Below, piece after piece: positions 1 to 42,725 of a stretch of 42,725 nt of DNA (position 1 is the first letter of the stretch; every line of letters starts with the position of its first letter). Below the pieces are notes generated by a model. It had not been told where the DNA came from. It saw only the letters and a program-made list of their open reading frames with translations, and ran no database searches. Both the position numbers and the translations under genes were made by a program. Source of the DNA: a virus. The stretch covers positions 1 through 42,725 of the IMG/VR virus record IMGVR_UViG_3300009136_000013; one strand, given 5' to 3'.

Positions 1-7
1 AATCTGT

Positions 8-49
8 AGAGATTTGGTGGCCCCTACCCATTAGACACCGCCAATCTCT
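8..49. other. Hairpin at the left end
   Basis: AGAGATT (8-14) can pair with AATCTCT (43-49), with GGTG/CACC inside, enclosing a CCCCTACCC loop. It lies 3' of the small membrane-protein gene and 5' of the end of the window. If the molecule is circular it sits between that gene and the small terminase gene. It could be an intercistronic hairpin; no T-run follows on either strand, so I do not call it a terminator. Confidence 0.35.
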
Positions 50-53
50 TGTT

Positions 54-167
54 TTAATGCCACGGTCGACCGAAGATTGCCTGGAAGACGAACGTTAGTA
101 TTAACGCACATACTCCGAGCAGAATCAGGTCTGATCCGCTTAGATTGAATAAGATTGTTTCGTTCAT
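54..167 (-). CDS. Putative small single-span membrane protein (37 aa)
   Basis: A 37-residue frame starting MNETILFNLSGSDLILL has one hydrophobic span (about residues 11-31) and ends in RPWH. It lies between the HNH-linked gene and, on a circular map, the small terminase gene, in the same orientation as the late operon. A competing frame starts at the upstream ATG (about 180), which is better placed after AAAGGATAAAGTA, and encodes a non-hydrophobic 49-residue peptide. I favour the hydrophobic frame because a clean membrane span is unlikely by chance. A holin-like role is possible but unsupported. Confidence 0.45.
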   Translation of the reverse strand: MNETILFNLSGSDLILLGVCALILTFVFQAIFGRPWH

Positions 168-189
168 TGTTATTCATTACTTTATCCTT

Positions 190-444
190 TTACCATGCGA
201 TCGCTGTCGGCCTTTCGGCATGAATTACTTCTGGCGTTTCCATTAAGTCATGTTCTGGGTACTCATTGCTGTTTATCTTGAACCTGAATGAATCAGTTTC
301 CCAGTCGTGCATTACGTCTTGCACAATCACGTCATCAGGTAGAGTAAAGCTTGCCGTTGCTTGTTGCATCATCGCCAATATGTCATCTCTGGGTATCGAC
401 AAAGCTTTCCATTTTCTTCTATTTATATCTCTTTCTTTATTCAT
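190..444 (-). CDS. Hypothetical protein downstream of HNH nuclease
   Basis: An 84-residue protein I do not recognise. It starts MNKERDINRRKWKALSIPRD, is basic at the N terminus and acidic in the middle. Its ATG overlaps the 3' end of the HNH gene by 8 nt, so it is probably translationally coupled. The position next to HNH and terminase genes suggests a role in packaging or virion assembly, by context only. Confidence 0.7.
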   Translation of the reverse strand: MNKERDINRRKWKALSIPRDDILAMMQQATASFTLPDDVIVQDVMHDWETDSFRFKINSNEYPEHDLMETPEVIHAERPTAIAW

Positions 445-760
445 TGCTCTTGCCCTTTATCTCGTTGCCAAAGCCACCATCTTCTCTGGCTGTTTTACTG
501 TTATGGCATGGAGTACATAAGCTCTGATGGTTAGAGCTTGACCACATTAGGTCAGAATTGCCTTTGTGCGGTATAATATGGTCGACTACGTTTGCCACTT
601 TAATTATTCCTTCGTTACTGCATAGCCTACAGAGAGGCTCAATCCTTAACTGTCTTGCTCTTACTTTCTTCCATCTTGAGCCATAACCTCTTTTACTTGC
701 ACTTGGCCGGGTGTCTCTTGGTCGGCCTTTAAGCTGGCTCAATGTCTGGGCTCTTTGCAT
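437..760 (-). CDS. HNH endonuclease
   Basis: A 107-residue protein of the phage HNH family, homing-type or packaging-associated (HK97 gp74-like). The signatures are CRLC near residues 44-47, VDHIIPHKG near 59-67 (the DH of the first HNH histidine), an N in the SSSNHQSLC segment, and CTPCHNSKTA near 82-92, with the two CxxC pairs forming a structural zinc site. In HK97-like phages such proteins sit beside the terminase and are needed for specific cleavage of packaged DNA. Here the gene is separated from the small terminase only by small genes if the molecule is circular. The ATG overlaps the previous stop (TAATG). Confidence 0.9.
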   Translation of the reverse strand: MQRAQTLSQLKGRPRDTRPSASKRGYGSRWKKVRARQLRIEPLCRLCSNEGIIKVANVVDHIIPHKGNSDLMWSSSNHQSLCTPCHNSKTAREDGGFGNEIKGKSNE

Positions 761-1251
761 TATAGATCATTCATCGAGTAAATGCGAGCTAAATATGTCC
801 CGCTAATAGTTGTTGATTTAATATAACAGTGCCGACCTATTAAGATCGTGTCCGTCGCTGCAGGAGTTGCATTGTCGTAGAAAATCAAGTCGCATTCAAA
901 GTCAGCCCTTACCCCGCTCAATGCAGTCGGCATAACCGGCATCCACCCATCTGCAGCAAAGGCCCTTAAGTCTACGCAAGTGACCGCAATATTACCGTAA
1001 TTAGCCCCTGTTACGCTGGCATCGCTTATTGCCACGAACGTACTGCTATTCTCATTCCATATCTCACCTGTTTCAGTGTCATAGATGGTGAAGTAGACGT
1101 TATCGCTGTTGTTCTCTGACCTGATCGGCCTGAATGGGCCTGTTGGGCTTACGCTTCCATAGCTCTTAATAAGCTTATTAGTGGAGTTGACGAACCCCGC
1201 TGAGAAGGCCACGGCGATAAGTGCTATTGCGACTACAATGTTCTTTTTCAT
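760..1251 (-). CDS. Secreted-looking beta-rich protein
   Basis: 163 residues beginning with a Sec-type signal peptide: lysines at 2-3, then a hydrophobic stretch (about 5-20). The rest is Thr/Ser/Asn-rich and beta-like, with a YFTIYDTETGEIWNE segment typical of small phage fibre-associated proteins, and no enzymatic motif. It is the third of three adjacent genes with signal peptides and lies just after the fibre-like gene. It may be a virion accessory fibre or an exported protein. Function not assigned. Confidence 0.75.
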   Translation of the reverse strand: MKKNIVVAIALIAVAFSAGFVNSTNKLIKSYGSVSPTGPFRPIRSENNSDNVYFTIYDTETGEIWNENSSTFVAISDASVTGANYGNIAVTCVDLRAFAADGWMPVMPTALSGVRADFECDLIFYDNATPAATDTILIGRHCYIKSTTISGTYLARIYSMNDL

Positions 1252-1272
1252 GTTTTATTCCTTAATTAATTC

Positions 1273-3177
1273 CTATTTCGCGCTTTCTGTTCGTGACCCT
1301 ACTGTATCTTTTTCGTAATGAAAATCAATTTCGTGTAAGTATGGTTCTTTGCCGTCATATGTATCAAGTGCATTACTTGAATGGCGAGTAAGCCTACAAA
1401 TAAGAATAGAGCTTATCGTCTTCCCTGTCCCGTCAAGAGTCACCAAGTCGTCCATCTGATGCTTGTCTGTTACTGTATCGCAGGCTGTGGCGACGTTAAT
1501 CTCTGTAGCTGCCGGGAATGTCCCGCCGATACTCGACCATGAATGCGAAAACGTCCAATACACATTTCCTGCTGTATTATCTTCTGGAGTCCAGTGAATG
1601 TGAACATCAATATCAGAACCCTCTTTATATGAATGCGGAATCTGTGCTGTGAAATAAATATCCTCTTCTTGATTTAAAACGCCAGTGTCCGCAAAGGCAA
1701 GCGTAATCCCGCCTTTGTATGGGGTTTGCGTCGGAGCGTTAATCAATCCAAGATTGACCGTCGATACAGGAAACCTTAAATCTTCCCATACTGTTGCAGT
1801 TCCATTAAATTCTAGTGTCCCATCAGCCTCTACCTGCGTGTAGTCAGTAACCCCACCGTCGCCAAGCTGCGCCCCGTTGTTGCTTTTTATCGTACCATGA
1901 AACAAGTGATTGCCTACCCCGTTATAAGAACCTGTATCGGCGGCGTCTACACCACAGCTTAACTCAAGGGATCGCCGAGTATCCCCGGTTCGCCTGCCGA
2001 AAATCTTTAATTCTTTAGTCTCACCCTCTCCGCAGTTGGCAAAGCACTCTATATTAGCAGGGGCGTTGTATTGCAGGTGTAGCTTTCCTGGCGATGATCC
2101 AAGAGTTTCTATCCTTCCAGTCCCACCAACACAAGTAACCCGCAGGTACTCAGCATCATCTTCGTCATAAACAGCGAGCCTGCCTTCGCCAGTTCCTTTT
2201 CCTTTTATTTCAAGGTTGGTGTTAGTGTTTGTGCCCTCGTCGGTCAGGAAGACAAACGCTCCGTCGTCGGTACTAAAATATGAATTGCTGTTATCGTGTG
2301 ATATTTTTATATAGTTACTGTCGTCAGTGCTTTTTACTGTGATATCGCCAATAATTAAATCGTCGCCAGTATTGACCGCAGTAAGCACCGTGCCATTTCT
2401 TGACCAGTAGCCGAATATGCCAGAATCAGGTGCGATAGGATTTTGGGTATTATCCCATGTGCTTGTTGCGGCATCCCATTGGAGCATGTCGTTATCTGCT
2501 ACTGAGCCTTGAACATCACTAAGGCTGTTTAAGTTTGGAATTGAAATAATCTTGACGTATATAGAGCCTACGTCGGCATGTTTCCTTGTTACTATCCCGC
2601 AGAAAACTGTAACGTCCGGTGCAGACGGCGGAGTCTCAGTAAACCCACCGCCAGAAGCAAGATAGAGAGGCGCGCCCTCGGCAGAGAAACCGTCTGTTTT
2701 GAAGTCCCTGACCATACCTTCTGTAGTGACATATCCTTTTTGCCCCGCTGTGATGTTTTCGGTAGCGACAGCGATTGTCCTGAATCCTACGCCTGTTGCA
2801 AAGTCGGCGTCTGCTAGTCCTACAATGATATTGTTTCCAGACGCACCGGATATATATACAGGTACGCCGTTGTCTATCTGAACGCCAAGGCCATTAGTGA
2901 CACGGATTGTCATTTCTTGGCCCACTTGAAGATTTACATTCCCACCCGGCATACCGATATTTAAAGTCCCGTCGTCGATATTCCAATACGCTACCCCTTC
3001 GCCGGGAGTTACAGCGGGATCAGGGTTGAGGTCGAACTGAATCCAATCGACAAATATCGCGTCAAAATCGTTAGGGATTCCAGTGTAAATGCTTTTTACT
3101 GGACGAACAGCGAATACGGTAGAGACCGACATCGCGAGAAAGAGAAATCCAATTGCGATTTTATTAAGTGCCTTCAT
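1273..3177 (-). CDS. Tail-fibre-like protein with signal peptide
   Basis: 634 residues. The N terminus is a textbook Sec signal peptide: MKALNKIAIGF, a hydrophobic core and an AxA-type site near VFA|VR at about residue 24. The mature protein has Gly/Thr/Asp-rich beta modules. About residues 300-450 contain repeated short strands (YIKISHDNSNSYF, LEIKGKGTGEGRL, LRVTCVGGTGRIE) like phage fibre shafts. The C-terminal 160 residues include HSYKEGSDIDVHIHWTP, a motif I associate with fibre tips or particle-surface proteins of environmental phages. The stop abuts the spacer before the 760-1251 gene. A signal peptide is odd for a protein assembled into virions in the cytoplasm. Confidence 0.8.
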   Translation of the reverse strand: MKALNKIAIGFLFLAMSVSTVFAVRPVKSIYTGIPNDFDAIFVDWIQFDLNPDPAVTPGEGVAYWNIDDGTLNIGMPGGNVNLQVGQEMTIRVTNGLGVQIDNGVPVYISGASGNNIIVGLADADFATGVGFRTIAVATENITAGQKGYVTTEGMVRDFKTDGFSAEGAPLYLASGGGFTETPPSAPDVTVFCGIVTRKHADVGSIYVKIISIPNLNSLSDVQGSVADNDMLQWDAATSTWDNTQNPIAPDSGIFGYWSRNGTVLTAVNTGDDLIIGDITVKSTDDSNYIKISHDNSNSYFSTDDGAFVFLTDEGTNTNTNLEIKGKGTGEGRLAVYDEDDAEYLRVTCVGGTGRIETLGSSPGKLHLQYNAPANIECFANCGEGETKELKIFGRRTGDTRRSLELSCGVDAADTGSYNGVGNHLFHGTIKSNNGAQLGDGGVTDYTQVEADGTLEFNGTATVWEDLRFPVSTVNLGLINAPTQTPYKGGITLAFADTGVLNQEEDIYFTAQIPHSYKEGSDIDVHIHWTPEDNTAGNVYWTFSHSWSSIGGTFPAATEINVATACDTVTDKHQMDDLVTLDGTGKTISSILICRLTRHSSNALDTYDGKEPYLHEIDFHYEKDTVGSRTESAK

Positions 3178-5328
3178 TTAATTTGTAACCTTTTCCCAAG
3201 CTGGAGTAGCTGATGGATTTCCGTAATAGTATGTACCAGTATCGCCTGCACCCACTGTCTCGCTTGCATTGCTTGACCTAACAAAGTCGCCTATCACCGG
3301 ACTTAGCCCCGCCAATAGTTTGTCATAGGCTACATCTGTTCCATTTATCCGCAAGGTGCGAAGTTCTACTGCCGAAGGCGTACTTGGTGACGGGTCCATT
3401 ACCGCACCGGCGTCATCAGAAGTGAATGTATTAGTGGTATCCCATGTGCCTGTACCTAAATCAACGCCAGTTATTCTCGTTGACGTACTCTCTTTTACTA
3501 ACAGCGTTGCATTCGACACCGCCTGAGTCAGCGTATCGCCTAATGCGGGATTTGTTGACATCGAGGGTACCACTAGAACAGTACCGGGTGAGGAATTTAC
3601 GAGTGCGTTAATATCATAAACAGTTCCGGTCGAAGCTAAATATACATCAGCACCACTTTCCAGTTGCAATAGTCGTGTAGAAGCCCCCAATTCTGAATTG
3701 ACCGTGGACAGACTCACCTCCCTATCTACGTCCATGAAGTGCGAACATTTTAGGAACGAGTTTGTGATTCTTATATTTGGTCTGCCAGTCCCGCCTCTCA
3801 CTCTGAACATTGTGCCAATATCCGCGTCAAACCAAACATTTACAACTGATAGTTCCTCTATAGCCCCACTGCCGAACTGCACTAAATAGCAACTATTTGA
3901 ACCGTTGTCTGGAAATTCAAAATTACAACTGTCAATAATCAAACTTTTGATAGTCATTGCATTTAGGCTGATTACTTGCCCGGTCTGTGCGAAGTTTGTC
4001 GCATCCCTCGCTGTTATATTTTTAAGTACAAGTCTGTCTACTTGGCCAGCATATGTCGCCGGTAGCAAGATAAATGTTTTACTTTTTGTTCTGTCCCAAA
4101 TACTATTCTCTATGGCAATGTCTCCACTGCCATTCTGTATATTAAAAACGGCAGCAGTATGTTCTTTCGGGTATGATGCTATCCCGGAAAATACTACATT
4201 CTCAGTTCTTGTATCTGTCAATCTCACCGTAACTGTATCGTTGATTATGTTTATGGATGCCCCTCCAGCCTCACCGCTAATGTTAGAGATTTTAAAATTC
4301 CTAAACACGCTACTTCCAAGCTTAACTAAAGTCGGCGTGTTCGTCGCTGGGTCCATTGTCTCGCTAGTGTCGTTTGATGTAAACGTATTGGTGGTGTTCC
4401 AAGTGCCTGTGACAGTCCCTACTATTGTCGAAGTCGTGCTGCTTACCACTGTCATTGTAGCATTAGATGTAGCCTGAGTCAGTACATCACCTACGCCCGG
4501 CTGCTGCACCATAATATCAACAGTAAGCTGTGTGCCTGCCCCTCGTCCTGTCAGCTTAACATGTCCTTGGTTGGAATTTGTATTAACATTATTAACGACA
4601 ACATTTTCGATGTCACCTATATCACTTAGATTGTAAGCATCGTAATCGCCCATTGTAAACGCTATGGTATCATCACCTGTATAACCGGAAATATTCTCAA
4701 CAATAACATTGTTCATAGGTGGATGAAAGTGTATGCCGTCAGACCTATTATCGAGTAATATCCCATCAAACCTTATATTATTGCCATCGCTCACAAGGAT
4801 TGTGTATTTATGCTCATATCCAACCTGCTCAAAGTCTGACATAACAAACCCGTCAACTCGGTGCATCAAAATTCCAATTCCAGGATTCGTCTGAGGATCA
4901 GATCCATAATTACCCGGTGCGGTAGTGTTAGGGTAATTTAAGTCCCAAAGACCACCAGTAATCTTGATATTCTTATTCCTAGTAGCAGTAATATGACCCT
5001 TGTTGACAAGCAACTCGGATATTGACCCGTCAATTTTCTTGATCGTAACCCCGCCTCGAATATCCAGCCATGTATCACTGTCGATTAGAAGCTTATCTGT
5101 TATGTATGTTCCGGGGGTTTGCAAGACAACGTGACCTTTTCGGTCAAGCGCGGCTTGTATCACTGAAGTGTCATCGCTGCCATTTGGAGGCGCAACGACT
5201 GTCTCGGTCAACTCTTTATTTCCACCTAGAACGCTTTTGGAAGGGCCAAGTGAGCTCTTTGCAGGGATTAGGCCGGTAGATACTGAAAGAAAGCCGATTA
5301 TTACTAGGGTAATTACAATACGTTTCAT
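3178..5328 (-). CDS. Beta-helix spike / polysaccharide-lyase-like protein
   Basis: About 716 residues from the preferred start at 5328 (AAAGGGA precedes it by 9 nt); an upstream in-frame ATG at 5367 lacks a ribosome site. The start at 5328 gives MKRIVITLVIIGFLSV, a Sec signal peptide. Numbering from 5367, residues 52-290 form a right-handed beta-helix of the GH28/pectate-lyase superfamily: a VIQAALD segment, DGIHFHPP at 210-217 and GDDTIAF at 231-237, matching the GDD[C/T]IA core of polygalacturonases. A roughly 60-residue module (GD.LTQA.SNAT...TGTW.TTNTFTS.D...MDP) occurs twice, at about 292-348 and 609-665. Likely role: binding or cutting of host surface polysaccharide. First gene after the leftward promoter. 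Confidence 0.82.
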   Translation of the reverse strand: MKRIVITLVIIGFLSVSTGLIPAKSSLGPSKSVLGGNKELTETVVAPPNGSDDTSVIQAALDRKGHVVLQTPGTYITDKLLIDSDTWLDIRGGVTIKKIDGSISELLVNKGHITATRNKNIKITGGLWDLNYPNTTAPGNYGSDPQTNPGIGILMHRVDGFVMSDFEQVGYEHKYTILVSDGNNIRFDGILLDNRSDGIHFHPPMNNVIVENISGYTGDDTIAFTMGDYDAYNLSDIGDIENVVVNNVNTNSNQGHVKLTGRGAGTQLTVDIMVQQPGVGDVLTQATSNATMTVVSSTTSTIVGTVTGTWNTTNTFTSNDTSETMDPATNTPTLVKLGSSVFRNFKISNISGEAGGASINIINDTVTVRLTDTRTENVVFSGIASYPKEHTAAVFNIQNGSGDIAIENSIWDRTKSKTFILLPATYAGQVDRLVLKNITARDATNFAQTGQVISLNAMTIKSLIIDSCNFEFPDNGSNSCYLVQFGSGAIEELSVVNVWFDADIGTMFRVRGGTGRPNIRITNSFLKCSHFMDVDREVSLSTVNSELGASTRLLQLESGADVYLASTGTVYDINALVNSSPGTVLVVPSMSTNPALGDTLTQAVSNATLLVKESTSTRITGVDLGTGTWDTTNTFTSDDAGAVMDPSPSTPSAVELRTLRINGTDVAYDKLLAGLSPVIGDFVRSSNASETVGAGDTGTYYYGNPSATPAWEKVTN

Positions 5329-5373
5329 GTGCCAAATCCCTTTAACTGCCTTGAGTCGATAGTTCATATTTAA

Positions 5374-5401
5374 AGTCTATCACACAAAACAGCTAAGTCA
5401 A
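5374..5401 (-). promoter_or_regulatory. Sigma70-type promoter for the leftward late operon
   Basis: On the minus strand, TTGACT (5401-5396), a 16-nt spacer and TAGACT (5379-5374). This matches the -35 and spacer used elsewhere in the window, with a weaker -10. Transcription would start about 5368, which argues for the spike start at 5328 over 5367. It is the only promoter I see ahead of the virion genes. Confidence 0.6.
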
Positions 5402-5505
5402 ATTAAATCTTTTTATTTTTATCACATTTATTAGCCTTCTATCGCCTATGCCTTGTTTATCTATGACACTAAACAGCTATTGTCTTTCTTTTTCTTATTT
5501 TCTTA

Positions 5506-5533
5506 TTGACTATTATTCCACTTGTGGTATATT
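5506..5533 (+). promoter_or_regulatory. Sigma70-type promoter for the rightward accessory operon
   Basis: TTGACT (5506-5511), 16-nt spacer, TATATT (5528-5533); expected start about 5540. Divergent from the late promoter about 100 nt away. It drives the genes from 5578 to about 8780. Confidence 0.75.
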
Positions 5534-5577
5534 GTACTTGTATTGTTAATGTTGTTTTACTTATTGGAGTGTTAGTT

Positions 5578-5775
5578 ATGAGCAATCAGGCAAGAGTAGT
5601 AGAAAACGTATTAACCGATGGTAGTATAAGTTACGATGTTCACATTGAGGCCGAAAACAATGATAACGCCTTAATCCTTCTTTGTGACGATGAAAAGACT
5701 GCCAATAAAATAACAGCCTTCATTGACGATTTATACGCCGATGGTTGTATTGTCGGCATAGAGACTAAATACTAG
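5578..5775 (+). CDS. Small acidic hypothetical protein
   Basis: 65 residues from ATG 5578, chosen because TTGGAG lies upstream and because earlier in-frame starts would fall inside the promoter. It begins MSNQARVVENVLTDG and has an alternating hydrophobic/acidic ferredoxin-like pattern. No family recognised. First gene of the rightward accessory operon, so probably expressed immediately on infection. Confidence 0.7.
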   Translation: MSNQARVVENVLTDGSISYDVHIEAENNDNALILLCDDEKTANKITAFIDDLYADGCIVGIETKY

Positions 5776-5787
5776 CACCTTCCCCCG

Positions 5788-5826
5788 CTAATGGGCTATT
5801 CTGCCGGTTTGATTCCGGCAAGCGGT
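5788..5826 (+). other. Intergenic nested hairpin
   Basis: CCGCT (about 5789) pairs with AGCGG (about 5821), enclosing GCCGG-TTTGATT-CCGGC. It lies between two short genes and is followed by TTTCAATG, without a strong T-run. It may be an mRNA-stabilising or attenuator hairpin. Confidence 0.45.
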
Positions 5827-5864
5827 TTCAATGTTAATGTTATTTATATTTAGAAAGAGCTATT

Positions 5865-6110
5865 ATGAAAATGTCTAAAGAGCTATACAATGAACTAAGC
5901 AAGTCTATCGAATTAGTAATATCGCAAAACGGTCGTGATGTTATCGTCAAGCAACGCAAAGCCGTTAAATTCACTAAAAGTCAGTTTGTCGCCTTTTGCT
6001 GGTCTATGTTTCATGCTACTAATATGGAATATCGCAAGTTTTACGACGCCGATCTAAACGATTCGCATATCGAAACAGCTTTAAAGCGTATTTTGTCTGA
6101 CTTTGCTTAA
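5865..6110 (+). CDS. Hypothetical small protein
   Basis: 81 residues from ATG 5865 behind GAAAGAG (a second ATG lies two codons on). Mostly helical, charged N-terminal half, with an aromatic stretch FVAFCWSMFHATNMEYRKFY near residues 41-60. No family recognised. Short 5' leader, same operon as its neighbours. Confidence 0.7.
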   Translation: MKMSKELYNELSKSIELVISQNGRDVIVKQRKAVKFTKSQFVAFCWSMFHATNMEYRKFYDADLNDSHIETALKRILSDFA

Positions 6111-6191
6111 CTAACCCGCATTATACAGATTATTTATTAAATGTCAAGAGAAAAACGGCAATTATGCCAACTATTTAAAGGAATTGAAGCA

Positions 6192-6608
6192 ATGAACACC
6201 ACACAAAAAGAAACTTACCAGGAACTTAAAAAAAGACACAGTGACGAATTTTCAGCATTTCCAATAGCTTTTGCGTTCTCAAAGGAACAATTCGAGGAAG
6301 CACTGTCGAAGCTGGACGCCAAAGCGGATGAATGTTGTTCTATTGGTGGTGGTGGTATTATCAAGAAAACAGACTCTAAAGCATTGCAGGAGTTTATGAA
6401 CAGACACGTTGCCGAGTTAGAGAATGCTTTCAAGATAGATGCGGTATTGATCGAGGCCATAATCTACGAACTTGGTAATCACGAATACAGCTACACTTAC
6501 GATCCCGCCGATACAATCGAAGCTCTTGACTTGGATATGAACGATGAAAGAGTAGTTAAGTGCTTTCAGGCAGCAAAAAAACAATACCTTGCTGACAATG
6601 AAGGCTGA
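6192..6608 (+). CDS. Conserved phage hypothetical protein
   Basis: 138 residues from ATG 6192, chosen because AAAGGAATTGAAGCA precedes it. It has YQELKKRHSDEFSAFP near residues 8-23, a C-SIGGGGIIKKTDSKA segment near 50-66, and ELGNHEYSYTYD near 93-104. This arrangement (helix, FAFSKEQFEEA, then a GGGG loop and a NHEYxYT motif) belongs to a family I have seen in phages and mobile elements of gut and anaerobic bacteria. Its function is unknown. Confidence 0.75.
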   Translation: MNTTQKETYQELKKRHSDEFSAFPIAFAFSKEQFEEALSKLDAKADECCSIGGGGIIKKTDSKALQEFMNRHVAELENAFKIDAVLIEAIIYELGNHEYSYTYDPADTIEALDLDMNDERVVKCFQAAKKQYLADNEG

Positions 6609-6616
6609 TTAAATGC

Positions 6617-6652
6617 TTAAGGCCCGGCAGGTTAGCAACTGCCGGAGCTTAA
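6617..6652 (+). terminator. Possible intercistronic terminator hairpin
   Basis: TTAAGGCCCGGCAG (6617-6630) pairs with CTGCCGGAGCTTAA (6639-6652), with a small internal loop, followed by CTATTTTATTG. The T-run is interrupted, so termination is probably partial. It lies between the 6192 gene and the methyltransferase. Confidence 0.55.
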
Positions 6653-6681
6653 CTATTTTATTGTTTCAGAAAGGCTTTATT

Positions 6682-7437
6682 ATGAAGATCGAAACCGATG
6701 TAATGCAAATACTTGACCAGTGCCGAGTTGACGGAAAACTGTTGTTTCTGCCTGATATTCAGCTTGACCGCAAACTATACGTAAGCACAAACAAAGTGCT
6801 GGCCTTGATGGGCGGCAAGTGGAACCGTAGCAAGAAAGCCCATGTTTTCAGTATTGACAATGCCGCCGACTTACTCAATCAGTGCATTGAGACTGGCGAA
6901 ATCACCGACATTTACAAGGAATTGCAGTTCTTTGAGACGCCCAAAGCAGTAGTTGAGTTAATGCTTGATTACGCCAATATAGTACCGACAAGCAGGGTTT
7001 TAGAGCCTTCGGCGGGAAAAGGTGCTATTGCTAAGGAATTGCGAAAGATCGGATGTAAGGTTGATGTTTGTGAGATACACCCACCTTTTGCAGAGATTCT
7101 ATTTACTGATGGCTTTTCCTCGGCATGGCAAGGCGACTTTCTTGATTATAACCTGCATTACCAATACAGCCATATTGTCGCTAATCCGCCATTTTCCAAA
7201 CAACAGGACATCGACCACGCAAGCAGAATGCTTGAATTATTAGCGCCGGGCGGCACAATTGTCTGTATTATGTCGGCGGGTGTTGAGTTCAGGAAAAACA
7301 GGAAAACACTGGATTTCATCGGAAAGCTGGACGAAATGGCCTCAAACTATGAGTTTGTTAATCTGCCGGAGAAGTCTTTTAAGGACTCTGGCACGCTGGT
7401 TAATACGATAATGCTTGTGGCTAACCGCAACAGCTAG
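6682..7437 (+). CDS. N6-adenine DNA methyltransferase (NPPF type)
   Basis: 251 residues from ATG 6682 (AAAGG upstream). The first 75 residues form a small N-terminal domain ending in GGKWNRSKKAHVF. Then come FETPKAVVELML, the SAM-binding motif I VLEPSAGKGAIAKELRK (about 103-119), an acidic motif II in VDVCEIHPPFA, and the catalytic motif IV VANPPFSK (about 161-168). NPP[F/Y] identifies an amino-methyltransferase of the type found in type I/IIG-like and orphan phage enzymes. There is no restriction subunit nearby, so protection against host restriction is the likely role. A second, different adenine methyltransferase lies at 9721-10437. Confidence 0.88.
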   Translation: MKIETDVMQILDQCRVDGKLLFLPDIQLDRKLYVSTNKVLALMGGKWNRSKKAHVFSIDNAADLLNQCIETGEITDIYKELQFFETPKAVVELMLDYANIVPTSRVLEPSAGKGAIAKELRKIGCKVDVCEIHPPFAEILFTDGFSSAWQGDFLDYNLHYQYSHIVANPPFSKQQDIDHASRMLELLAPGGTIVCIMSAGVEFRKNRKTLDFIGKLDEMASNYEFVNLPEKSFKDSGTLVNTIMLVANRNS

Positions 7438-7448
7438 AGTCAATTCCT

Positions 7449-7478
7449 GCCCTGGCTCCTTCGGGGGCTGGGGCTTTT
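7449..7478 (+). terminator. Rho-independent terminator
   Basis: An 11-bp stem (7449-7459 with 7464-7474, including G-U pairs) closed by a TTCG tetraloop (7460-7463) and followed by TTTT. A second short hairpin, GCCC-TTCG-GGGC (7482-7493), follows directly. Strong intrinsic terminator after the methyltransferase; the next gene may depend on read-through. Confidence 0.85.
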
Positions 7479-7516
7479 ACCGCCCTTCGGGGCCTATTCT
7501 AAGGGAGTATTTAAAG

Positions 7517-7717
7517 ATGAGTATATTTAAACGTGTAACTGTGTGTATTGCCGAATCTATTGGCGGCTTCTTATCTTTACTTCTCTTGGGATTAGCGTAC
7601 TTAGGTGTGTTAGCTACTGGACTAGCCGGGGCCGTGTTCCTGATCTTGCTGGCGGCATCACCAGTATTAATCCCTGTATTGATAGTTTTATTGTTATTGA
7701 AGTGCTTATTTAGCTAA
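7517..7717 (+). CDS. Small membrane protein with two spans
   Basis: 66 residues from ATG 7517, preceded by AAGGGAG. A short basic N terminus (MSIFKRVTV) is followed by almost continuous hydrophobic sequence, best read as two membrane helices (about residues 13-36 and 39-62), ending KCLFS. Could be a holin, a superinfection-exclusion protein or a membrane anchor. The position in an accessory operon between a methyltransferase and small zinc proteins does not decide between these. Confidence 0.75.
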   Translation: MSIFKRVTVCIAESIGGFLSLLLLGLAYLGVLATGLAGAVFLILLAASPVLIPVLIVLLLLKCLFS

Positions 7718-7766
7718 CCTCCCGCCCCCAGATAGGGCTTAACTTTATTTAAGAAAGGATTTACTT

Positions 7767-8027
7767 ATGGATGAAAAAATACTCAAAAAGCACAATCTCA
7801 AGGCCGTGCCGTTCTCTTGTATTGGAGAGGGGCAGACGTTTTATATCTTCTGGTCCTTAACATGCTACCCCGGCGAGCATATTGACTTAGAGCGTGTATT
7901 GTCGGGTAATCAGATATATTACGCTAACGACCATGAGAGACACAGTCAACTTGACGGCGAAATTAACGAACATGCCGATACTACCGTCTACGTCCCTGTA
8001 TGGCGCGTTACTGAAAGGGGTGTCTAA
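7767..8027 (+). CDS. Hypothetical protein
   Basis: 86 residues from ATG 7767 (AAGGATTTACTT upstream). Contains FSCIGEGQTFYIF (about 17-29) and a Tyr/His-rich middle; ends VPVWRVTERGV. Not recognised. The stop overlaps the start of the next short frame (TAATG), which suggests coupled translation. Confidence 0.7.
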   Translation: MDEKILKKHNLKAVPFSCIGEGQTFYIFWSLTCYPGEHIDLERVLSGNQIYYANDHERHSQLDGEINEHADTTVYVPVWRVTERGV

Positions 8028-8116
8028 TGAACCTATTTAAATCAATACTGGCCGTAATAGCCAAGCTTATTTGGCTACCGGACTACAATAAAGGAGGTTT
8101 TCGCGATGAAATGTAA
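8027..8116 (+). CDS. Very short hydrophobic peptide (29 aa)
   Basis: Starts MNLFKSILAVIAKLIWLPD, an amphipathic or membrane-type helix followed by a polar tail. Its ATG overlaps the previous stop, and its end overlaps the start of the next gene, whose AGGAGG ribosome site lies inside this frame. Either a real small membrane peptide or a coupling leader. Confidence 0.45.
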   Translation: MNLFKSILAVIAKLIWLPDYNKGGFRDEM

Positions 8117-8393
8117 GCACTGCTTCAACACAATCCAGCTTTTAAGTGAAAAATGCGAGAGTTGCGGTAAATACCAAAATGAGCCTGCCGTCCCTATGGT
8201 TCGTATCAGCAAGGCCGAACATGACACCCTTAAGGCTAAAGCTAAGTTGTTTGATGAGGCGGTTCGTATCTTCGAACAGCACTGCGAAGGTTGCGAGACA
8301 GATTCAATAATAGAATATGGCAAACATGGCAAAGAAGGCTGCAAGAGTTGTATGTTCGGAATGTTCCTCGCCAAAGCCGAGGCCCTCAAATGA
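8106..8393 (+). CDS. Zinc-binding small protein
   Basis: 95 residues behind AAGGAGG. Two CxxC pairs at the N terminus (CKHC near 3-6, CESC near 17-20) form a zinc ribbon. A helical middle (KAEHDTLKAKAKLFDEAV) is followed by a second Cys cluster (CEGC and CKSC). Resembles small phage zinc-ribbon proteins of unknown role. The stop overlaps the next ATG (ATGA). Confidence 0.75.
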   Translation: MKCKHCFNTIQLLSEKCESCGKYQNEPAVPMVRISKAEHDTLKAKAKLFDEAVRIFEQHCEGCETDSIIEYGKHGKEGCKSCMFGMFLAKAEALK

Positions 8394-8545
8394 TCCCCTC
8401 ACCCGAAAAACGTATAGCATGGCACTTTAAACAGCTTGTAAGCGGCAAAGATGCTGAACATCATATTAACCGTATTAAAATACTAAGGAAACAGAAAGAT
8501 GAACAACAAACCCAAAACAGAATGGAAGTCAGTAAGAATACCTAA
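8390..8545 (+). CDS. Small hypothetical protein
   Basis: 51 residues (MIPSPEKRIAWHFKQLVSGK...), highly charged and helical. Coupled to the previous gene by an ATGA overlap and overlapping the next start by about 46 nt. Not recognised; probably real because of the coupling. Confidence 0.55.
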   Translation: MIPSPEKRIAWHFKQLVSGKDAEHHINRIKILRKQKDEQQTQNRMEVSKNT

Positions 8546-8780
8546 AGAGGCCCGCGCCATTATAATGAAGGAAAAGAGCCGTCTCGACGTCGAAGAAAAC
8601 AAGGCCGTCTTTTTCGGCGACTTGGCCCTGCTTTATATTAAGCGGGGAAAGTTGTTTAAGGACCTTTTAGAGGCATTACAAGAAAAATGCCACCACTGCA
8701 GCGTTGATCCAGCAGAAGATCAAGAAATATGCGAAGGTTGCTTCACCAATAAAACCCTCCTTAAGGCCAGAGACATCTAG
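8499..8780 (+). CDS. Putative ribbon-helix-helix / zinc protein
   Basis: 93 residues. The N terminus (WKSVRIPKEARAIIMKEKSR) has the strand then helix-turn-helix look of Arc/MetJ ribbon-helix-helix DNA-binding domains. The C terminus has CHHC (about 69-72) and CEGC (about 81-84), a likely zinc site. The combination suggests a small DNA-binding regulator. Last gene before the terminator. The assignment rests on pattern only. Confidence 0.6.
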   Translation: MNNKPKTEWKSVRIPKEARAIIMKEKSRLDVEENKAVFFGDLALLYIKRGKLFKDLLEALQEKCHHCSVDPAEDQEICEGCFTNKTLLKARDI

Positions 8781-8892
8781 CTATCACCTGCCCCGGTTTA
8801 TGGCCGGGGCTTTGTTTTATAAACGGGCAACCGCATTCGCATCTCTCTGAGCCTGCAAGTGGGCAATCGTCACAGTCTTGTTCTTTGCTCAT
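8761..8892 (-). CDS. Cys-rich small protein (43 aa)
   Basis: MSKEQDCDDCPLAGSERCEC and onward: five cysteines in 20 residues (CDDC, CECGC), probably a metal site, with a weaker C-terminal half. The start is supported by AAAGGAAAGAAAGAT directly upstream, the same purine block used by other genes here. It is convergent with the plus-strand gene, overlaps its last 20 nt, and reads through the terminator hairpin. Last gene of the leftward accessory operon. Confidence 0.6.
   Translation of the reverse strand: MSKEQDCDDCPLAGSERCECGCPFIKQSPGHKPGQVIARCLWP
8790..8818. terminator. Rho-independent terminator between converging operons
   Basis: GCCCCGG (8790-8796) pairs with CCGGGGC (8804-8810), followed by TTTGTTTT (8811-8818). 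Strong on the plus strand. No comparable T-run follows on the minus strand. Confidence 0.85.
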
Positions 8893-8922
8893 ATCTTTCT
8901 TTCCTTTGCTCTTCTAAGGGGG

Positions 8923-9150
8923 TTATCTTTTCCTGTACGTATTAAGCTCCCTGAACGTGCTGTGGCCGCTTTCTACTATCTCTTTGGCAATCATAGCCAT
9001 TTCCCTGTATTTAGGCTCTAAAGCTTGCTCTTGTGCGGTATTCATGCCTTGTACGCCGCCGCCGTGATCGTCAACACAGAAAGAGAAGTCGTCTGTCTTT
9101 ATCGACACCATGTTACCTATAATATTTACTTCGATTGTTTTCATCTTCAT
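8923..9150 (-). CDS. Hypothetical protein
   Basis: 75 residues (MKMKTIEVNIIGNMVSIKTD...). A beta-hairpin-like N-terminal half is followed by a helical half with EPKYREMAMIAKEIVES. AGGAG lies 8 nt before ATG 9150. No family recognised. Part of the leftward accessory operon. Confidence 0.7.
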   Translation of the reverse strand: MKMKTIEVNIIGNMVSIKTDDFSFCVDDHGGGVQGMNTAQEQALEPKYREMAMIAKEIVESGHSTFRELNTYRKR

Positions 9151-9179
9151 GTTATTACTCCTGTTTGAGTGATTGGGGG

Positions 9180-9422
9180 TTAAATATCCTTATAGCTATC
9201 CATTTCTTCTTGAGTTAGCCATGTAATGTTATCCTTGCCGCATTTAGGACATATCTCTACTGCATCGCCGCTCCAATCGCAATCATCGCATATGCCGACG
9301 ACATACATTGGTTTTAATATCGACTCTATTGATGGTGGCTGGTAGGCGTTATAAGCCTTCATTGTTTTTTCATGGAAGCTACAACTTCCAGATCCTTCAT
9401 CATACCAATTACCTTCGCTCAT
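9180..9422 (-). CDS. Zinc-ribbon-like small acidic protein
   Basis: 80 residues, acidic, with CDDCDWSGDAVEICPKCGKD near 45-64: a CxxC...CxxC zinc ribbon. Start at 9422 after AAAGGACAG. A disrupted frame ends inside its first codons. Unknown function. Confidence 0.72.
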   Translation of the reverse strand: MSEGNWYDEGSGSCSFHEKTMKAYNAYQPPSIESILKPMYVVGICDDCDWSGDAVEICPKCGKDNITWLTQEEMDSYKDI

Positions 9423-9720
9423 ATTCCTGTCCTTTCTTTAGACCGAGTTTATTAACCACGCATAGTACAGTAGTTATAGTCTTTAACTCTTTTAAGCAGT
9501 TCTTGTTTATCTTGCCAGTATCTCTTAGCACGGTTTCAATATGCGTTTGGTAGTGCTGGGTCGGCGATAGTCCACGTTCGATCTTCTGTATTATTTAACA
9601 CGATCGTTTTAAAGCTATTACCTCTCGTATGACCCTTTGTTATTATACTTTCTAGAAAAGTCTTTTTTTCGATATTCGTTATCAAAGGCGAAGGCTTGTA
9701 TTTCTTAACCTGTTTGCTTT
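9409..9720 (-). pseudogene. Frameshifted or degraded small gene
   Basis: Two long overlapping minus frames fill the gap between the methyltransferase and the 9422 gene. Frame A (about 9720 to 9536) includes KTFLESIITKGHTRGNS and TEDRTWTIADPALPNAY. Frame B (9594 to 9409) includes IETVLRDTGKINKNCLKEL. Joining A to B near 9540 needs one skipped base (+1) and gives about 100 residues of protein-like sequence. Frame A has no ATG; a TTG near 9684 is possible but lacks a ribosome site. I read it as a broken gene; a sequencing error or programmed frameshift is possible. Confidence 0.5.
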
Positions 9721-10437
9721 TTATTTAACTAAAAACAGCTTTTCGACACCTTTTTTACTACCAGTGTCTTTTGTTAAGCTGGAATTTATCTCTTTTTGCC
9801 AGATGCACTCAATTCCTTCAGGTGCGTTATATTCAGATACTAAAACAACATTGCCATATTGGCTCTCGGCGTATTTCTTGCACCACTTCCAAAAGTTGGC
9901 ATGGCTAAAATCGTCCTTATACCCCGCCGTATCCTGGTATGGAGGATCGCAGTAGACGACGCAGTTTTTAGGGGCCCAGTTCTTATATGAGCAACACCGA
10001 AAATCGACATCTCGTAAATTGAGAGATTGCCTCCTTATGTGCCTGCCAGCCTCAGATTGGTAGTTGCGACGCTTGCCCTCTTTGGTAATTATCTTGCCTG
10101 CGAAACCAGAAAACCAGACCCCGTTATAACTACAGCAAACGCCAGCCCAGCCAATAAGCGACAGGGGGTATTTGTGCGGATTAGACTTGTATTCAGCGTA
10201 CTCCTCTTTAGGTATGTACGGAAAGTCTACATCTCCGTCTTGCATCTCTATTAAAAGGGCGATAACATATTGGTTCAGGTCTGAGCCTTGCTTATCGGCA
10301 CATATAATATGCTCAATCATATTAGCACCACCGACAAAAGGCTCGATATAAGTCTTATAACCGCCGGAATCAATAAACCCTTGAATGATTGGGGCTATGT
10401 GCTTTGCGATCCGTCTCTTACTACCCATGTATTTCAT
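9721..10437 (-). CDS. D12-class N6-adenine DNA methyltransferase (Dam-like)
   Basis: 238 residues. The order is MKYMGSKRRIAKHIAP (N-terminal K-x-x-GSK of D12 enzymes), motif I YIEPFVGGANM (about 30-40), GSDLN near 51-55, and the catalytic DPPYQDTAGY (about 164-173; DPPY). Slightly shorter than E. coli Dam (278 aa) but complete in motifs. Likely methylates adenine in a short palindrome, protecting phage DNA or altering regulation. It is the first gene behind the pseudoknot leader at 10453-10526 and its own promoter. Confidence 0.9.
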   Translation of the reverse strand: MKYMGSKRRIAKHIAPIIQGFIDSGGYKTYIEPFVGGANMIEHIICADKQGSDLNQYVIALLIEMQDGDVDFPYIPKEEYAEYKSNPHKYPLSLIGWAGVCCSYNGVWFSGFAGKIITKEGKRRNYQSEAGRHIRRQSLNLRDVDFRCCSYKNWAPKNCVVYCDPPYQDTAGYKDDFSHANFWKWCKKYAESQYGNVVLVSEYNAPEGIECIWQKEINSSLTKDTGSKKGVEKLFLVK

Positions 10438-10452
10438 AATTTAGCCCATTAA

Positions 10453-10526
10453 AAAATCCACATACGTTTGCCCGACAAGACAGTTCGCAGTGGATTTTGT
10501 TGATAAGCTATTTTAGTCTTGTCGGG
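10453..10526 (-). ncRNA. Pseudoknot leader A, upstream of the Dam-like gene
   Basis: Minus-strand order: CCCGACAAGAC (10526-10516), AAAATCCAC (10498-10490), GTCTTGTCGGG (10481-10471), GTGGATTTT (10461-10453). The first and third segments pair over 11 bp and the second and fourth over 9 bp, all Watson-Crick, so the stems interleave in an H-type pseudoknot. It starts about 7 nt after the predicted transcription start and ends 15 nt before ATG 10437, followed by extra Ts. Likely a cis-regulatory leader that controls access to the ribosome site or premature termination. Confidence 0.7.
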
Positions 10527-10539
10527 TATATCTCATTAC

Positions 10540-10567
10540 AATATACCAACTATTTTAAAGAAGTCAA
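10540..10567 (-). promoter_or_regulatory. Promoter of the Dam-like gene
   Basis: Minus strand: TTGACT (10567-10562), 16-nt spacer, TATATT (10545-10540). Expected start about 10533. Part of a block repeated at 11249-11291. Confidence 0.75.
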
Positions 10568-10582
10568 GCTTTATTTTGGAAA
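10540..10582. repeat. Duplicated promoter block, copy 1
   Basis: 43 nt matching 11249-11291 at 40 positions. It covers the -10, spacer, -35 and about 15 nt upstream (TTTCCAAAATAA on the minus strand). The pseudoknot downstream differs in sequence, so the promoter was copied or conserved while the leader diverged. Confidence 0.85.
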
Positions 10583-10693
10583 TTTATTAAAATTCTGCTT
10601 CGGCCCCTTGACTTTCCTCTTGAACCACTTAAGCCATGTACCGCCGTAATTTGTTCCTTTGTACTTATTTCGCATTCTTTTCAAGATGCCCAT
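10571..10693 (-). CDS. Small basic protein (40 aa)
   Basis: MGILKRMRNKYKGTNYGGTW and onward, strongly basic with aromatic residues. GGAGC lies 9 nt before ATG 10693. The gene ends just upstream of the promoter for the Dam-like gene. Too short to be placed in a family; it could bind nucleic acid. Confidence 0.5.
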   Translation of the reverse strand: MGILKRMRNKYKGTNYGGTWLKWFKRKVKGPKQNFNKFPK

Positions 10694-10725
10694 TTTTCTT
10701 GCTCCACTTAATCTATTGTCTTTAA

Positions 10726-10836
10726 TGAGATAGGCAGGAGTCGAACCTGTATAGCCCTAGCAGCTACAGTGTCTATCTAAATCGAACCGGTTTTTGCATC
10801 CGGCACACTCTGGCGATACCATTCCGCCACTATCTC
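10726..10836 (-). tRNA. tRNA-like gene, class II look, anticodon uncertain
   Basis: Minus strand, 111 nt. A perfect 7-bp acceptor stem GAGATAG/CTATCTC with discriminator A; TG then a D-arm GCG...CGC with Leu-like TGGCGGAATGGTA; a T-arm ACAGG-TTCGACT-CCTGC (one mismatched pair); and a variable-arm hairpin GTAGC-TGCTAGG-GCTAT directly before it. The middle is too long. Either CCGGA-TGCAAAA-ACCGG is the anticodon arm (CAA, Leu, with an unusual G at position 33 and a mismatch), or AGTGT/ACACT is the anticodon stem with about 25 extra nt in its loop. No encoded CCA. It could be an unusual functional tRNA, an intron-like insertion, or a decaying gene. Confidence 0.65.
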
Positions 10837-10912
10837 GTATTAAATTATAAAAGGGCATTACTGACTTGAACAGTAGAGAAGGCTGGTTCCTTTGCCGATT
10901 GGAGGAGGTGTT
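10837..10912. other. Short spacer
   Basis: About 75 nt between the tRNA-like gene and the stop of the 11122 gene. I see no gene, promoter or strong hairpin in it. Confidence 0.5.
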
Positions 10913-11122
10913 TTAATCTTCTACCGGAGAGTCTTCAAGCAAATTGTAGATTTGACTGCCTAAATCAGCCTTGCCTTCTGCAAAGCCGCCATAAAAGGCG
11001 TCGTCGCCATTGCCGCCCCAACCATCCTCCATATTGCTTCGGAGGTCTTCTGGGTCGAGCTGTCCTTCTTGTGCGTCTTTACATAACTGCGTGATCTTTT
11101 CTAACAATTCAACTGTGTTCAT
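10913..11122 (-). CDS. Small acidic protein
   Basis: 69 residues, very acidic (MNTVELLEKITQLCKDAQEG...). An N-terminal helix is followed by a Gly/Asp-rich loop (EDGWGGNGDDAFYGGF). Small acidic early proteins of this kind are often DNA mimics or inhibitors of host enzymes, but nothing specific is recognised. AGAGGTAAG lies just before ATG 11122, itself preceded by pseudoknot leader B. Confidence 0.68.
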   Translation of the reverse strand: MNTVELLEKITQLCKDAQEGQLDPEDLRSNMEDGWGGNGDDAFYGGFAEGKADLGSQIYNLLEDSPVED

Positions 11123-11151
11123 AATCTTACCTCTTTCTGTCCAAAAGAAAA

Positions 11152-11232
11152 GCCAAGTAGCGGGGAAACCTTGAGAGAAACCTCACCGACTTGGCAATTT
11201 CGTAAATTCGTATTCAAATGTATCTCAAGGTT
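11152..11232 (-). ncRNA. Pseudoknot leader B, upstream of the acidic protein gene
   Basis: Minus strand: AACCTTGAGA (11232-11223), GCCAAGT (11195-11189), TCTCAAGGTT (11176-11167), ACTTGGC (11158-11152). Stem 1 is 10 bp and stem 2 is 7 bp, both perfect and interleaved. It begins about 10 nt after the predicted start, ends 29 nt before the start codon, and is followed by TTTTCTTTT. Same topology as leaders A and D but unrelated stem sequence. Confidence 0.72.
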
Positions 11233-11248
11233 ATTCATAACATCATAA

Positions 11249-11276
11249 ACTATACCAACTATTTTCAAGAAGTCAA
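11249..11276 (-). promoter_or_regulatory. Promoter of the 11122 gene
   Basis: Minus strand: TTGACT (11276-11271), 16-nt spacer, TATAGT (11254-11249). Expected start about 11242. Confidence 0.8.
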
Positions 11277-11291
11277 GTTTTATTTTGGAAA
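11249..11291. repeat. Duplicated promoter block, copy 2
   Basis: Matches 10540-10582 at 40 of 43 positions; see copy 1. Confidence 0.85.
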
Positions 11292-11312
11292 AAATGGGAG
11301 AATGGGGAAAAA

Positions 11313-11495
11313 TTATTCACAGTCACCGCAAATATTGCCTTCCGGCACGCTCGACTCTTGGTACATTTGGCATCCACACTTGAAACATGGGACAATATCA
11401 GGTTCTTGCTCCTGTTCATCCCATGATTGAGCTTCGTACTCAAGGGCTTGCTCGTATTCGTCGTCTGAATAGTAATCTACTCGTTCTACGCCCAT
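11313..11495 (-). CDS. Acidic zinc-ribbon protein
   Basis: 60 residues. An acidic, Tyr/Glu-rich N-terminal half (YYSDDEYEQALEYEAQSW) is followed by CFKCGCQMYQ and a final CGDC: a CxxC...CxxC zinc ribbon. Probably a small adaptor or regulator; family not recognised. Preceded by structured leader C. Confidence 0.68.
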   Translation of the reverse strand: MGVERVDYYSDDEYEQALEYEAQSWDEQEQEPDIVPCFKCGCQMYQESSVPEGNICGDCE

Positions 11496-11519
11496 CTTCT
11501 TTACTCCTTAATATAAAAC

Positions 11520-11630
11520 ACAGGGCAGGCAGGATTGGCTTGTCGCCAATAGGCTTTGCTGGCCCAAGGTTAGCCTCCTGCGATTCCAGGCTCACGCCAC
11601 TGCCCTGTATCTGTTTCTTATTAGCTTGGG
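11520..11630 (-). ncRNA. Branched pseudoknot leader C
   Basis: Outer stem ACAGGGCAG (11608-11600, minus) with CTGCCCTGT (11528-11520), 9 perfect bp. Inside it on the minus strand are GCAGGA/TCCTGC, AGGCT/AGCCT and ATTGGC/GCCAAT, which form a branched fold. CTTGGG (11568-11563) within the inner loop can pair with CCCAAG (11630-11625) upstream of the outer stem, a 6-bp pseudoknot. It ends 24 nt before ATG 11495. No promoter is seen between it and the 11638-11925 gene, so it may be read from the upstream promoter. Confidence 0.6.
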
Positions 11631-11637
11631 GTGGGGG

Positions 11638-11925
11638 CTATTCGTCTTTCTGGTCGTAATAGTAACCGAGCGGATTTAATCCTGACGATAACTTGTGTTT
11701 TTCAACTACTTCAACCACAGCAGGATCATCCGACAATAGCTTTATGTCATCTGCATCGACCGTATTGACTACCTCGGAATGCTTCCCTAATATTTCTCCT
11801 AGATAGACTTCCTTGCCTGTAATCTCCTCGATTTCATCAGAAGTGGCGATAAAAACTCCTTCAACTTCGCCCTGCCTTCCGTAATCCCAAAAGAATCTAT
11901 AGACGCCTTTTTTGCCTTCACTCAT
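11638..11925 (-). CDS. Hypothetical acidic protein
   Basis: 95 residues (MSEGKKGVYRFFWDYGRQGE...). A beta-rich N-terminal half with GVFIATSDEIEEITGKEVYL is followed by an acidic middle and a YYYDQKDE tail. Resembles small phage proteins of unknown function. First gene of the leftward accessory operon, expressed from the promoter near 12170 through a leader of about 220 nt. Confidence 0.7.
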   Translation of the reverse strand: MSEGKKGVYRFFWDYGRQGEVEGVFIATSDEIEEITGKEVYLGEILGKHSEVVNTVDADDIKLLSDDPAVVEVVEKHKLSSGLNPLGYYYDQKDE

Positions 11926-11949
11926 TACTTACACCTCTTTCATTAAAAA

Positions 11950-12016
11950 AACCACCGGCAAGGAACGGTCAGAACCTCACAGGCGGTTGATTCTTTAAAC
12001 ACACATTTTTGACCGT
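11950..12016 (-). ncRNA. Pseudoknot leader D
   Basis: Minus strand: ACGGTCA (12016-12010, written 5' to 3'), AACCGCC (11988-11982), TGACCGT (11971-11965), GGTGGTT (11956-11950). Stem 1 is 7 perfect bp. Stem 2 is 7 bp with one G-U pair that is possible only in the minus-strand RNA. Stem 2 runs into TTTTTTT, so it could also act as an attenuator. It ends 24 nt before ATG 11925. Confidence 0.68.
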
Positions 12017-12039
12017 ATTTCACTGTTTCGCTTTCTACA

Positions 12040-12130
12040 TCCACTCAGGAAGGCTAACCCCAATTATTTAATCCGATCTTCACGTCCGTGCACGGCTCCG
12101 CTACTGCCGGAAACCTTCTGAATGGAATAC
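12040..12130 (-). ncRNA. Further structured leader segment
   Basis: In the same 5' leader, TCAGAAGG (minus, about 12125) can pair with CCTTCCTGA (about 12050) with one bulge, enclosing the palindromic hairpin CCGTGCACGG. No convincing pseudoknot seen. It lies between the promoter at 12154-12181 and leader D. Confidence 0.4.
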
Positions 12131-12153
12131 ATTTGGCGTACTCTACTTCTTAT

Positions 12154-12181
12154 ACTATACACTATTCTTTGCCAAAGTCAA
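12154..12181 (-). promoter_or_regulatory. Promoter of the leftward accessory operon
   Basis: Minus strand: TTGACT (12181-12176), 16-nt spacer, TATAGT (12159-12154). Expected start about 12147. Confidence 0.8.
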
Positions 12182-12199
12182 GGGCGGGTAATAAAGTTT

Positions 12200-12332
12200 T
12201 AGCAAATCCATCTGTTAAGTAATACTTAATAGTTAAGCATGGGTGATATTAACGAGTTAATTGCGGATTCTTAACCCTATCCTGCTAACATTGCCGTAAA
12301 ATATTCAATATTGTGCTATTGAGTGTTTTTCG
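12200..12332. promoter_or_regulatory. Divergent control region with operator-like repeats
   Basis: No gene. Contains the inverted repeat TTAAGTAATACTTAA (12215-12229), further TTAAG/TTAAC half-sites nearby, and TATTCAATA at 12302-12310, which recurs at 12341-12349 inside the rightward promoter spacer. This looks like binding sites for a dimeric regulator between divergent promoters. No repressor gene is recognised in the window, so the regulator may be one of the unassigned small proteins or a host protein. Confidence 0.5.
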
Positions 12333-12333
12333 T

Positions 12334-12362
12334 TTGCAGATATTCAATACGTTGGGTATTAT
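12334..12362 (+). promoter_or_regulatory. Promoter of the rightward early region
   Basis: TTGCAG (12334-12339), 17-nt spacer, TATTAT (12357-12362). Weaker than the other promoters; the spacer carries the second TATTCAATA copy. Expected start about 12369, giving a short leader to ATG 12396. Confidence 0.6.
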
Positions 12363-12395
12363 TTACCTGTAAGCAATATTTAACGGAGCAACCAA

Positions 12396-12665
12396 ATGTA
12401 CAAACAAGGTGATAAATTCAACGCGTGTCGGCTCAACGGCAAACCTGTCACGATCAAGGTCAATGGCAAGGTTACTCTGGCTACCTTTACAGTAGTAGCT
12501 CACTGCATCGAAAATGGCTTAATCGAGTGTGAGGGCGATCTGCGACAGCCTTATGAATGGTATGACTGCGAGATTAAATGGATGCCCTTGCCGAAGTCAG
12601 GGACGAAGCCGAGGTACTATCAGTTGTTCCCGGACAAGTTTGATTTCTACAGGGTTGCAGGCTAA
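12396..12665 (+). CDS. Hypothetical early protein
   Basis: 89 residues (MYKQGDKFNACRLNGKPVTI...). Compact beta-rich sequence with an SH3-like KxxxVTIKVNGKVTLATF opening and a WYDCEIKWMPLP segment. AACGGAG precedes ATG 12396. First gene of the early operon; no family recognised. Confidence 0.72.
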   Translation: MYKQGDKFNACRLNGKPVTIKVNGKVTLATFTVVAHCIENGLIECEGDLRQPYEWYDCEIKWMPLPKSGTKPRYYQLFPDKFDFYRVAG

Positions 12666-12693
12666 CTATAATACTTTATAAAGGAAATGAACG

Positions 12694-13071
12694 ATGGACG
12701 ATTTAAAAAAGCAGATAGAAACATTTGAAGCAGCTATTGGCGGATACAAAGCTATCAAGGCTGATATGGATACGTATATATCCGGTGCTTTAGCCAAGAT
12801 AGCCAACCTCAAGCGGCAGATCGCCGACAGCGAGGCTACTTATTCTATTGGGGATAGGTTTAAAAAGCCCAATGAAGAAATGGAATGGATACTTACTTTT
12901 GCCGATTCAGCCCAAGCCAAAGTAATGTTTGTGAGCTTATCGTCCGGCTGTTGGGCTAACGGGTCTCATAGGGTGGCTGATAATAGAGATATAACAATTA
13001 AGGAGTTTGCTGCAATGCGATTTGGCAACATAAGTCGCACCTACGACGCCCGCAAGCAAGAGAAATGCTAA
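12694..13071 (+). CDS. Coiled-coil plus compact domain protein
   Basis: 125 residues. Residues 1-48 form a coiled coil (DDLKKQIETFEAAIGGYKAI...LKRQIADSEATY). The rest is an SH3-like unit starting SIGDRFKKPNEEMEWIL, a pattern seen in small early phage proteins. AAAGGAAATGAACG precedes ATG 12694. Function unknown. Confidence 0.72.
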   Translation: MDDLKKQIETFEAAIGGYKAIKADMDTYISGALAKIANLKRQIADSEATYSIGDRFKKPNEEMEWILTFADSAQAKVMFVSLSSGCWANGSHRVADNRDITIKEFAAMRFGNISRTYDARKQEKC

Positions 13072-13096
13072 CCTTCGGGCTTTAAGGAGAATAGGC

Positions 13097-13246
13097 ATGG
13101 AAAAGATTGATAAATCAGATGGAAGCGGTTGCGTTGGCTGCTTGCCCGGAGCGACCTGCGATGAGTGCATCCATAAGGAAAGTGTTGTTGAGCGGGAAAA
13201 GCGTTTTGGTGCTGAACGAGCAAAAAGACTGGCCGCAAAAGACTAA
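13097..13246 (+). CDS. Small Cys-rich protein (49 aa)
   Basis: MEKIDKSDGSGCVGCLPGAT and onward: CVGC then CDEC form a short zinc knuckle, followed by a charged helix (ESVVEREKRFGAERAKRL). AAGGAGAATAGGC lies just before ATG 13097. Resembles short phage zinc proteins. Confidence 0.62.
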   Translation: MEKIDKSDGSGCVGCLPGATCDECIHKESVVEREKRFGAERAKRLAAKD

Positions 13247-13281
13247 CCCCCCTAACGGGTTGATATAAGGAGAATAGAAGA

Positions 13282-13806
13282 ATGACAGAACATAGTAAAT
13301 TACCGTGGCGACTTAATAACTATCATTTCCCTCATGCCTTTATTGTTTTCGATAAAGACTTAAGCGAGGACAATGACTCACATGCTACCGCAGAAGGTCG
13401 TGTGGTCTGTATCCCCGAAGGGAGAGGCAAAGAAGATGGCGAAATGAAAGCTAACGCCGCCTTCATAGTCGAAGCCTGTAACGCCCACGCCAAGCTTAAA
13501 GCTCAGGTGGCCGAATTAGAACAACATAGACATGGACACTTGCCGTCATGTGGAGGTGCTGATCCGGCCCGTCACGAGTGCGACTGTGGCTATTTACAGG
13601 GTTATGCCTACCGAGACCTTAAAGCTCAGGCAGAGTTGCTTGAGGGCTTATTACCCCTAGTTGGCGAGCTACTCAGCAGTGATATATATGCAGACGCCGA
13701 GGGGGTTATTGTTGTCAGGGAGGCAGGCTACGACGACGACAGTTATCAGGTTAATATTAAGTTGATCGACGAAATTCTACAGCAAGCAAAGGAACTATCC
13801 CTATGA
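13282..13806 (+). CDS. Ead/Ea22-like phage protein
   Basis: 174 residues. Begins EHSKLPWRLNN (about 3-13) and has NAAFIVEACNAHAKLKAQVAEL near 71-92, the signature of the loosely defined Ead/Ea22-like proteins of early phage operons (PW[R/E]...NAxFIVxAxN). A CDCGY cluster follows, then acidic C-terminal strands. AAGGAGAATAGAAG before ATG 13282. Function unknown in the whole family. Confidence 0.7.
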   Translation: MTEHSKLPWRLNNYHFPHAFIVFDKDLSEDNDSHATAEGRVVCIPEGRGKEDGEMKANAAFIVEACNAHAKLKAQVAELEQHRHGHLPSCGGADPARHECDCGYLQGYAYRDLKAQAELLEGLLPLVGELLSSDIYADAEGVIVVREAGYDDDSYQVNIKLIDEILQQAKELSL

Positions 13807-13811
13807 AGGGA

Positions 13812-14056
13812 ATGGCCTTTTATTATTTTGAAATTAAGTTTTACATATCGCCTCGCTTGGACGTTCCAAGTCTCGGCCATACAGAATCGCTAACGCCTCG
13901 ACAGGAGCCAAGCGGTTACGGCTGAACGGGTTGCAAGGGTAGCGGCCAACGCTAAAATAACTTTGAATATATACATTTAATGATAGTAGATACAGGTGTC
14001 TCCGGCTTCATCGCTTGAGACACCCTTTAGGACAGTAATTGAACGGGCATAAGCCC
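13812..14056 (+). ncRNA. Structured leader H with possible pseudoknot
   Basis: About 280 nt without a gene. ATGGCC (13812-13817) pairs with GGCCAT (13875-13880), and CGCTTGG (13854-13860) in that loop pairs with CCAAGCG (13908-13914): interleaved, 6 and 7 bp. A competing local hairpin is CTTGGA-CGT-TCCAAG (13856-13870), so two states are possible. Further on are GGTGTCTC/GAGACACC (about 13995-14024) and GGGC-ATAA-GCCC (about 14044-14055). ATG 14085 follows AGGAG. Could be a switch-like leader or a small RNA. Confidence 0.5.
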
Positions 14057-14084
14057 ATAAACCATTTTATAGGAGTATAGTAAC

Positions 14085-14339
14085 ATGAGTGAACCAACGT
14101 ATGCAGCAGTAAGGGCAATCAGGAATTACAAGATCACCGCAATTGAGGTAGTACAGAAAGCCCACAAAGGCACGAACATACTCATTGAGGATGAAGAGAA
14201 TGTCATTCTTAACGAGAAGCTATTCAAGGGTGCTACGAGAGAACTGGCTCTGTTCGACGCCATGACAGAAGTTAAGAAAGACGCTAAGATTGACATGTCT
14301 AACGTAAGGTGGGACACCCGCCCTTTTCCCGGCAACTAG
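14085..14339 (+). CDS. Hypothetical protein
   Basis: 84 residues (MSEPTYAAVRAIRNYKITAI...), mixed alpha/beta, no motif. AGGAG precedes the ATG. It overlaps the next frame by about 30 nt. Not recognised. Confidence 0.65.
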   Translation: MSEPTYAAVRAIRNYKITAIEVVQKAHKGTNILIEDEENVILNEKLFKGATRELALFDAMTEVKKDAKIDMSNVRWDTRPFPGN

Positions 14340-15127
14340 AAGCAGGGCAGACGAATCACCTGTCCGATCAGAGCGTCCAGACTTCGACCCCGTACCCTTC
14401 GCCAGAAGTTGCCTCTAGCCCCTTTAAGGTTGGCGATGAGGTTGTGGTGGTTGAGAGGGTGAACCTTGATGACTCATGGACGGATGAGATGGATTCATGG
14501 ATCGGGAACACTTACAAAGTCACGCAGACCGAGGTAGATGGCGGCGAAAATTATATCTATCTTGACGACGAATGGTGGTTCCATGAGTCTGCCCTCGCCC
14601 CTGCCCAGTACGAGCATGCGGCGGGCGATGTTGTGGAGTTTGAGTATAAAGACAAAGCTTTAAAAGGCATTGTTTACAGGCACTTATCGGCTGGTTTAAT
14701 GGTAGAAAATGGCTCGATAGACTGTTTTTACGTCGATGACCCTGATCTGCGTAATTGTACCATCACAAGGAAAGTCGGTTTTGTTGACACAATGAAAGAT
14801 GTCAGCAGTGCTATAGCGGCTATGACTATCGCCAAAGCCTACTTCTCCAAGCCCACCTTCACCGGCACATACCCAGAGCGGCAGGCACAAGCCGTGAAGC
14901 ATTATGGGTGGAAGGTTGGGAGTAAGGTTGAGGTAGTGCGGAAGTTTAAGGATTGCGAAGACGGGTATGGTAGCATGGCATGGGACGGCAACTCAGTTAA
15001 AAAGTCCATGCAAGGCGGTGTTTATGAAATTCGCCACATAAGGAAAACCCATATCGGCCTCTTCACCGAAGGCAAGGATGATTGGTGGGGTTTCCCTTGC
15101 TTCGCATTAGAACCGGTAACCGAGTAA
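14309..15127 (+). CDS. Two-module SH3-like protein
   Basis: Up to 272 residues if GTG 14309 is used; no ATG is well placed, and the first 35 residues are low-complexity and uncertain. It contains two related units: SPFKVGDEVVVVERVN...DEWWFHESALAP (about 37-95) and WKVGSKVEVVRKFKD...DDWWGFPCFALEPV (about 199-270). Each is a KVG-V strand opening followed by a WW[F/G]-ALxP closing, as in SH3-like domains. This suggests an internal duplication. Function unknown. Confidence 0.65.
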   Translation: MGHPPFSRQLEAGQTNHLSDQSVQTSTPYPSPEVASSPFKVGDEVVVVERVNLDDSWTDEMDSWIGNTYKVTQTEVDGGENYIYLDDEWWFHESALAPAQYEHAAGDVVEFEYKDKALKGIVYRHLSAGLMVENGSIDCFYVDDPDLRNCTITRKVGFVDTMKDVSSAIAAMTIAKAYFSKPTFTGTYPERQAQAVKHYGWKVGSKVEVVRKFKDCEDGYGSMAWDGNSVKKSMQGGVYEIRHIRKTHIGLFTEGKDDWWGFPCFALEPVTE

Positions 15128-15292
15128 CCAAAGCCCCTGTCTCCGAAAGGCGGCAGGCGGCTATTTAAAACTAAATAAGCAACTCCAAATAGGCGGCTCC
15201 GGCCTTCCTTCCTCTCCCTCCTCAATGGGTCGGGGTCGCCATAAACTAAAATAAATGAAATTAGTAGTAAATTAGTAGTTAAGGAGATAAGC
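15128..15292 (+). other. GC-rich intergenic leader
   Basis: 165 nt without a gene. GGCGGC occurs three times and can pair (with one G-U) with GTCGCC near 15236; CTATTT/AAATAG can also pair. Several alternative folds are possible and none is clearly best. AAGGAG precedes ATG 15293. Confidence 0.35.
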
Positions 15293-15856
15293 ATGAAAGA
15301 GTCAGATATTGTACAGAAGATGGCCGAGAACCAGATTAAGCAGGGCCAGAACAAGGTAGAACAAGAGTCTAATCAGGCTAATGCCGACAGGCTTGTTCAG
15401 GAATTAGCCGAACTGAAAGAGAAGCTTGCAGAGAGCCGGAAGCCGAAGCTGAGGCATGGGGATTATGGATGCGTCTGCGATCAAAATTGGGCGCATATTC
15501 ACGGCCAGACGTTCTGGACGGACGAGAAATTGACTGTTAATAATAGAATATCTACGCTCACGGATAGCCACTTCATAGATAATAGCAAAGAAATACTTAA
15601 CTTCGCCGGCGACCTCAAAGCCTCAATGGAGGACGTGGAGAAGTTTACTGTAGATACCACAGGTGCAAAACCTACAAGGGGTACTGTTACGGTCGGTCAA
15701 TCTATCGAACCGGATGATATTGTTTACATGCGAATAAAATGCAGCAAAAGTGGCGAAAACGCTTGTACTCATTTTACCTTGGAAGAGTACGAGGAATTTA
15801 CTATGAGCCATCGCAAGAAACTCGCTACTCTAAAACGGAAGCAGGCCAAGCAATGA
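15293..15856 (+). CDS. Coiled-coil hypothetical protein
   Basis: 187 residues. A charged coiled coil at about 1-57 (NADRLVQELAELKEKLAESR) is followed by a compact domain with HGDYGCVCDQNWAHIHG (about 62-78) and a FTLEEYEEFTMSHRKKLATL tail. AAGGAGATAAGC before the ATG. Coupled to the next gene by ATGA. No family recognised; upstream of the recombination genes. Confidence 0.72.
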   Translation: MKESDIVQKMAENQIKQGQNKVEQESNQANADRLVQELAELKEKLAESRKPKLRHGDYGCVCDQNWAHIHGQTFWTDEKLTVNNRISTLTDSHFIDNSKEILNFAGDLKASMEDVEKFTVDTTGAKPTRGTVTVGQSIEPDDIVYMRIKCSKSGENACTHFTLEEYEEFTMSHRKKLATLKRKQAKQ

Positions 15857-16053
15857 GCCAGCGACGAATATCAATCATAATCATAGCCACGCAGGATTTC
15901 GGCGACTACGACCACGCCACAGGCGACGAGACAGACGAGGTTGACGCTCAGTGCGAAAAGCTGATCGAAGCCCTGTCTGGGTCGGACATAAGCATAATGG
16001 GCCTTAGCTGCCATCTTACCGGCGTACAGGTACAAGGGATTGAGGAATACTAA
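15853..16053 (+). CDS. Small hypothetical protein
   Basis: 66 residues from ATG 15853, overlapping the previous stop. MSQRRISIIIIATQDFGDYD is followed by an acidic helix and a short strand. Its stop overlaps the exonuclease start (TAATG), so it belongs to the recombination cassette. Confidence 0.6.
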   Translation: MSQRRISIIIIATQDFGDYDHATGDETDEVDAQCEKLIEALSGSDISIMGLSCHLTGVQVQGIEEY

Positions 16054-16670
16054 TGAAATACCCAATAATACATACAATGGAACAGGGAAGCGACGAATGG
16101 TTTGCTGCTCGGCTTGGCCATGTAACAGCCAGTAAATTCAAGATAGCAAAGAGTTCTCCCAGCACAAAAGGTAGAAAAAGGCTCATGTACGGGCTTGTCG
16201 AAGAAGCCAGAAAAGGAACACGTAGAGAGTCTTTTAAAAGTAGTGCAATGCAAGACGGCAGCGACCTTGAAGACTCTGCTCGCGATTACTACGCAGACCT
16301 TTTTGGCTACGAAGTCAGGCAGGTTGGCTTCGTGGAATACAGCAAGTATATCGGAGTTAGTCCTGATGGGCTTATTGGCGATGATGGGTTAGTGGAAATT
16401 AAATGCCCTATTACTCCTACGCACATCGGATATATTGACGAAGACGTATTGCCTGTGGACTACAAGGAACAAGTATACGGGCAACTTTGGGTAACAGGCC
16501 GTAAATGGTGCGACATCGTATCGTTTGACCCGTCATGGAAAGACCAAGTGCTATGGAGGCTAAGGGTAGAGCGAGACGAAAAAGAAATAGAGATAATAGA
16601 AAATAAGGTAAATAAATTCGTCGATGAGATGGTTGCGTTAATGGATAAAATGATAAACAATAAATTCTAA
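16053..16670 (+). CDS. YqaJ/lambda-exonuclease family nuclease
   Basis: 205 residues of the PD-(D/E)XK exonuclease superfamily (YqaJ, lambda Exo-like). Motifs in order: EQGSDEWFAARLGHVTASKF (about 9-28, with the Arg and TAS of the family), a DLEDSARDYYADLFG helix, and the catalytic core GVSPDGLIGDDGLVEIKCP (about 106-125; Asp and E-I-K). Length is close to lambda Exo. It pairs with the ERF annealase directly downstream, as in classical two-component phage recombination systems, probably for end-processing and annealing of concatemers. Confidence 0.92.
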   Translation: MKYPIIHTMEQGSDEWFAARLGHVTASKFKIAKSSPSTKGRKRLMYGLVEEARKGTRRESFKSSAMQDGSDLEDSARDYYADLFGYEVRQVGFVEYSKYIGVSPDGLIGDDGLVEIKCPITPTHIGYIDEDVLPVDYKEQVYGQLWVTGRKWCDIVSFDPSWKDQVLWRLRVERDEKEIEIIENKVNKFVDEMVALMDKMINNKF

Positions 16671-16679
16671 GGATTAACA

Positions 16680-17474
16680 ATGGAAAACGAAATACAGGTA
16701 ATAGACGACCAGCCAGCAGAAATACAGCAGATGCAAATATCGCAAGATGCACCGCCGATGCTCCAACTTGCGCAGATGATGCAGGCCGGGCTTGATATTG
16801 ACGTTGACAAGATGGCAAAACTTCAAGAGATAGGCGAGAGATATGAGGCTAACGAGGCGAAAAAGGCATTCTTTACTGCTATATCCGTAGTCCAGTCAGA
16901 CATAGAAGGCGTTTCTAAGACCAAAAAGAACGACCAAACAAACAGTATGTATGCTACTCTCGACGATGTCATTGAAGTGGCAAAGCCCATCTATACTAAA
17001 CATGGATTCTCTGTGGTCTTCTCTGAAGGCAAGGCTGATACCGATGGAGATATAAGGATTTGTGCCGACGTTCTACATAAAGACGGACACGAACGATCAT
17101 ATCATCACGATCTAGCCTTGGACGACAAGGGAATTAAAGGCTCTGTCAATAAGACAAAGATTCACGGTAAGGCGTCGTCGATTTCTTATGGTCGCAGGTA
17201 CTTGATGTGTATGATTTGGAATATCCCAACGCCGGATAACGACGGTAACGGAAGCAACAAAAAAGTATTCATCGAACCTCCAACAGAGCTTGAATGGGAG
17301 TGCATCGACCTGATAATAGTAGAACTAAAAGACCCGCTTATTGACCGTCACAGGCTTGCTAATTGGTTCCTCGCAGACAAAGGCAAGTATCCATCATCAA
17401 AACAGAAAGTAGTTTTAGCAGCAGAACACGTAATGAAGAAAAGTCCAGATAACATTTATGTAAAGGAGCAGTAA
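16680..17474 (+). CDS. erf: ERF-family single-strand annealing protein
   Basis: 264 residues. After a Gln-rich opening, the ERF core is visible: KAFFTAISVVQSDIEGVSKT (about 61-80), YATLDDVIEVAKPIYTKHGF (about 89-108), and HGKASSISYGRRYLMCMIWN (about 161-180), ending in the disordered DNDGNG hinge typical of ERF. A C-terminal extension of about 75 residues follows. Anneals complementary ssDNA exposed by the upstream exonuclease and replaces RecT/Bet. Ribosome site AAGGATTAACA. Confidence 0.9.
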   Translation: MENEIQVIDDQPAEIQQMQISQDAPPMLQLAQMMQAGLDIDVDKMAKLQEIGERYEANEAKKAFFTAISVVQSDIEGVSKTKKNDQTNSMYATLDDVIEVAKPIYTKHGFSVVFSEGKADTDGDIRICADVLHKDGHERSYHHDLALDDKGIKGSVNKTKIHGKASSISYGRRYLMCMIWNIPTPDNDGNGSNKKVFIEPPTELEWECIDLIIVELKDPLIDRHRLANWFLADKGKYPSSKQKVVLAAEHVMKKSPDNIYVKEQ

Positions 17475-17475
17475 A

Positions 17476-17763
17476 ATGTCAGATTCGATTTTCCCAAAAG
17501 GAATGTTTATTAAGCGTCACCCGAAAGCACCTGATTTTGTAATAGGCAAGATCAGTGTTAAACTTGAAGATTTTATTCCATTTATCCAGCAACATGAAAG
17601 CAACGGCTGGGTCAACTTTGACGTAAAGAAGAAAAAGGGTACTAACGACCCTTACATGGAGCTTGATACATGGAAACCAGACCAGCAGAAAAGTCAACAA
17701 GCCCCACAAGAGCAGTCTTTTGAACAACGCAACAACCTGCCTACGGACGACATAGACTTCTAA
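17476..17763 (+). CDS. SSB-like small DNA-binding protein
   Basis: 95 residues. The body (KRHPKAPDFVIGKISVKLED and VNFDVKKKKGTNDPYMELDTW) matches a small phage family found beside RecT/ERF genes. The tail is Gln-rich and ends TDDIDF, close to the DDDIPF tip of bacterial SSB that recruits repair enzymes. Probably binds ssDNA or coats recombination intermediates. The gene starts 1 nt after the ERF stop. Confidence 0.75.
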   Translation: MSDSIFPKGMFIKRHPKAPDFVIGKISVKLEDFIPFIQQHESNGWVNFDVKKKKGTNDPYMELDTWKPDQQKSQQAPQEQSFEQRNNLPTDDIDF

Positions 17764-17776
17764 CCTAACTCATCGG

Positions 17777-17831
17777 GCAGGCGGACTTCGCTTTGAGCGG
17801 GGACACGTAACCGCCTGCTCGGTGATGAAGT
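17777..17831 (+). ncRNA. Leader hairpin with weak pseudoknot
   Basis: GCAGGCGG (17777-17784) pairs with CCGCCTGC (17811-17818), 8 bp. ACTTC (17785-17789) can pair with GAAGT (17827-17831) downstream, a 5-bp interleaved stem. Precedes the small gene at 17853. Weaker than the other leaders. Confidence 0.4.
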
Positions 17832-17852
17832 ATAACCTTAAAGGAGTATGTT

Positions 17853-17978
17853 ATGAGTGAATATACAAAAGGGCCGTGGCAAATGCTTGACGGGGAAGAA
17901 ACTACCTTTGCCGAGCTTAAAGAGTCCCTACGCGTCCTACAGGCCGAGATAGCGGCTGTTCGGGCGGAGGTGGAGTAG
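17853..17978 (+). CDS. Small coiled-coil protein (41 aa)
   Basis: MSEYTKGPWQMLDGEETTFA and onward to a helical heptad-like C terminus (LKESLRVLQAEIAAVRAEVE). AAAGGAG lies 8 nt before the ATG. The stop overlaps the next GTG start by one base. Likely real because of the ribosome site and coupling; function unknown. Confidence 0.6.
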   Translation: MSEYTKGPWQMLDGEETTFAELKESLRVLQAEIAAVRAEVE

Positions 17979-18448
17979 TGAGCACCTATCAAGTAATATC
18001 AGAAATAAACGGCCAAGCTACATACCCAAAGCCTATCCCTGAGATACTGGCAGAAGTCGAACAGATGCTACTCGCTGGTAAACGTGGGCAAGCCGTAGAG
18101 ATTAAAAAGAAACGCAAGCCTAAGAGTCAGAAGCAGCTTGGCAATATCTTTGGCAATATGATAACTAAGATCGAATACGAAGCCAACGAAGTTCGACAGG
18201 ACGGCGTGGACGGGCTTATTAAGTACCTGAAAGACAAGGATATACCCAAAGGCGTAGAGGCCACTACCGACTTCATAAAGAAGGTTTTATATACAGTAGC
18301 ACCGACCTACAACGGACTTGGCAAAGAGATAACTCTAAGCAAGATGAATACGAAAGAAGCAACCGACTTCTTTAAACGGGCGGCAGACATGATGGCTAAC
18401 TATGTCTACATCCCAGACCCGACAAAAGATTGGAAGAAACAACTTTAA
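17978..18448 (+). CDS. NinB-like recombination-region protein (tentative)
   Basis: 156 residues from GTG 17978. The segment KKKRKPKSQKQLGNIFGNMI (about 45-64), then a helical TTDFIKKVLYT and a C-terminal MNTKEATDFFKRAADMMANY, gives the same order as lambda NinB-like proteins (basic RSxDQNxKLW-like segment, then helices). Sequence similarity is weak. Placement after exonuclease, ERF and SSB-like genes fits a recombination-junction role. Unassigned phage protein is the alternative. Confidence 0.5.
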   Translation: MSTYQVISEINGQATYPKPIPEILAEVEQMLLAGKRGQAVEIKKKRKPKSQKQLGNIFGNMITKIEYEANEVRQDGVDGLIKYLKDKDIPKGVEATTDFIKKVLYTVAPTYNGLGKEITLSKMNTKEATDFFKRAADMMANYVYIPDPTKDWKKQL

Positions 18449-18463
18449 CGAAAGGAATCAAGA

Positions 18464-18634
18464 ATGTTAGTACTAAGCAGGCAGAAAGATGAGTCAATCA
18501 TGGTCGGCGACGACGTAGAAATTGTTATCTGCGACGTAAAAGGCGATAATGTAAAGCTGGGAATAAGAGCGCCAAGAAGCATCGAAGTACACCGCAAAGA
18601 GGTTTACGATGCTATACAAGCAGAAAAGAAATAA
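18464..18634 (+). CDS. csrA: CsrA-family RNA-binding translational regulator
   Basis: 56 residues. [34 protein letters not shown] and [11 protein letters not shown] follow E. coli CsrA almost column by column: MLxLxR opening, IGD/VGD turn, V-KG-x-V-x-[I/L]G, AP, VHR-[E/K]-E-[I/V]Y, IQAEK. The RNA-contacting residues L4, R6 and R44 are all present. CsrA acts as a dimer that binds GGA in leader hairpins and blocks or promotes translation. It lies in the early region between the NinB-like and ParB-like genes behind AAAGGAATCAAGA. Phage-borne csrA genes are known but uncommon. Targets could be host mRNAs, phage leaders, or both. Confidence 0.93.
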
Positions 18635-18760
18635 GCAGCAAGAATATACTTTTCAATACCCGTTAATCGGGTAGAAACGTGTAAAGATTGAGATTGTCTT
18701 AGGTTTATCTGGCCCAAAGATCAACTCTTGCTGTGGCCCCCGGCTGTGTAGGTCGGGGGC
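18635..18760 (+). ncRNA. Structured leader of the ParB-like gene
   Basis: GCAGCAAGA (18635-18643) pairs with TCTTGCTG (18726-18733), enclosing ACCCG-TTAAT-CGGGT (18658-18672). GCCCCCG (18736-18742) pairs with CGGGGGC (18754-18760) in a second hairpin. ATG 18790 follows the purine block AGAAAGGAAAGAAAGATG. No interleaved stem is convincing here. Confidence 0.5.
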
Positions 18761-18789
18761 GTTTAATACATTTCAGAAAGGAAAGAAAG

Positions 18790-19596
18790 ATGAGTAAAGT
18801 AACAACGAAAATCGTGAACATCACCGCTGAGTACGCAAAGAAGCTTCTCAGCACCGAACATGAAAGCCAAATGAGGCGAAGGAACGAAAGGCATGTCGCA
18901 AATCTGGCGAGGATTATGAGTGGCGGGAACTGGCAAGACTTGAACGGCGACACCATCGTGATAGACACCGATAACATGGTCATAGATGGGCAGCACAGAT
19001 TACTGGCCGTGATCGAGAGCGGCATGGCAATCACAACTCTCTTGGTAACAGGCGTCAGGCCGGAGGCTTACTATTCTATAGACCTCCAGAACAAGACAAG
19101 AGGCATGAGAGATGTCTTAGCTATTGACGGGTATCAGAACACAACCGCCCTAGCGACAATGCTCCGAAATGTATGGTATTACAGCAGGGGTATATCTTCT
19201 GGGGGCCGTGTCGTACCCGCCGTACAAGACCTGATAGGGTTACTTGAAAGCGACAAGGATAGATTCCTTGAAAGTATTAAATGGGGACGCAAACTTAAAG
19301 GTCTGATGTCTGTTGGGCAGTCTTCGTTTTTGTATTATATATTTTCCGATAAGAGTCAGGCAGATGCCCAGGGCTTCTTCACACCGCTCAAGACCGGCAT
19401 TGGATTCAAAGCTGGCGACCCAGTTAAATTGCTACGAGACAGGTTGATAGCCGACTCTTATGCAAGGGTTAAGATACCAAAAGCAGAAAGGCTTGGCCTA
19501 GCCATTACAGCATGGAACTCATACCGTGAAGGCAAGCACGTGAGATGTCTTAGATGGGCAAGGAAAGACGGCAATAAGTTGCCAGAAGTCCTATAA
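18790..19596 (+). CDS. ParB-like DGQHRL protein
   Basis: 268 residues from ATG 18790 behind the purine block. RRNERHVANLARIMSGGNWQ (about 32-51), DTDNMVIDGQHRLLAVIESG (about 59-78; DGQHRL is the ParB/sulfiredoxin-fold nucleotide or DNA-binding motif), then YYSIDLQNKTRGMRDVLAI (about 92-110). This is a widespread phage family. True ParB proteins bind CTP and spread on DNA; whether this one does is unknown. No ParA partner is seen, so plasmid-type partition is unlikely. Confidence 0.8.
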   Translation: MSKVTTKIVNITAEYAKKLLSTEHESQMRRRNERHVANLARIMSGGNWQDLNGDTIVIDTDNMVIDGQHRLLAVIESGMAITTLLVTGVRPEAYYSIDLQNKTRGMRDVLAIDGYQNTTALATMLRNVWYYSRGISSGGRVVPAVQDLIGLLESDKDRFLESIKWGRKLKGLMSVGQSSFLYYIFSDKSQADAQGFFTPLKTGIGFKAGDPVKLLRDRLIADSYARVKIPKAERLGLAITAWNSYREGKHVRCLRWARKDGNKLPEVL

Positions 19597-19598
19597 AT

Positions 19599-19711
19599 AC
19601 TCCACTGCATAATTACTAACGAAGCGACGCCGATAGGAGTTTTCTCAGTTAATAATGGCGTCAAGGTATTATGCAACCACACCCCTGCCCGTCCTTGACA
19701 GCGGGTAGGGG
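19599..19711 (+). ncRNA. Complex pseudoknot leader G
   Basis: Segments in order: ACTCC (19599-19603), GCATAAT (19607-19613), GACGCC (19626-19631), GGAGT (19636-19640), GGCGTC (19657-19662), ATTATGC (19668-19674). ACTCC/GGAGT interleaves with both GACGCC/GGCGTC and GCATAAT/ATTATGC. A 10-bp hairpin (19682-19691 with 19702-19711) follows; its loop CCTTGAC (19693-19699) can also pair with GTCAAGG (19660-19666), competing with GGCGTC, so alternative states exist. It ends 23 nt before ATG 19735. Confidence 0.62.
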
Positions 19712-19734
19712 GCATTTAACAGAAAGGAATAGAT

Positions 19735-19998
19735 ATGAGCAAGATAGATACAGCAAACTACTATTATAAAATTTGCCCTTCATGCAACAGTAAGAAGCTT
19801 CAACGGATTGGAGTAACGGATATGTCTGACGGAGTCTGGAACAAAGAGACTGTCGTGACGGTTACGGGGCATTTGTGCGGTAACTGCAAGAGGGTAGTAC
19901 CTCACGGCGAGGAAAAATACATCTATGACTGTGCCGAAATACGGCGAGACATCACAAAACTGCAAAAGCTTCTGGAAGAAACAAAGAAACGTAAATGA
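19735..19998 (+). CDS. Zinc-ribbon protein
   Basis: 87 residues. CPSCNSKKLQRIG (about 14-26) and CGNCKRVVPHGEEKY (about 48-62) form a CxxC...CxxC zinc ribbon, with a charged C-terminal helix. AGAAAGGAATAG before the ATG; preceded by leader G. The stop overlaps the next start. Unknown function. Confidence 0.72.
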   Translation: MSKIDTANYYYKICPSCNSKKLQRIGVTDMSDGVWNKETVVTVTGHLCGNCKRVVPHGEEKYIYDCAEIRRDITKLQKLLEETKKRK

Positions 19999-20507
19999 CC
20001 TGTGAGCAGTGCAAATGGTTCCACTCCCAGCCCCACGACGTCGGCGACAGGCCGTGCGATGGCTGGTGCAGGCGTCATCCTCAGTGGATACACAAGAACA
20101 AGACCACTCTGGGTTGCGGGGATGGCAGTACAGGCAAGGTTCGCCGTGTCAAAGCCAGCCCCGAATACAGTGCCGAGTTCAAAGAGTTCTGGGAAGTGTA
20201 CCCGAATAAGAAAGCGCAGGACGCAGCGTGGCGGGCGTGGAGGGACGAAGACAAGTTACCCCCTCAGCACTACCAACTTGCTATCAAACAGGCTCAGGCG
20301 TACGCTGAGTACGTCACAGACAAAGAACTGAAGCACGTCAAACATCCTGCTACATGGCTTAATGCTGGGTGCTGGAAAGATGTGCTTGAAAAGAAGATCG
20401 GCTCTAAGGCTTGCGTTGATTGCGGTAAAGCGTACCAACAAGGGCATAAATATACTATGAATGGTAGGATTAAGGAATATAGGTGCAAAGAATGCAGAAC
20501 GAAGTAG
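19995..20507 (+). CDS. Replication-initiator-type protein with zinc sites
   Basis: 170 residues. An N-terminal Cys/His cluster (CEQCKWFHS...CRRHPQW) is followed by FKEFWEVYPNKKAQDAAWRA (about 62-81) and HVKHPATWLNAGCWKDVLEK (about 113-132). The FW-x-x-YP-x-K...HP[A/V]TWLN-x-G-x-W pattern is the C-terminal module of many phage replisome organisers and primosomal loaders. A final zinc ribbon (CVDCG...CKEC) closes the protein. No helicase or polymerase is visible nearby, so this is the best candidate for recruiting host replication enzymes. The usual N-terminal DNA-binding winged helix is absent. Confidence 0.68.
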   Translation: MTCEQCKWFHSQPHDVGDRPCDGWCRRHPQWIHKNKTTLGCGDGSTGKVRRVKASPEYSAEFKEFWEVYPNKKAQDAAWRAWRDEDKLPPQHYQLAIKQAQAYAEYVTDKELKHVKHPATWLNAGCWKDVLEKKIGSKACVDCGKAYQQGHKYTMNGRIKEYRCKECRTK

Positions 20508-20704
20508 AAAAACTAATCGGTCCATCAAATGACCGTCAAATAAGAAAACCCGCTTTAGAGCCTGAAAAGGCCGATGCTACACCGAATGTAACAATTCCAT
20601 CAAATAAGCATCAAATAGGAAATAAGCTTCTTGAAGAGGTGAGGGCGTATAGGGACAGGACGTGTCCTTTACTGGTGGTGAAGAAAAAAGAAACCAAAAC
20701 TTGA
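20492..20704 (+). CDS. Small hypothetical protein
   Basis: 70 residues from ATG 20492 (an upstream in-frame GTG lies at 20483). MQNEVEKLIGPSNDRQ is followed by a basic, low-complexity body ending KKKETKT. Overlaps the previous gene by 16 nt. The stop codon lies inside the -35 of the next promoter. Probably disordered; function unknown. Confidence 0.58.
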   Translation: MQNEVEKLIGPSNDRQIRKPALEPEKADATPNVTIPSNKHQIGNKLLEEVRAYRDRTCPLLVVKKKETKT

Positions 20705-20729
20705 CAAGCATAACTTTATAGGGTATAGT
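20701..20729 (+). promoter_or_regulatory. Consensus sigma70 promoter
   Basis: TTGACA (20701-20706), exactly 17 nt, TATAGT (20724-20729). The best promoter in the window together with 22620-22648. Expected start about 20736, directly before pseudoknot leader E. Confidence 0.88.
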
Positions 20730-20738
20730 TAATTATAT

Positions 20739-20828
20739 GGCCAAGAGATTACGAAATTTTGAACTTTCCCGCAACCGACAAGGCACCTCCTGTCTAATCT
20801 CTTGGCCGAGTATTACGTTGGTTGCGGG
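20739..20828 (+). ncRNA. Pseudoknot leader E
   Basis: GGCCAAGAGATTA (20739-20751) pairs with TAATCTCTTGGCC (20795-20807), 13 perfect bp. CCCGCAACC (20768-20776) in that loop pairs with GGTTGCGGG (20820-20828), 9 perfect bp: a clear H-type pseudoknot. The loop also carries CACCTCCT (about 20784-20791), complementary to the ribosome site AAGGTGA before ATG 20850, so two exclusive states are possible. It starts within about 3 nt of the predicted transcript start and ends 21 nt before the ATG. Confidence 0.78.
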
Positions 20829-20849
20829 TATTTCTTTTAAGGTGATATA

Positions 20850-21185
20850 ATGAGTTTAGATTTAACGATAATTAAAACGTGTAGCGAGTGCAAGCATTGC
20901 GACTACGAAACCTTTAATATGACTCACAACATGACAGCTATGGCAGATGAAGCTGGTATTTACGACTGCTTATGGCGACCAGAAGAGAACGGATACCAGA
21001 CAGCTGGGCAGATAATCCCGGTGCTTGAAGCTGGCATTAAGGCAATGGAAGCTGATTCTGTCAGATTCAAGGCTTTTAATCCGAAAAACGGCTGGGGCGA
21101 TTATACAGTTTTCTTGCAATGGCTTAAAAAGGTGCTTGCTGCCTGTGAAAAGAACCCCGACTATGAAATAGAAGCCAATCACTAA
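20850..21185 (+). CDS. Hypothetical Cys-containing protein
   Basis: 111 residues. CSECKHCDYE near 10-19 and a further Cys near 40 may bind metal. A helical middle (IIPVLEAGIKAMEADSVRF) is followed by an aromatic GWGDYTVFLQWL segment (about 80-91). Starts at ATG 20850 behind AAGGTGA and under leader E. No family recognised. Confidence 0.7.
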   Translation: MSLDLTIIKTCSECKHCDYETFNMTHNMTAMADEAGIYDCLWRPEENGYQTAGQIIPVLEAGIKAMEADSVRFKAFNPKNGWGDYTVFLQWLKKVLAACEKNPDYEIEANH

Positions 21186-21222
21186 CCCCCTTCCCCCCGG
21201 AAGGACTATAGGAGTAAAGACA

Positions 21223-21669
21223 ATGGATAGCAAGTATAAATTCGTTTTAGAAAATAAAGAAGGTCGGAAAGTAACCACTCGGGCGTACACTCTGGACGAG
21301 ATAATGGAATACGACATGGACGACCGCATACGTGTCGATCTTACAGAAAAGTATGCCTGCGACGGCAATTGCACGAACGAGTCTAATAACTTCTGTGAGT
21401 GCGGAGGGGCGTTTGATGACCACGAAATCACAGACAAGTTGCAATGGACAGGCTTGCAGGATAAGAACGGGGTAGATATGTATGAGGGGGACTGGTGGGA
21501 AGGCTCATGGGTACAGCAAGGCTCTAAGAGGAAAATACGCGGCCCGATACAATGGTGTCAAGATATGGCTGGCTGGATTATTAACGATCAAATAAGAGAC
21601 ACTCGCTTAATAGGGGGGTGGAATCACATGACAGAAGGCGAAGTTATAGAGAAAGGAAAGATAGAATGA
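21223..21669 (+). CDS. YopX-like protein
   Basis: 148 residues. LQWTGLQDKNGVDMYEGDWW (about 73-92) is the YopX signature (Q-[Y/W]-TGLxDKNGxxxYEGD), followed by the expected beta strands and a C-terminal GGWNHMTEGEVIEKG. An N-terminal Cys cluster (CDGNC...CECGG) is extra. YopX proteins are common in phage early regions and have no established function. AGGAGTAAAGAC before the ATG; the stop overlaps the next ATG. Confidence 0.8.
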   Translation: MDSKYKFVLENKEGRKVTTRAYTLDEIMEYDMDDRIRVDLTEKYACDGNCTNESNNFCECGGAFDDHEITDKLQWTGLQDKNGVDMYEGDWWEGSWVQQGSKRKIRGPIQWCQDMAGWIINDQIRDTRLIGGWNHMTEGEVIEKGKIE

Positions 21670-22190
21670 GTACTACAAAACAGATTTATTCATGGTGTAA
21701 TCGGTGCGGCGCGTTGGTTGTTGGCGATATAAACCACGGTTGCGATAAATGCGGAAATCACGACTTGTCTCATTTTGAAGTTGAAGTCGAGTTAGTGACA
21801 CTACAGGCCCGGGTAGACGAACTTGAAGGACAGCTTGCAGAGCATGAATGGGTAAGCGTCGAGGATAGGTTGCCGGAAGAAAAGGAATCGTCAGTTCCGT
21901 GGCGGTCAGAGAATGTCATGGTTACTGATGGCACGGATTGGGATGTCGGCTTCTGGAGGACGCGTAGCGGAGCGAAGTGGGATCTTTACGTGAGACATGA
22001 CATGAAGCCTACCCACTGGAAACCAATCCACCTCCCTTCCTCTGACACAGAAAAGATAACCCCATTCCTGCATGAGTGCAAGTGGCAAGTAGAGGGGCAT
22101 AGAAACACACTGTGCGATAGTAAGAGTAATAAGAATTACGGCCAGCCTTGTTCAAGGCGATGTGCAACCTCAGAACCAAAGGAGCAGTAA
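21666..22190 (+). CDS. DUF551-type protein with zinc ribbon
   Basis: 174 residues from ATG 21666. CNRCGALVVG...CDKCGNHDL (about 11-36) is a zinc ribbon, then a short coiled coil. EWVSVEDRLPEEKE (about 60-73) and THWKPIHLP (about 118-126) are the DUF551 signature (W-x-x-[V/P]-x-x-RLP...THW-x-P). A final Cys/Lys-rich tail follows. Widespread in phages; role unknown. Confidence 0.75.
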   Translation: MSTTKQIYSWCNRCGALVVGDINHGCDKCGNHDLSHFEVEVELVTLQARVDELEGQLAEHEWVSVEDRLPEEKESSVPWRSENVMVTDGTDWDVGFWRTRSGAKWDLYVRHDMKPTHWKPIHLPSSDTEKITPFLHECKWQVEGHRNTLCDSKSNKNYGQPCSRRCATSEPKEQ

Positions 22191-22342
22191 TGGCTGACTT
22201 CGGACACGTAAAGCGACACACTAAGATAATGAACGGGCAAGAATGCAACTTCCGCTCCATCTTTGAATACCATTGGGCAGAATACTGCCAGCTCCGCATG
22301 GACAATGGCGAGATAGAGAACGTAACCCCGCTTTTGGGATAA
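22190..22342 (+). pseudogene. Truncated paralogue of the 22811 nuclease
   Basis: 50 residues: MADFGHVKRHTKI, then FRSIFEYHWAEYCQLR (about 22-37), ending abruptly at NVTPLLG. The N-terminal 43 residues align with MSNFGHVRRVTIG...FRSIFEYHWAVWCQVR of the intact protein at 22811-23272, with several conservative changes. All the catalytic part (the PD and ExK motifs) is missing. It keeps a good start (GGAGCA, overlapping TAATG), so a peptide may still be made. Either a decayed duplicate or a retained N-terminal fragment. Confidence 0.8.
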
Positions 22343-22369
22343 TTATAACTAAGTAGAAAGGAAAGAAAG

Positions 22370-22618
22370 ATGGACACAGGCAATGGCAGTTTTGAAAGAA
22401 TCGACACTGAACAAAAGGATGCTTTGTTTGGGCATATTCGTGGTGCGTTTGTTTCGCTAAAGAAAAGTGGCGTGTTTGAGATAAACGAAGAAGTGGCACT
22501 GAAGGGAAGCGACTTTAAGATAACTAACATAACATCTCATGGGCTGAGCCTAAAGTTACTACCTAATAGCCACAGAAGTCAACTGATTGAGCAGTTTAAG
22601 AAGGAGCAAGGTAATTAG
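22370..22618 (+). CDS. Hypothetical protein
   Basis: 82 residues (MDTGNGSFERIDTEQKDALF...), ending LIEQFKKEQGN. A single alpha-beta-alpha fold is plausible. Preceded by the 18-nt purine block (22355-22372). No family recognised. The stop lies at the -35 of the next promoter. Confidence 0.68.
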   Translation: MDTGNGSFERIDTEQKDALFGHIRGAFVSLKKSGVFEINEEVALKGSDFKITNITSHGLSLKLLPNSHRSQLIEQFKKEQGN

Positions 22619-22619
22619 C

Positions 22620-22648
22620 TTGACAAATATACCGTCATAGTGTATAGT
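22620..22648 (+). promoter_or_regulatory. Consensus sigma70 promoter
   Basis: TTGACA (22620-22625), 17 nt, TATAGT (22643-22648), identical in -35, spacing and -10 to the promoter at 20701. Expected start about 22655. Confidence 0.87.
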
Positions 22649-22675
22649 ATGTATGGCTAGGTTCATTACCGAAAA

Positions 22676-22716
22676 GCGGGACACCTTGACCCGCCTGCCA
22701 TCCAACTATATCAAGG
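22676..22716 (+). ncRNA. Pseudoknot leader F
   Basis: GCGGG (22676-22680) pairs with CCCGC (22690-22694). CCTTGA (22684-22689) inside that loop pairs with TCAAGG (22711-22716), a compact classical H-type pseudoknot with a 9-nt first loop. ATGGC/GCCAT may close an outer stem. AAGGA occurs at about 22714 and again at about 22725, the second forming the ribosome site; two GGA sites this close are the arrangement a CsrA dimer can bridge. It ends 21 nt before ATG 22738. Confidence 0.7.
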
Positions 22717-22737
22717 ACTATTACAAGGAATAGAATT

Positions 22738-22818
22738 ATGAAACAGATTGAACTCACACGAGGAGATGCCGCAATAAAAGAAGTAAGGGGTGAATTTGCG
22801 AGGCTTAATAATGTCTAA
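22738..22818 (+). CDS. Short leader peptide (26 aa)
   Basis: MKQIELTRGDAAIKEVRGEF and onward. ATG 22738 is the first start after leader F, with AAGGA upstream. Its stop overlaps the nuclease ATG at 22811, so translating this peptide probably delivers ribosomes to the nuclease start. Confidence 0.55.
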   Translation: MKQIELTRGDAAIKEVRGEFARLNNV

Positions 22819-23272
22819 TTTCGGCCATGTCAGAAGAGTAACGATAGGGATCGACGGCAAAGAATATACCTTCAGGTCTATATTTGAATATCACTGGGCT
22901 GTTTGGTGTCAGGTTAGATTAGAGGAGGGATATATCGAAGCGTGGTATTACGAAGAGGAGACCCTTGAGATAGAATACACCGACCATAAAGGCAGGGTTA
23001 AGTACAAAGATTACACGCCAGACTTCAAGATCGAGTACCAAGGCGACTACATGGAGTTTGAAGAGACAAAGGGCTGGCTACAGACCAAGGACGCCACTAA
23101 AATGCGCAAGTACACTGAGCAGTACGACACGCCCCTTGTGCTGGTGTTCCAGAAGAAGATATACGGTAAGCAGGCTAGGACTGCCGAGCGTCTTAGCAAG
23201 CATGTGAGCAGGGTTATATGGGAAGCTGACAAAGAGTACCTAAACGAGATTAAGCATTTATTTGACGTATGA
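22811..23272 (+). CDS. PD-(D/E)XK nuclease, TnsA/DUF1064-like
   Basis: 153 residues from ATG 22811 (an upstream GTG at 22790 is less likely). FRSIFEYHWAVWCQVRL (about 21-37) carries the first acidic residue, DYTPDFKIEY (about 68-77) the PD, and MEFEETKGWLQTKDATKMRKY (about 82-102, in two parts) the E-x-K. The order and spacing fit small phage PDDEXK nucleases related to TnsA and DUF1064, probably cutting branched or flanking DNA. A degraded copy lies at 22190-22342. Confidence 0.82.
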   Translation: MSNFGHVRRVTIGIDGKEYTFRSIFEYHWAVWCQVRLEEGYIEAWYYEEETLEIEYTDHKGRVKYKDYTPDFKIEYQGDYMEFEETKGWLQTKDATKMRKYTEQYDTPLVLVFQKKIYGKQARTAERLSKHVSRVIWEADKEYLNEIKHLFDV

Positions 23273-23424
23273 ACCAGCAACCCTATGACATCGAAAAAGT
23301 AAGCAAGAGCATTGAACAATGTATAGAATGGAATAAGATTGTTGATGAGAGAAAGAAGAAACGCAAGAAAGGAAAGAAAGATGGCAAAGTACAAAAACAT
23401 TCAAGAATTATCAGAGGCGTTTAA
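23269..23424 (+). CDS. Small basic protein (51 aa)
   Basis: MNQQPYDIEKVSKSIEQ and onward, with a Lys/Arg run (DERKKKRKKGKKDGK) in the middle. Starts by ATGA overlap with the nuclease. Its last 44 nt overlap the next gene in another frame, and its Lys codons coincide with the purine ribosome block of that gene, so part of its composition is imposed. Probably translated. Confidence 0.5.
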   Translation: MNQQPYDIEKVSKSIEQCIEWNKIVDERKKKRKKGKKDGKVQKHSRIIRGV

Positions 23425-23644
23425 ATCTGGCGAATTAGAAGGCTGGACTTTAATGGTAGACAATGATAATACATACCTGCAATGGTGGGGTCCACCTCCC
23501 GAAGGGATAGAAGCCGATTCGCCTGCTGGTGCTGACTTTGAAGACGAAAAATACGAGGAAGGTAAATTGCTGTGGGATAGCCCAGACGTTTACATTCTCG
23601 ACCAAGCTTTGACGGCTGCTGGTATACCTAACGGAAGTGTTTAA
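23381..23644 (+). CDS. Small acidic hypothetical protein
   Basis: 87 residues from ATG 23381, at the end of the purine block 23366-23383; the upstream in-frame start lacks one. MAKYKNIQELSEAFKSGE, then NTYLQWWGPPPEGIEAD (about 29-45) and an acidic tail. No family recognised. Confidence 0.7.
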   Translation: MAKYKNIQELSEAFKSGELEGWTLMVDNDNTYLQWWGPPPEGIEADSPAGADFEDEKYEEGKLLWDSPDVYILDQALTAAGIPNGSV

Positions 23645-23661
23645 TTTTAAAGGAAAGAATA

Positions 23662-24087
23662 ATGGCAAGAAGAACACTAGATAACGCTCGGTTCCTGAAA
23701 TACAAACATGGAACCTCCGGCCTTACTGTTTGGCAGTACGGCAACGGCGTAAGCTTCGATACTTCCGGCGAAGGGGTTGACCTTAGCCCGTCTCAGGCCC
23801 GGCATACCGCTAAGAAACTACTCCGACTTGCAGACAATATTGAAGGCGTAAAGAAAACCGAAGCAATGACATGTAAGGATTGTGGACATAAACTGTTCTT
23901 GACGAGCATTCACCCTTACGAAATGGAAGTAGAACCAGATCAAGAGCCGTACACCGCTGATGTAAGCGAGCCAGTAATGATCGGCGGAGAGGTAGCGGAA
24001 ACCGTTTTCGTAGAAATGCACGCTATCGCTCATGTTTGCCCAGGCTGCAAGGTTATACGAGACATAGAGATAAACGAAAACCCTTAA
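23662..24087 (+). CDS. Zinc-ribbon hypothetical protein
   Basis: 141 residues. The N-terminal half (FLKYKHGTSGLTVWQYGNGV) is beta-rich. CKDCGHKLFL (about 71-80) and CPGCKVIRDI (about 127-136) make a split zinc ribbon. AAAGGAAAGAATA before the ATG. Function unknown. Confidence 0.7.
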   Translation: MARRTLDNARFLKYKHGTSGLTVWQYGNGVSFDTSGEGVDLSPSQARHTAKKLLRLADNIEGVKKTEAMTCKDCGHKLFLTSIHPYEMEVEPDQEPYTADVSEPVMIGGEVAETVFVEMHAIAHVCPGCKVIRDIEINENP

Positions 24088-24097
24088 GGGAGATAAA

Positions 24098-24253
24098 ATG
24101 CCAGACAACGACTACATCTGCCCTGAATGCAAACTAACCTACCCCAAGATAGGCAATGGCTACTGCGTCTGCGGAAGGGGTAAGCTGGAAAAGAAATTTA
24201 CTGTGCGGGATATTGAAGAGATATTCCCCTGCTTTAGAAAGGATAAGAAATGA
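24098..24253 (+). CDS. Small zinc-ribbon protein (51 aa)
   Basis: MPDNDYICPECKLTYPKIGN and onward: CPEC...CVCG, a zinc ribbon, then a charged helix ending FRKDKK. GGGAGATAAA before ATG 24098; the stop overlaps the next ATG (ATGA). Confidence 0.68.
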   Translation: MPDNDYICPECKLTYPKIGNGYCVCGRGKLEKKFTVRDIEEIFPCFRKDKK

Positions 24254-24966
24254 GCGAAGAAACCAAATGCATAAGGATACGAAGCGTCAACTCCACCATG
24301 AAGCTCCTTTACGGCGACAAGCTGACATGGACAGAGAAGGCTATCAGGCTTAGGTCGAAGCTTGTACATATGGAACTACAATTCAGCGACAGATACGGCT
24401 CTATCAGCTTCTCAGCGACTAAGGCTGACGGCTGTAACTGTGCGCGGTTCAAGATGATTCAATACACTCACGCTTACCGCTGGTCAACTATTCTTATCCC
24501 TGTCACTGCCGAGCAAGAGGCGAGACTGTTCGCTAAGGCTTGTGAGATGGCTGACATACAGGCTAAGGATTACGCAGAACTAAGAATGCGACCCGACTTT
24601 ATAGGCTGCTACTACGGCCCCGACGCCATTAAGTACGACATAGCAGGCGTCTCTCTTAGCTTCATAAGCAAGCGCAGATGGTGGAATCCAAGCAATGAGC
24701 GGAACTGGTGTAATGAAACTGTAGGGCTATTAGTGATGGTTGTATGGCCGGATATATTTATAGTGGAAGACGAGTATCATTCGTCTCGGCCCCATGTAGA
24801 TGACTGTACTTCTATTATGTATGGATACACTTCAATCCCACCGCACGAACAGCTTCCAGACCAGACGCATTACATGATACGATATTATTTTGATAACCAA
24901 AAAGACATCAATAATCCAACCCAGCAAGATATAGACAATGTAATCGCAGAAGCTAATAGAGACTAA
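24250..24966 (+). CDS. Hypothetical protein
   Basis: 238 residues, mixed alpha/beta, with aromatic motifs RWWNPSNERNWCNETVGL (about 141-158) and a MIRYYFDNQKDINNPTQQ stretch near the C terminus. No catalytic pattern recognised. Coupled to the preceding zinc-ribbon gene. Confidence 0.7.
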   Translation: MSEETKCIRIRSVNSTMKLLYGDKLTWTEKAIRLRSKLVHMELQFSDRYGSISFSATKADGCNCARFKMIQYTHAYRWSTILIPVTAEQEARLFAKACEMADIQAKDYAELRMRPDFIGCYYGPDAIKYDIAGVSLSFISKRRWWNPSNERNWCNETVGLLVMVVWPDIFIVEDEYHSSRPHVDDCTSIMYGYTSIPPHEQLPDQTHYMIRYYFDNQKDINNPTQQDIDNVIAEANRD

Positions 24967-24987
24967 TCTTAATAAAGGAATGACATA

Positions 24988-25452
24988 ATGACAGACAAAG
25001 AACTAATACAGGAATTAAAGAGCAACTTAGCGACACTTAGAGGTATGGACGGCAAACTTAGACGGGCGATGGAGTCTATGAAGAAAGAAGACTTTATCTT
25101 TTTATTGTCTGATGGCACATGGGACAAGGCGAACCCGAAACAGGGTTGGGAGTACGAAATATATAGGCTCCGCCCCGACTACCAAGAACCTGATGATAAG
25201 GTAGTGGAGTGCGAGGTAAAGCGGAACGATATGGGCTTCTTTGAGTGCCGCTACAACAACCGAACATTAGCCCTGTACGAAGCCAGCGACAGCTTGAACT
25301 TCGAGGGGTTCAAGTATGAGGATGGCTGCACCTCGGCTTCGGTGCGGCTTTATAAACTTGAAAGTGGCGACGTACAGCAATTACACTATCCAATAATGGG
25401 GCCTTACGAAGTCCTCACTCCGACCCATGTTCTTTTCCGAGGTGTGAAATGA
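24988..25452 (+). CDS. Hypothetical protein
   Basis: 154 residues. A helical N terminus (MTDKELIQELKSNLATLRGM) is followed by beta strands including DGCTSASVRLYKLESGD. AAAGGAATGACATA before ATG 24988; the stop overlaps the lipoprotein start. Not recognised. Confidence 0.7.
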   Translation: MTDKELIQELKSNLATLRGMDGKLRRAMESMKKEDFIFLLSDGTWDKANPKQGWEYEIYRLRPDYQEPDDKVVECEVKRNDMGFFECRYNNRTLALYEASDSLNFEGFKYEDGCTSASVRLYKLESGDVQQLHYPIMGPYEVLTPTHVLFRGVK

Positions 25453-25700
25453 AAATCCCACTAATAGCCGTCATATCTGTGCTGACCTTGCTTACGGGGT
25501 GTAAGCAAGTGATCCGTGAAGATACCGAGGTCGGGCATAGGTTACAGATCAATACTTTCCTGATGAACTCTGGGTTTGAATCCTTGCATGACGACCCGAA
25601 AGTATTTGAAGTAGGCAAGTACGAAGGCGTCCCGTCAAATATCAAGCTAAAGTTTAACCCGTTCTTAAATCAATACGAAATGGTAGTTGAACCAGAATAA
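25449..25700 (+). CDS. Putative small lipoprotein
   Basis: 83 residues. MKIPLIAVISVLTLLTGCK gives a signal sequence with a lipobox-like LLTG|C, so lipidation at Cys18 is expected. The mature part is about 65 residues, polar and beta-like. It could be a superinfection-exclusion lipoprotein or a spanin-like outer-membrane protein; no partner spanin is seen. Overlaps the previous stop (ATGA). Confidence 0.7.
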   Translation: MKIPLIAVISVLTLLTGCKQVIREDTEVGHRLQINTFLMNSGFESLHDDPKVFEVGKYEGVPSNIKLKFNPFLNQYEMVVEPE

Positions 25701-25709
25701 GTCTGACAT

Positions 25710-25752
25710 AGCTCCGTCCGGTACAACCAGTAGTCGCGATCCGGGCGGAGCT
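25710..25752 (+). other. Long intergenic hairpin
   Basis: AGCTCCGTCCGG (25710-25721) pairs with CCGGGCGGAGCT (25741-25752): 12 bp, one G-U in the plus-strand RNA, loop of 19 nt, followed by AAATTTTAA. It could be a weak terminator or a leader hairpin of the next gene, whose ATG 25773 lies 20 nt on, the same spacing as the pseudoknot leaders. Confidence 0.55.
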
Positions 25753-25772
25753 AAATTTTAATGGAGAACACA

Positions 25773-26153
25773 ATGAAAGATAAACTCTTACAGGCCAAGG
25801 GTCCGGAACTGAGCCGGATGCTGGGCGAAGTGTTGGGTGACGGGAAACATGTAATTACAGGATTCTTCCCCGAGCATCATTGCTCTAAGTGTTTCAGGTT
25901 TGAGCCACTTAGAAGCGGTTACAGTGACAGGTGCAGTCCACCCATCCCCCTCGACGACTGGAACGTGGCTATGAAGTTCATGGTTCTGTCTATTGAATTG
26001 TACGGAGAAGAAACGTGGCACGACGCAATAATAGCCGTACTTGAGGCCGATAGCATAACAGGGGCTTTTGCCCATTTGCAGTGCAAGCAAAGACATATCT
26101 TAATTGCCTCCGCCCAATGCAAGCTTAATGCGGAAGAAAGAGAGGGGAAGTGA
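25773..26153 (+). CDS. Hypothetical protein
   Basis: 126 residues from ATG 25773, chosen because GGAG lies just upstream; the ATG at 25761 has none. MKDKLLQAKGPELSRMLG, then HHCSKCFRFEPL with a possible Cys/His metal site. Ends EEREGK. Not recognised. Confidence 0.68.
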   Translation: MKDKLLQAKGPELSRMLGEVLGDGKHVITGFFPEHHCSKCFRFEPLRSGYSDRCSPPIPLDDWNVAMKFMVLSIELYGEETWHDAIIAVLEADSITGAFAHLQCKQRHILIASAQCKLNAEEREGK

Positions 26154-26349
26154 TGGGATTTCAGAAAGTAACATATTGTACTGCGATGGGAACGAAGCCG
26201 ATTGCGAAACCGTAGATAAAGAGGCTAGTTCGGCAGAAAAGGGCGTAATAACTATCGCACAGTATAGACACGAAATGAAAGGCTCTGGCTGGGTATTCAC
26301 AAAAGACAATAAGGCGTACTGTCCGGTGTGCAGAAAGCATCTTCATTGA
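26153..26349 (+). pseudogene. Small zinc-binding gene with apparent frameshift
   Basis: ATG 26153 has a good ribosome site (GAGGGGAAG) and reads MGFQKVTYCTAMG, then stops after 20 residues. In the overlapping frame, YCDGNEADCETVDKEASSA continues to CPVCRKHLH at 26349. MGFQKVTY fused to CDGNEADC would be a natural small zinc protein of about 65 residues, so a few extra bases around 26175 (TATTG next to TACTG looks like a near-duplication) may have broken it. An alternative start is ATG 26128 without a frameshift. Confidence 0.5.
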
Positions 26350-26353
26350 TAAA

Positions 26354-26386
26354 TACCCCGACGCCAGACTTGTCCAGCGGCGGGGC
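26354..26386. other. Hairpin between converging regions
   Basis: CCCCG-A-CGC pairs with GCG-G-CGGGG around an 11-nt loop. No T-run on the plus strand; TATTTATC follows on the minus strand. It may end leftward transcription weakly at the boundary of early and late regions. Confidence 0.45.
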
Positions 26387-26401
26387 TTCGGAGGAGAGAA
26401 A

Positions 26402-26431
26402 ATGTTAGACATCAGAAACTCTATATTGTAG
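26402..26431 (+). CDS. 9-codon frame behind a strong ribosome site
   Basis: GGAGGAGAG lies 8 nt before ATG 26402, but the frame (MLDIRNSIL) stops after nine codons, antisense to the 3' end of the 26405-27676 gene. Probably the cut-off start of an early gene at a recombination joint with the late module. Confidence 0.3.
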   Translation: MLDIRNSIL

Positions 26432-27676
26432 CCGACCTCCCTCAAATGCCTGAATTTTATTCGTTAATGTCACAACGTCTTCGTTGATTTTGAATGTCGC
26501 ACCACCGCCGACCTTTAATGTCGTTACTGTTCTTGGTTCTGCCGATGCTGTAAAGTCTGTCTCTCCGCCTGTAGCGTTGCATGTAGTAATTATCCCCGTA
26601 GACGCTGGCGTTACTGTTCCACCTTCAATATTCAGGGTTGTTATAGCCCCTGCTCCGATTGTTAGCAGCGTACCACCCCCATTTGTTATAGTGGTTACAG
26701 TTTGACCAGTTAGCTGTTTTACGGTAGTTAATCCGCCTATTGCTTCAATCGTCGCTACGACAACACCTTGACCTATCGTTAATTGGCTGTCAGACGCTAT
26801 ATTCCCCGCGTGAGACTGGAATACGCTGTCAACCTGCCCTGTCTCGCTATCAAGGAAGCAAAGCCCGTATGTGCCTTTTCTGAGGTCTCTTATGATATGG
26901 TCTGATTTATTACCCTTCAATCGGCAGGCGGGTTTATTCGTATCGGTACTATTGCTTGCATTGTACCCTGTAATCGCACACGCAACTGTACTGCCGACGT
27001 CAATCTTTGTCCGGCTCGACCCTGCCGCTCTTGAATTATCGAAGTCTTCGCCGATGAAAAGTGCCGCCGTTTCTACCTGCAGGTACGCACCCTCGAATCC
27101 GGCCTCTTCGTCATGCCCTATCTTTCCGGTGTAAGTCATTTTCGTCTTAAGCGATAAGAGCGGATCGGAAGCCCCTGTGTTATCAAGCCCGTAAAGAATA
27201 TCAACGGTCGAATCAGAAATTACCGTATTTTCGCTTGCTCCGTTCTCGCCAGGTACGTTTAATGTCCAGTTGTTGGTGTCTTGCCAGTCGTTCGGCCCAC
27301 CGTTGGCCGTTGTGGACGCCTTGCTGAATGTTTGATCATCAGCCGCCCCGCCTCCGGCCTCTGTCGTTGACTGAGTGACCTTGAACGCTACGCCTGCTGT
27401 GTCTGCGGTGAGAATAATGGTTCCCGTTCCGGTTGCTGTGATATTCTCGGCTAGTGACCCTGATATAGCCTTCTGTACGTCCCACGCCGCCCGCAAGGCC
27501 GTAACTACGTCGGTTGCAGCCGTTCCGCCAGCCGCCGCACTGACCGCAAGCGAACTTCCGTCCCATCCCGTAATTGTCAATATAAACAGGTCGTCGGCTT
27601 CGATTGTTCCGCCCGGCGTGTATGTATCGACCTGTGCTACTGCTGACGCTGTTCCCAGCCATTGATTTATTGCCAT
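26405..27676 (-). CDS. Beta-rich repetitive virion-associated protein
   Basis: 423 residues. MAINQWLGTASAVAQVDTYT, then Thr/Gly/Ala-rich strands (TITGWDGSSLAVSAAAGG), and a C-terminal half of short parallel-strand repeats (TTLNIEGGTVTPASTG, TTLKVGGGATFKINED) like a beta-helix or beta-solenoid. Asp/Asn turns recur about every 18-20 residues. No signal peptide. Last gene of the tail module, so probably a tail or fibre protein that binds the host surface. I have seen relatives only in phages of environmental bacteria. Confidence 0.72.
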   Translation of the reverse strand: MAINQWLGTASAVAQVDTYTPGGTIEADDLFILTITGWDGSSLAVSAAAGGTAATDVVTALRAAWDVQKAISGSLAENITATGTGTIILTADTAGVAFKVTQSTTEAGGGAADDQTFSKASTTANGGPNDWQDTNNWTLNVPGENGASENTVISDSTVDILYGLDNTGASDPLLSLKTKMTYTGKIGHDEEAGFEGAYLQVETAALFIGEDFDNSRAAGSSRTKIDVGSTVACAITGYNASNSTDTNKPACRLKGNKSDHIIRDLRKGTYGLCFLDSETGQVDSVFQSHAGNIASDSQLTIGQGVVVATIEAIGGLTTVKQLTGQTVTTITNGGGTLLTIGAGAITTLNIEGGTVTPASTGIITTCNATGGETDFTASAEPRTVTTLKVGGGATFKINEDVVTLTNKIQAFEGGRLQYRVSDV

Positions 27677-27687
27677 GTCATTACTCC

Positions 27688-27921
27688 TTATTTATCCCAT
27701 TTGTTTTCTGGGCATTTTTCGTCTTTAACTCGCGCCTTGGCCGGTATGAAACATTTACATATCGAACACCAAAGCGTCTTTTTAATCCAATAATTATCTT
27801 CACACTTCCGACATACTCTTATCCTGCCGTCCGTAAACTCGTATTTCTTGCCGGTTACTAAAGCTGTGTAACCTTGAACTATATTCTTTCCTTTTTGTAT
27901 CGTTTTTCCGCAGCAACTCAT
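27688..27921 (-). CDS. Cys-rich small protein
   Basis: 77 residues. MSCCGKTIQKGKNIVQGY, then CRKCEDNYWIKKTLWCSICK (about 37-56) and a final CPENKW: at least eight cysteines in CxxC pairs, likely two zinc sites. Similar proteins follow tail genes in several siphoviruses. The role is unknown; it may bind DNA or chaperone tail assembly. Coupled to 27921-28541. Confidence 0.72.
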   Translation of the reverse strand: MSCCGKTIQKGKNIVQGYTALVTGKKYEFTDGRIRVCRKCEDNYWIKKTLWCSICKCFIPAKARVKDEKCPENKWDK

Positions 27922-28541
27922 TATACCACCGCCATTGCAATTGTTCCGCCAGTTACTTTCACTGCATCGGTATAGTCACAGCCACTAGCAGGGGTTAAAG
28001 TATCTTTAGGCATACAGTTAGTACCAAGCACAACACCACAGTTGGTATCATCAATGTTTCTGGCAAAGACAAGCGTGTCTGCCGTAACACTATCGCCAGT
28101 TGCGTAAACACGAACGGTAGCTGAACAGCCAACATCAGGAGGTGAGCCGTACTCTATAAGGAAGTATTCTACTATTAAGCTCGTGTAATTGAGTAGTGTC
28201 GGTGTCCCTGAACAACCCGAAGATGCCGCATAATCTAATATGTCTACATCTATGCCGATGGTCTTTTGCCAATGACAGCTAGCTATGTGATCTAAAATAT
28301 GCGTATCATTGACAATGCTTTCGATGTCTGTGTCCCATATTCGAGATTTGCCAGAATCGCCTCCAGTGCCAGCACAGCACGAAACTGAAAATCCACTAAG
28401 AGTAACACTTACTTGGTCAGGCGAGTTTGACACGCAAAGCGTACAAGGGTCTATCGAGGCTACCACCACCTGTTGTTTGTTTGTACTTGAATTGTACGAA
28501 GCCTTTGCTGTACTTGAGTTGTATTGAGCCGTTACTGTCAT
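27921..28541 (-). CDS. Tail-module hypothetical protein, Cys-rich
   Basis: About 206 residues from the ATG at 28541 (ATGA overlap with the previous gene), preferred over the start at 28592. MTVTAQYNSSTAKASYNSS, then CTLCVSNSPDQVSVTLSGF and CCAGTGGDSGKSR, with a beta-rich remainder rich in Asp/Thr and scattered cysteines. Disulphides or metal sites are likely. Part of the tail tip cluster; function not assigned. Confidence 0.68.
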   Translation of the reverse strand: MTVTAQYNSSTAKASYNSSTNKQQVVVASIDPCTLCVSNSPDQVSVTLSGFSVSCCAGTGGDSGKSRIWDTDIESIVNDTHILDHIASCHWQKTIGIDVDILDYAASSGCSGTPTLLNYTSLIVEYFLIEYGSPPDVGCSATVRVYATGDSVTADTLVFARNIDDTNCGVVLGTNCMPKDTLTPASGCDYTDAVKVTGGTIAMAVV

Positions 28542-28966
28542 GAGCAAACACAGTCCTCCGAGCCTTGGAACGGAATGCCCGTACAATACCATCGCGTTTC
28601 CGGTGTTCCTGAATTGTCATATACCGACGTTCCAACAAAAATATCCTTGCCTGATTCTAATCTCGGCAGCGTCTCGTTTAGGTCGGTTCCGTTATGGATA
28701 TTGCAATAAACAGTAATTCCAGCACCTTCGCCAGTCGTCTGTTCTACTCCGGTTATTGTGTCGTAAAGATTAGCTGTTATTGTCGCGCCCGCCCCGGCGT
28801 CGGTTGTACATTTAGCCCGCACTCCTGCGCTAGCGAAATTATTGCCACCAGACCCCACTAAAGCCGGATTAGATATACGCCTGAATACAGCATTGCTGTT
28901 GCCAGAGTCGTCTATCTCTCGCAGCTTCTTGGTATTCATGCGAATTTGGTCGTTTTTATTAGGCAT
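28538..28966 (-). CDS. Tail-module hypothetical protein
   Basis: 142 residues (MPNKNDQIRMNTKKLREIDD...), beta-rich after residue 30, ending CVCS. Overlaps the following gene by ATGA and abuts the preceding gene. The position between a tail protein and the Cys-rich gene suggests a baseplate or fibre-linked role. Confidence 0.68.
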   Translation of the reverse strand: MPNKNDQIRMNTKKLREIDDSGNSNAVFRRISNPALVGSGGNNFASAGVRAKCTTDAGAGATITANLYDTITGVEQTTGEGAGITVYCNIHNGTDLNETLPRLESGKDIFVGTSVYDNSGTPETRWYCTGIPFQGSEDCVCS

Positions 28967-29832
28967 TACACAAGGTCCAATAATGTAAAATCTTTAGCTA
29001 AATACATGGGGTACCTACCTTTTGAACCCTCTTGAGGATTAGAAGGTAGCGGGTTCTCTGGGTTGGGAATTGGCTCTCCAGTATAAGGGTCAACGTAAAC
29101 TCCTAAGTAGCTCCATTTATCAGGGTCGTAAGCAAAGGCATATCTAACCCGATAGGCAAGCCCATCCTCGGCGGATACAGCAGACATTTCCAGCCTCCAA
29201 ACATGCTCGGAGTCGAACGGACGTATATTCCAGCCCGGTTTATTTATCGTCCCGTTGTAATCTTTCGCTCTATCTGTAAGCATCTGTCCTGTGAGTGATG
29301 CGCCTGCCGGATAACCGTTGACTATATCTGCGGATATTGTTGTAAACTCGGTTCTTGTTATTACGATTGTTGGGAAGTAGTTTTGTACAGAGACATTAAC
29401 GCCCTGAGATACTTCTACTCCCTGTAATTCTGGTTTTAAAGCGTAGTCGTCAGGGTATAGATAAGTTAATTTCATTACGTCCGGATCGCCATCAGCCGCA
29501 TTCGGGTCAAAAAAAGCCTCGGTTGTTTCCTTGCTCAAAACCCTTGACCCGATCTCGGTAACGTAATCTTGTGCGTATTCCCTGTACCGGATCGTAACCC
29601 TTGCCGCATCTGCTGATTCCAACGATTCAGGAACAAACTCTAAAGCGTAAGCGGTTGCGATTGCCGGGTGCGATTGCCCGTAAGGTATATTAGTTGCCTG
29701 TACCGCCTCTACGAGTTTCGCCGAGCCTTGCGCGGTAAGTTCACTGACAGTGAAAACGCGGTCAAACTCCCAACCCTTGACGGATAAGCGGGCGTTGTTG
29801 CCTTGGATTATATCTTCTTTTGAAACTGCCAT
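28966..29832 (-). CDS. Distal-tail/baseplate candidate
   Basis: 288 residues directly after the tape measure, where siphoviruses place the distal tail protein. MAVSKEDIIQGNNARLSVKG, then long beta stretches (YALEFVPESLESADAARVTI, DPYTGEPIPNPENP). No recognisable Dit or Tal signature, so the call rests on position. Confidence 0.55.
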   Translation of the reverse strand: MAVSKEDIIQGNNARLSVKGWEFDRVFTVSELTAQGSAKLVEAVQATNIPYGQSHPAIATAYALEFVPESLESADAARVTIRYREYAQDYVTEIGSRVLSKETTEAFFDPNAADGDPDVMKLTYLYPDDYALKPELQGVEVSQGVNVSVQNYFPTIVITRTEFTTISADIVNGYPAGASLTGQMLTDRAKDYNGTINKPGWNIRPFDSEHVWRLEMSAVSAEDGLAYRVRYAFAYDPDKWSYLGVYVDPYTGEPIPNPENPLPSNPQEGSKGRYPMYLAKDFTLLDLV

Positions 29833-31334
29833 TAGAACCTCTTATTATTTTCTTCGGTCGCTAGCCTTATTGCTTTTAATTCTGTAATTATCGCAGCATC
29901 GCTACGGTTTTCGACTACAACTCTTCCAGTAGCTCGATCCACTAAAGAGCCAATTCTGCCCTCCAGTGATCTGGTTTCCCTGCTTGCGAGTCCCCTCCTT
30001 CTAGCATCAGTATCAAGTATCGTGAAAGGAGATTTAACATTGCTCGGAATTTCCCCGAATGGGGCTAAAAACTTACCCAGCTTTGTCCCTTCTATGACAT
30101 CAATAAAACCCTCCGCCATCGCGCCGCCAACATCGACAGCGAACGGCCTTACTTTTTCAAATACCTGAATTAAGCCATCGGACACCCCGCCGAATATCTT
30201 TCCAATATCCTTAAATATAGCTTCAAAGTTTCCAGCCTTAGCCAAAGTAAAGTAGAACTGAAGCTTGTCTATTACGGCCTGTATGCTGGTAGCCGCGAAC
30301 TTGGCCCATTTACGGAATAACGCTTGATTGTTCGTAAGCCAATCACGAAACACAATAGCAACTTTGGTCACAACGGGGAGCAATGCAGTACCTATCGTAT
30401 TGGCAGTGACTTTCACCTGCGCCCAGATAACCCGGAACACGTTTGCGGTGTCGTCAAGGGTGCGTTTCATGTCGCCCTGATCCTTTGTGGTTGCATTGAC
30501 AATGGCTTTGTATCTTAGCAGAACTTTCTCTACATCAGTGAGAACTAATCCTTGTTTACGGATCGCGTTGTCGGTGTTTTTAATCTGTTTTACGAAACCA
30601 TTAGTCTGGACATTCTTATACGCCCCGCCTAGTAGTGATACGCTTTTTTCCAGTTTAATGTTCGACTTTGCGGACCTCTCAGATTCCACCCTTGCTTGAA
30701 CCATTGCGTCGGTTAAGGCAAGATTTTTTATGATAGACTCGTTTACGAGAATACCTAACCTTTTCAGCGGTTCTGACTCACCCGTAATCCCAGCTTGAAG
30801 CTTAAGGAATATAGAAGCCGGGTCTTGATTCCTGAACGATGCAATATCATTCGCCAAAGTAGTCAATTGCTTCGACATTTTAAATGCTTGGTTTTCAGTC
30901 AAACCCATACTTGTAAGCATCAACTGGAAAGTTCCAAGAGCCTTTTTTGTATCATTCGTAAACAGACCTAATGACTTAGAGTATTCCCTTGCCCATCTAT
31001 TAGCCGACTTCGCCATACTCCCCATTGATATATTGAAAAGATTCTCGGTTTCCCGAACATCACTGGCGACCTTAACCGAAGCTACGCCGATAGCAATTAA
31101 GGTAACAGCAACTCTCTTACCCCATCTTATCATAGTCCTGAAAGTAGACGTAATACCTCTAATACCGGCCATTATTCCGGACTTTAAGAGGGCGTTCGTT
31201 CTTATTATTGCCCTATCAAGCCTTTTCAGACTATCTTTGAAAGCCTTAGTTTGCTTCCTGCTTCGTTTTATGCCGCGCTCAAATACCGCTGTCCTGATAA
31301 TAAGGTTCACTGCTAACGTCGAAATAGTTGCCAT
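29832..31334 (-). CDS. Tape measure protein
   Basis: 500 residues, short for a tape measure. A basic, helical N terminus (GIKRSRKQTKAFKDSLKRLD, about 19-38), a hydrophobic helix MIRWGKRVAVTLIAIGVASV (about 68-87), then the core RETENLFNISMGSMAKSANR (about 93-112) and LGTFQLMLTSMGL, typical of TP901/phi-type tape measures. Further amphipathic segments follow (IAIVFRDWLTNNQALFR-like). At about 1.5 angstrom per residue the tail would be near 75 nm. Follows the chaperone frames as expected. Confidence 0.85.
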   Translation of the reverse strand: MATISTLAVNLIIRTAVFERGIKRSRKQTKAFKDSLKRLDRAIIRTNALLKSGIMAGIRGITSTFRTMIRWGKRVAVTLIAIGVASVKVASDVRETENLFNISMGSMAKSANRWAREYSKSLGLFTNDTKKALGTFQLMLTSMGLTENQAFKMSKQLTTLANDIASFRNQDPASIFLKLQAGITGESEPLKRLGILVNESIIKNLALTDAMVQARVESERSAKSNIKLEKSVSLLGGAYKNVQTNGFVKQIKNTDNAIRKQGLVLTDVEKVLLRYKAIVNATTKDQGDMKRTLDDTANVFRVIWAQVKVTANTIGTALLPVVTKVAIVFRDWLTNNQALFRKWAKFAATSIQAVIDKLQFYFTLAKAGNFEAIFKDIGKIFGGVSDGLIQVFEKVRPFAVDVGGAMAEGFIDVIEGTKLGKFLAPFGEIPSNVKSPFTILDTDARRRGLASRETRSLEGRIGSLVDRATGRVVVENRSDAAIITELKAIRLATEENNKRF

Positions 31335-31660
31335 TATTTAACCTTTCCGCCACATGCGACAGTATATGCCATAAGTTGCTTTCCCCATTCCAGAGGATCT
31401 TGTTTTTTAGGTGGATCAAAATCCATATAGCAGTCTTTCAATTCTAATCCTTCCGCACTAAAAGTAGCTAGATTACTATTGACTATCTTTTCTGCTCGAA
31501 GGTCTGCACGTTCTTCGCCGGTCGGCTCTATCTGTTCGTCTGCAATCCACAAATTATACTCTTTGGCCGACATACGCTGGCCAAACTCTGCTAAAGTACA
31601 ACCCAACTGTCGACACAGTTTTAACCTGAAGCGGGTTTCTGTGTCTTTTCGGAGTTTTTT
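31334..31660 (-). CDS. Tail assembly chaperone T domain, made by -1 frameshift
   Basis: The T frame has no good start: its first candidate is a TTG at 31606 without a ribosome site. It stays open back to the slippery site at 31660-31654, so the product is a G-T fusion. From the slip point the frame reads KKLRKDTETRFRLKLCRQLG and continues through CTLAEFGQRMSAKEYNLW and EPTGEERADLRAEKI, a GpT/DUF4035-like segment that contacts the tape measure. The hairpin AACTGT-GTCG-ACAGTT (about 31605-31620) downstream may stimulate slippage. Confidence 0.85.
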   Translation of the reverse strand, partial: KKLRKDTETRFRLKLCRQLGCTLAEFGQRMSAKEYNLWIADEQIEPTGEERADLRAEKIVNSNLATFSAEGLELKDCYMDFDPPKKQDPLEWGKQLMAYTVACGGKVK

Positions 31661-31995
31661 ACTGTTTCGTCACTGTCTTCCTGACCGATACCAGAGAGCC
31701 TTTGAGCTACCTGGAATATCCTATTTATAGCTGCCGCTGATTTATCCTGCAAAAGCAGGACGTCATTAAGGCTGAATAGTAAGTCGTCGTCAGTTTCGTT
31801 TCTCATGCACAAAATACAGAGTTTGGCGGACGCTCCTTTGATATTAGGCTTGCCGTCAGTCATTACCGACGCCTCCCAGTCATCTTTTTCAGCAAGCGTA
31901 AGTCCTTGCACTCGGACCTTGCCGTCCCATTCCGGAACATCTACTTCTTCACTCTGGATATCTTTACAAGCTAAAATCTGATCTTTATTTAACAT
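31621..31995 (-). CDS. Tail assembly chaperone G
   Basis: 124 residues. MLNKDQILACKDIQSEEVDV, WDGKVRVQGLTLAEKDDWEA (about 24-43), and INRIFQVAQRLSGIGQEDSD near 91-110: the pattern of short siphovirus tail assembly chaperones. In lambda, G and G-T act together in a fixed ratio to load the tape measure. The slippery heptamer lies 11 codons before the stop. Confidence 0.85.
   Translation of the reverse strand: MLNKDQILACKDIQSEEVDVPEWDGKVRVQGLTLAEKDDWEASVMTDGKPNIKGASAKLCILCMRNETDDDLLFSLNDVLLLQDKSAAAINRIFQVAQRLSGIGQEDSDETVKNSEKTQKPASG
31654..31660 (-). other. Programmed -1 frameshift site A AAA AAC
   Basis: Minus-strand heptamer at 31660-31654, with in-frame codons AAA (31659-31657) and AAC (31656-31654). 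Slipping back one base leads exactly into the T frame, which has no stop from here to 31334. Confidence 0.88.
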
Positions 31996-32013
31996 AGTAC
32001 TTTCCCTTTATCT

Positions 32014-32433
32014 TTATGCTGATGTTGTGTGCGTTGGTAATCCGGTGCACTTTATTGAAATCTCTCTTGAAACCTTATCGTTAGTAACGGCTTCGCCTGC
32101 ACCGAATCCATTAACATAACCAACAGAAGCCCATGTCGCACCATCCGGAAGCGTTATCGTCCATGTCTCGGCAACATTCGTTCCGCCAACAATACCAGAC
32201 ATAAGCTTATCCTGTGCTTCTAGATAATTAACTGTCAGATCAATGACACCGGGATTCGTAGAACCTGGGATAAATTCCATGTAGTTCGATGCCGAATCCA
32301 TGCTTGAAACGTCAATGTCATTAACCTCTAATTTCGGGAGCGTAATACTCTGTACCTCCGAAATTACATTGGTTCCTGTGAAATTCACAGAACCGCTTAA
32401 AGTTGTTGCAAAACCATTTATTGCTCCACTCAT
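32014..32433 (-). CDS. Major tail tube protein
   Basis: 139 residues. MSGAINGFATTLSGSVNFTG, LEVNDIDVSSMDSASNYMEF (about 35-54) and a beta-sandwich remainder (LTVNYLEAQDKLMSG, REISIKCTGLPTH) match small siphovirus tail tube proteins (Phage_tail_2-like). Located directly before the chaperone genes as expected; polymerises around the tape measure. Confidence 0.82.
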   Translation of the reverse strand: MSGAINGFATTLSGSVNFTGTNVISEVQSITLPKLEVNDIDVSSMDSASNYMEFIPGSTNPGVIDLTVNYLEAQDKLMSGIVGGTNVAETWTITLPDGATWASVGYVNGFGAGEAVTNDKVSREISIKCTGLPTHTTSA

Positions 32434-32446
32434 TGTAGTACCCTTT

Positions 32447-33127
32447 CTAATTTCTAGTATAACTTACTATATAATCTTGCCGAACACCGTGTCGGCTTAT
32501 TTCTTTATTTTCAGGCTCGAAGTCGTCAAGGTCGCCCTCGTCGTTTAGTGCCATATACGATATTGCAACCCCGCCCGTCGTTCCGCTGTAGCCGTCTAGA
32601 ACCGCCCTCACTGCGTCTGCAAGCGTTCCCGCGTCAAAGTCCGAATCTCCATATGAATTGACCTGCATCGTCGGCCTGTGCAGCGTATCAGGCCCGTCCA
32701 TCGTGTGACCGGGGACGTCGCTGATCTGGTAGAAGACTACCGAAGCTTTGCTTTTCGTCGGATCACCTCCGGGCGTTATGTTTCCATTTGTCAATGTATA
32801 TACCGTAGTGTCGCCCATGAGCATTGCTACGATAGCCTGTTTAAGTGTCCCAGTTCCCGCCTCAAGCTCAATATACACCTGAACCATGTTAGACGGGTCT
32901 GATTCTTCTGCGTCGTTGTCTGTAGCGTAAAATTCGTACCAAGTGCCTGCGATAAGCCCCGTTTGGACAATTTCGCCTGCGCCTAACCGGGTTAATCCAG
33001 TCGTCCACGGCGTTGTTGATTTTTGCCGGTAGTAAAGCTGGATCGTAGCTAATCCGACGATGAAGACTGTAGCACTGTCTTGATTTCCGTCGTCTGTTAC
33101 TTGTACTATTGTTGGGGCGTCAGCCAT
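32447..33127 (-). CDS. Tail terminator with FN3-like N-terminal domain
   Basis: 226 residues. The first 90 resemble a fibronectin type III or Ig-like unit: TVFIVGLATIQLYYRQ, then GLIAGTWYEFYATDNDAEES (about 54-73) with the FN3 Tyr-x-[F/A]-x-A. The C-terminal part (LKQAIVAMLMGDTTVYTLTN, RPTMQVNSYGDSDFDAGTLA) matches the DUF3168/tail-terminator family that caps the tail. FN3 domains on phage tails usually bind surface glycans. Position between gp10-like and tube genes fits the terminator. Confidence 0.75.
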   Translation of the reverse strand: MADAPTIVQVTDDGNQDSATVFIVGLATIQLYYRQKSTTPWTTGLTRLGAGEIVQTGLIAGTWYEFYATDNDAEESDPSNMVQVYIELEAGTGTLKQAIVAMLMGDTTVYTLTNGNITPGGDPTKSKASVVFYQISDVPGHTMDGPDTLHRPTMQVNSYGDSDFDAGTLADAVRAVLDGYSGTTGGVAISYMALNDEGDLDDFEPENKEISRHGVRQDYIVSYTRN

Positions 33128-33130
33128 TTC

Positions 33131-33400
33131 TTATCTTTCCCTGTTGGCTAAATGGTCGCTTTTAGTCGACTTAATTATATAATCATAAATCTTATCTACT
33201 TTGTCGCCGACCTCTCCGACTTCTTTTTCAATAAATGTAAATTTAAGTTGTTCTATCGCCTTTGCTGTTTCGAGGTTATCCATTCGCTGATCGAGCTGGT
33301 TATATGCCGTAAAGAAACCAATCAACACACCGGCAATAACTCCCATGATTCTTAAAAACAACCACGTCTTATCTAAATTGACTTTTATTGTCTCTGTCAT
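33131..33400 (-). CDS. Small membrane-anchored coiled-coil protein
   Basis: 89 residues. MTETIKVNLDKTWLFLRIMG leads into one membrane helix (about 11-29), then an amphipathic coiled coil (QLDQRMDNLETAKAIEQLKF) and a charged tail. Embedded in the head-tail operon between the terminator and gp10-like genes, an unusual place for a membrane protein. Could be a pinholin-like lysis protein or a host-membrane factor. Confidence 0.7.
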   Translation of the reverse strand: MTETIKVNLDKTWLFLRIMGVIAGVLIGFFTAYNQLDQRMDNLETAKAIEQLKFTFIEKEVGEVGDKVDKIYDYIIKSTKSDHLANRER

Positions 33401-33870
33401 GCCACTGCCCTTTCGATGCCTGCTTTTAAGCTAATACCCATCACTTTGACCGCCCTTGCTCTTGTCGAGTCCCATGCTCGGCGAATATACGGTATCGGCT
33501 TTGCATTTCCGTGTCCGTGTTCTAATGCGGCCGGGATATAACTCTTTTTGCCGGTCGTCCTTCTGCTTCTAAGGCTCGAACTTGATCCAACCGGCCAATA
33601 ATCAAATTCAGGCACATTCGGCTTCATTCCGATCTGCACGCCATAAGAACCACGCCTCTGATGCTTAAAGACGATAACCTTTGCGTGCTTTTCTATAAGA
33701 GCACCCATATTGCCGCCGATCATCGTTTTGGCGTTAGATTTCACCTGAGCCAACGTAACTTTAGCGGCGTCCCGCGTGGCCGTGCGAACAATCTTTTTAG
33801 CCACCTTCTTTTCGAGAGCAACTAAACTTTTTTCCAACCCTTCAAATCCTTCGAGTGTCATACTAGCCAT
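33397..33870 (-). CDS. HK97 gp10-like head-tail protein
   Basis: 157 residues. LEGFEGLEKSLVALEKKVAK (about 6-25), then IVRTATRDAAKVTLAQVKSN and a YIPAALEHGHGNAKPIPYIR stretch (about 113-132): the HK97_gp10 pattern of helical N terminus, basic middle and PxxYxR close. Needed for head-tail joining in HK97. Overlaps both neighbours by a few bases. Confidence 0.85.
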   Translation of the reverse strand: MASMTLEGFEGLEKSLVALEKKVAKKIVRTATRDAAKVTLAQVKSNAKTMIGGNMGALIEKHAKVIVFKHQRRGSYGVQIGMKPNVPEFDYWPVGSSSSLRSRRTTGKKSYIPAALEHGHGNAKPIPYIRRAWDSTRARAVKVMGISLKAGIERAVA

Positions 33871-34219
33871 CTTCTAAAGCCCCCCTTTTCTCTTTGCAGA
33901 GTATCTGCAGGGCGACATTTCTTTCATTCTCATTGACTATATATGTCGGTTCAAGGATTCTACTATTAAACAGTAAACGATTAGCAATCGTGATATTAGC
34001 CGTCCCGCCAGAGCCGCAATACCTTGTACGGATTTCTACTGTGGCCTCAGCGTCGATCTGACGGGCAAGCTCAAGTTTATGGCCTGTCAACGTCTGCACA
34101 GCGGCCCATACGGTCGAGGTTGTCGCCCACGTACCGTTTTGGCCGCCATTCGGGCCTAGAACTTCAGTGTAAGTCTGAATTTCTACCCTATGCCTGAGAT
34201 TTCCGATTTCAATCGTCAT
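33863..34219 (-). CDS. Head closure / head-tail joining protein
   Basis: 118 residues. IGNLRHRVEIQTYTEVLGPN (about 5-24), GGQNGTWATTSTVWAAVQTL and RTRYCGSGGTANITIANRLL match Phage_H_T_join (gp16/SPP1-like) proteins: RHRVxxQ opening, W at mid, RxxYC. Closes the connector after packaging. Confidence 0.85.
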   Translation of the reverse strand: MTIEIGNLRHRVEIQTYTEVLGPNGGQNGTWATTSTVWAAVQTLTGHKLELARQIDAEATVEIRTRYCGSGGTANITIANRLLFNSRILEPTYIVNENERNVALQILCKEKRGALEDG

Positions 34220-34788
34220 ACAGTCAATGCCCTTGCATTTAAGAGGTTCTTAACACCGAGCGGAATCTCTTCCATAGTCATATCAGTAACCGCTATCCTA
34301 TGCTCGTACAAGTGAGCCACAAACAGCTTTATGGCCGCGATAGTCTTATTGGGTACATCGGTCGACGCATCGCCGTAACCAGCCACGTAGATAACCTCTA
34401 CGGCGTTCACGACGGCACGTACACTAGGGTATGTATCGTTGTAACCTCGCGTGATCTGCCCCGGTTCGCGATAAGTATCAAAATCGTACAATCCAGACGA
34501 TAAAGTCTGCTCATCTCCGGAAGTGTCGATGTATTTAACCGACGTAACAGATTGCAGTCTTGGTTTTGGTAATATCATCTGAGGCGGCAGATAGTTAAGT
34601 TTAGCGGTGATTGTCTGCGTAATATATGCACGATGTTCGTAATCTTCGCACCATTGCCTCGCGGCGACAATCAGAGCAGTGATCAAGTCGTCATCGGCAT
34701 CACAATCAACCCGTAAATGCAGTTTCATGTCTGCAAGACTCACCGGCTCAACGCTAGGTTCGGTTGTCACTCGCCATTTATCAATCAT
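34216..34788 (-). CDS. Head-tail connector protein (gp6/gp15-like)
   Basis: 190 residues. The segments EPVSLADMKLHLRVDCDADD (about 16-35), ALIVAARQWCEDYEHRAYIT (about 41-60) and AIKLFVAHLYEHRIAVTDMT (about 150-169) are the connector/adaptor signature (SLADxKxHLRVD...AARxWxExYxxRA). Binds the portal vertex. ATGA overlap with the small gene upstream. Confidence 0.88.
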   Translation of the reverse strand: MIDKWRVTTEPSVEPVSLADMKLHLRVDCDADDDLITALIVAARQWCEDYEHRAYITQTITAKLNYLPPQMILPKPRLQSVTSVKYIDTSGDEQTLSSGLYDFDTYREPGQITRGYNDTYPSVRAVVNAVEVIYVAGYGDASTDVPNKTIAAIKLFVAHLYEHRIAVTDMTMEEIPLGVKNLLNARALTV

Positions 34789-34922
34789 TTCTTTGTCCGT
34801 TTCCTTTTAAAGAGTTTGGCTATCTTACGTTTAATCAGCAAGTCAGCGACCGGCTTATTTACATTATCAAGGACTCCGCCTGCCGGAGACATTCCGTACG
34901 GTTTCAATAGTACAATTTTCAT
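34785..34922 (-). CDS. Small head-tail operon protein (45 aa)
   Basis: MKIVLLKPYGMSPAGGVLDN and onward to a VADLLIKRKIAKLFKRKR close. Short proteins of this form (strand, PxGxVxDV, then ADxLIxRGxA) sit in front of connector genes in many siphoviruses. ATGA overlaps at both ends show coupled translation. Confidence 0.75.
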   Translation of the reverse strand: MKIVLLKPYGMSPAGGVLDNVNKPVADLLIKRKIAKLFKRKRTKK

Positions 34923-36106
34923 TTCAATAACTCCACTTTAGGTACGCAATGTTCCGGCCATTGGCCACGGTCAAGCTGATTCATGTAATAATGCACTGGC
35001 TTAAAAGCTTTCCGGGCCGGTCCGGGGAATGTACACATCATTTGCATATGCCCGAGCATCACGCTCGGTGCAAGGCAAGCTTTCCTGCCTTCTTTATGGA
35101 AGTTATGCCAGAAGTGTATGTCTTCGTCGATTCTGCCTTCGCCCCACTCGCCGGCTTCGTTTGGATGAGCTAAGAACCACGGCTTTGCTAATCCCTCGAA
35201 AGCAGACACCCGGAATATCGTTAAGCCGAAATGCCCAGTAACTATCGGGACTAAATCCCCGTCAAACTCTGTTATTGGGGTTAATTTGGGGTTTCCTTCC
35301 TCATCCATAATAGCAAACATAGGCGTCTCGTTTTCCCTCTTTACTTGAACGGGAACGATAGCGTCGACGTCTGGGTTTTCTGCCATCAACTGCAATAGTC
35401 TGATTACGTGCTCTTCCCTGAATGCTGTATCGTAATCGAGCGTTATTACAAACTCGGTTCCGTCGTTTCGGTGTTGATCGATTAGCCTCGACAGCTTTTG
35501 TCCCCAGAACACGCCTGTAGCCGTATCTATTTCGATTCCAAGCTTAGGGAATACTTTCGTAGTGGCGAACATATTCGCAGTAAAGCCTAATCTCGGCAGA
35601 GTCATCACTGCCCTTGTCTTTAGCGGTAGTCCGCCCGGCTTCGTGCCTTCCAGATTCAGGCTTATTGGTAAATTAGAACAATCGTCAAACTGCGCCTGAA
35701 ATACCCGAATATCTTGCAGTCCAGCGGCTTCCATTAGCTGCTTTAGGACCGTATGGGTAAACAGCGACCTGTGGAAGTCGTTATTGTCATCCTGCCCGCC
35801 CATAATGTAATCGTCTGGCGAATGCTGACCTTTTTTCTGGCTCTTGTACTCTTCGATGACCTTATCGAAGTCCGGAACGGCTATCTGCAGAAGCCCACCC
35901 GGACGGAGTTTGTCTACCCAGTCGCGGAGTACGGGCAATCTTTCCTTTTTGCCGAAATGCTCAAGCAAATGAGACGCCCTGATTTCGTCGACTTCACCGC
36001 TATTGTATCTCAGCGGATAGGCGTTGTTGCCGTCAGCCAGATCGAGGTTCTCGTATCCTTCTAAATGTAGTTCTTTAGGGCCACTGCCCAGATTTAATTT
36101 TAGCAT
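34919..36106 (-). CDS. Methyltransferase-glycosyltransferase-like fusion
   Basis: 395 residues, two halves. Residues 1-150 form a class I SAM methyltransferase-like domain: LNLGSGPKELHLEGYENLDL (about 3-22; the GSG glycine loop), LLEHFGKKERLPVLRDW, and LRPGGLLQIAVPDFDKVIEE. Residues 160-390 resemble a GT-A glycosyltransferase: MLPRLGFTANMFATTKVFP-like start, EFVITLDYDTAFREEHVIRL (D-x-D at about 225), then VDAIVPVQVK and a DEDIHFWHNFHKEG close typical of GT2-type enzymes. Between the capsid genes and the connector genes, so modification of the virion is a natural guess. AAAGGAAAACTATT before ATG. Confidence 0.75.
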   Translation of the reverse strand: MLKLNLGSGPKELHLEGYENLDLADGNNAYPLRYNSGEVDEIRASHLLEHFGKKERLPVLRDWVDKLRPGGLLQIAVPDFDKVIEEYKSQKKGQHSPDDYIMGGQDDNNDFHRSLFTHTVLKQLMEAAGLQDIRVFQAQFDDCSNLPISLNLEGTKPGGLPLKTRAVMTLPRLGFTANMFATTKVFPKLGIEIDTATGVFWGQKLSRLIDQHRNDGTEFVITLDYDTAFREEHVIRLLQLMAENPDVDAIVPVQVKRENETPMFAIMDEEGNPKLTPITEFDGDLVPIVTGHFGLTIFRVSAFEGLAKPWFLAHPNEAGEWGEGRIDEDIHFWHNFHKEGRKACLAPSVMLGHMQMMCTFPGPARKAFKPVHYYMNQLDRGQWPEHCVPKVELLK

Positions 36107-36144
36107 AATAGTTTTCCTTTTATCTTTAAATTAAGTCCAATAAA

Positions 36145-36171
36145 GGAGACCCGACCCGATGCCGGGCCTCC
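36145..36171 (-). terminator. Partial terminator between capsid and downstream genes
   Basis: On the minus strand GGAGGCCCG (36171-36163) pairs with CGGGTCTCC (36153-36145), 9 bp with one G-U pair in this strand, followed by TTTATTGG. Probably lowers expression of the fusion and connector genes relative to the capsid genes upstream. Confidence 0.6.
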
Positions 36172-36202
36172 CGATCCTGCGTTAGCAAGATAAAAGGACA
36201 GT

Positions 36203-36715
36203 TTATTCTGAGATGACCTGCATGCAACCGCTAATATTAGTTGCGCCGAGGTCTTCCTTGTCTTTCTGAGCAGCCGTATCTGCAGACTGTTCATTTCTGG
36301 TTAGGCGAGCAAGGATAGTTATTCCCGCACCTGCCGTCACACCACCAGATTCAACAGCAATTCCGAGGTACTTTTTATTACGCCTCAAGAGGTCGACCTG
36401 GATTTCCTGAATAATACCACCAAGAGCCTGAACAGCAGCCAATGGCAAGATATTACTTGCCGATGTGCTGGTTGCTGTGGCTCCGCTGGACAATGCAGGA
36501 ATCAGAGTCATGTTCGTAGCCTGCGTTACAGTGTCGCTTTCGTACAAAGAAACCGTATTGATGGCCTCCGTACCAGAGTTATGACTGCCTGCGCAGATAT
36601 AAATATTAGCCTGATCACTGCCGGACACGTCAAGGTCAAGTGTGTGTTCTGCCGTTGCGTTAGTTGTGGCGAGATTGATTACTATCGCCGTTTTGCCTTC
36701 GTCACTAGGTTTCAT
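36203..36715 (-). CDS. Capsid-linked protein (possible decoration protein)
   Basis: 170 residues. MKPSDEGKTAIVINLATTNA, a Thr/Ser/Ala-rich beta body (TLIPALSSGATATSTSASNI), then IQVDLLRRNKKYLGIAVESG (about 105-124) and SGCMQVISE. It lies directly after the major capsid gene, the usual site of decoration or head-stabilising proteins. No sequence family recognised. Confidence 0.6.
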   Translation of the reverse strand: MKPSDEGKTAIVINLATTNATAEHTLDLDVSGSDQANIYICAGSHNSGTEAINTVSLYESDTVTQATNMTLIPALSSGATATSTSASNILPLAAVQALGGIIQEIQVDLLRRNKKYLGIAVESGGVTAGAGITILARLTRNEQSADTAAQKDKEDLGATNISGCMQVISE

Positions 36716-36733
36716 AATGATTTCCTTTCAGAA

Positions 36734-38107
36734 TTAGGCGTTAAGTGTCTGCAAACCACAGATCGGGCCAGCCGTTGTGGTATCGCCTACGTCGTGAACA
36801 TTAATGTCGATACGCTCGACACCCTTAATGGCAAGCTGGTCAACTTCCCAGACATTTACCCCGTTAACTGTGGCATGTTCGGAAGTCGAGATTGTGCGGG
36901 TCATCCTATCTCCAAGCTTAGAAGCCTGAGAGAGATCGCCGAACAATGTACAAATCTGGCTAGTTGTTGATGCTGTAGGCATAACCTCAACAGGAACAAC
37001 CGGATAGCCGAGGAACGGAGCAAGCCCGCCGCCTGAAATATCCGAAACGGTATTACCGCCAGCAGCCGTCTGCAACTTCATCATAACAGTGTTATGGAAG
37101 AACGGAGACGCGTGCCATTTAGCAGTTCTGCGGGCGTAAGTCGGACAGGTTCCGATAACCTTGTGGAAGTCGATCAAAGTCAACTCGCTATAAAGATCAC
37201 CAGTACCTACGATGATTCCGCCTGCACTTGTAGTTGTTGGAGTTCCGGCAGCGTCGCTAAGTGACTGAATCACTCCGGTAATTCCACCTGTAGCCGCCAA
37301 GCCAGTACCGTTATACCCTGCGGTATCTTCCGCTAATGCGAACGCACGAGCAATGTCCCTAAAGACTTGATCGCCAACAGAAATAGCAGCGTCGGCAGTG
37401 AGTTCGTTAGTGATACGAGTAACAGCCTTGAGCTTTTTAGCGACAAGACGAATCTGATCCCACGCGATGTCAGATTCGGCAGCAGCCTCGGATTCACCAA
37501 CCCATGTAGCCGTCATGAACGCCGTCTGTCTTGGATCGGTACGCGTATCGCTCATCATCGGGACGATATTAGTATTCGCACGGAAAGCACCGTATTCAAG
37601 CGTCAAGCGGGTCATGTCTGTGCCGAACTCTTCCGGCACAAGATATCCACCAGCCGTGTTAGCGCCTTCGTTATGCACCGCCATAGGCATACCAGTATTG
37701 TTGCAGTAATCAATGGACGCCGGAATACCAGCTGTTGCCATGAACCACTGCCCGAAACGGTAAGCCTTAAGCTCTTTATCGGCCCCGTGGAACGATCTGA
37801 TTGTACCATACAGCCTTTTAGCTGTTACCGGCACAACCTTTGCGTCAATAACACCCGGAACATCTAACGCTATTGGCGTCGCCGCTACAATGCGTTTTTC
37901 CACAGGCGGATTAGCCTTTGCGTCGTCGAGAAAGTTCCCCATCGCGACTTGTTCTTTTGCCCGTTCAATCTTCGCCTTCAAGCCGCCTTGTGCGGCAATA
38001 AGCGCGTCTTGTTCGGCTCTAAGCTCTTCGGTCAACTCCGCTTCCGCGTCGATTTCTACGACACGAGCGAGATTGGCTTCAAGCTCTTTTACCAATTTAT
38101 CATACAT
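36734..38107 (-). CDS. Major capsid protein (HK97 fold)
   Basis: 457 residues. Residues 1-75 are a charged coiled coil (DKLVKELEANLARVVEIDAE), the delta/scaffold domain removed by the prohead protease. The main body starts near RSFHGADKELKAYRFGQWF (about 103-121), continues with GGYLVPEEFGTDMTRLTLEY (about 152-171), PRQTAFMTATWVGESEAAAE (about 192-211) and a C-terminal FGDLSQASKLGDRMTRTIST: the HK97-gp5 order of GGYLVP, SR-like middle and GDxxxA. The preceding spacer (38108-38182) is AT-rich and holds a TATAAT without a good -35. Confidence 0.92.
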   Translation of the reverse strand: MYDKLVKELEANLARVVEIDAEAELTEELRAEQDALIAAQGGLKAKIERAKEQVAMGNFLDDAKANPPVEKRIVAATPIALDVPGVIDAKVVPVTAKRLYGTIRSFHGADKELKAYRFGQWFMATAGIPASIDYCNNTGMPMAVHNEGANTAGGYLVPEEFGTDMTRLTLEYGAFRANTNIVPMMSDTRTDPRQTAFMTATWVGESEAAAESDIAWDQIRLVAKKLKAVTRITNELTADAAISVGDQVFRDIARAFALAEDTAGYNGTGLAATGGITGVIQSLSDAAGTPTTTSAGGIIVGTGDLYSELTLIDFHKVIGTCPTYARRTAKWHASPFFHNTVMMKLQTAAGGNTVSDISGGGLAPFLGYPVVPVEVMPTASTTSQICTLFGDLSQASKLGDRMTRTISTSEHATVNGVNVWEVDQLAIKGVERIDINVHDVGDTTTAGPICGLQTLNA

Positions 38108-38182
38108 AATATTAATCTTTCGTTTAAAATTTATTATAATTAAACTACACTATTAAAGATGCCAGCCGCTACCGCGTGAAAG

Positions 38183-39007
38183 CTATCTTTGTTTTCTTCT
38201 TAATTCCATATCAATAACCTGGTCAAGCGTTCTGATTCCGTCGATCATACCAACAACTAAAGCGTCTTTCGCTGTCAGAACCTTGCCCTGCCCGTATTGT
38301 TCTTTTATTTTCGATTTCGATACCCTTCGATTCGTTGCGACCGCTGATATAAACTGATCGTACCCCTGATCGACAAGCCCCTGCATGTAAGCCATCGCCT
38401 CGTCACCCATAGGCTCGGTAGAGTTACCGAGAGCCTTATGTTTTCCGGCAGTCACGAAGGTATATTTAACGCCCTCTTGGTCAAGTGCTGCGCTGTGGTC
38501 GACGTGAGTCATAATGACGCCTATACTGCCGACTAACGCTCCCGGTGCGGCGTACACCTTATTTGCTGCTGACCCGGTGTAATAAGCCGCTGACGCCATC
38601 ATTGAGTTAGCCACGGCAACAACACGCTTTGTCCCGGCAGCCGCCCGGATTTTCTGGGTCATTTCCTCAAGCCCAAACATGCTCCCGCCCGGCGAATCAA
38701 TATCAAGTATGATAGACTTTACAGAAGGATCGTTCGCAAGGCTTTCGATTACCTTGCCGAATGAATCCGTTGAGAGCATTCCGCTCGTTTCAGTGAACAT
38801 GCTTGCCCTTTGCGTCATAGTGCCCGTCATCGGCAATACAACCACCTTACCTTCAACTCTACGTGAATCACGTCGGGCCGCGGCCTCAAACTCCGGCATA
38901 TCACCTCCGGCAAGTCTCGGAGCGAGCATTGACATTATCATTTCCATTTTATCCGGCAAGATTGCCCAGACAATGGCGTTTAATTCGTTGATTATTTGTG
39001 GGTACAT
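38183..39007 (-). CDS. S49/ClpP-like prohead protease
   Basis: 274 residues from ATG 39007 (GAGG 7 nt upstream), overlapping the portal end by 16 nt. VKSIILDIDSPGGSMFGLEE (about 83-102), then NSMMASAAYYTGSAANKVYA (about 119-138) with the catalytic Ser in ASA, and the general-base Lys in TAGKHKALGNST. Matches the SppA-type phage capsid proteases that cut the scaffold domain of the capsid protein. Confidence 0.88.
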   Translation of the reverse strand: MYPQIINELNAIVWAILPDKMEMIMSMLAPRLAGGDMPEFEAAARRDSRRVEGKVVVLPMTGTMTQRASMFTETSGMLSTDSFGKVIESLANDPSVKSIILDIDSPGGSMFGLEEMTQKIRAAAGTKRVVAVANSMMASAAYYTGSAANKVYAAPGALVGSIGVIMTHVDHSAALDQEGVKYTFVTAGKHKALGNSTEPMGDEAMAYMQGLVDQGYDQFISAVATNRRVSKSKIKEQYGQGKVLTAKDALVVGMIDGIRTLDQVIDMELRRKQR

Positions 39008-40515
39008 GCTAAAGCCTCGTTTATAATATTTGTAATTTCTTGTTTTCGATTCCATGTCTTTATATGTGCGGCCGGATCGTCGCTCATGGCGATATTCAAT
39101 ATCCCTTCGACAACCATTCTATCGGCGGCGGCTCGGCCTAAATTCAGCGGAGCAAGGCTTTTGATTATATATTGCTCGTGTTTCTCGTAGAAACCGTTTA
39201 CCCACTCGTTAAATCTGTCCCTGTCGTCGTTCGCTTTGTCCACCCTCGCAGACAATCCCCGTTCCTCTGCCGCCGTAATCCTCGCGGCAACGTCCTCGAC
39301 GAAGGCTTCATTATTCCCCGTTTCAACCGGATCATTGACGCCCCGCATATTCAAAGGTACAAGCGGTTCCCAAAGACCTTCTATTGGGTTAAGCTCTTCA
39401 AATTCCCTTGCTTCATTACGAACCATCCAGCCCCATTGAATACCGGACGCGTAGAACTCCGCACGGCTCTTGCTGTCGCCGCGTAGGAGAGCGTTTGCGT
39501 TGTGTTTGACATAATACCCGCCCTGCTGGTCAGAATCGCTGAGAAGCTGGTTATGGATAGCCTGTTCGACCCGTATAAACCACGGCATAAGTGTATCAGC
39601 AACGAAGTCGATGTTCTGTTCTTCGATGTTCGAGAATGTTGCCCGTCTTAAGTCTGCGACTTTATGCGGAGGAACCCGGAACCATCGACATATTTCCTCA
39701 ATAGAAAACTCTCTTGTTTCGAGATATTGAGAGTCTTTCTGGGAAAGCGACATAGTTTCCACTTTGCCGCCCTCTTCGACCAGGAGGATTCGGTGTTGAC
39801 TCTCGCCGCCGATCTGCTTCTCGGTAGATTTCTTAAGGTTCTTGTAAGCCTTTTCCGTTAAGGAGTGCGGGAAAGTCAACGCCAGTGAAGCTTTTGCACC
39901 ATTGCCAAAGAATTTAGCCCCGAACATCTCGGCGGCTTTAGCCAGCCCGAGCGATTCGCGGGCAATCTGGACGACATTATAGCCCTGTACTCCATCGTAA
40001 CCGAAGCCGGGGACATGAAATATCTTATCAGGATTAACTTTCGTCAAATTTCCATTATCTTCTGTAAATTCATAATACAAGCTGCCGTTTTCGCGTCGCT
40101 TTGGTCTTATTCGGTCTGGTGGAATAATCCAGAGTTCCTTTATGTTCCCGTTACGGTCGCGTACTTTTTCGGCATAGCCATTGCCCCACCCGACAGCGTG
40201 ACCGATAATAGTATTCCTGAATGACATTGCAGACATTTCAGGGTTTGGCTGGAAGTTAAGGACGCTATATAGTGGGTGATCAGATCGTTTTTCCTTCAGT
40301 TCACCCACCTGCTGAAACACAGGCAATGGTAATTTCGCAAGGTCTTCACTGATTATACGAACACAGTCGTAAACGGTAGATATTGACAAAGCATTCTTAT
40401 TGTTTATCAACTGTCCGGCAGAAGTGCGTGAGCTGCCGCCCGTCACTGATCGCCAATTGTCGCCAGTGGTTGCCTTAACCTCTACTTTTTCAGTTTTATT
40501 AAAAGGTTTCCACAT
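38992..40515 (-). CDS. Portal protein (HK97 type)
   Basis: 507 residues. STVYDCVRIISEDLAKLPLP (about 47-66) and SFRNTIIGHAVGWGNGYAEK (about 97-116) are the HK97 portal (Phage_portal) signatures; SIEEICRWFRVPPHKVADLR lies near 271-290, and the C terminus is helical. Forms the dodecameric DNA entry ring. Position between terminase and protease is canonical. Confidence 0.92.
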   Translation of the reverse strand: MWKPFNKTEKVEVKATTGDNWRSVTGGSSRTSAGQLINNKNALSISTVYDCVRIISEDLAKLPLPVFQQVGELKEKRSDHPLYSVLNFQPNPEMSAMSFRNTIIGHAVGWGNGYAEKVRDRNGNIKELWIIPPDRIRPKRRENGSLYYEFTEDNGNLTKVNPDKIFHVPGFGYDGVQGYNVVQIARESLGLAKAAEMFGAKFFGNGAKASLALTFPHSLTEKAYKNLKKSTEKQIGGESQHRILLVEEGGKVETMSLSQKDSQYLETREFSIEEICRWFRVPPHKVADLRRATFSNIEEQNIDFVADTLMPWFIRVEQAIHNQLLSDSDQQGGYYVKHNANALLRGDSKSRAEFYASGIQWGWMVRNEAREFEELNPIEGLWEPLVPLNMRGVNDPVETGNNEAFVEDVAARITAAEERGLSARVDKANDDRDRFNEWVNGFYEKHEQYIIKSLAPLNLGRAAADRMVVEGILNIAMSDDPAAHIKTWNRKQEITNIINEALACTHK

Positions 40516-42230
40516 TATATAGTCCTTAGACCTTCTGTTTCGTATATTGATATTTCGGGCTCAGGCTCTATCAAGGCCAAACCAAGCCCCATTACGGCAG
40601 CCACGATCCCGTCAATTTTCTCGCTTGACTTGTCTTTTACTGGCCTGACGTTCTCGTTCGGGTCAGTATAGACCGCCGCATTTGAAGCCATCCAACGCAA
40701 GATAGGGTTTCTATTGTGAACTAACTTGCAGTCGTTCACTAAAGCTTTTAATTCCTTAGTGGGCTCACTCATATTTTTAATAGTCTGCCCGTACTGCACC
40801 ACCTTGGATAAATCCATGCCGTCCGTTACGAGTCTTTGTAGAAGATGTTCAAAATTCCATTGATCAAACCCCATCTTGATGACATTAAACTTGCTCCACA
40901 TATCCTCGATGTCGTGCTTGATGTATTCGTAATCAATCCTATTGCCGGGAGTGAGTGTTAAATGCCCCTGTTCAGCCCAAACTAAGTACGGAACTCGATC
41001 TTTTCTGGCACGTTCACGGGCGCCCTCTTCCGGACAGTAGAAACGGGGGATTAAAACAACCCTGCCATCAGCTAAGATGAAAACGCATATCAAAGCAGCA
41101 ATATCGCCCTTGGACGCTAGATCGGCGCCCATGTAGCACGTAGCACCGAGCAATTCCTCTTCGGTAACAATATCAGTACAGGCGTTCCACTTTTCCATAT
41201 TAAAGAACCGCGTCACCTGGGTAGTCCAGACGTTCATTCTCTTTGTGAGAAAATTATTAACAGCGGCGGGATCGTTTATAGCTTTATTGCACATTCGCTG
41301 TAAGTCTTTTTCGTACAACGAAACGCCATAATTAGGATTCGCTTTAACCCATACAGCAGGGTCTTTCCAGTCATCTAGCAGTTCGCCGGTTTCATCGTCC
41401 ATATCAAGCGTATAGATTACAGCAAAGTAAGTGTCATCCTCGACAGTGCCTTCCAATACCTTGATCGCGTAGTCCCTCTCGTAATAGCACGGGGATTGCA
41501 CGTTAAACCCAGCAGTGGTGATAATGTATATCAAGGGTTGACTTCTCGACCCTACGGCGGAGTCCATGACTTCAAGTAAAGACCTATCTGGATGAGCATG
41601 GAACTCGTCAACTAAAATCATGTGCGGATTTAGTCCGTCCTCATTCTTGGAATCCCTACCGAGCGGTTTCCATGACGAGTCCGATTCTTCGATTACTATA
41701 CTTTTCTTATTAACCTTAGCATAACCCCCGAGATAGCCAGACTTCCGTGTCATCCTCTGGCCTTCAACGAGCGTAATCATGGCCTGTGCTTCTTTAGTAG
41801 CGACCGAATATATCTCGGCGCCGCCTTCGCCATCGAAGCCTAAACCAAGACATCCAATCGCCGCCGCCTTTGTAGATTTGCCGTTTTTCCGGGCTTCCTC
41901 ATTGTACGCCACATTAAACCGGCGTGTCCCGTCTTCATTCATCCATCCAAAAATAACCCATATACTGAATTGCTGCCACGGCTCAAGGATGAGATTCTTT
42001 CCCGCCCACTCACCTTTTGAATGCTTAAGCAGTTCAATAAAGTCAATGGCTTTCTGTCCGGCGTCTTGATCGAAATATAACCCACGCTCATGCCCATGGT
42101 CAATATCGTCAAGATGTCGCTGGACGGCAAGCTTGAGATATTTACAGGCGGGGATTGTCCCGTTAAGCACATTATCAATGTACTCGTGAACTATCGCTTC
42201 TGACCTGCATTGTGTTTCAAGTTCTAACAT
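40515..42230 (-). CDS. terL: Large terminase subunit
   Basis: 571 residues. LILEPWQQFSIWVIFGWMNE (about 80-99) with the adenine-binding Gln, a Walker A-like EEARKNGKST (about 111-120), Walker B MILVDEFHAH (about 204-213), and the coupling ITTAGFN. The nuclease half begins YMGADLASKGDIAALICVFI (about 366-385, catalytic Asp in GAD). Terminase_1/HK97-type. Cuts concatemers and pumps DNA through the portal. Abuts the portal gene and the small subunit. Confidence 0.95.
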   Translation of the reverse strand: MLELETQCRSEAIVHEYIDNVLNGTIPACKYLKLAVQRHLDDIDHGHERGLYFDQDAGQKAIDFIELLKHSKGEWAGKNLILEPWQQFSIWVIFGWMNEDGTRRFNVAYNEEARKNGKSTKAAAIGCLGLGFDGEGGAEIYSVATKEAQAMITLVEGQRMTRKSGYLGGYAKVNKKSIVIEESDSSWKPLGRDSKNEDGLNPHMILVDEFHAHPDRSLLEVMDSAVGSRSQPLIYIITTAGFNVQSPCYYERDYAIKVLEGTVEDDTYFAVIYTLDMDDETGELLDDWKDPAVWVKANPNYGVSLYEKDLQRMCNKAINDPAAVNNFLTKRMNVWTTQVTRFFNMEKWNACTDIVTEEELLGATCYMGADLASKGDIAALICVFILADGRVVLIPRFYCPEEGARERARKDRVPYLVWAEQGHLTLTPGNRIDYEYIKHDIEDMWSKFNVIKMGFDQWNFEHLLQRLVTDGMDLSKVVQYGQTIKNMSEPTKELKALVNDCKLVHNRNPILRWMASNAAVYTDPNENVRPVKDKSSEKIDGIVAAVMGLGLALIEPEPEISIYETEGLRTI

Positions 42231-42676
42231 TAAGCATTCTTCTTTTTCATTAACGCTTCAAACGGATTATCTGTGTCTGCTTTACCCATACTTAGACTTG
42301 TACGGCTACTCGGAGTTAAGCCGAACTGCGTAGCAATACTCGTGACATTCTTAAGCAGCGTAGTTGACTCTCTAAGCATATTTACCATACCGACATCAGT
42401 ATCGAACTCTTTATTTAATCTGACATACTTGCCCCATTCCTGACAATAAATAGCCAGCATAGAACGATCCCATTCGGTCAAACACTTTCTTTTAGCCAGC
42501 AAAGGGGCTATCCGCAGCCACTCTCTCCGGGCCTCGCCCTTAAGGAATTTCGGCATGTCCGGAATGACAACATCCGGCGTAGGCTCGTCGTTATTGCGTC
42601 GGTCTTTCCGAAAAGTCCCCGCCAGCTTTAGGTTAGCTGTTGGCTTTTTCTTGCGACCTCTGGTTTCGTTTCCCAT
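42230..42676 (-). CDS. terS: Small terminase subunit (P27 family)
   Basis: 148 residues. MGNETRGRKKKPTANLKLAG, then PDMPKFLKGEARREWLRIAP (about 38-57), ECLTEWDRSMLAIYCQEWGK-like helices (about 65-84) and TSIATQFGLTPSSRTSLS near the C terminus: P27-family terminase small subunit. Recognises the packaging site. AAGGTAGATA before the ATG. First structural gene from the right end; on a circular map preceded by the HNH cluster. Confidence 0.9.
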   Translation of the reverse strand: MGNETRGRKKKPTANLKLAGTFRKDRRNNDEPTPDVVIPDMPKFLKGEARREWLRIAPLLAKRKCLTEWDRSMLAIYCQEWGKYVRLNKEFDTDVGMVNMLRESTTLLKNVTSIATQFGLTPSSRTSLSMGKADTDNPFEALMKKKNA

Positions 42677-42725
42677 TATCTACCTTACTGGTCTTTTCGG
42701 TTTCCTATTTTTGACAGAAAAAAAT

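Follow-up and report, generated by a model that had tools for sequence, protein, structure and literature searches.

How is the gene at 20850 controlled by the DNA that separates it from the promoter at 20701? The whole stretch analysed here (hereafter the window) is a virus record of 42,725 bases with phage genes, including those for a terminase (about 42% identical to its closest match, from Marinobacter phage AS1), a major head protein, and Erf and RecE-like recombination proteins. A replication-initiation-like protein gene lies just 5' of the leader, which we call element A and which consists of the following parts.

20701-20729, + strand: phage-type promoter TTGACA-17-TATAGT with the ATAGGGTATAGT core
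20739-20751 / 20795-20807, + strand: arms of stem S1, 13 bp, all Watson-Crick
20768-20779 / 20817-20828, + strand: arms of stem S2, 12 bp including one G-U pair, interleaved with S1
20780-20794, + strand: loop L2, AAGGCACCTCCTGTC, containing the 16S anti-SD-like CACCTCCT at 20784-20791
20829-20838, + strand: terminator-like U-run TATTTCTTTT, adjoining S2 without a spacer
20839-20852, + strand: SD AAGGTG (20839-20844) and start codon ATG (20850-20852)
20850-21185, + strand: downstream gene, 111 aa, phrog_4019-like, function unknown

The first-pass annotation had described a consensus promoter leading into a pseudoknot of a 13-bp and a 9-bp stem. The promoter is indeed present, with TTGACA at 20701-20706, a spacer of 17 nt and TATAGT at 20724-20729, giving 11 of 12 matches to the consensus. 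Taken alone, it is weakly notable against chance; the window has three sites with at most one mismatch, where 1.1 would be expected. At spacers of up to 70 nt, S1 exceeds every other perfect inverted repeat of the 42.7-kb window in length. S2 is G+C-rich, with CCCGC/GCGGG at its base and 37 nt between its arms, and the 9 bp originally assigned to it are the outer part of the 12 bp. At the sequence level, the interleaving of S1 and S2 constitutes an H-type pseudoknot, as had been claimed. The summed score of the two stems was 62, which exceeded the maximum of 51 in 40 dinucleotide shuffles of the whole window and was reached in none of 3000 shuffles of the leader itself. The best nested fold of the leader has an energy of about -33.6 kcal/mol, and the pseudoknot was estimated at -38 to -41 kcal/mol, a crude value obtained from helix sums and a literature-type pseudoknot penalty. 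A leaderless 37-codon frame from 20737 was considered as a leader peptide and rejected, the corresponding frames in two related leaders, B and D, stopping within a few codons. Tandem direct repeats of about 35-45 nt, as in type III toxin-antitoxin RNAs, were not found in 20500-21300.

Neither the U-run nor four sister elements in the window had been part of the first-pass annotation. Of the latter, B, D and E were found by folding the DNA behind promoter-like sites and by scanning for U-tailed H-type pseudoknots.

10437-10567, - strand: element B, promoter TTGACT-16-TATATT (10567-10540), S1 10526-10516/10481-10471, S2 10498-10490/10461-10453, then TTTTTT and the ATG of a D12 DNA methyltransferase gene (9721-10437)
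22620-22716, + strand: element C, promoter TTGACA-17-TATAGT (22620-22648), which drives the int-alpA RNA RF02996 (22650-22716)
11120-11276, - strand: element D, promoter TTGACT-16-TATAGT (11276-11249), S1 11232-11223/11176-11167, S2 11195-11189/11158-11152, U-run TTTTCTTTT, then a gene of 69 aa (10913-11122)
11923-12181, - strand: element E, promoter TTGACT-16-TATAGT (12181-12154), about 130 nt of further structure, S1 12016-12010/11971-11965, S2 11988-11982/11956-11950, U-run, then a phrog_5848 gene (11638-11925)

The scan, carried out on both strands of the window, returned exactly four sites, A, B, D and E, with scores of 62, 50, 42 and 34, respectively, and 15 shuffles gave three hits with a maximum of 33. 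When the four leaders were shuffled individually, their scores were reached in 0/3000, 0/3000, 0/3000 and 2/2000 cases. All four pseudoknots lie about 15-29 nt 5' of a start codon and behind the shared promoter type. B, D and E have the topology of A with different stem sequences; L3 measures 8-9 nt throughout, and L1 (16-27 nt) and L2 (8-15 nt) are variable. Over about 28 nt, the promoters of B and D are almost identical; their leaders share no sequence. The pseudoknots of A, B and D begin no more than about 10 nt from the point where transcription is predicted to start, and that of E about 130 nt after its promoter. The downstream genes are unrelated to each other, and the SD of the methyltransferase gene behind B is weak. 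By the same crude energy estimate, nested folds are better than the pseudoknot in D and E. An extension of S2 by L2:L3 pairing into a long terminator hairpin was significant in E only and weak in B, and was discarded as a class-wide feature. Between the promoter and the pseudoknot of E, at 12030-12150 (- strand), a strong branched structure (CCATTCAGAAGG...CCTTCCTGAGTGG) was observed, with no Rfam match.

The motif TTGACW-N7-14-ATAG-N1-4-GTATADT occurs five times in the window (A, B, C, D and E), against 0.01 per shuffled window; since the motif was defined from these five sites, this count is partly circular. It is independent of the definition of the motif that the window holds no sixth copy without a pseudoknot. 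As for the U-run, at least seven T in eight within 45 nt upstream of a start are found only in A, D and E among 55 genes, and B has six T in a row. The U-run therefore belongs to the element. It was also a search criterion of the scan; without it, A, B and D stay the top promoter-linked non-coding hits, and element E rests partly on it.

Element C matches RF02996 above the gathering score (52 bits). In C, the loop CCTTGA (22684-22689) can pair with TCAAGG (22711-22716), and the apical loop and the 3' end covary in 24 int-alpA sequences (CCTTGA/TCAAGG in C; CCCTG/CAGGG, ACCCTA/TAGGGT and GCCTTC/GAAGGC elsewhere). When the int-alpA tails were dealt anew, the observed pairing was reached in none of 500 trials. 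The covariation supports a pseudoknot of C's own, and all five promoters would therefore precede an RNA able to form one. C has no U-run. In the other genomes examined, int-alpA has no strong sigma-70 promoter just upstream. Of 369 genomes from the class to which a Neisseriaceae MAG belongs, 38 had int-alpA above the cut-off, which fits a proteobacterial host of the phage without proving it. After C come a 26-codon ORF (ATG at 22738) and a gene whose product weakly resembles TnsA-like endonucleases.

Is the leader known elsewhere? Element A gave no Rfam match, RF02996 included, in agreement with the first-pass annotation, which had proposed a switch with no known ligand class. Applied to about 3.8 Mb of loci from other phages and prophages, the U-tailed scan found one strong further case, on the 138.8-kb contig G001 (L006/L229), with a score of 66, an L3 of 9 nt, CCTTTTT, an SD and an ATG. 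This pseudoknot precedes a gene for a ParB_N/DNA-methylase protein. The contig is unrelated to the window phage, and that it also carries a homologue of the gene behind A is probably a coincidence. With the Rfam covariance models, at permissive thresholds too, the leaders of A, B, D, E and G001 gave chance matches only. Two other hits, on L335 and L339, are possible but weak. Interleaved inverted repeats at L271:15206 (+ strand) were discounted; they hold DnaA-box-like TATCCACAG motifs and are probably a replication origin. The same scan without the U-run gave about 1000 hits in 3.9 Mb, many of them GC-rich or coding, and is thus not specific alone. Further interleaved stems on G001, at L229:3245-3340 (+ strand), end like a canonical terminator (AAAAAGCCCA...TGGGCTTTTT) and have no gene directly after them; they are possibly a pseudoknotted terminator or small RNA gene. 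Clustered TGCAGTGCAACACCCCC-type repeats with interleaved palindromes, the same repeat in each, were seen in L055, L071 and L090, which are of a related phage group.

Homologues of the downstream genes were also inspected. Those of gene A, on four viral and 29 genome contigs, showed no U-tailed pseudoknot at the genome loci, and none was seen before the gene wherever its upstream sequence was displayed. Homologues of the E gene and of the B methyltransferase elsewhere likewise had no such leader. These homologous genes have ordinary RBSs, and the leader is therefore a property of the phage and not of the genes. No relatives of A were found in the collections searched, and its stems have no covariation support. 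An exact S1 pattern gave no match. A search of viral contigs for the loop CAAGGCACCTCCTG gave 95 stretches, in none of which flanking stems were seen by eye. Relatives of the upstream genes, used as anchors, led to one weak locus, and matches to the B/D promoter string in viral contigs were mostly unrelated.

To the reading that the gene at 20850 has in element A a cis-acting, pseudoknotted 5' leader we give a probability of roughly three in four. The phage has placed several such leaders behind one promoter type, which suggests a reusable control element rather than a single ligand switch. The order of promoter, interleaved stems, U-run adjoining S2, SD and ATG is present in A and repeated in B, D and E; from structure, position and recurrence, which are what the DNA alone displays, we infer a mode of action. 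Because the U-run belongs to the element, attenuation is ranked first, at slightly less than even odds. Transcription would start near 20736, and S1 would fold first. S2 would then pair across S1 and complete the H-type pseudoknot just as RNA polymerase gets to the U-run, so that the two together would make up an intrinsic terminator, or a pause site, closed by a pseudoknot. The majority of transcripts would stop at a length of about 100 nt; expression of the gene would require that S2 be kept from forming, by a phage or host factor, an antiterminating polymerase or a competing fold. The contact between U-run and stem, as in intrinsic terminators, argues for attenuation. On the other hand, S2 spans a loop of 37 nt, unlike ordinary terminators, and int-alpA shares the promoter type without a U-run, which is thus not class-wide. 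No antitermination factor for the leaders was identified. As a doubtful extension, the phage may possess a regulon in which one phage-type promoter and a sequence-unrelated, geometrically fixed pseudoknot-terminator (L3 of 8-9 nt) gate several early accessory genes together in response to a single signal of the infection stage, for instance antitermination or an RNA-binding protein of the phage.

The main rival is a constitutive high-expression leader, whose pseudoknot would shield the mRNA from 5'-end-dependent decay and keep the U-rich SD region open, with no switching, much like the leader of gene 10 in phage T7. This reading, which makes the opposite prediction to an attenuator when S2 is broken, seems somewhat unlikely to us. 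In A, B, D and G001, the pseudoknot begins about 0-10 nt from where the transcript is predicted to start, the promoter and SD are strong with a U-rich stretch 5' of the SD, and unrelated downstream genes would suit a generic leader, as would an int-alpA RNA without a U-run. However, a single hairpin would be enough for protection, the pseudoknot of E is about 130 nt away from its promoter, and a ribosomal S1 site would not need a U-run set on the stem without a spacer. The U/A-rich region that runs through the RBS after the pseudoknot in all four leaders would also be consistent with a translational operator, in which a phage RNA-binding protein binds the pseudoknot and covers the RBS, as T4 gp32 does on gene 32 mRNA (PMC3014915). 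One protein could control all genes of the set, and the int-alpA pseudoknot also ends near an RBS. Nevertheless, we consider such an operator unlikely, as neither the loops nor the stems of the leaders visibly share primary sequence, a candidate protein was not found, and the downstream genes do not include that of a single-stranded DNA-binding protein.

An own promoter and a terminator-like end would be expected of stand-alone sRNA genes too, and the fifth member, int-alpA, is an sRNA gene in Rfam. The downstream gene would then be a bystander, and an RNA of about 100 nt would act in trans, for example by its CACCUCCU loop on SD sequences. The 8-mer CACCTCCT, which is identical to the 16S anti-SD, is contained in only 0.1% of shuffled leaders; it was, however, noticed after the fact, and the C-rich loop occurs in A only, the 8-mer being absent from the sister leaders B, D and E. 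Since all four pseudoknots stand about 15-29 nt before a start codon, and the pairing with genes that have no leader elsewhere is a choice of this phage, we regard sRNA genes as improbable. The same loop had led the first-pass annotation to a two-state switch, responding to a metabolite or to CsrA, in which L2 would mask the gene's own SD. Two competing folds are thermodynamically possible, and a small hairpin can present CACCU, the exact complement of AGGUG. The complementarity to the own SD nevertheless amounts to 5 nt (CACCU/AGGUG, with AGGTG at 20840-20844), a match also attained by 45% of shuffled leaders and, among shuffled loops, by 10%, so that masking of the SD by the loop is at chance level; CACCU is also absent as a loop feature from B, D and E. 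With no GGA in the transcript 20736-20860, CsrA is an unlikely regulator. A metabolite is not indicated either, because an aptamer would, in our view, be expected to share a core sequence, which is not visible among the sister leaders; nor is there an Rfam riboswitch match. A switch of this kind is thus very improbable. Least probable of all is that the inverted repeats arose by chance or act at the DNA level, for example as palindromes bound by a protein. The DnaA-box-like repeats on L271 demonstrate that comparable false positives exist, but the shuffle tests and the five-fold recurrence behind one promoter motif argue against this.

Comparison with known systems places the leader near several of them. 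Like A, intrinsic terminators and attenuators have, between promoter and gene, a G+C-rich stem to which a U-run is joined directly. Their apical loop is short (about 3-10 nt), whereas that of A spans 37 nt and a second helix passes through it; a simple terminator scan did not report A. The T7 gene 10 leader has a 5' simple hairpin, a U-rich stretch, an SD and an A/T-rich spacer; this order is common to A, in which a pseudoknot takes the place of the hairpin. The int-alpA RNA resembles A in that copy C lies behind the same promoter type and has a pseudoknot of its own, for int-alpA a covarying one, whose 3' strand ends near an RBS; it differs as a short hairpin pseudoknot with no U-run, and A has no model match. 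The HK022 put RNA is also a structured RNA right after a phage promoter, with no known ligand. It consists, however, of two consecutive stem-loops and acts on distant terminators, whereas the stems of A are interleaved and directly followed by a U-run and an RBS (PMC9378689).

The T4-type gene 32 leader is alike in having an H-type pseudoknot in a phage mRNA leader and a U/A-rich stretch through the RBS (PMC3014915). Here, in contrast, four unrelated genes carry the leaders, the stems are long (7-14 bp) with an adjoining U-run, and the distance to the start is 21 nt in A against 67 nt in gene 32; no autoregulation is known for A. The leader of an SSB gene, as in a gene 32-type operator, was not found, the gene behind A being phrog_4019-like and that behind B a D12 methyltransferase. 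According to a 2010 review, the gene 32 pseudoknot is possibly the sole viral case in translation autoregulation (PMC3014915). Pseudoknots in phage mRNA leaders are rare. The genome studied here has four before unrelated genes, all under the shared promoter type, and the fifth copy of this promoter drives int-alpA, a catalogued RNA that has a pseudoknot as well. The set permits a direct test of a fold that is independent of sequence as a gene-control cassette of phages, and int-alpA gains a promoter context that is open to study.

Three further structures were observed in the window. Between D and B, 10726-10836 (- strand) is tRNA-like (Rfam tRNA, 31.4 bits); its length of 111 nt implies an unusual insert or a long variable arm, and ARAGORN gave no report. 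At 17770-17852 (+ strand), an intercistronic 15-bp hairpin has a possible second stem (CTTTGAG/CTTAAAG), which overlaps the SD of the ORF that begins at 17853 (41 codons); there is no promoter before the hairpin. Finally, the 3' arm of a 12-bp inverted repeat at 36115-36126/36187-36198 (- strand) holds the SD AAAAGGA of the gene at 34919-36106, and this repeat may form an SD-masking hairpin.
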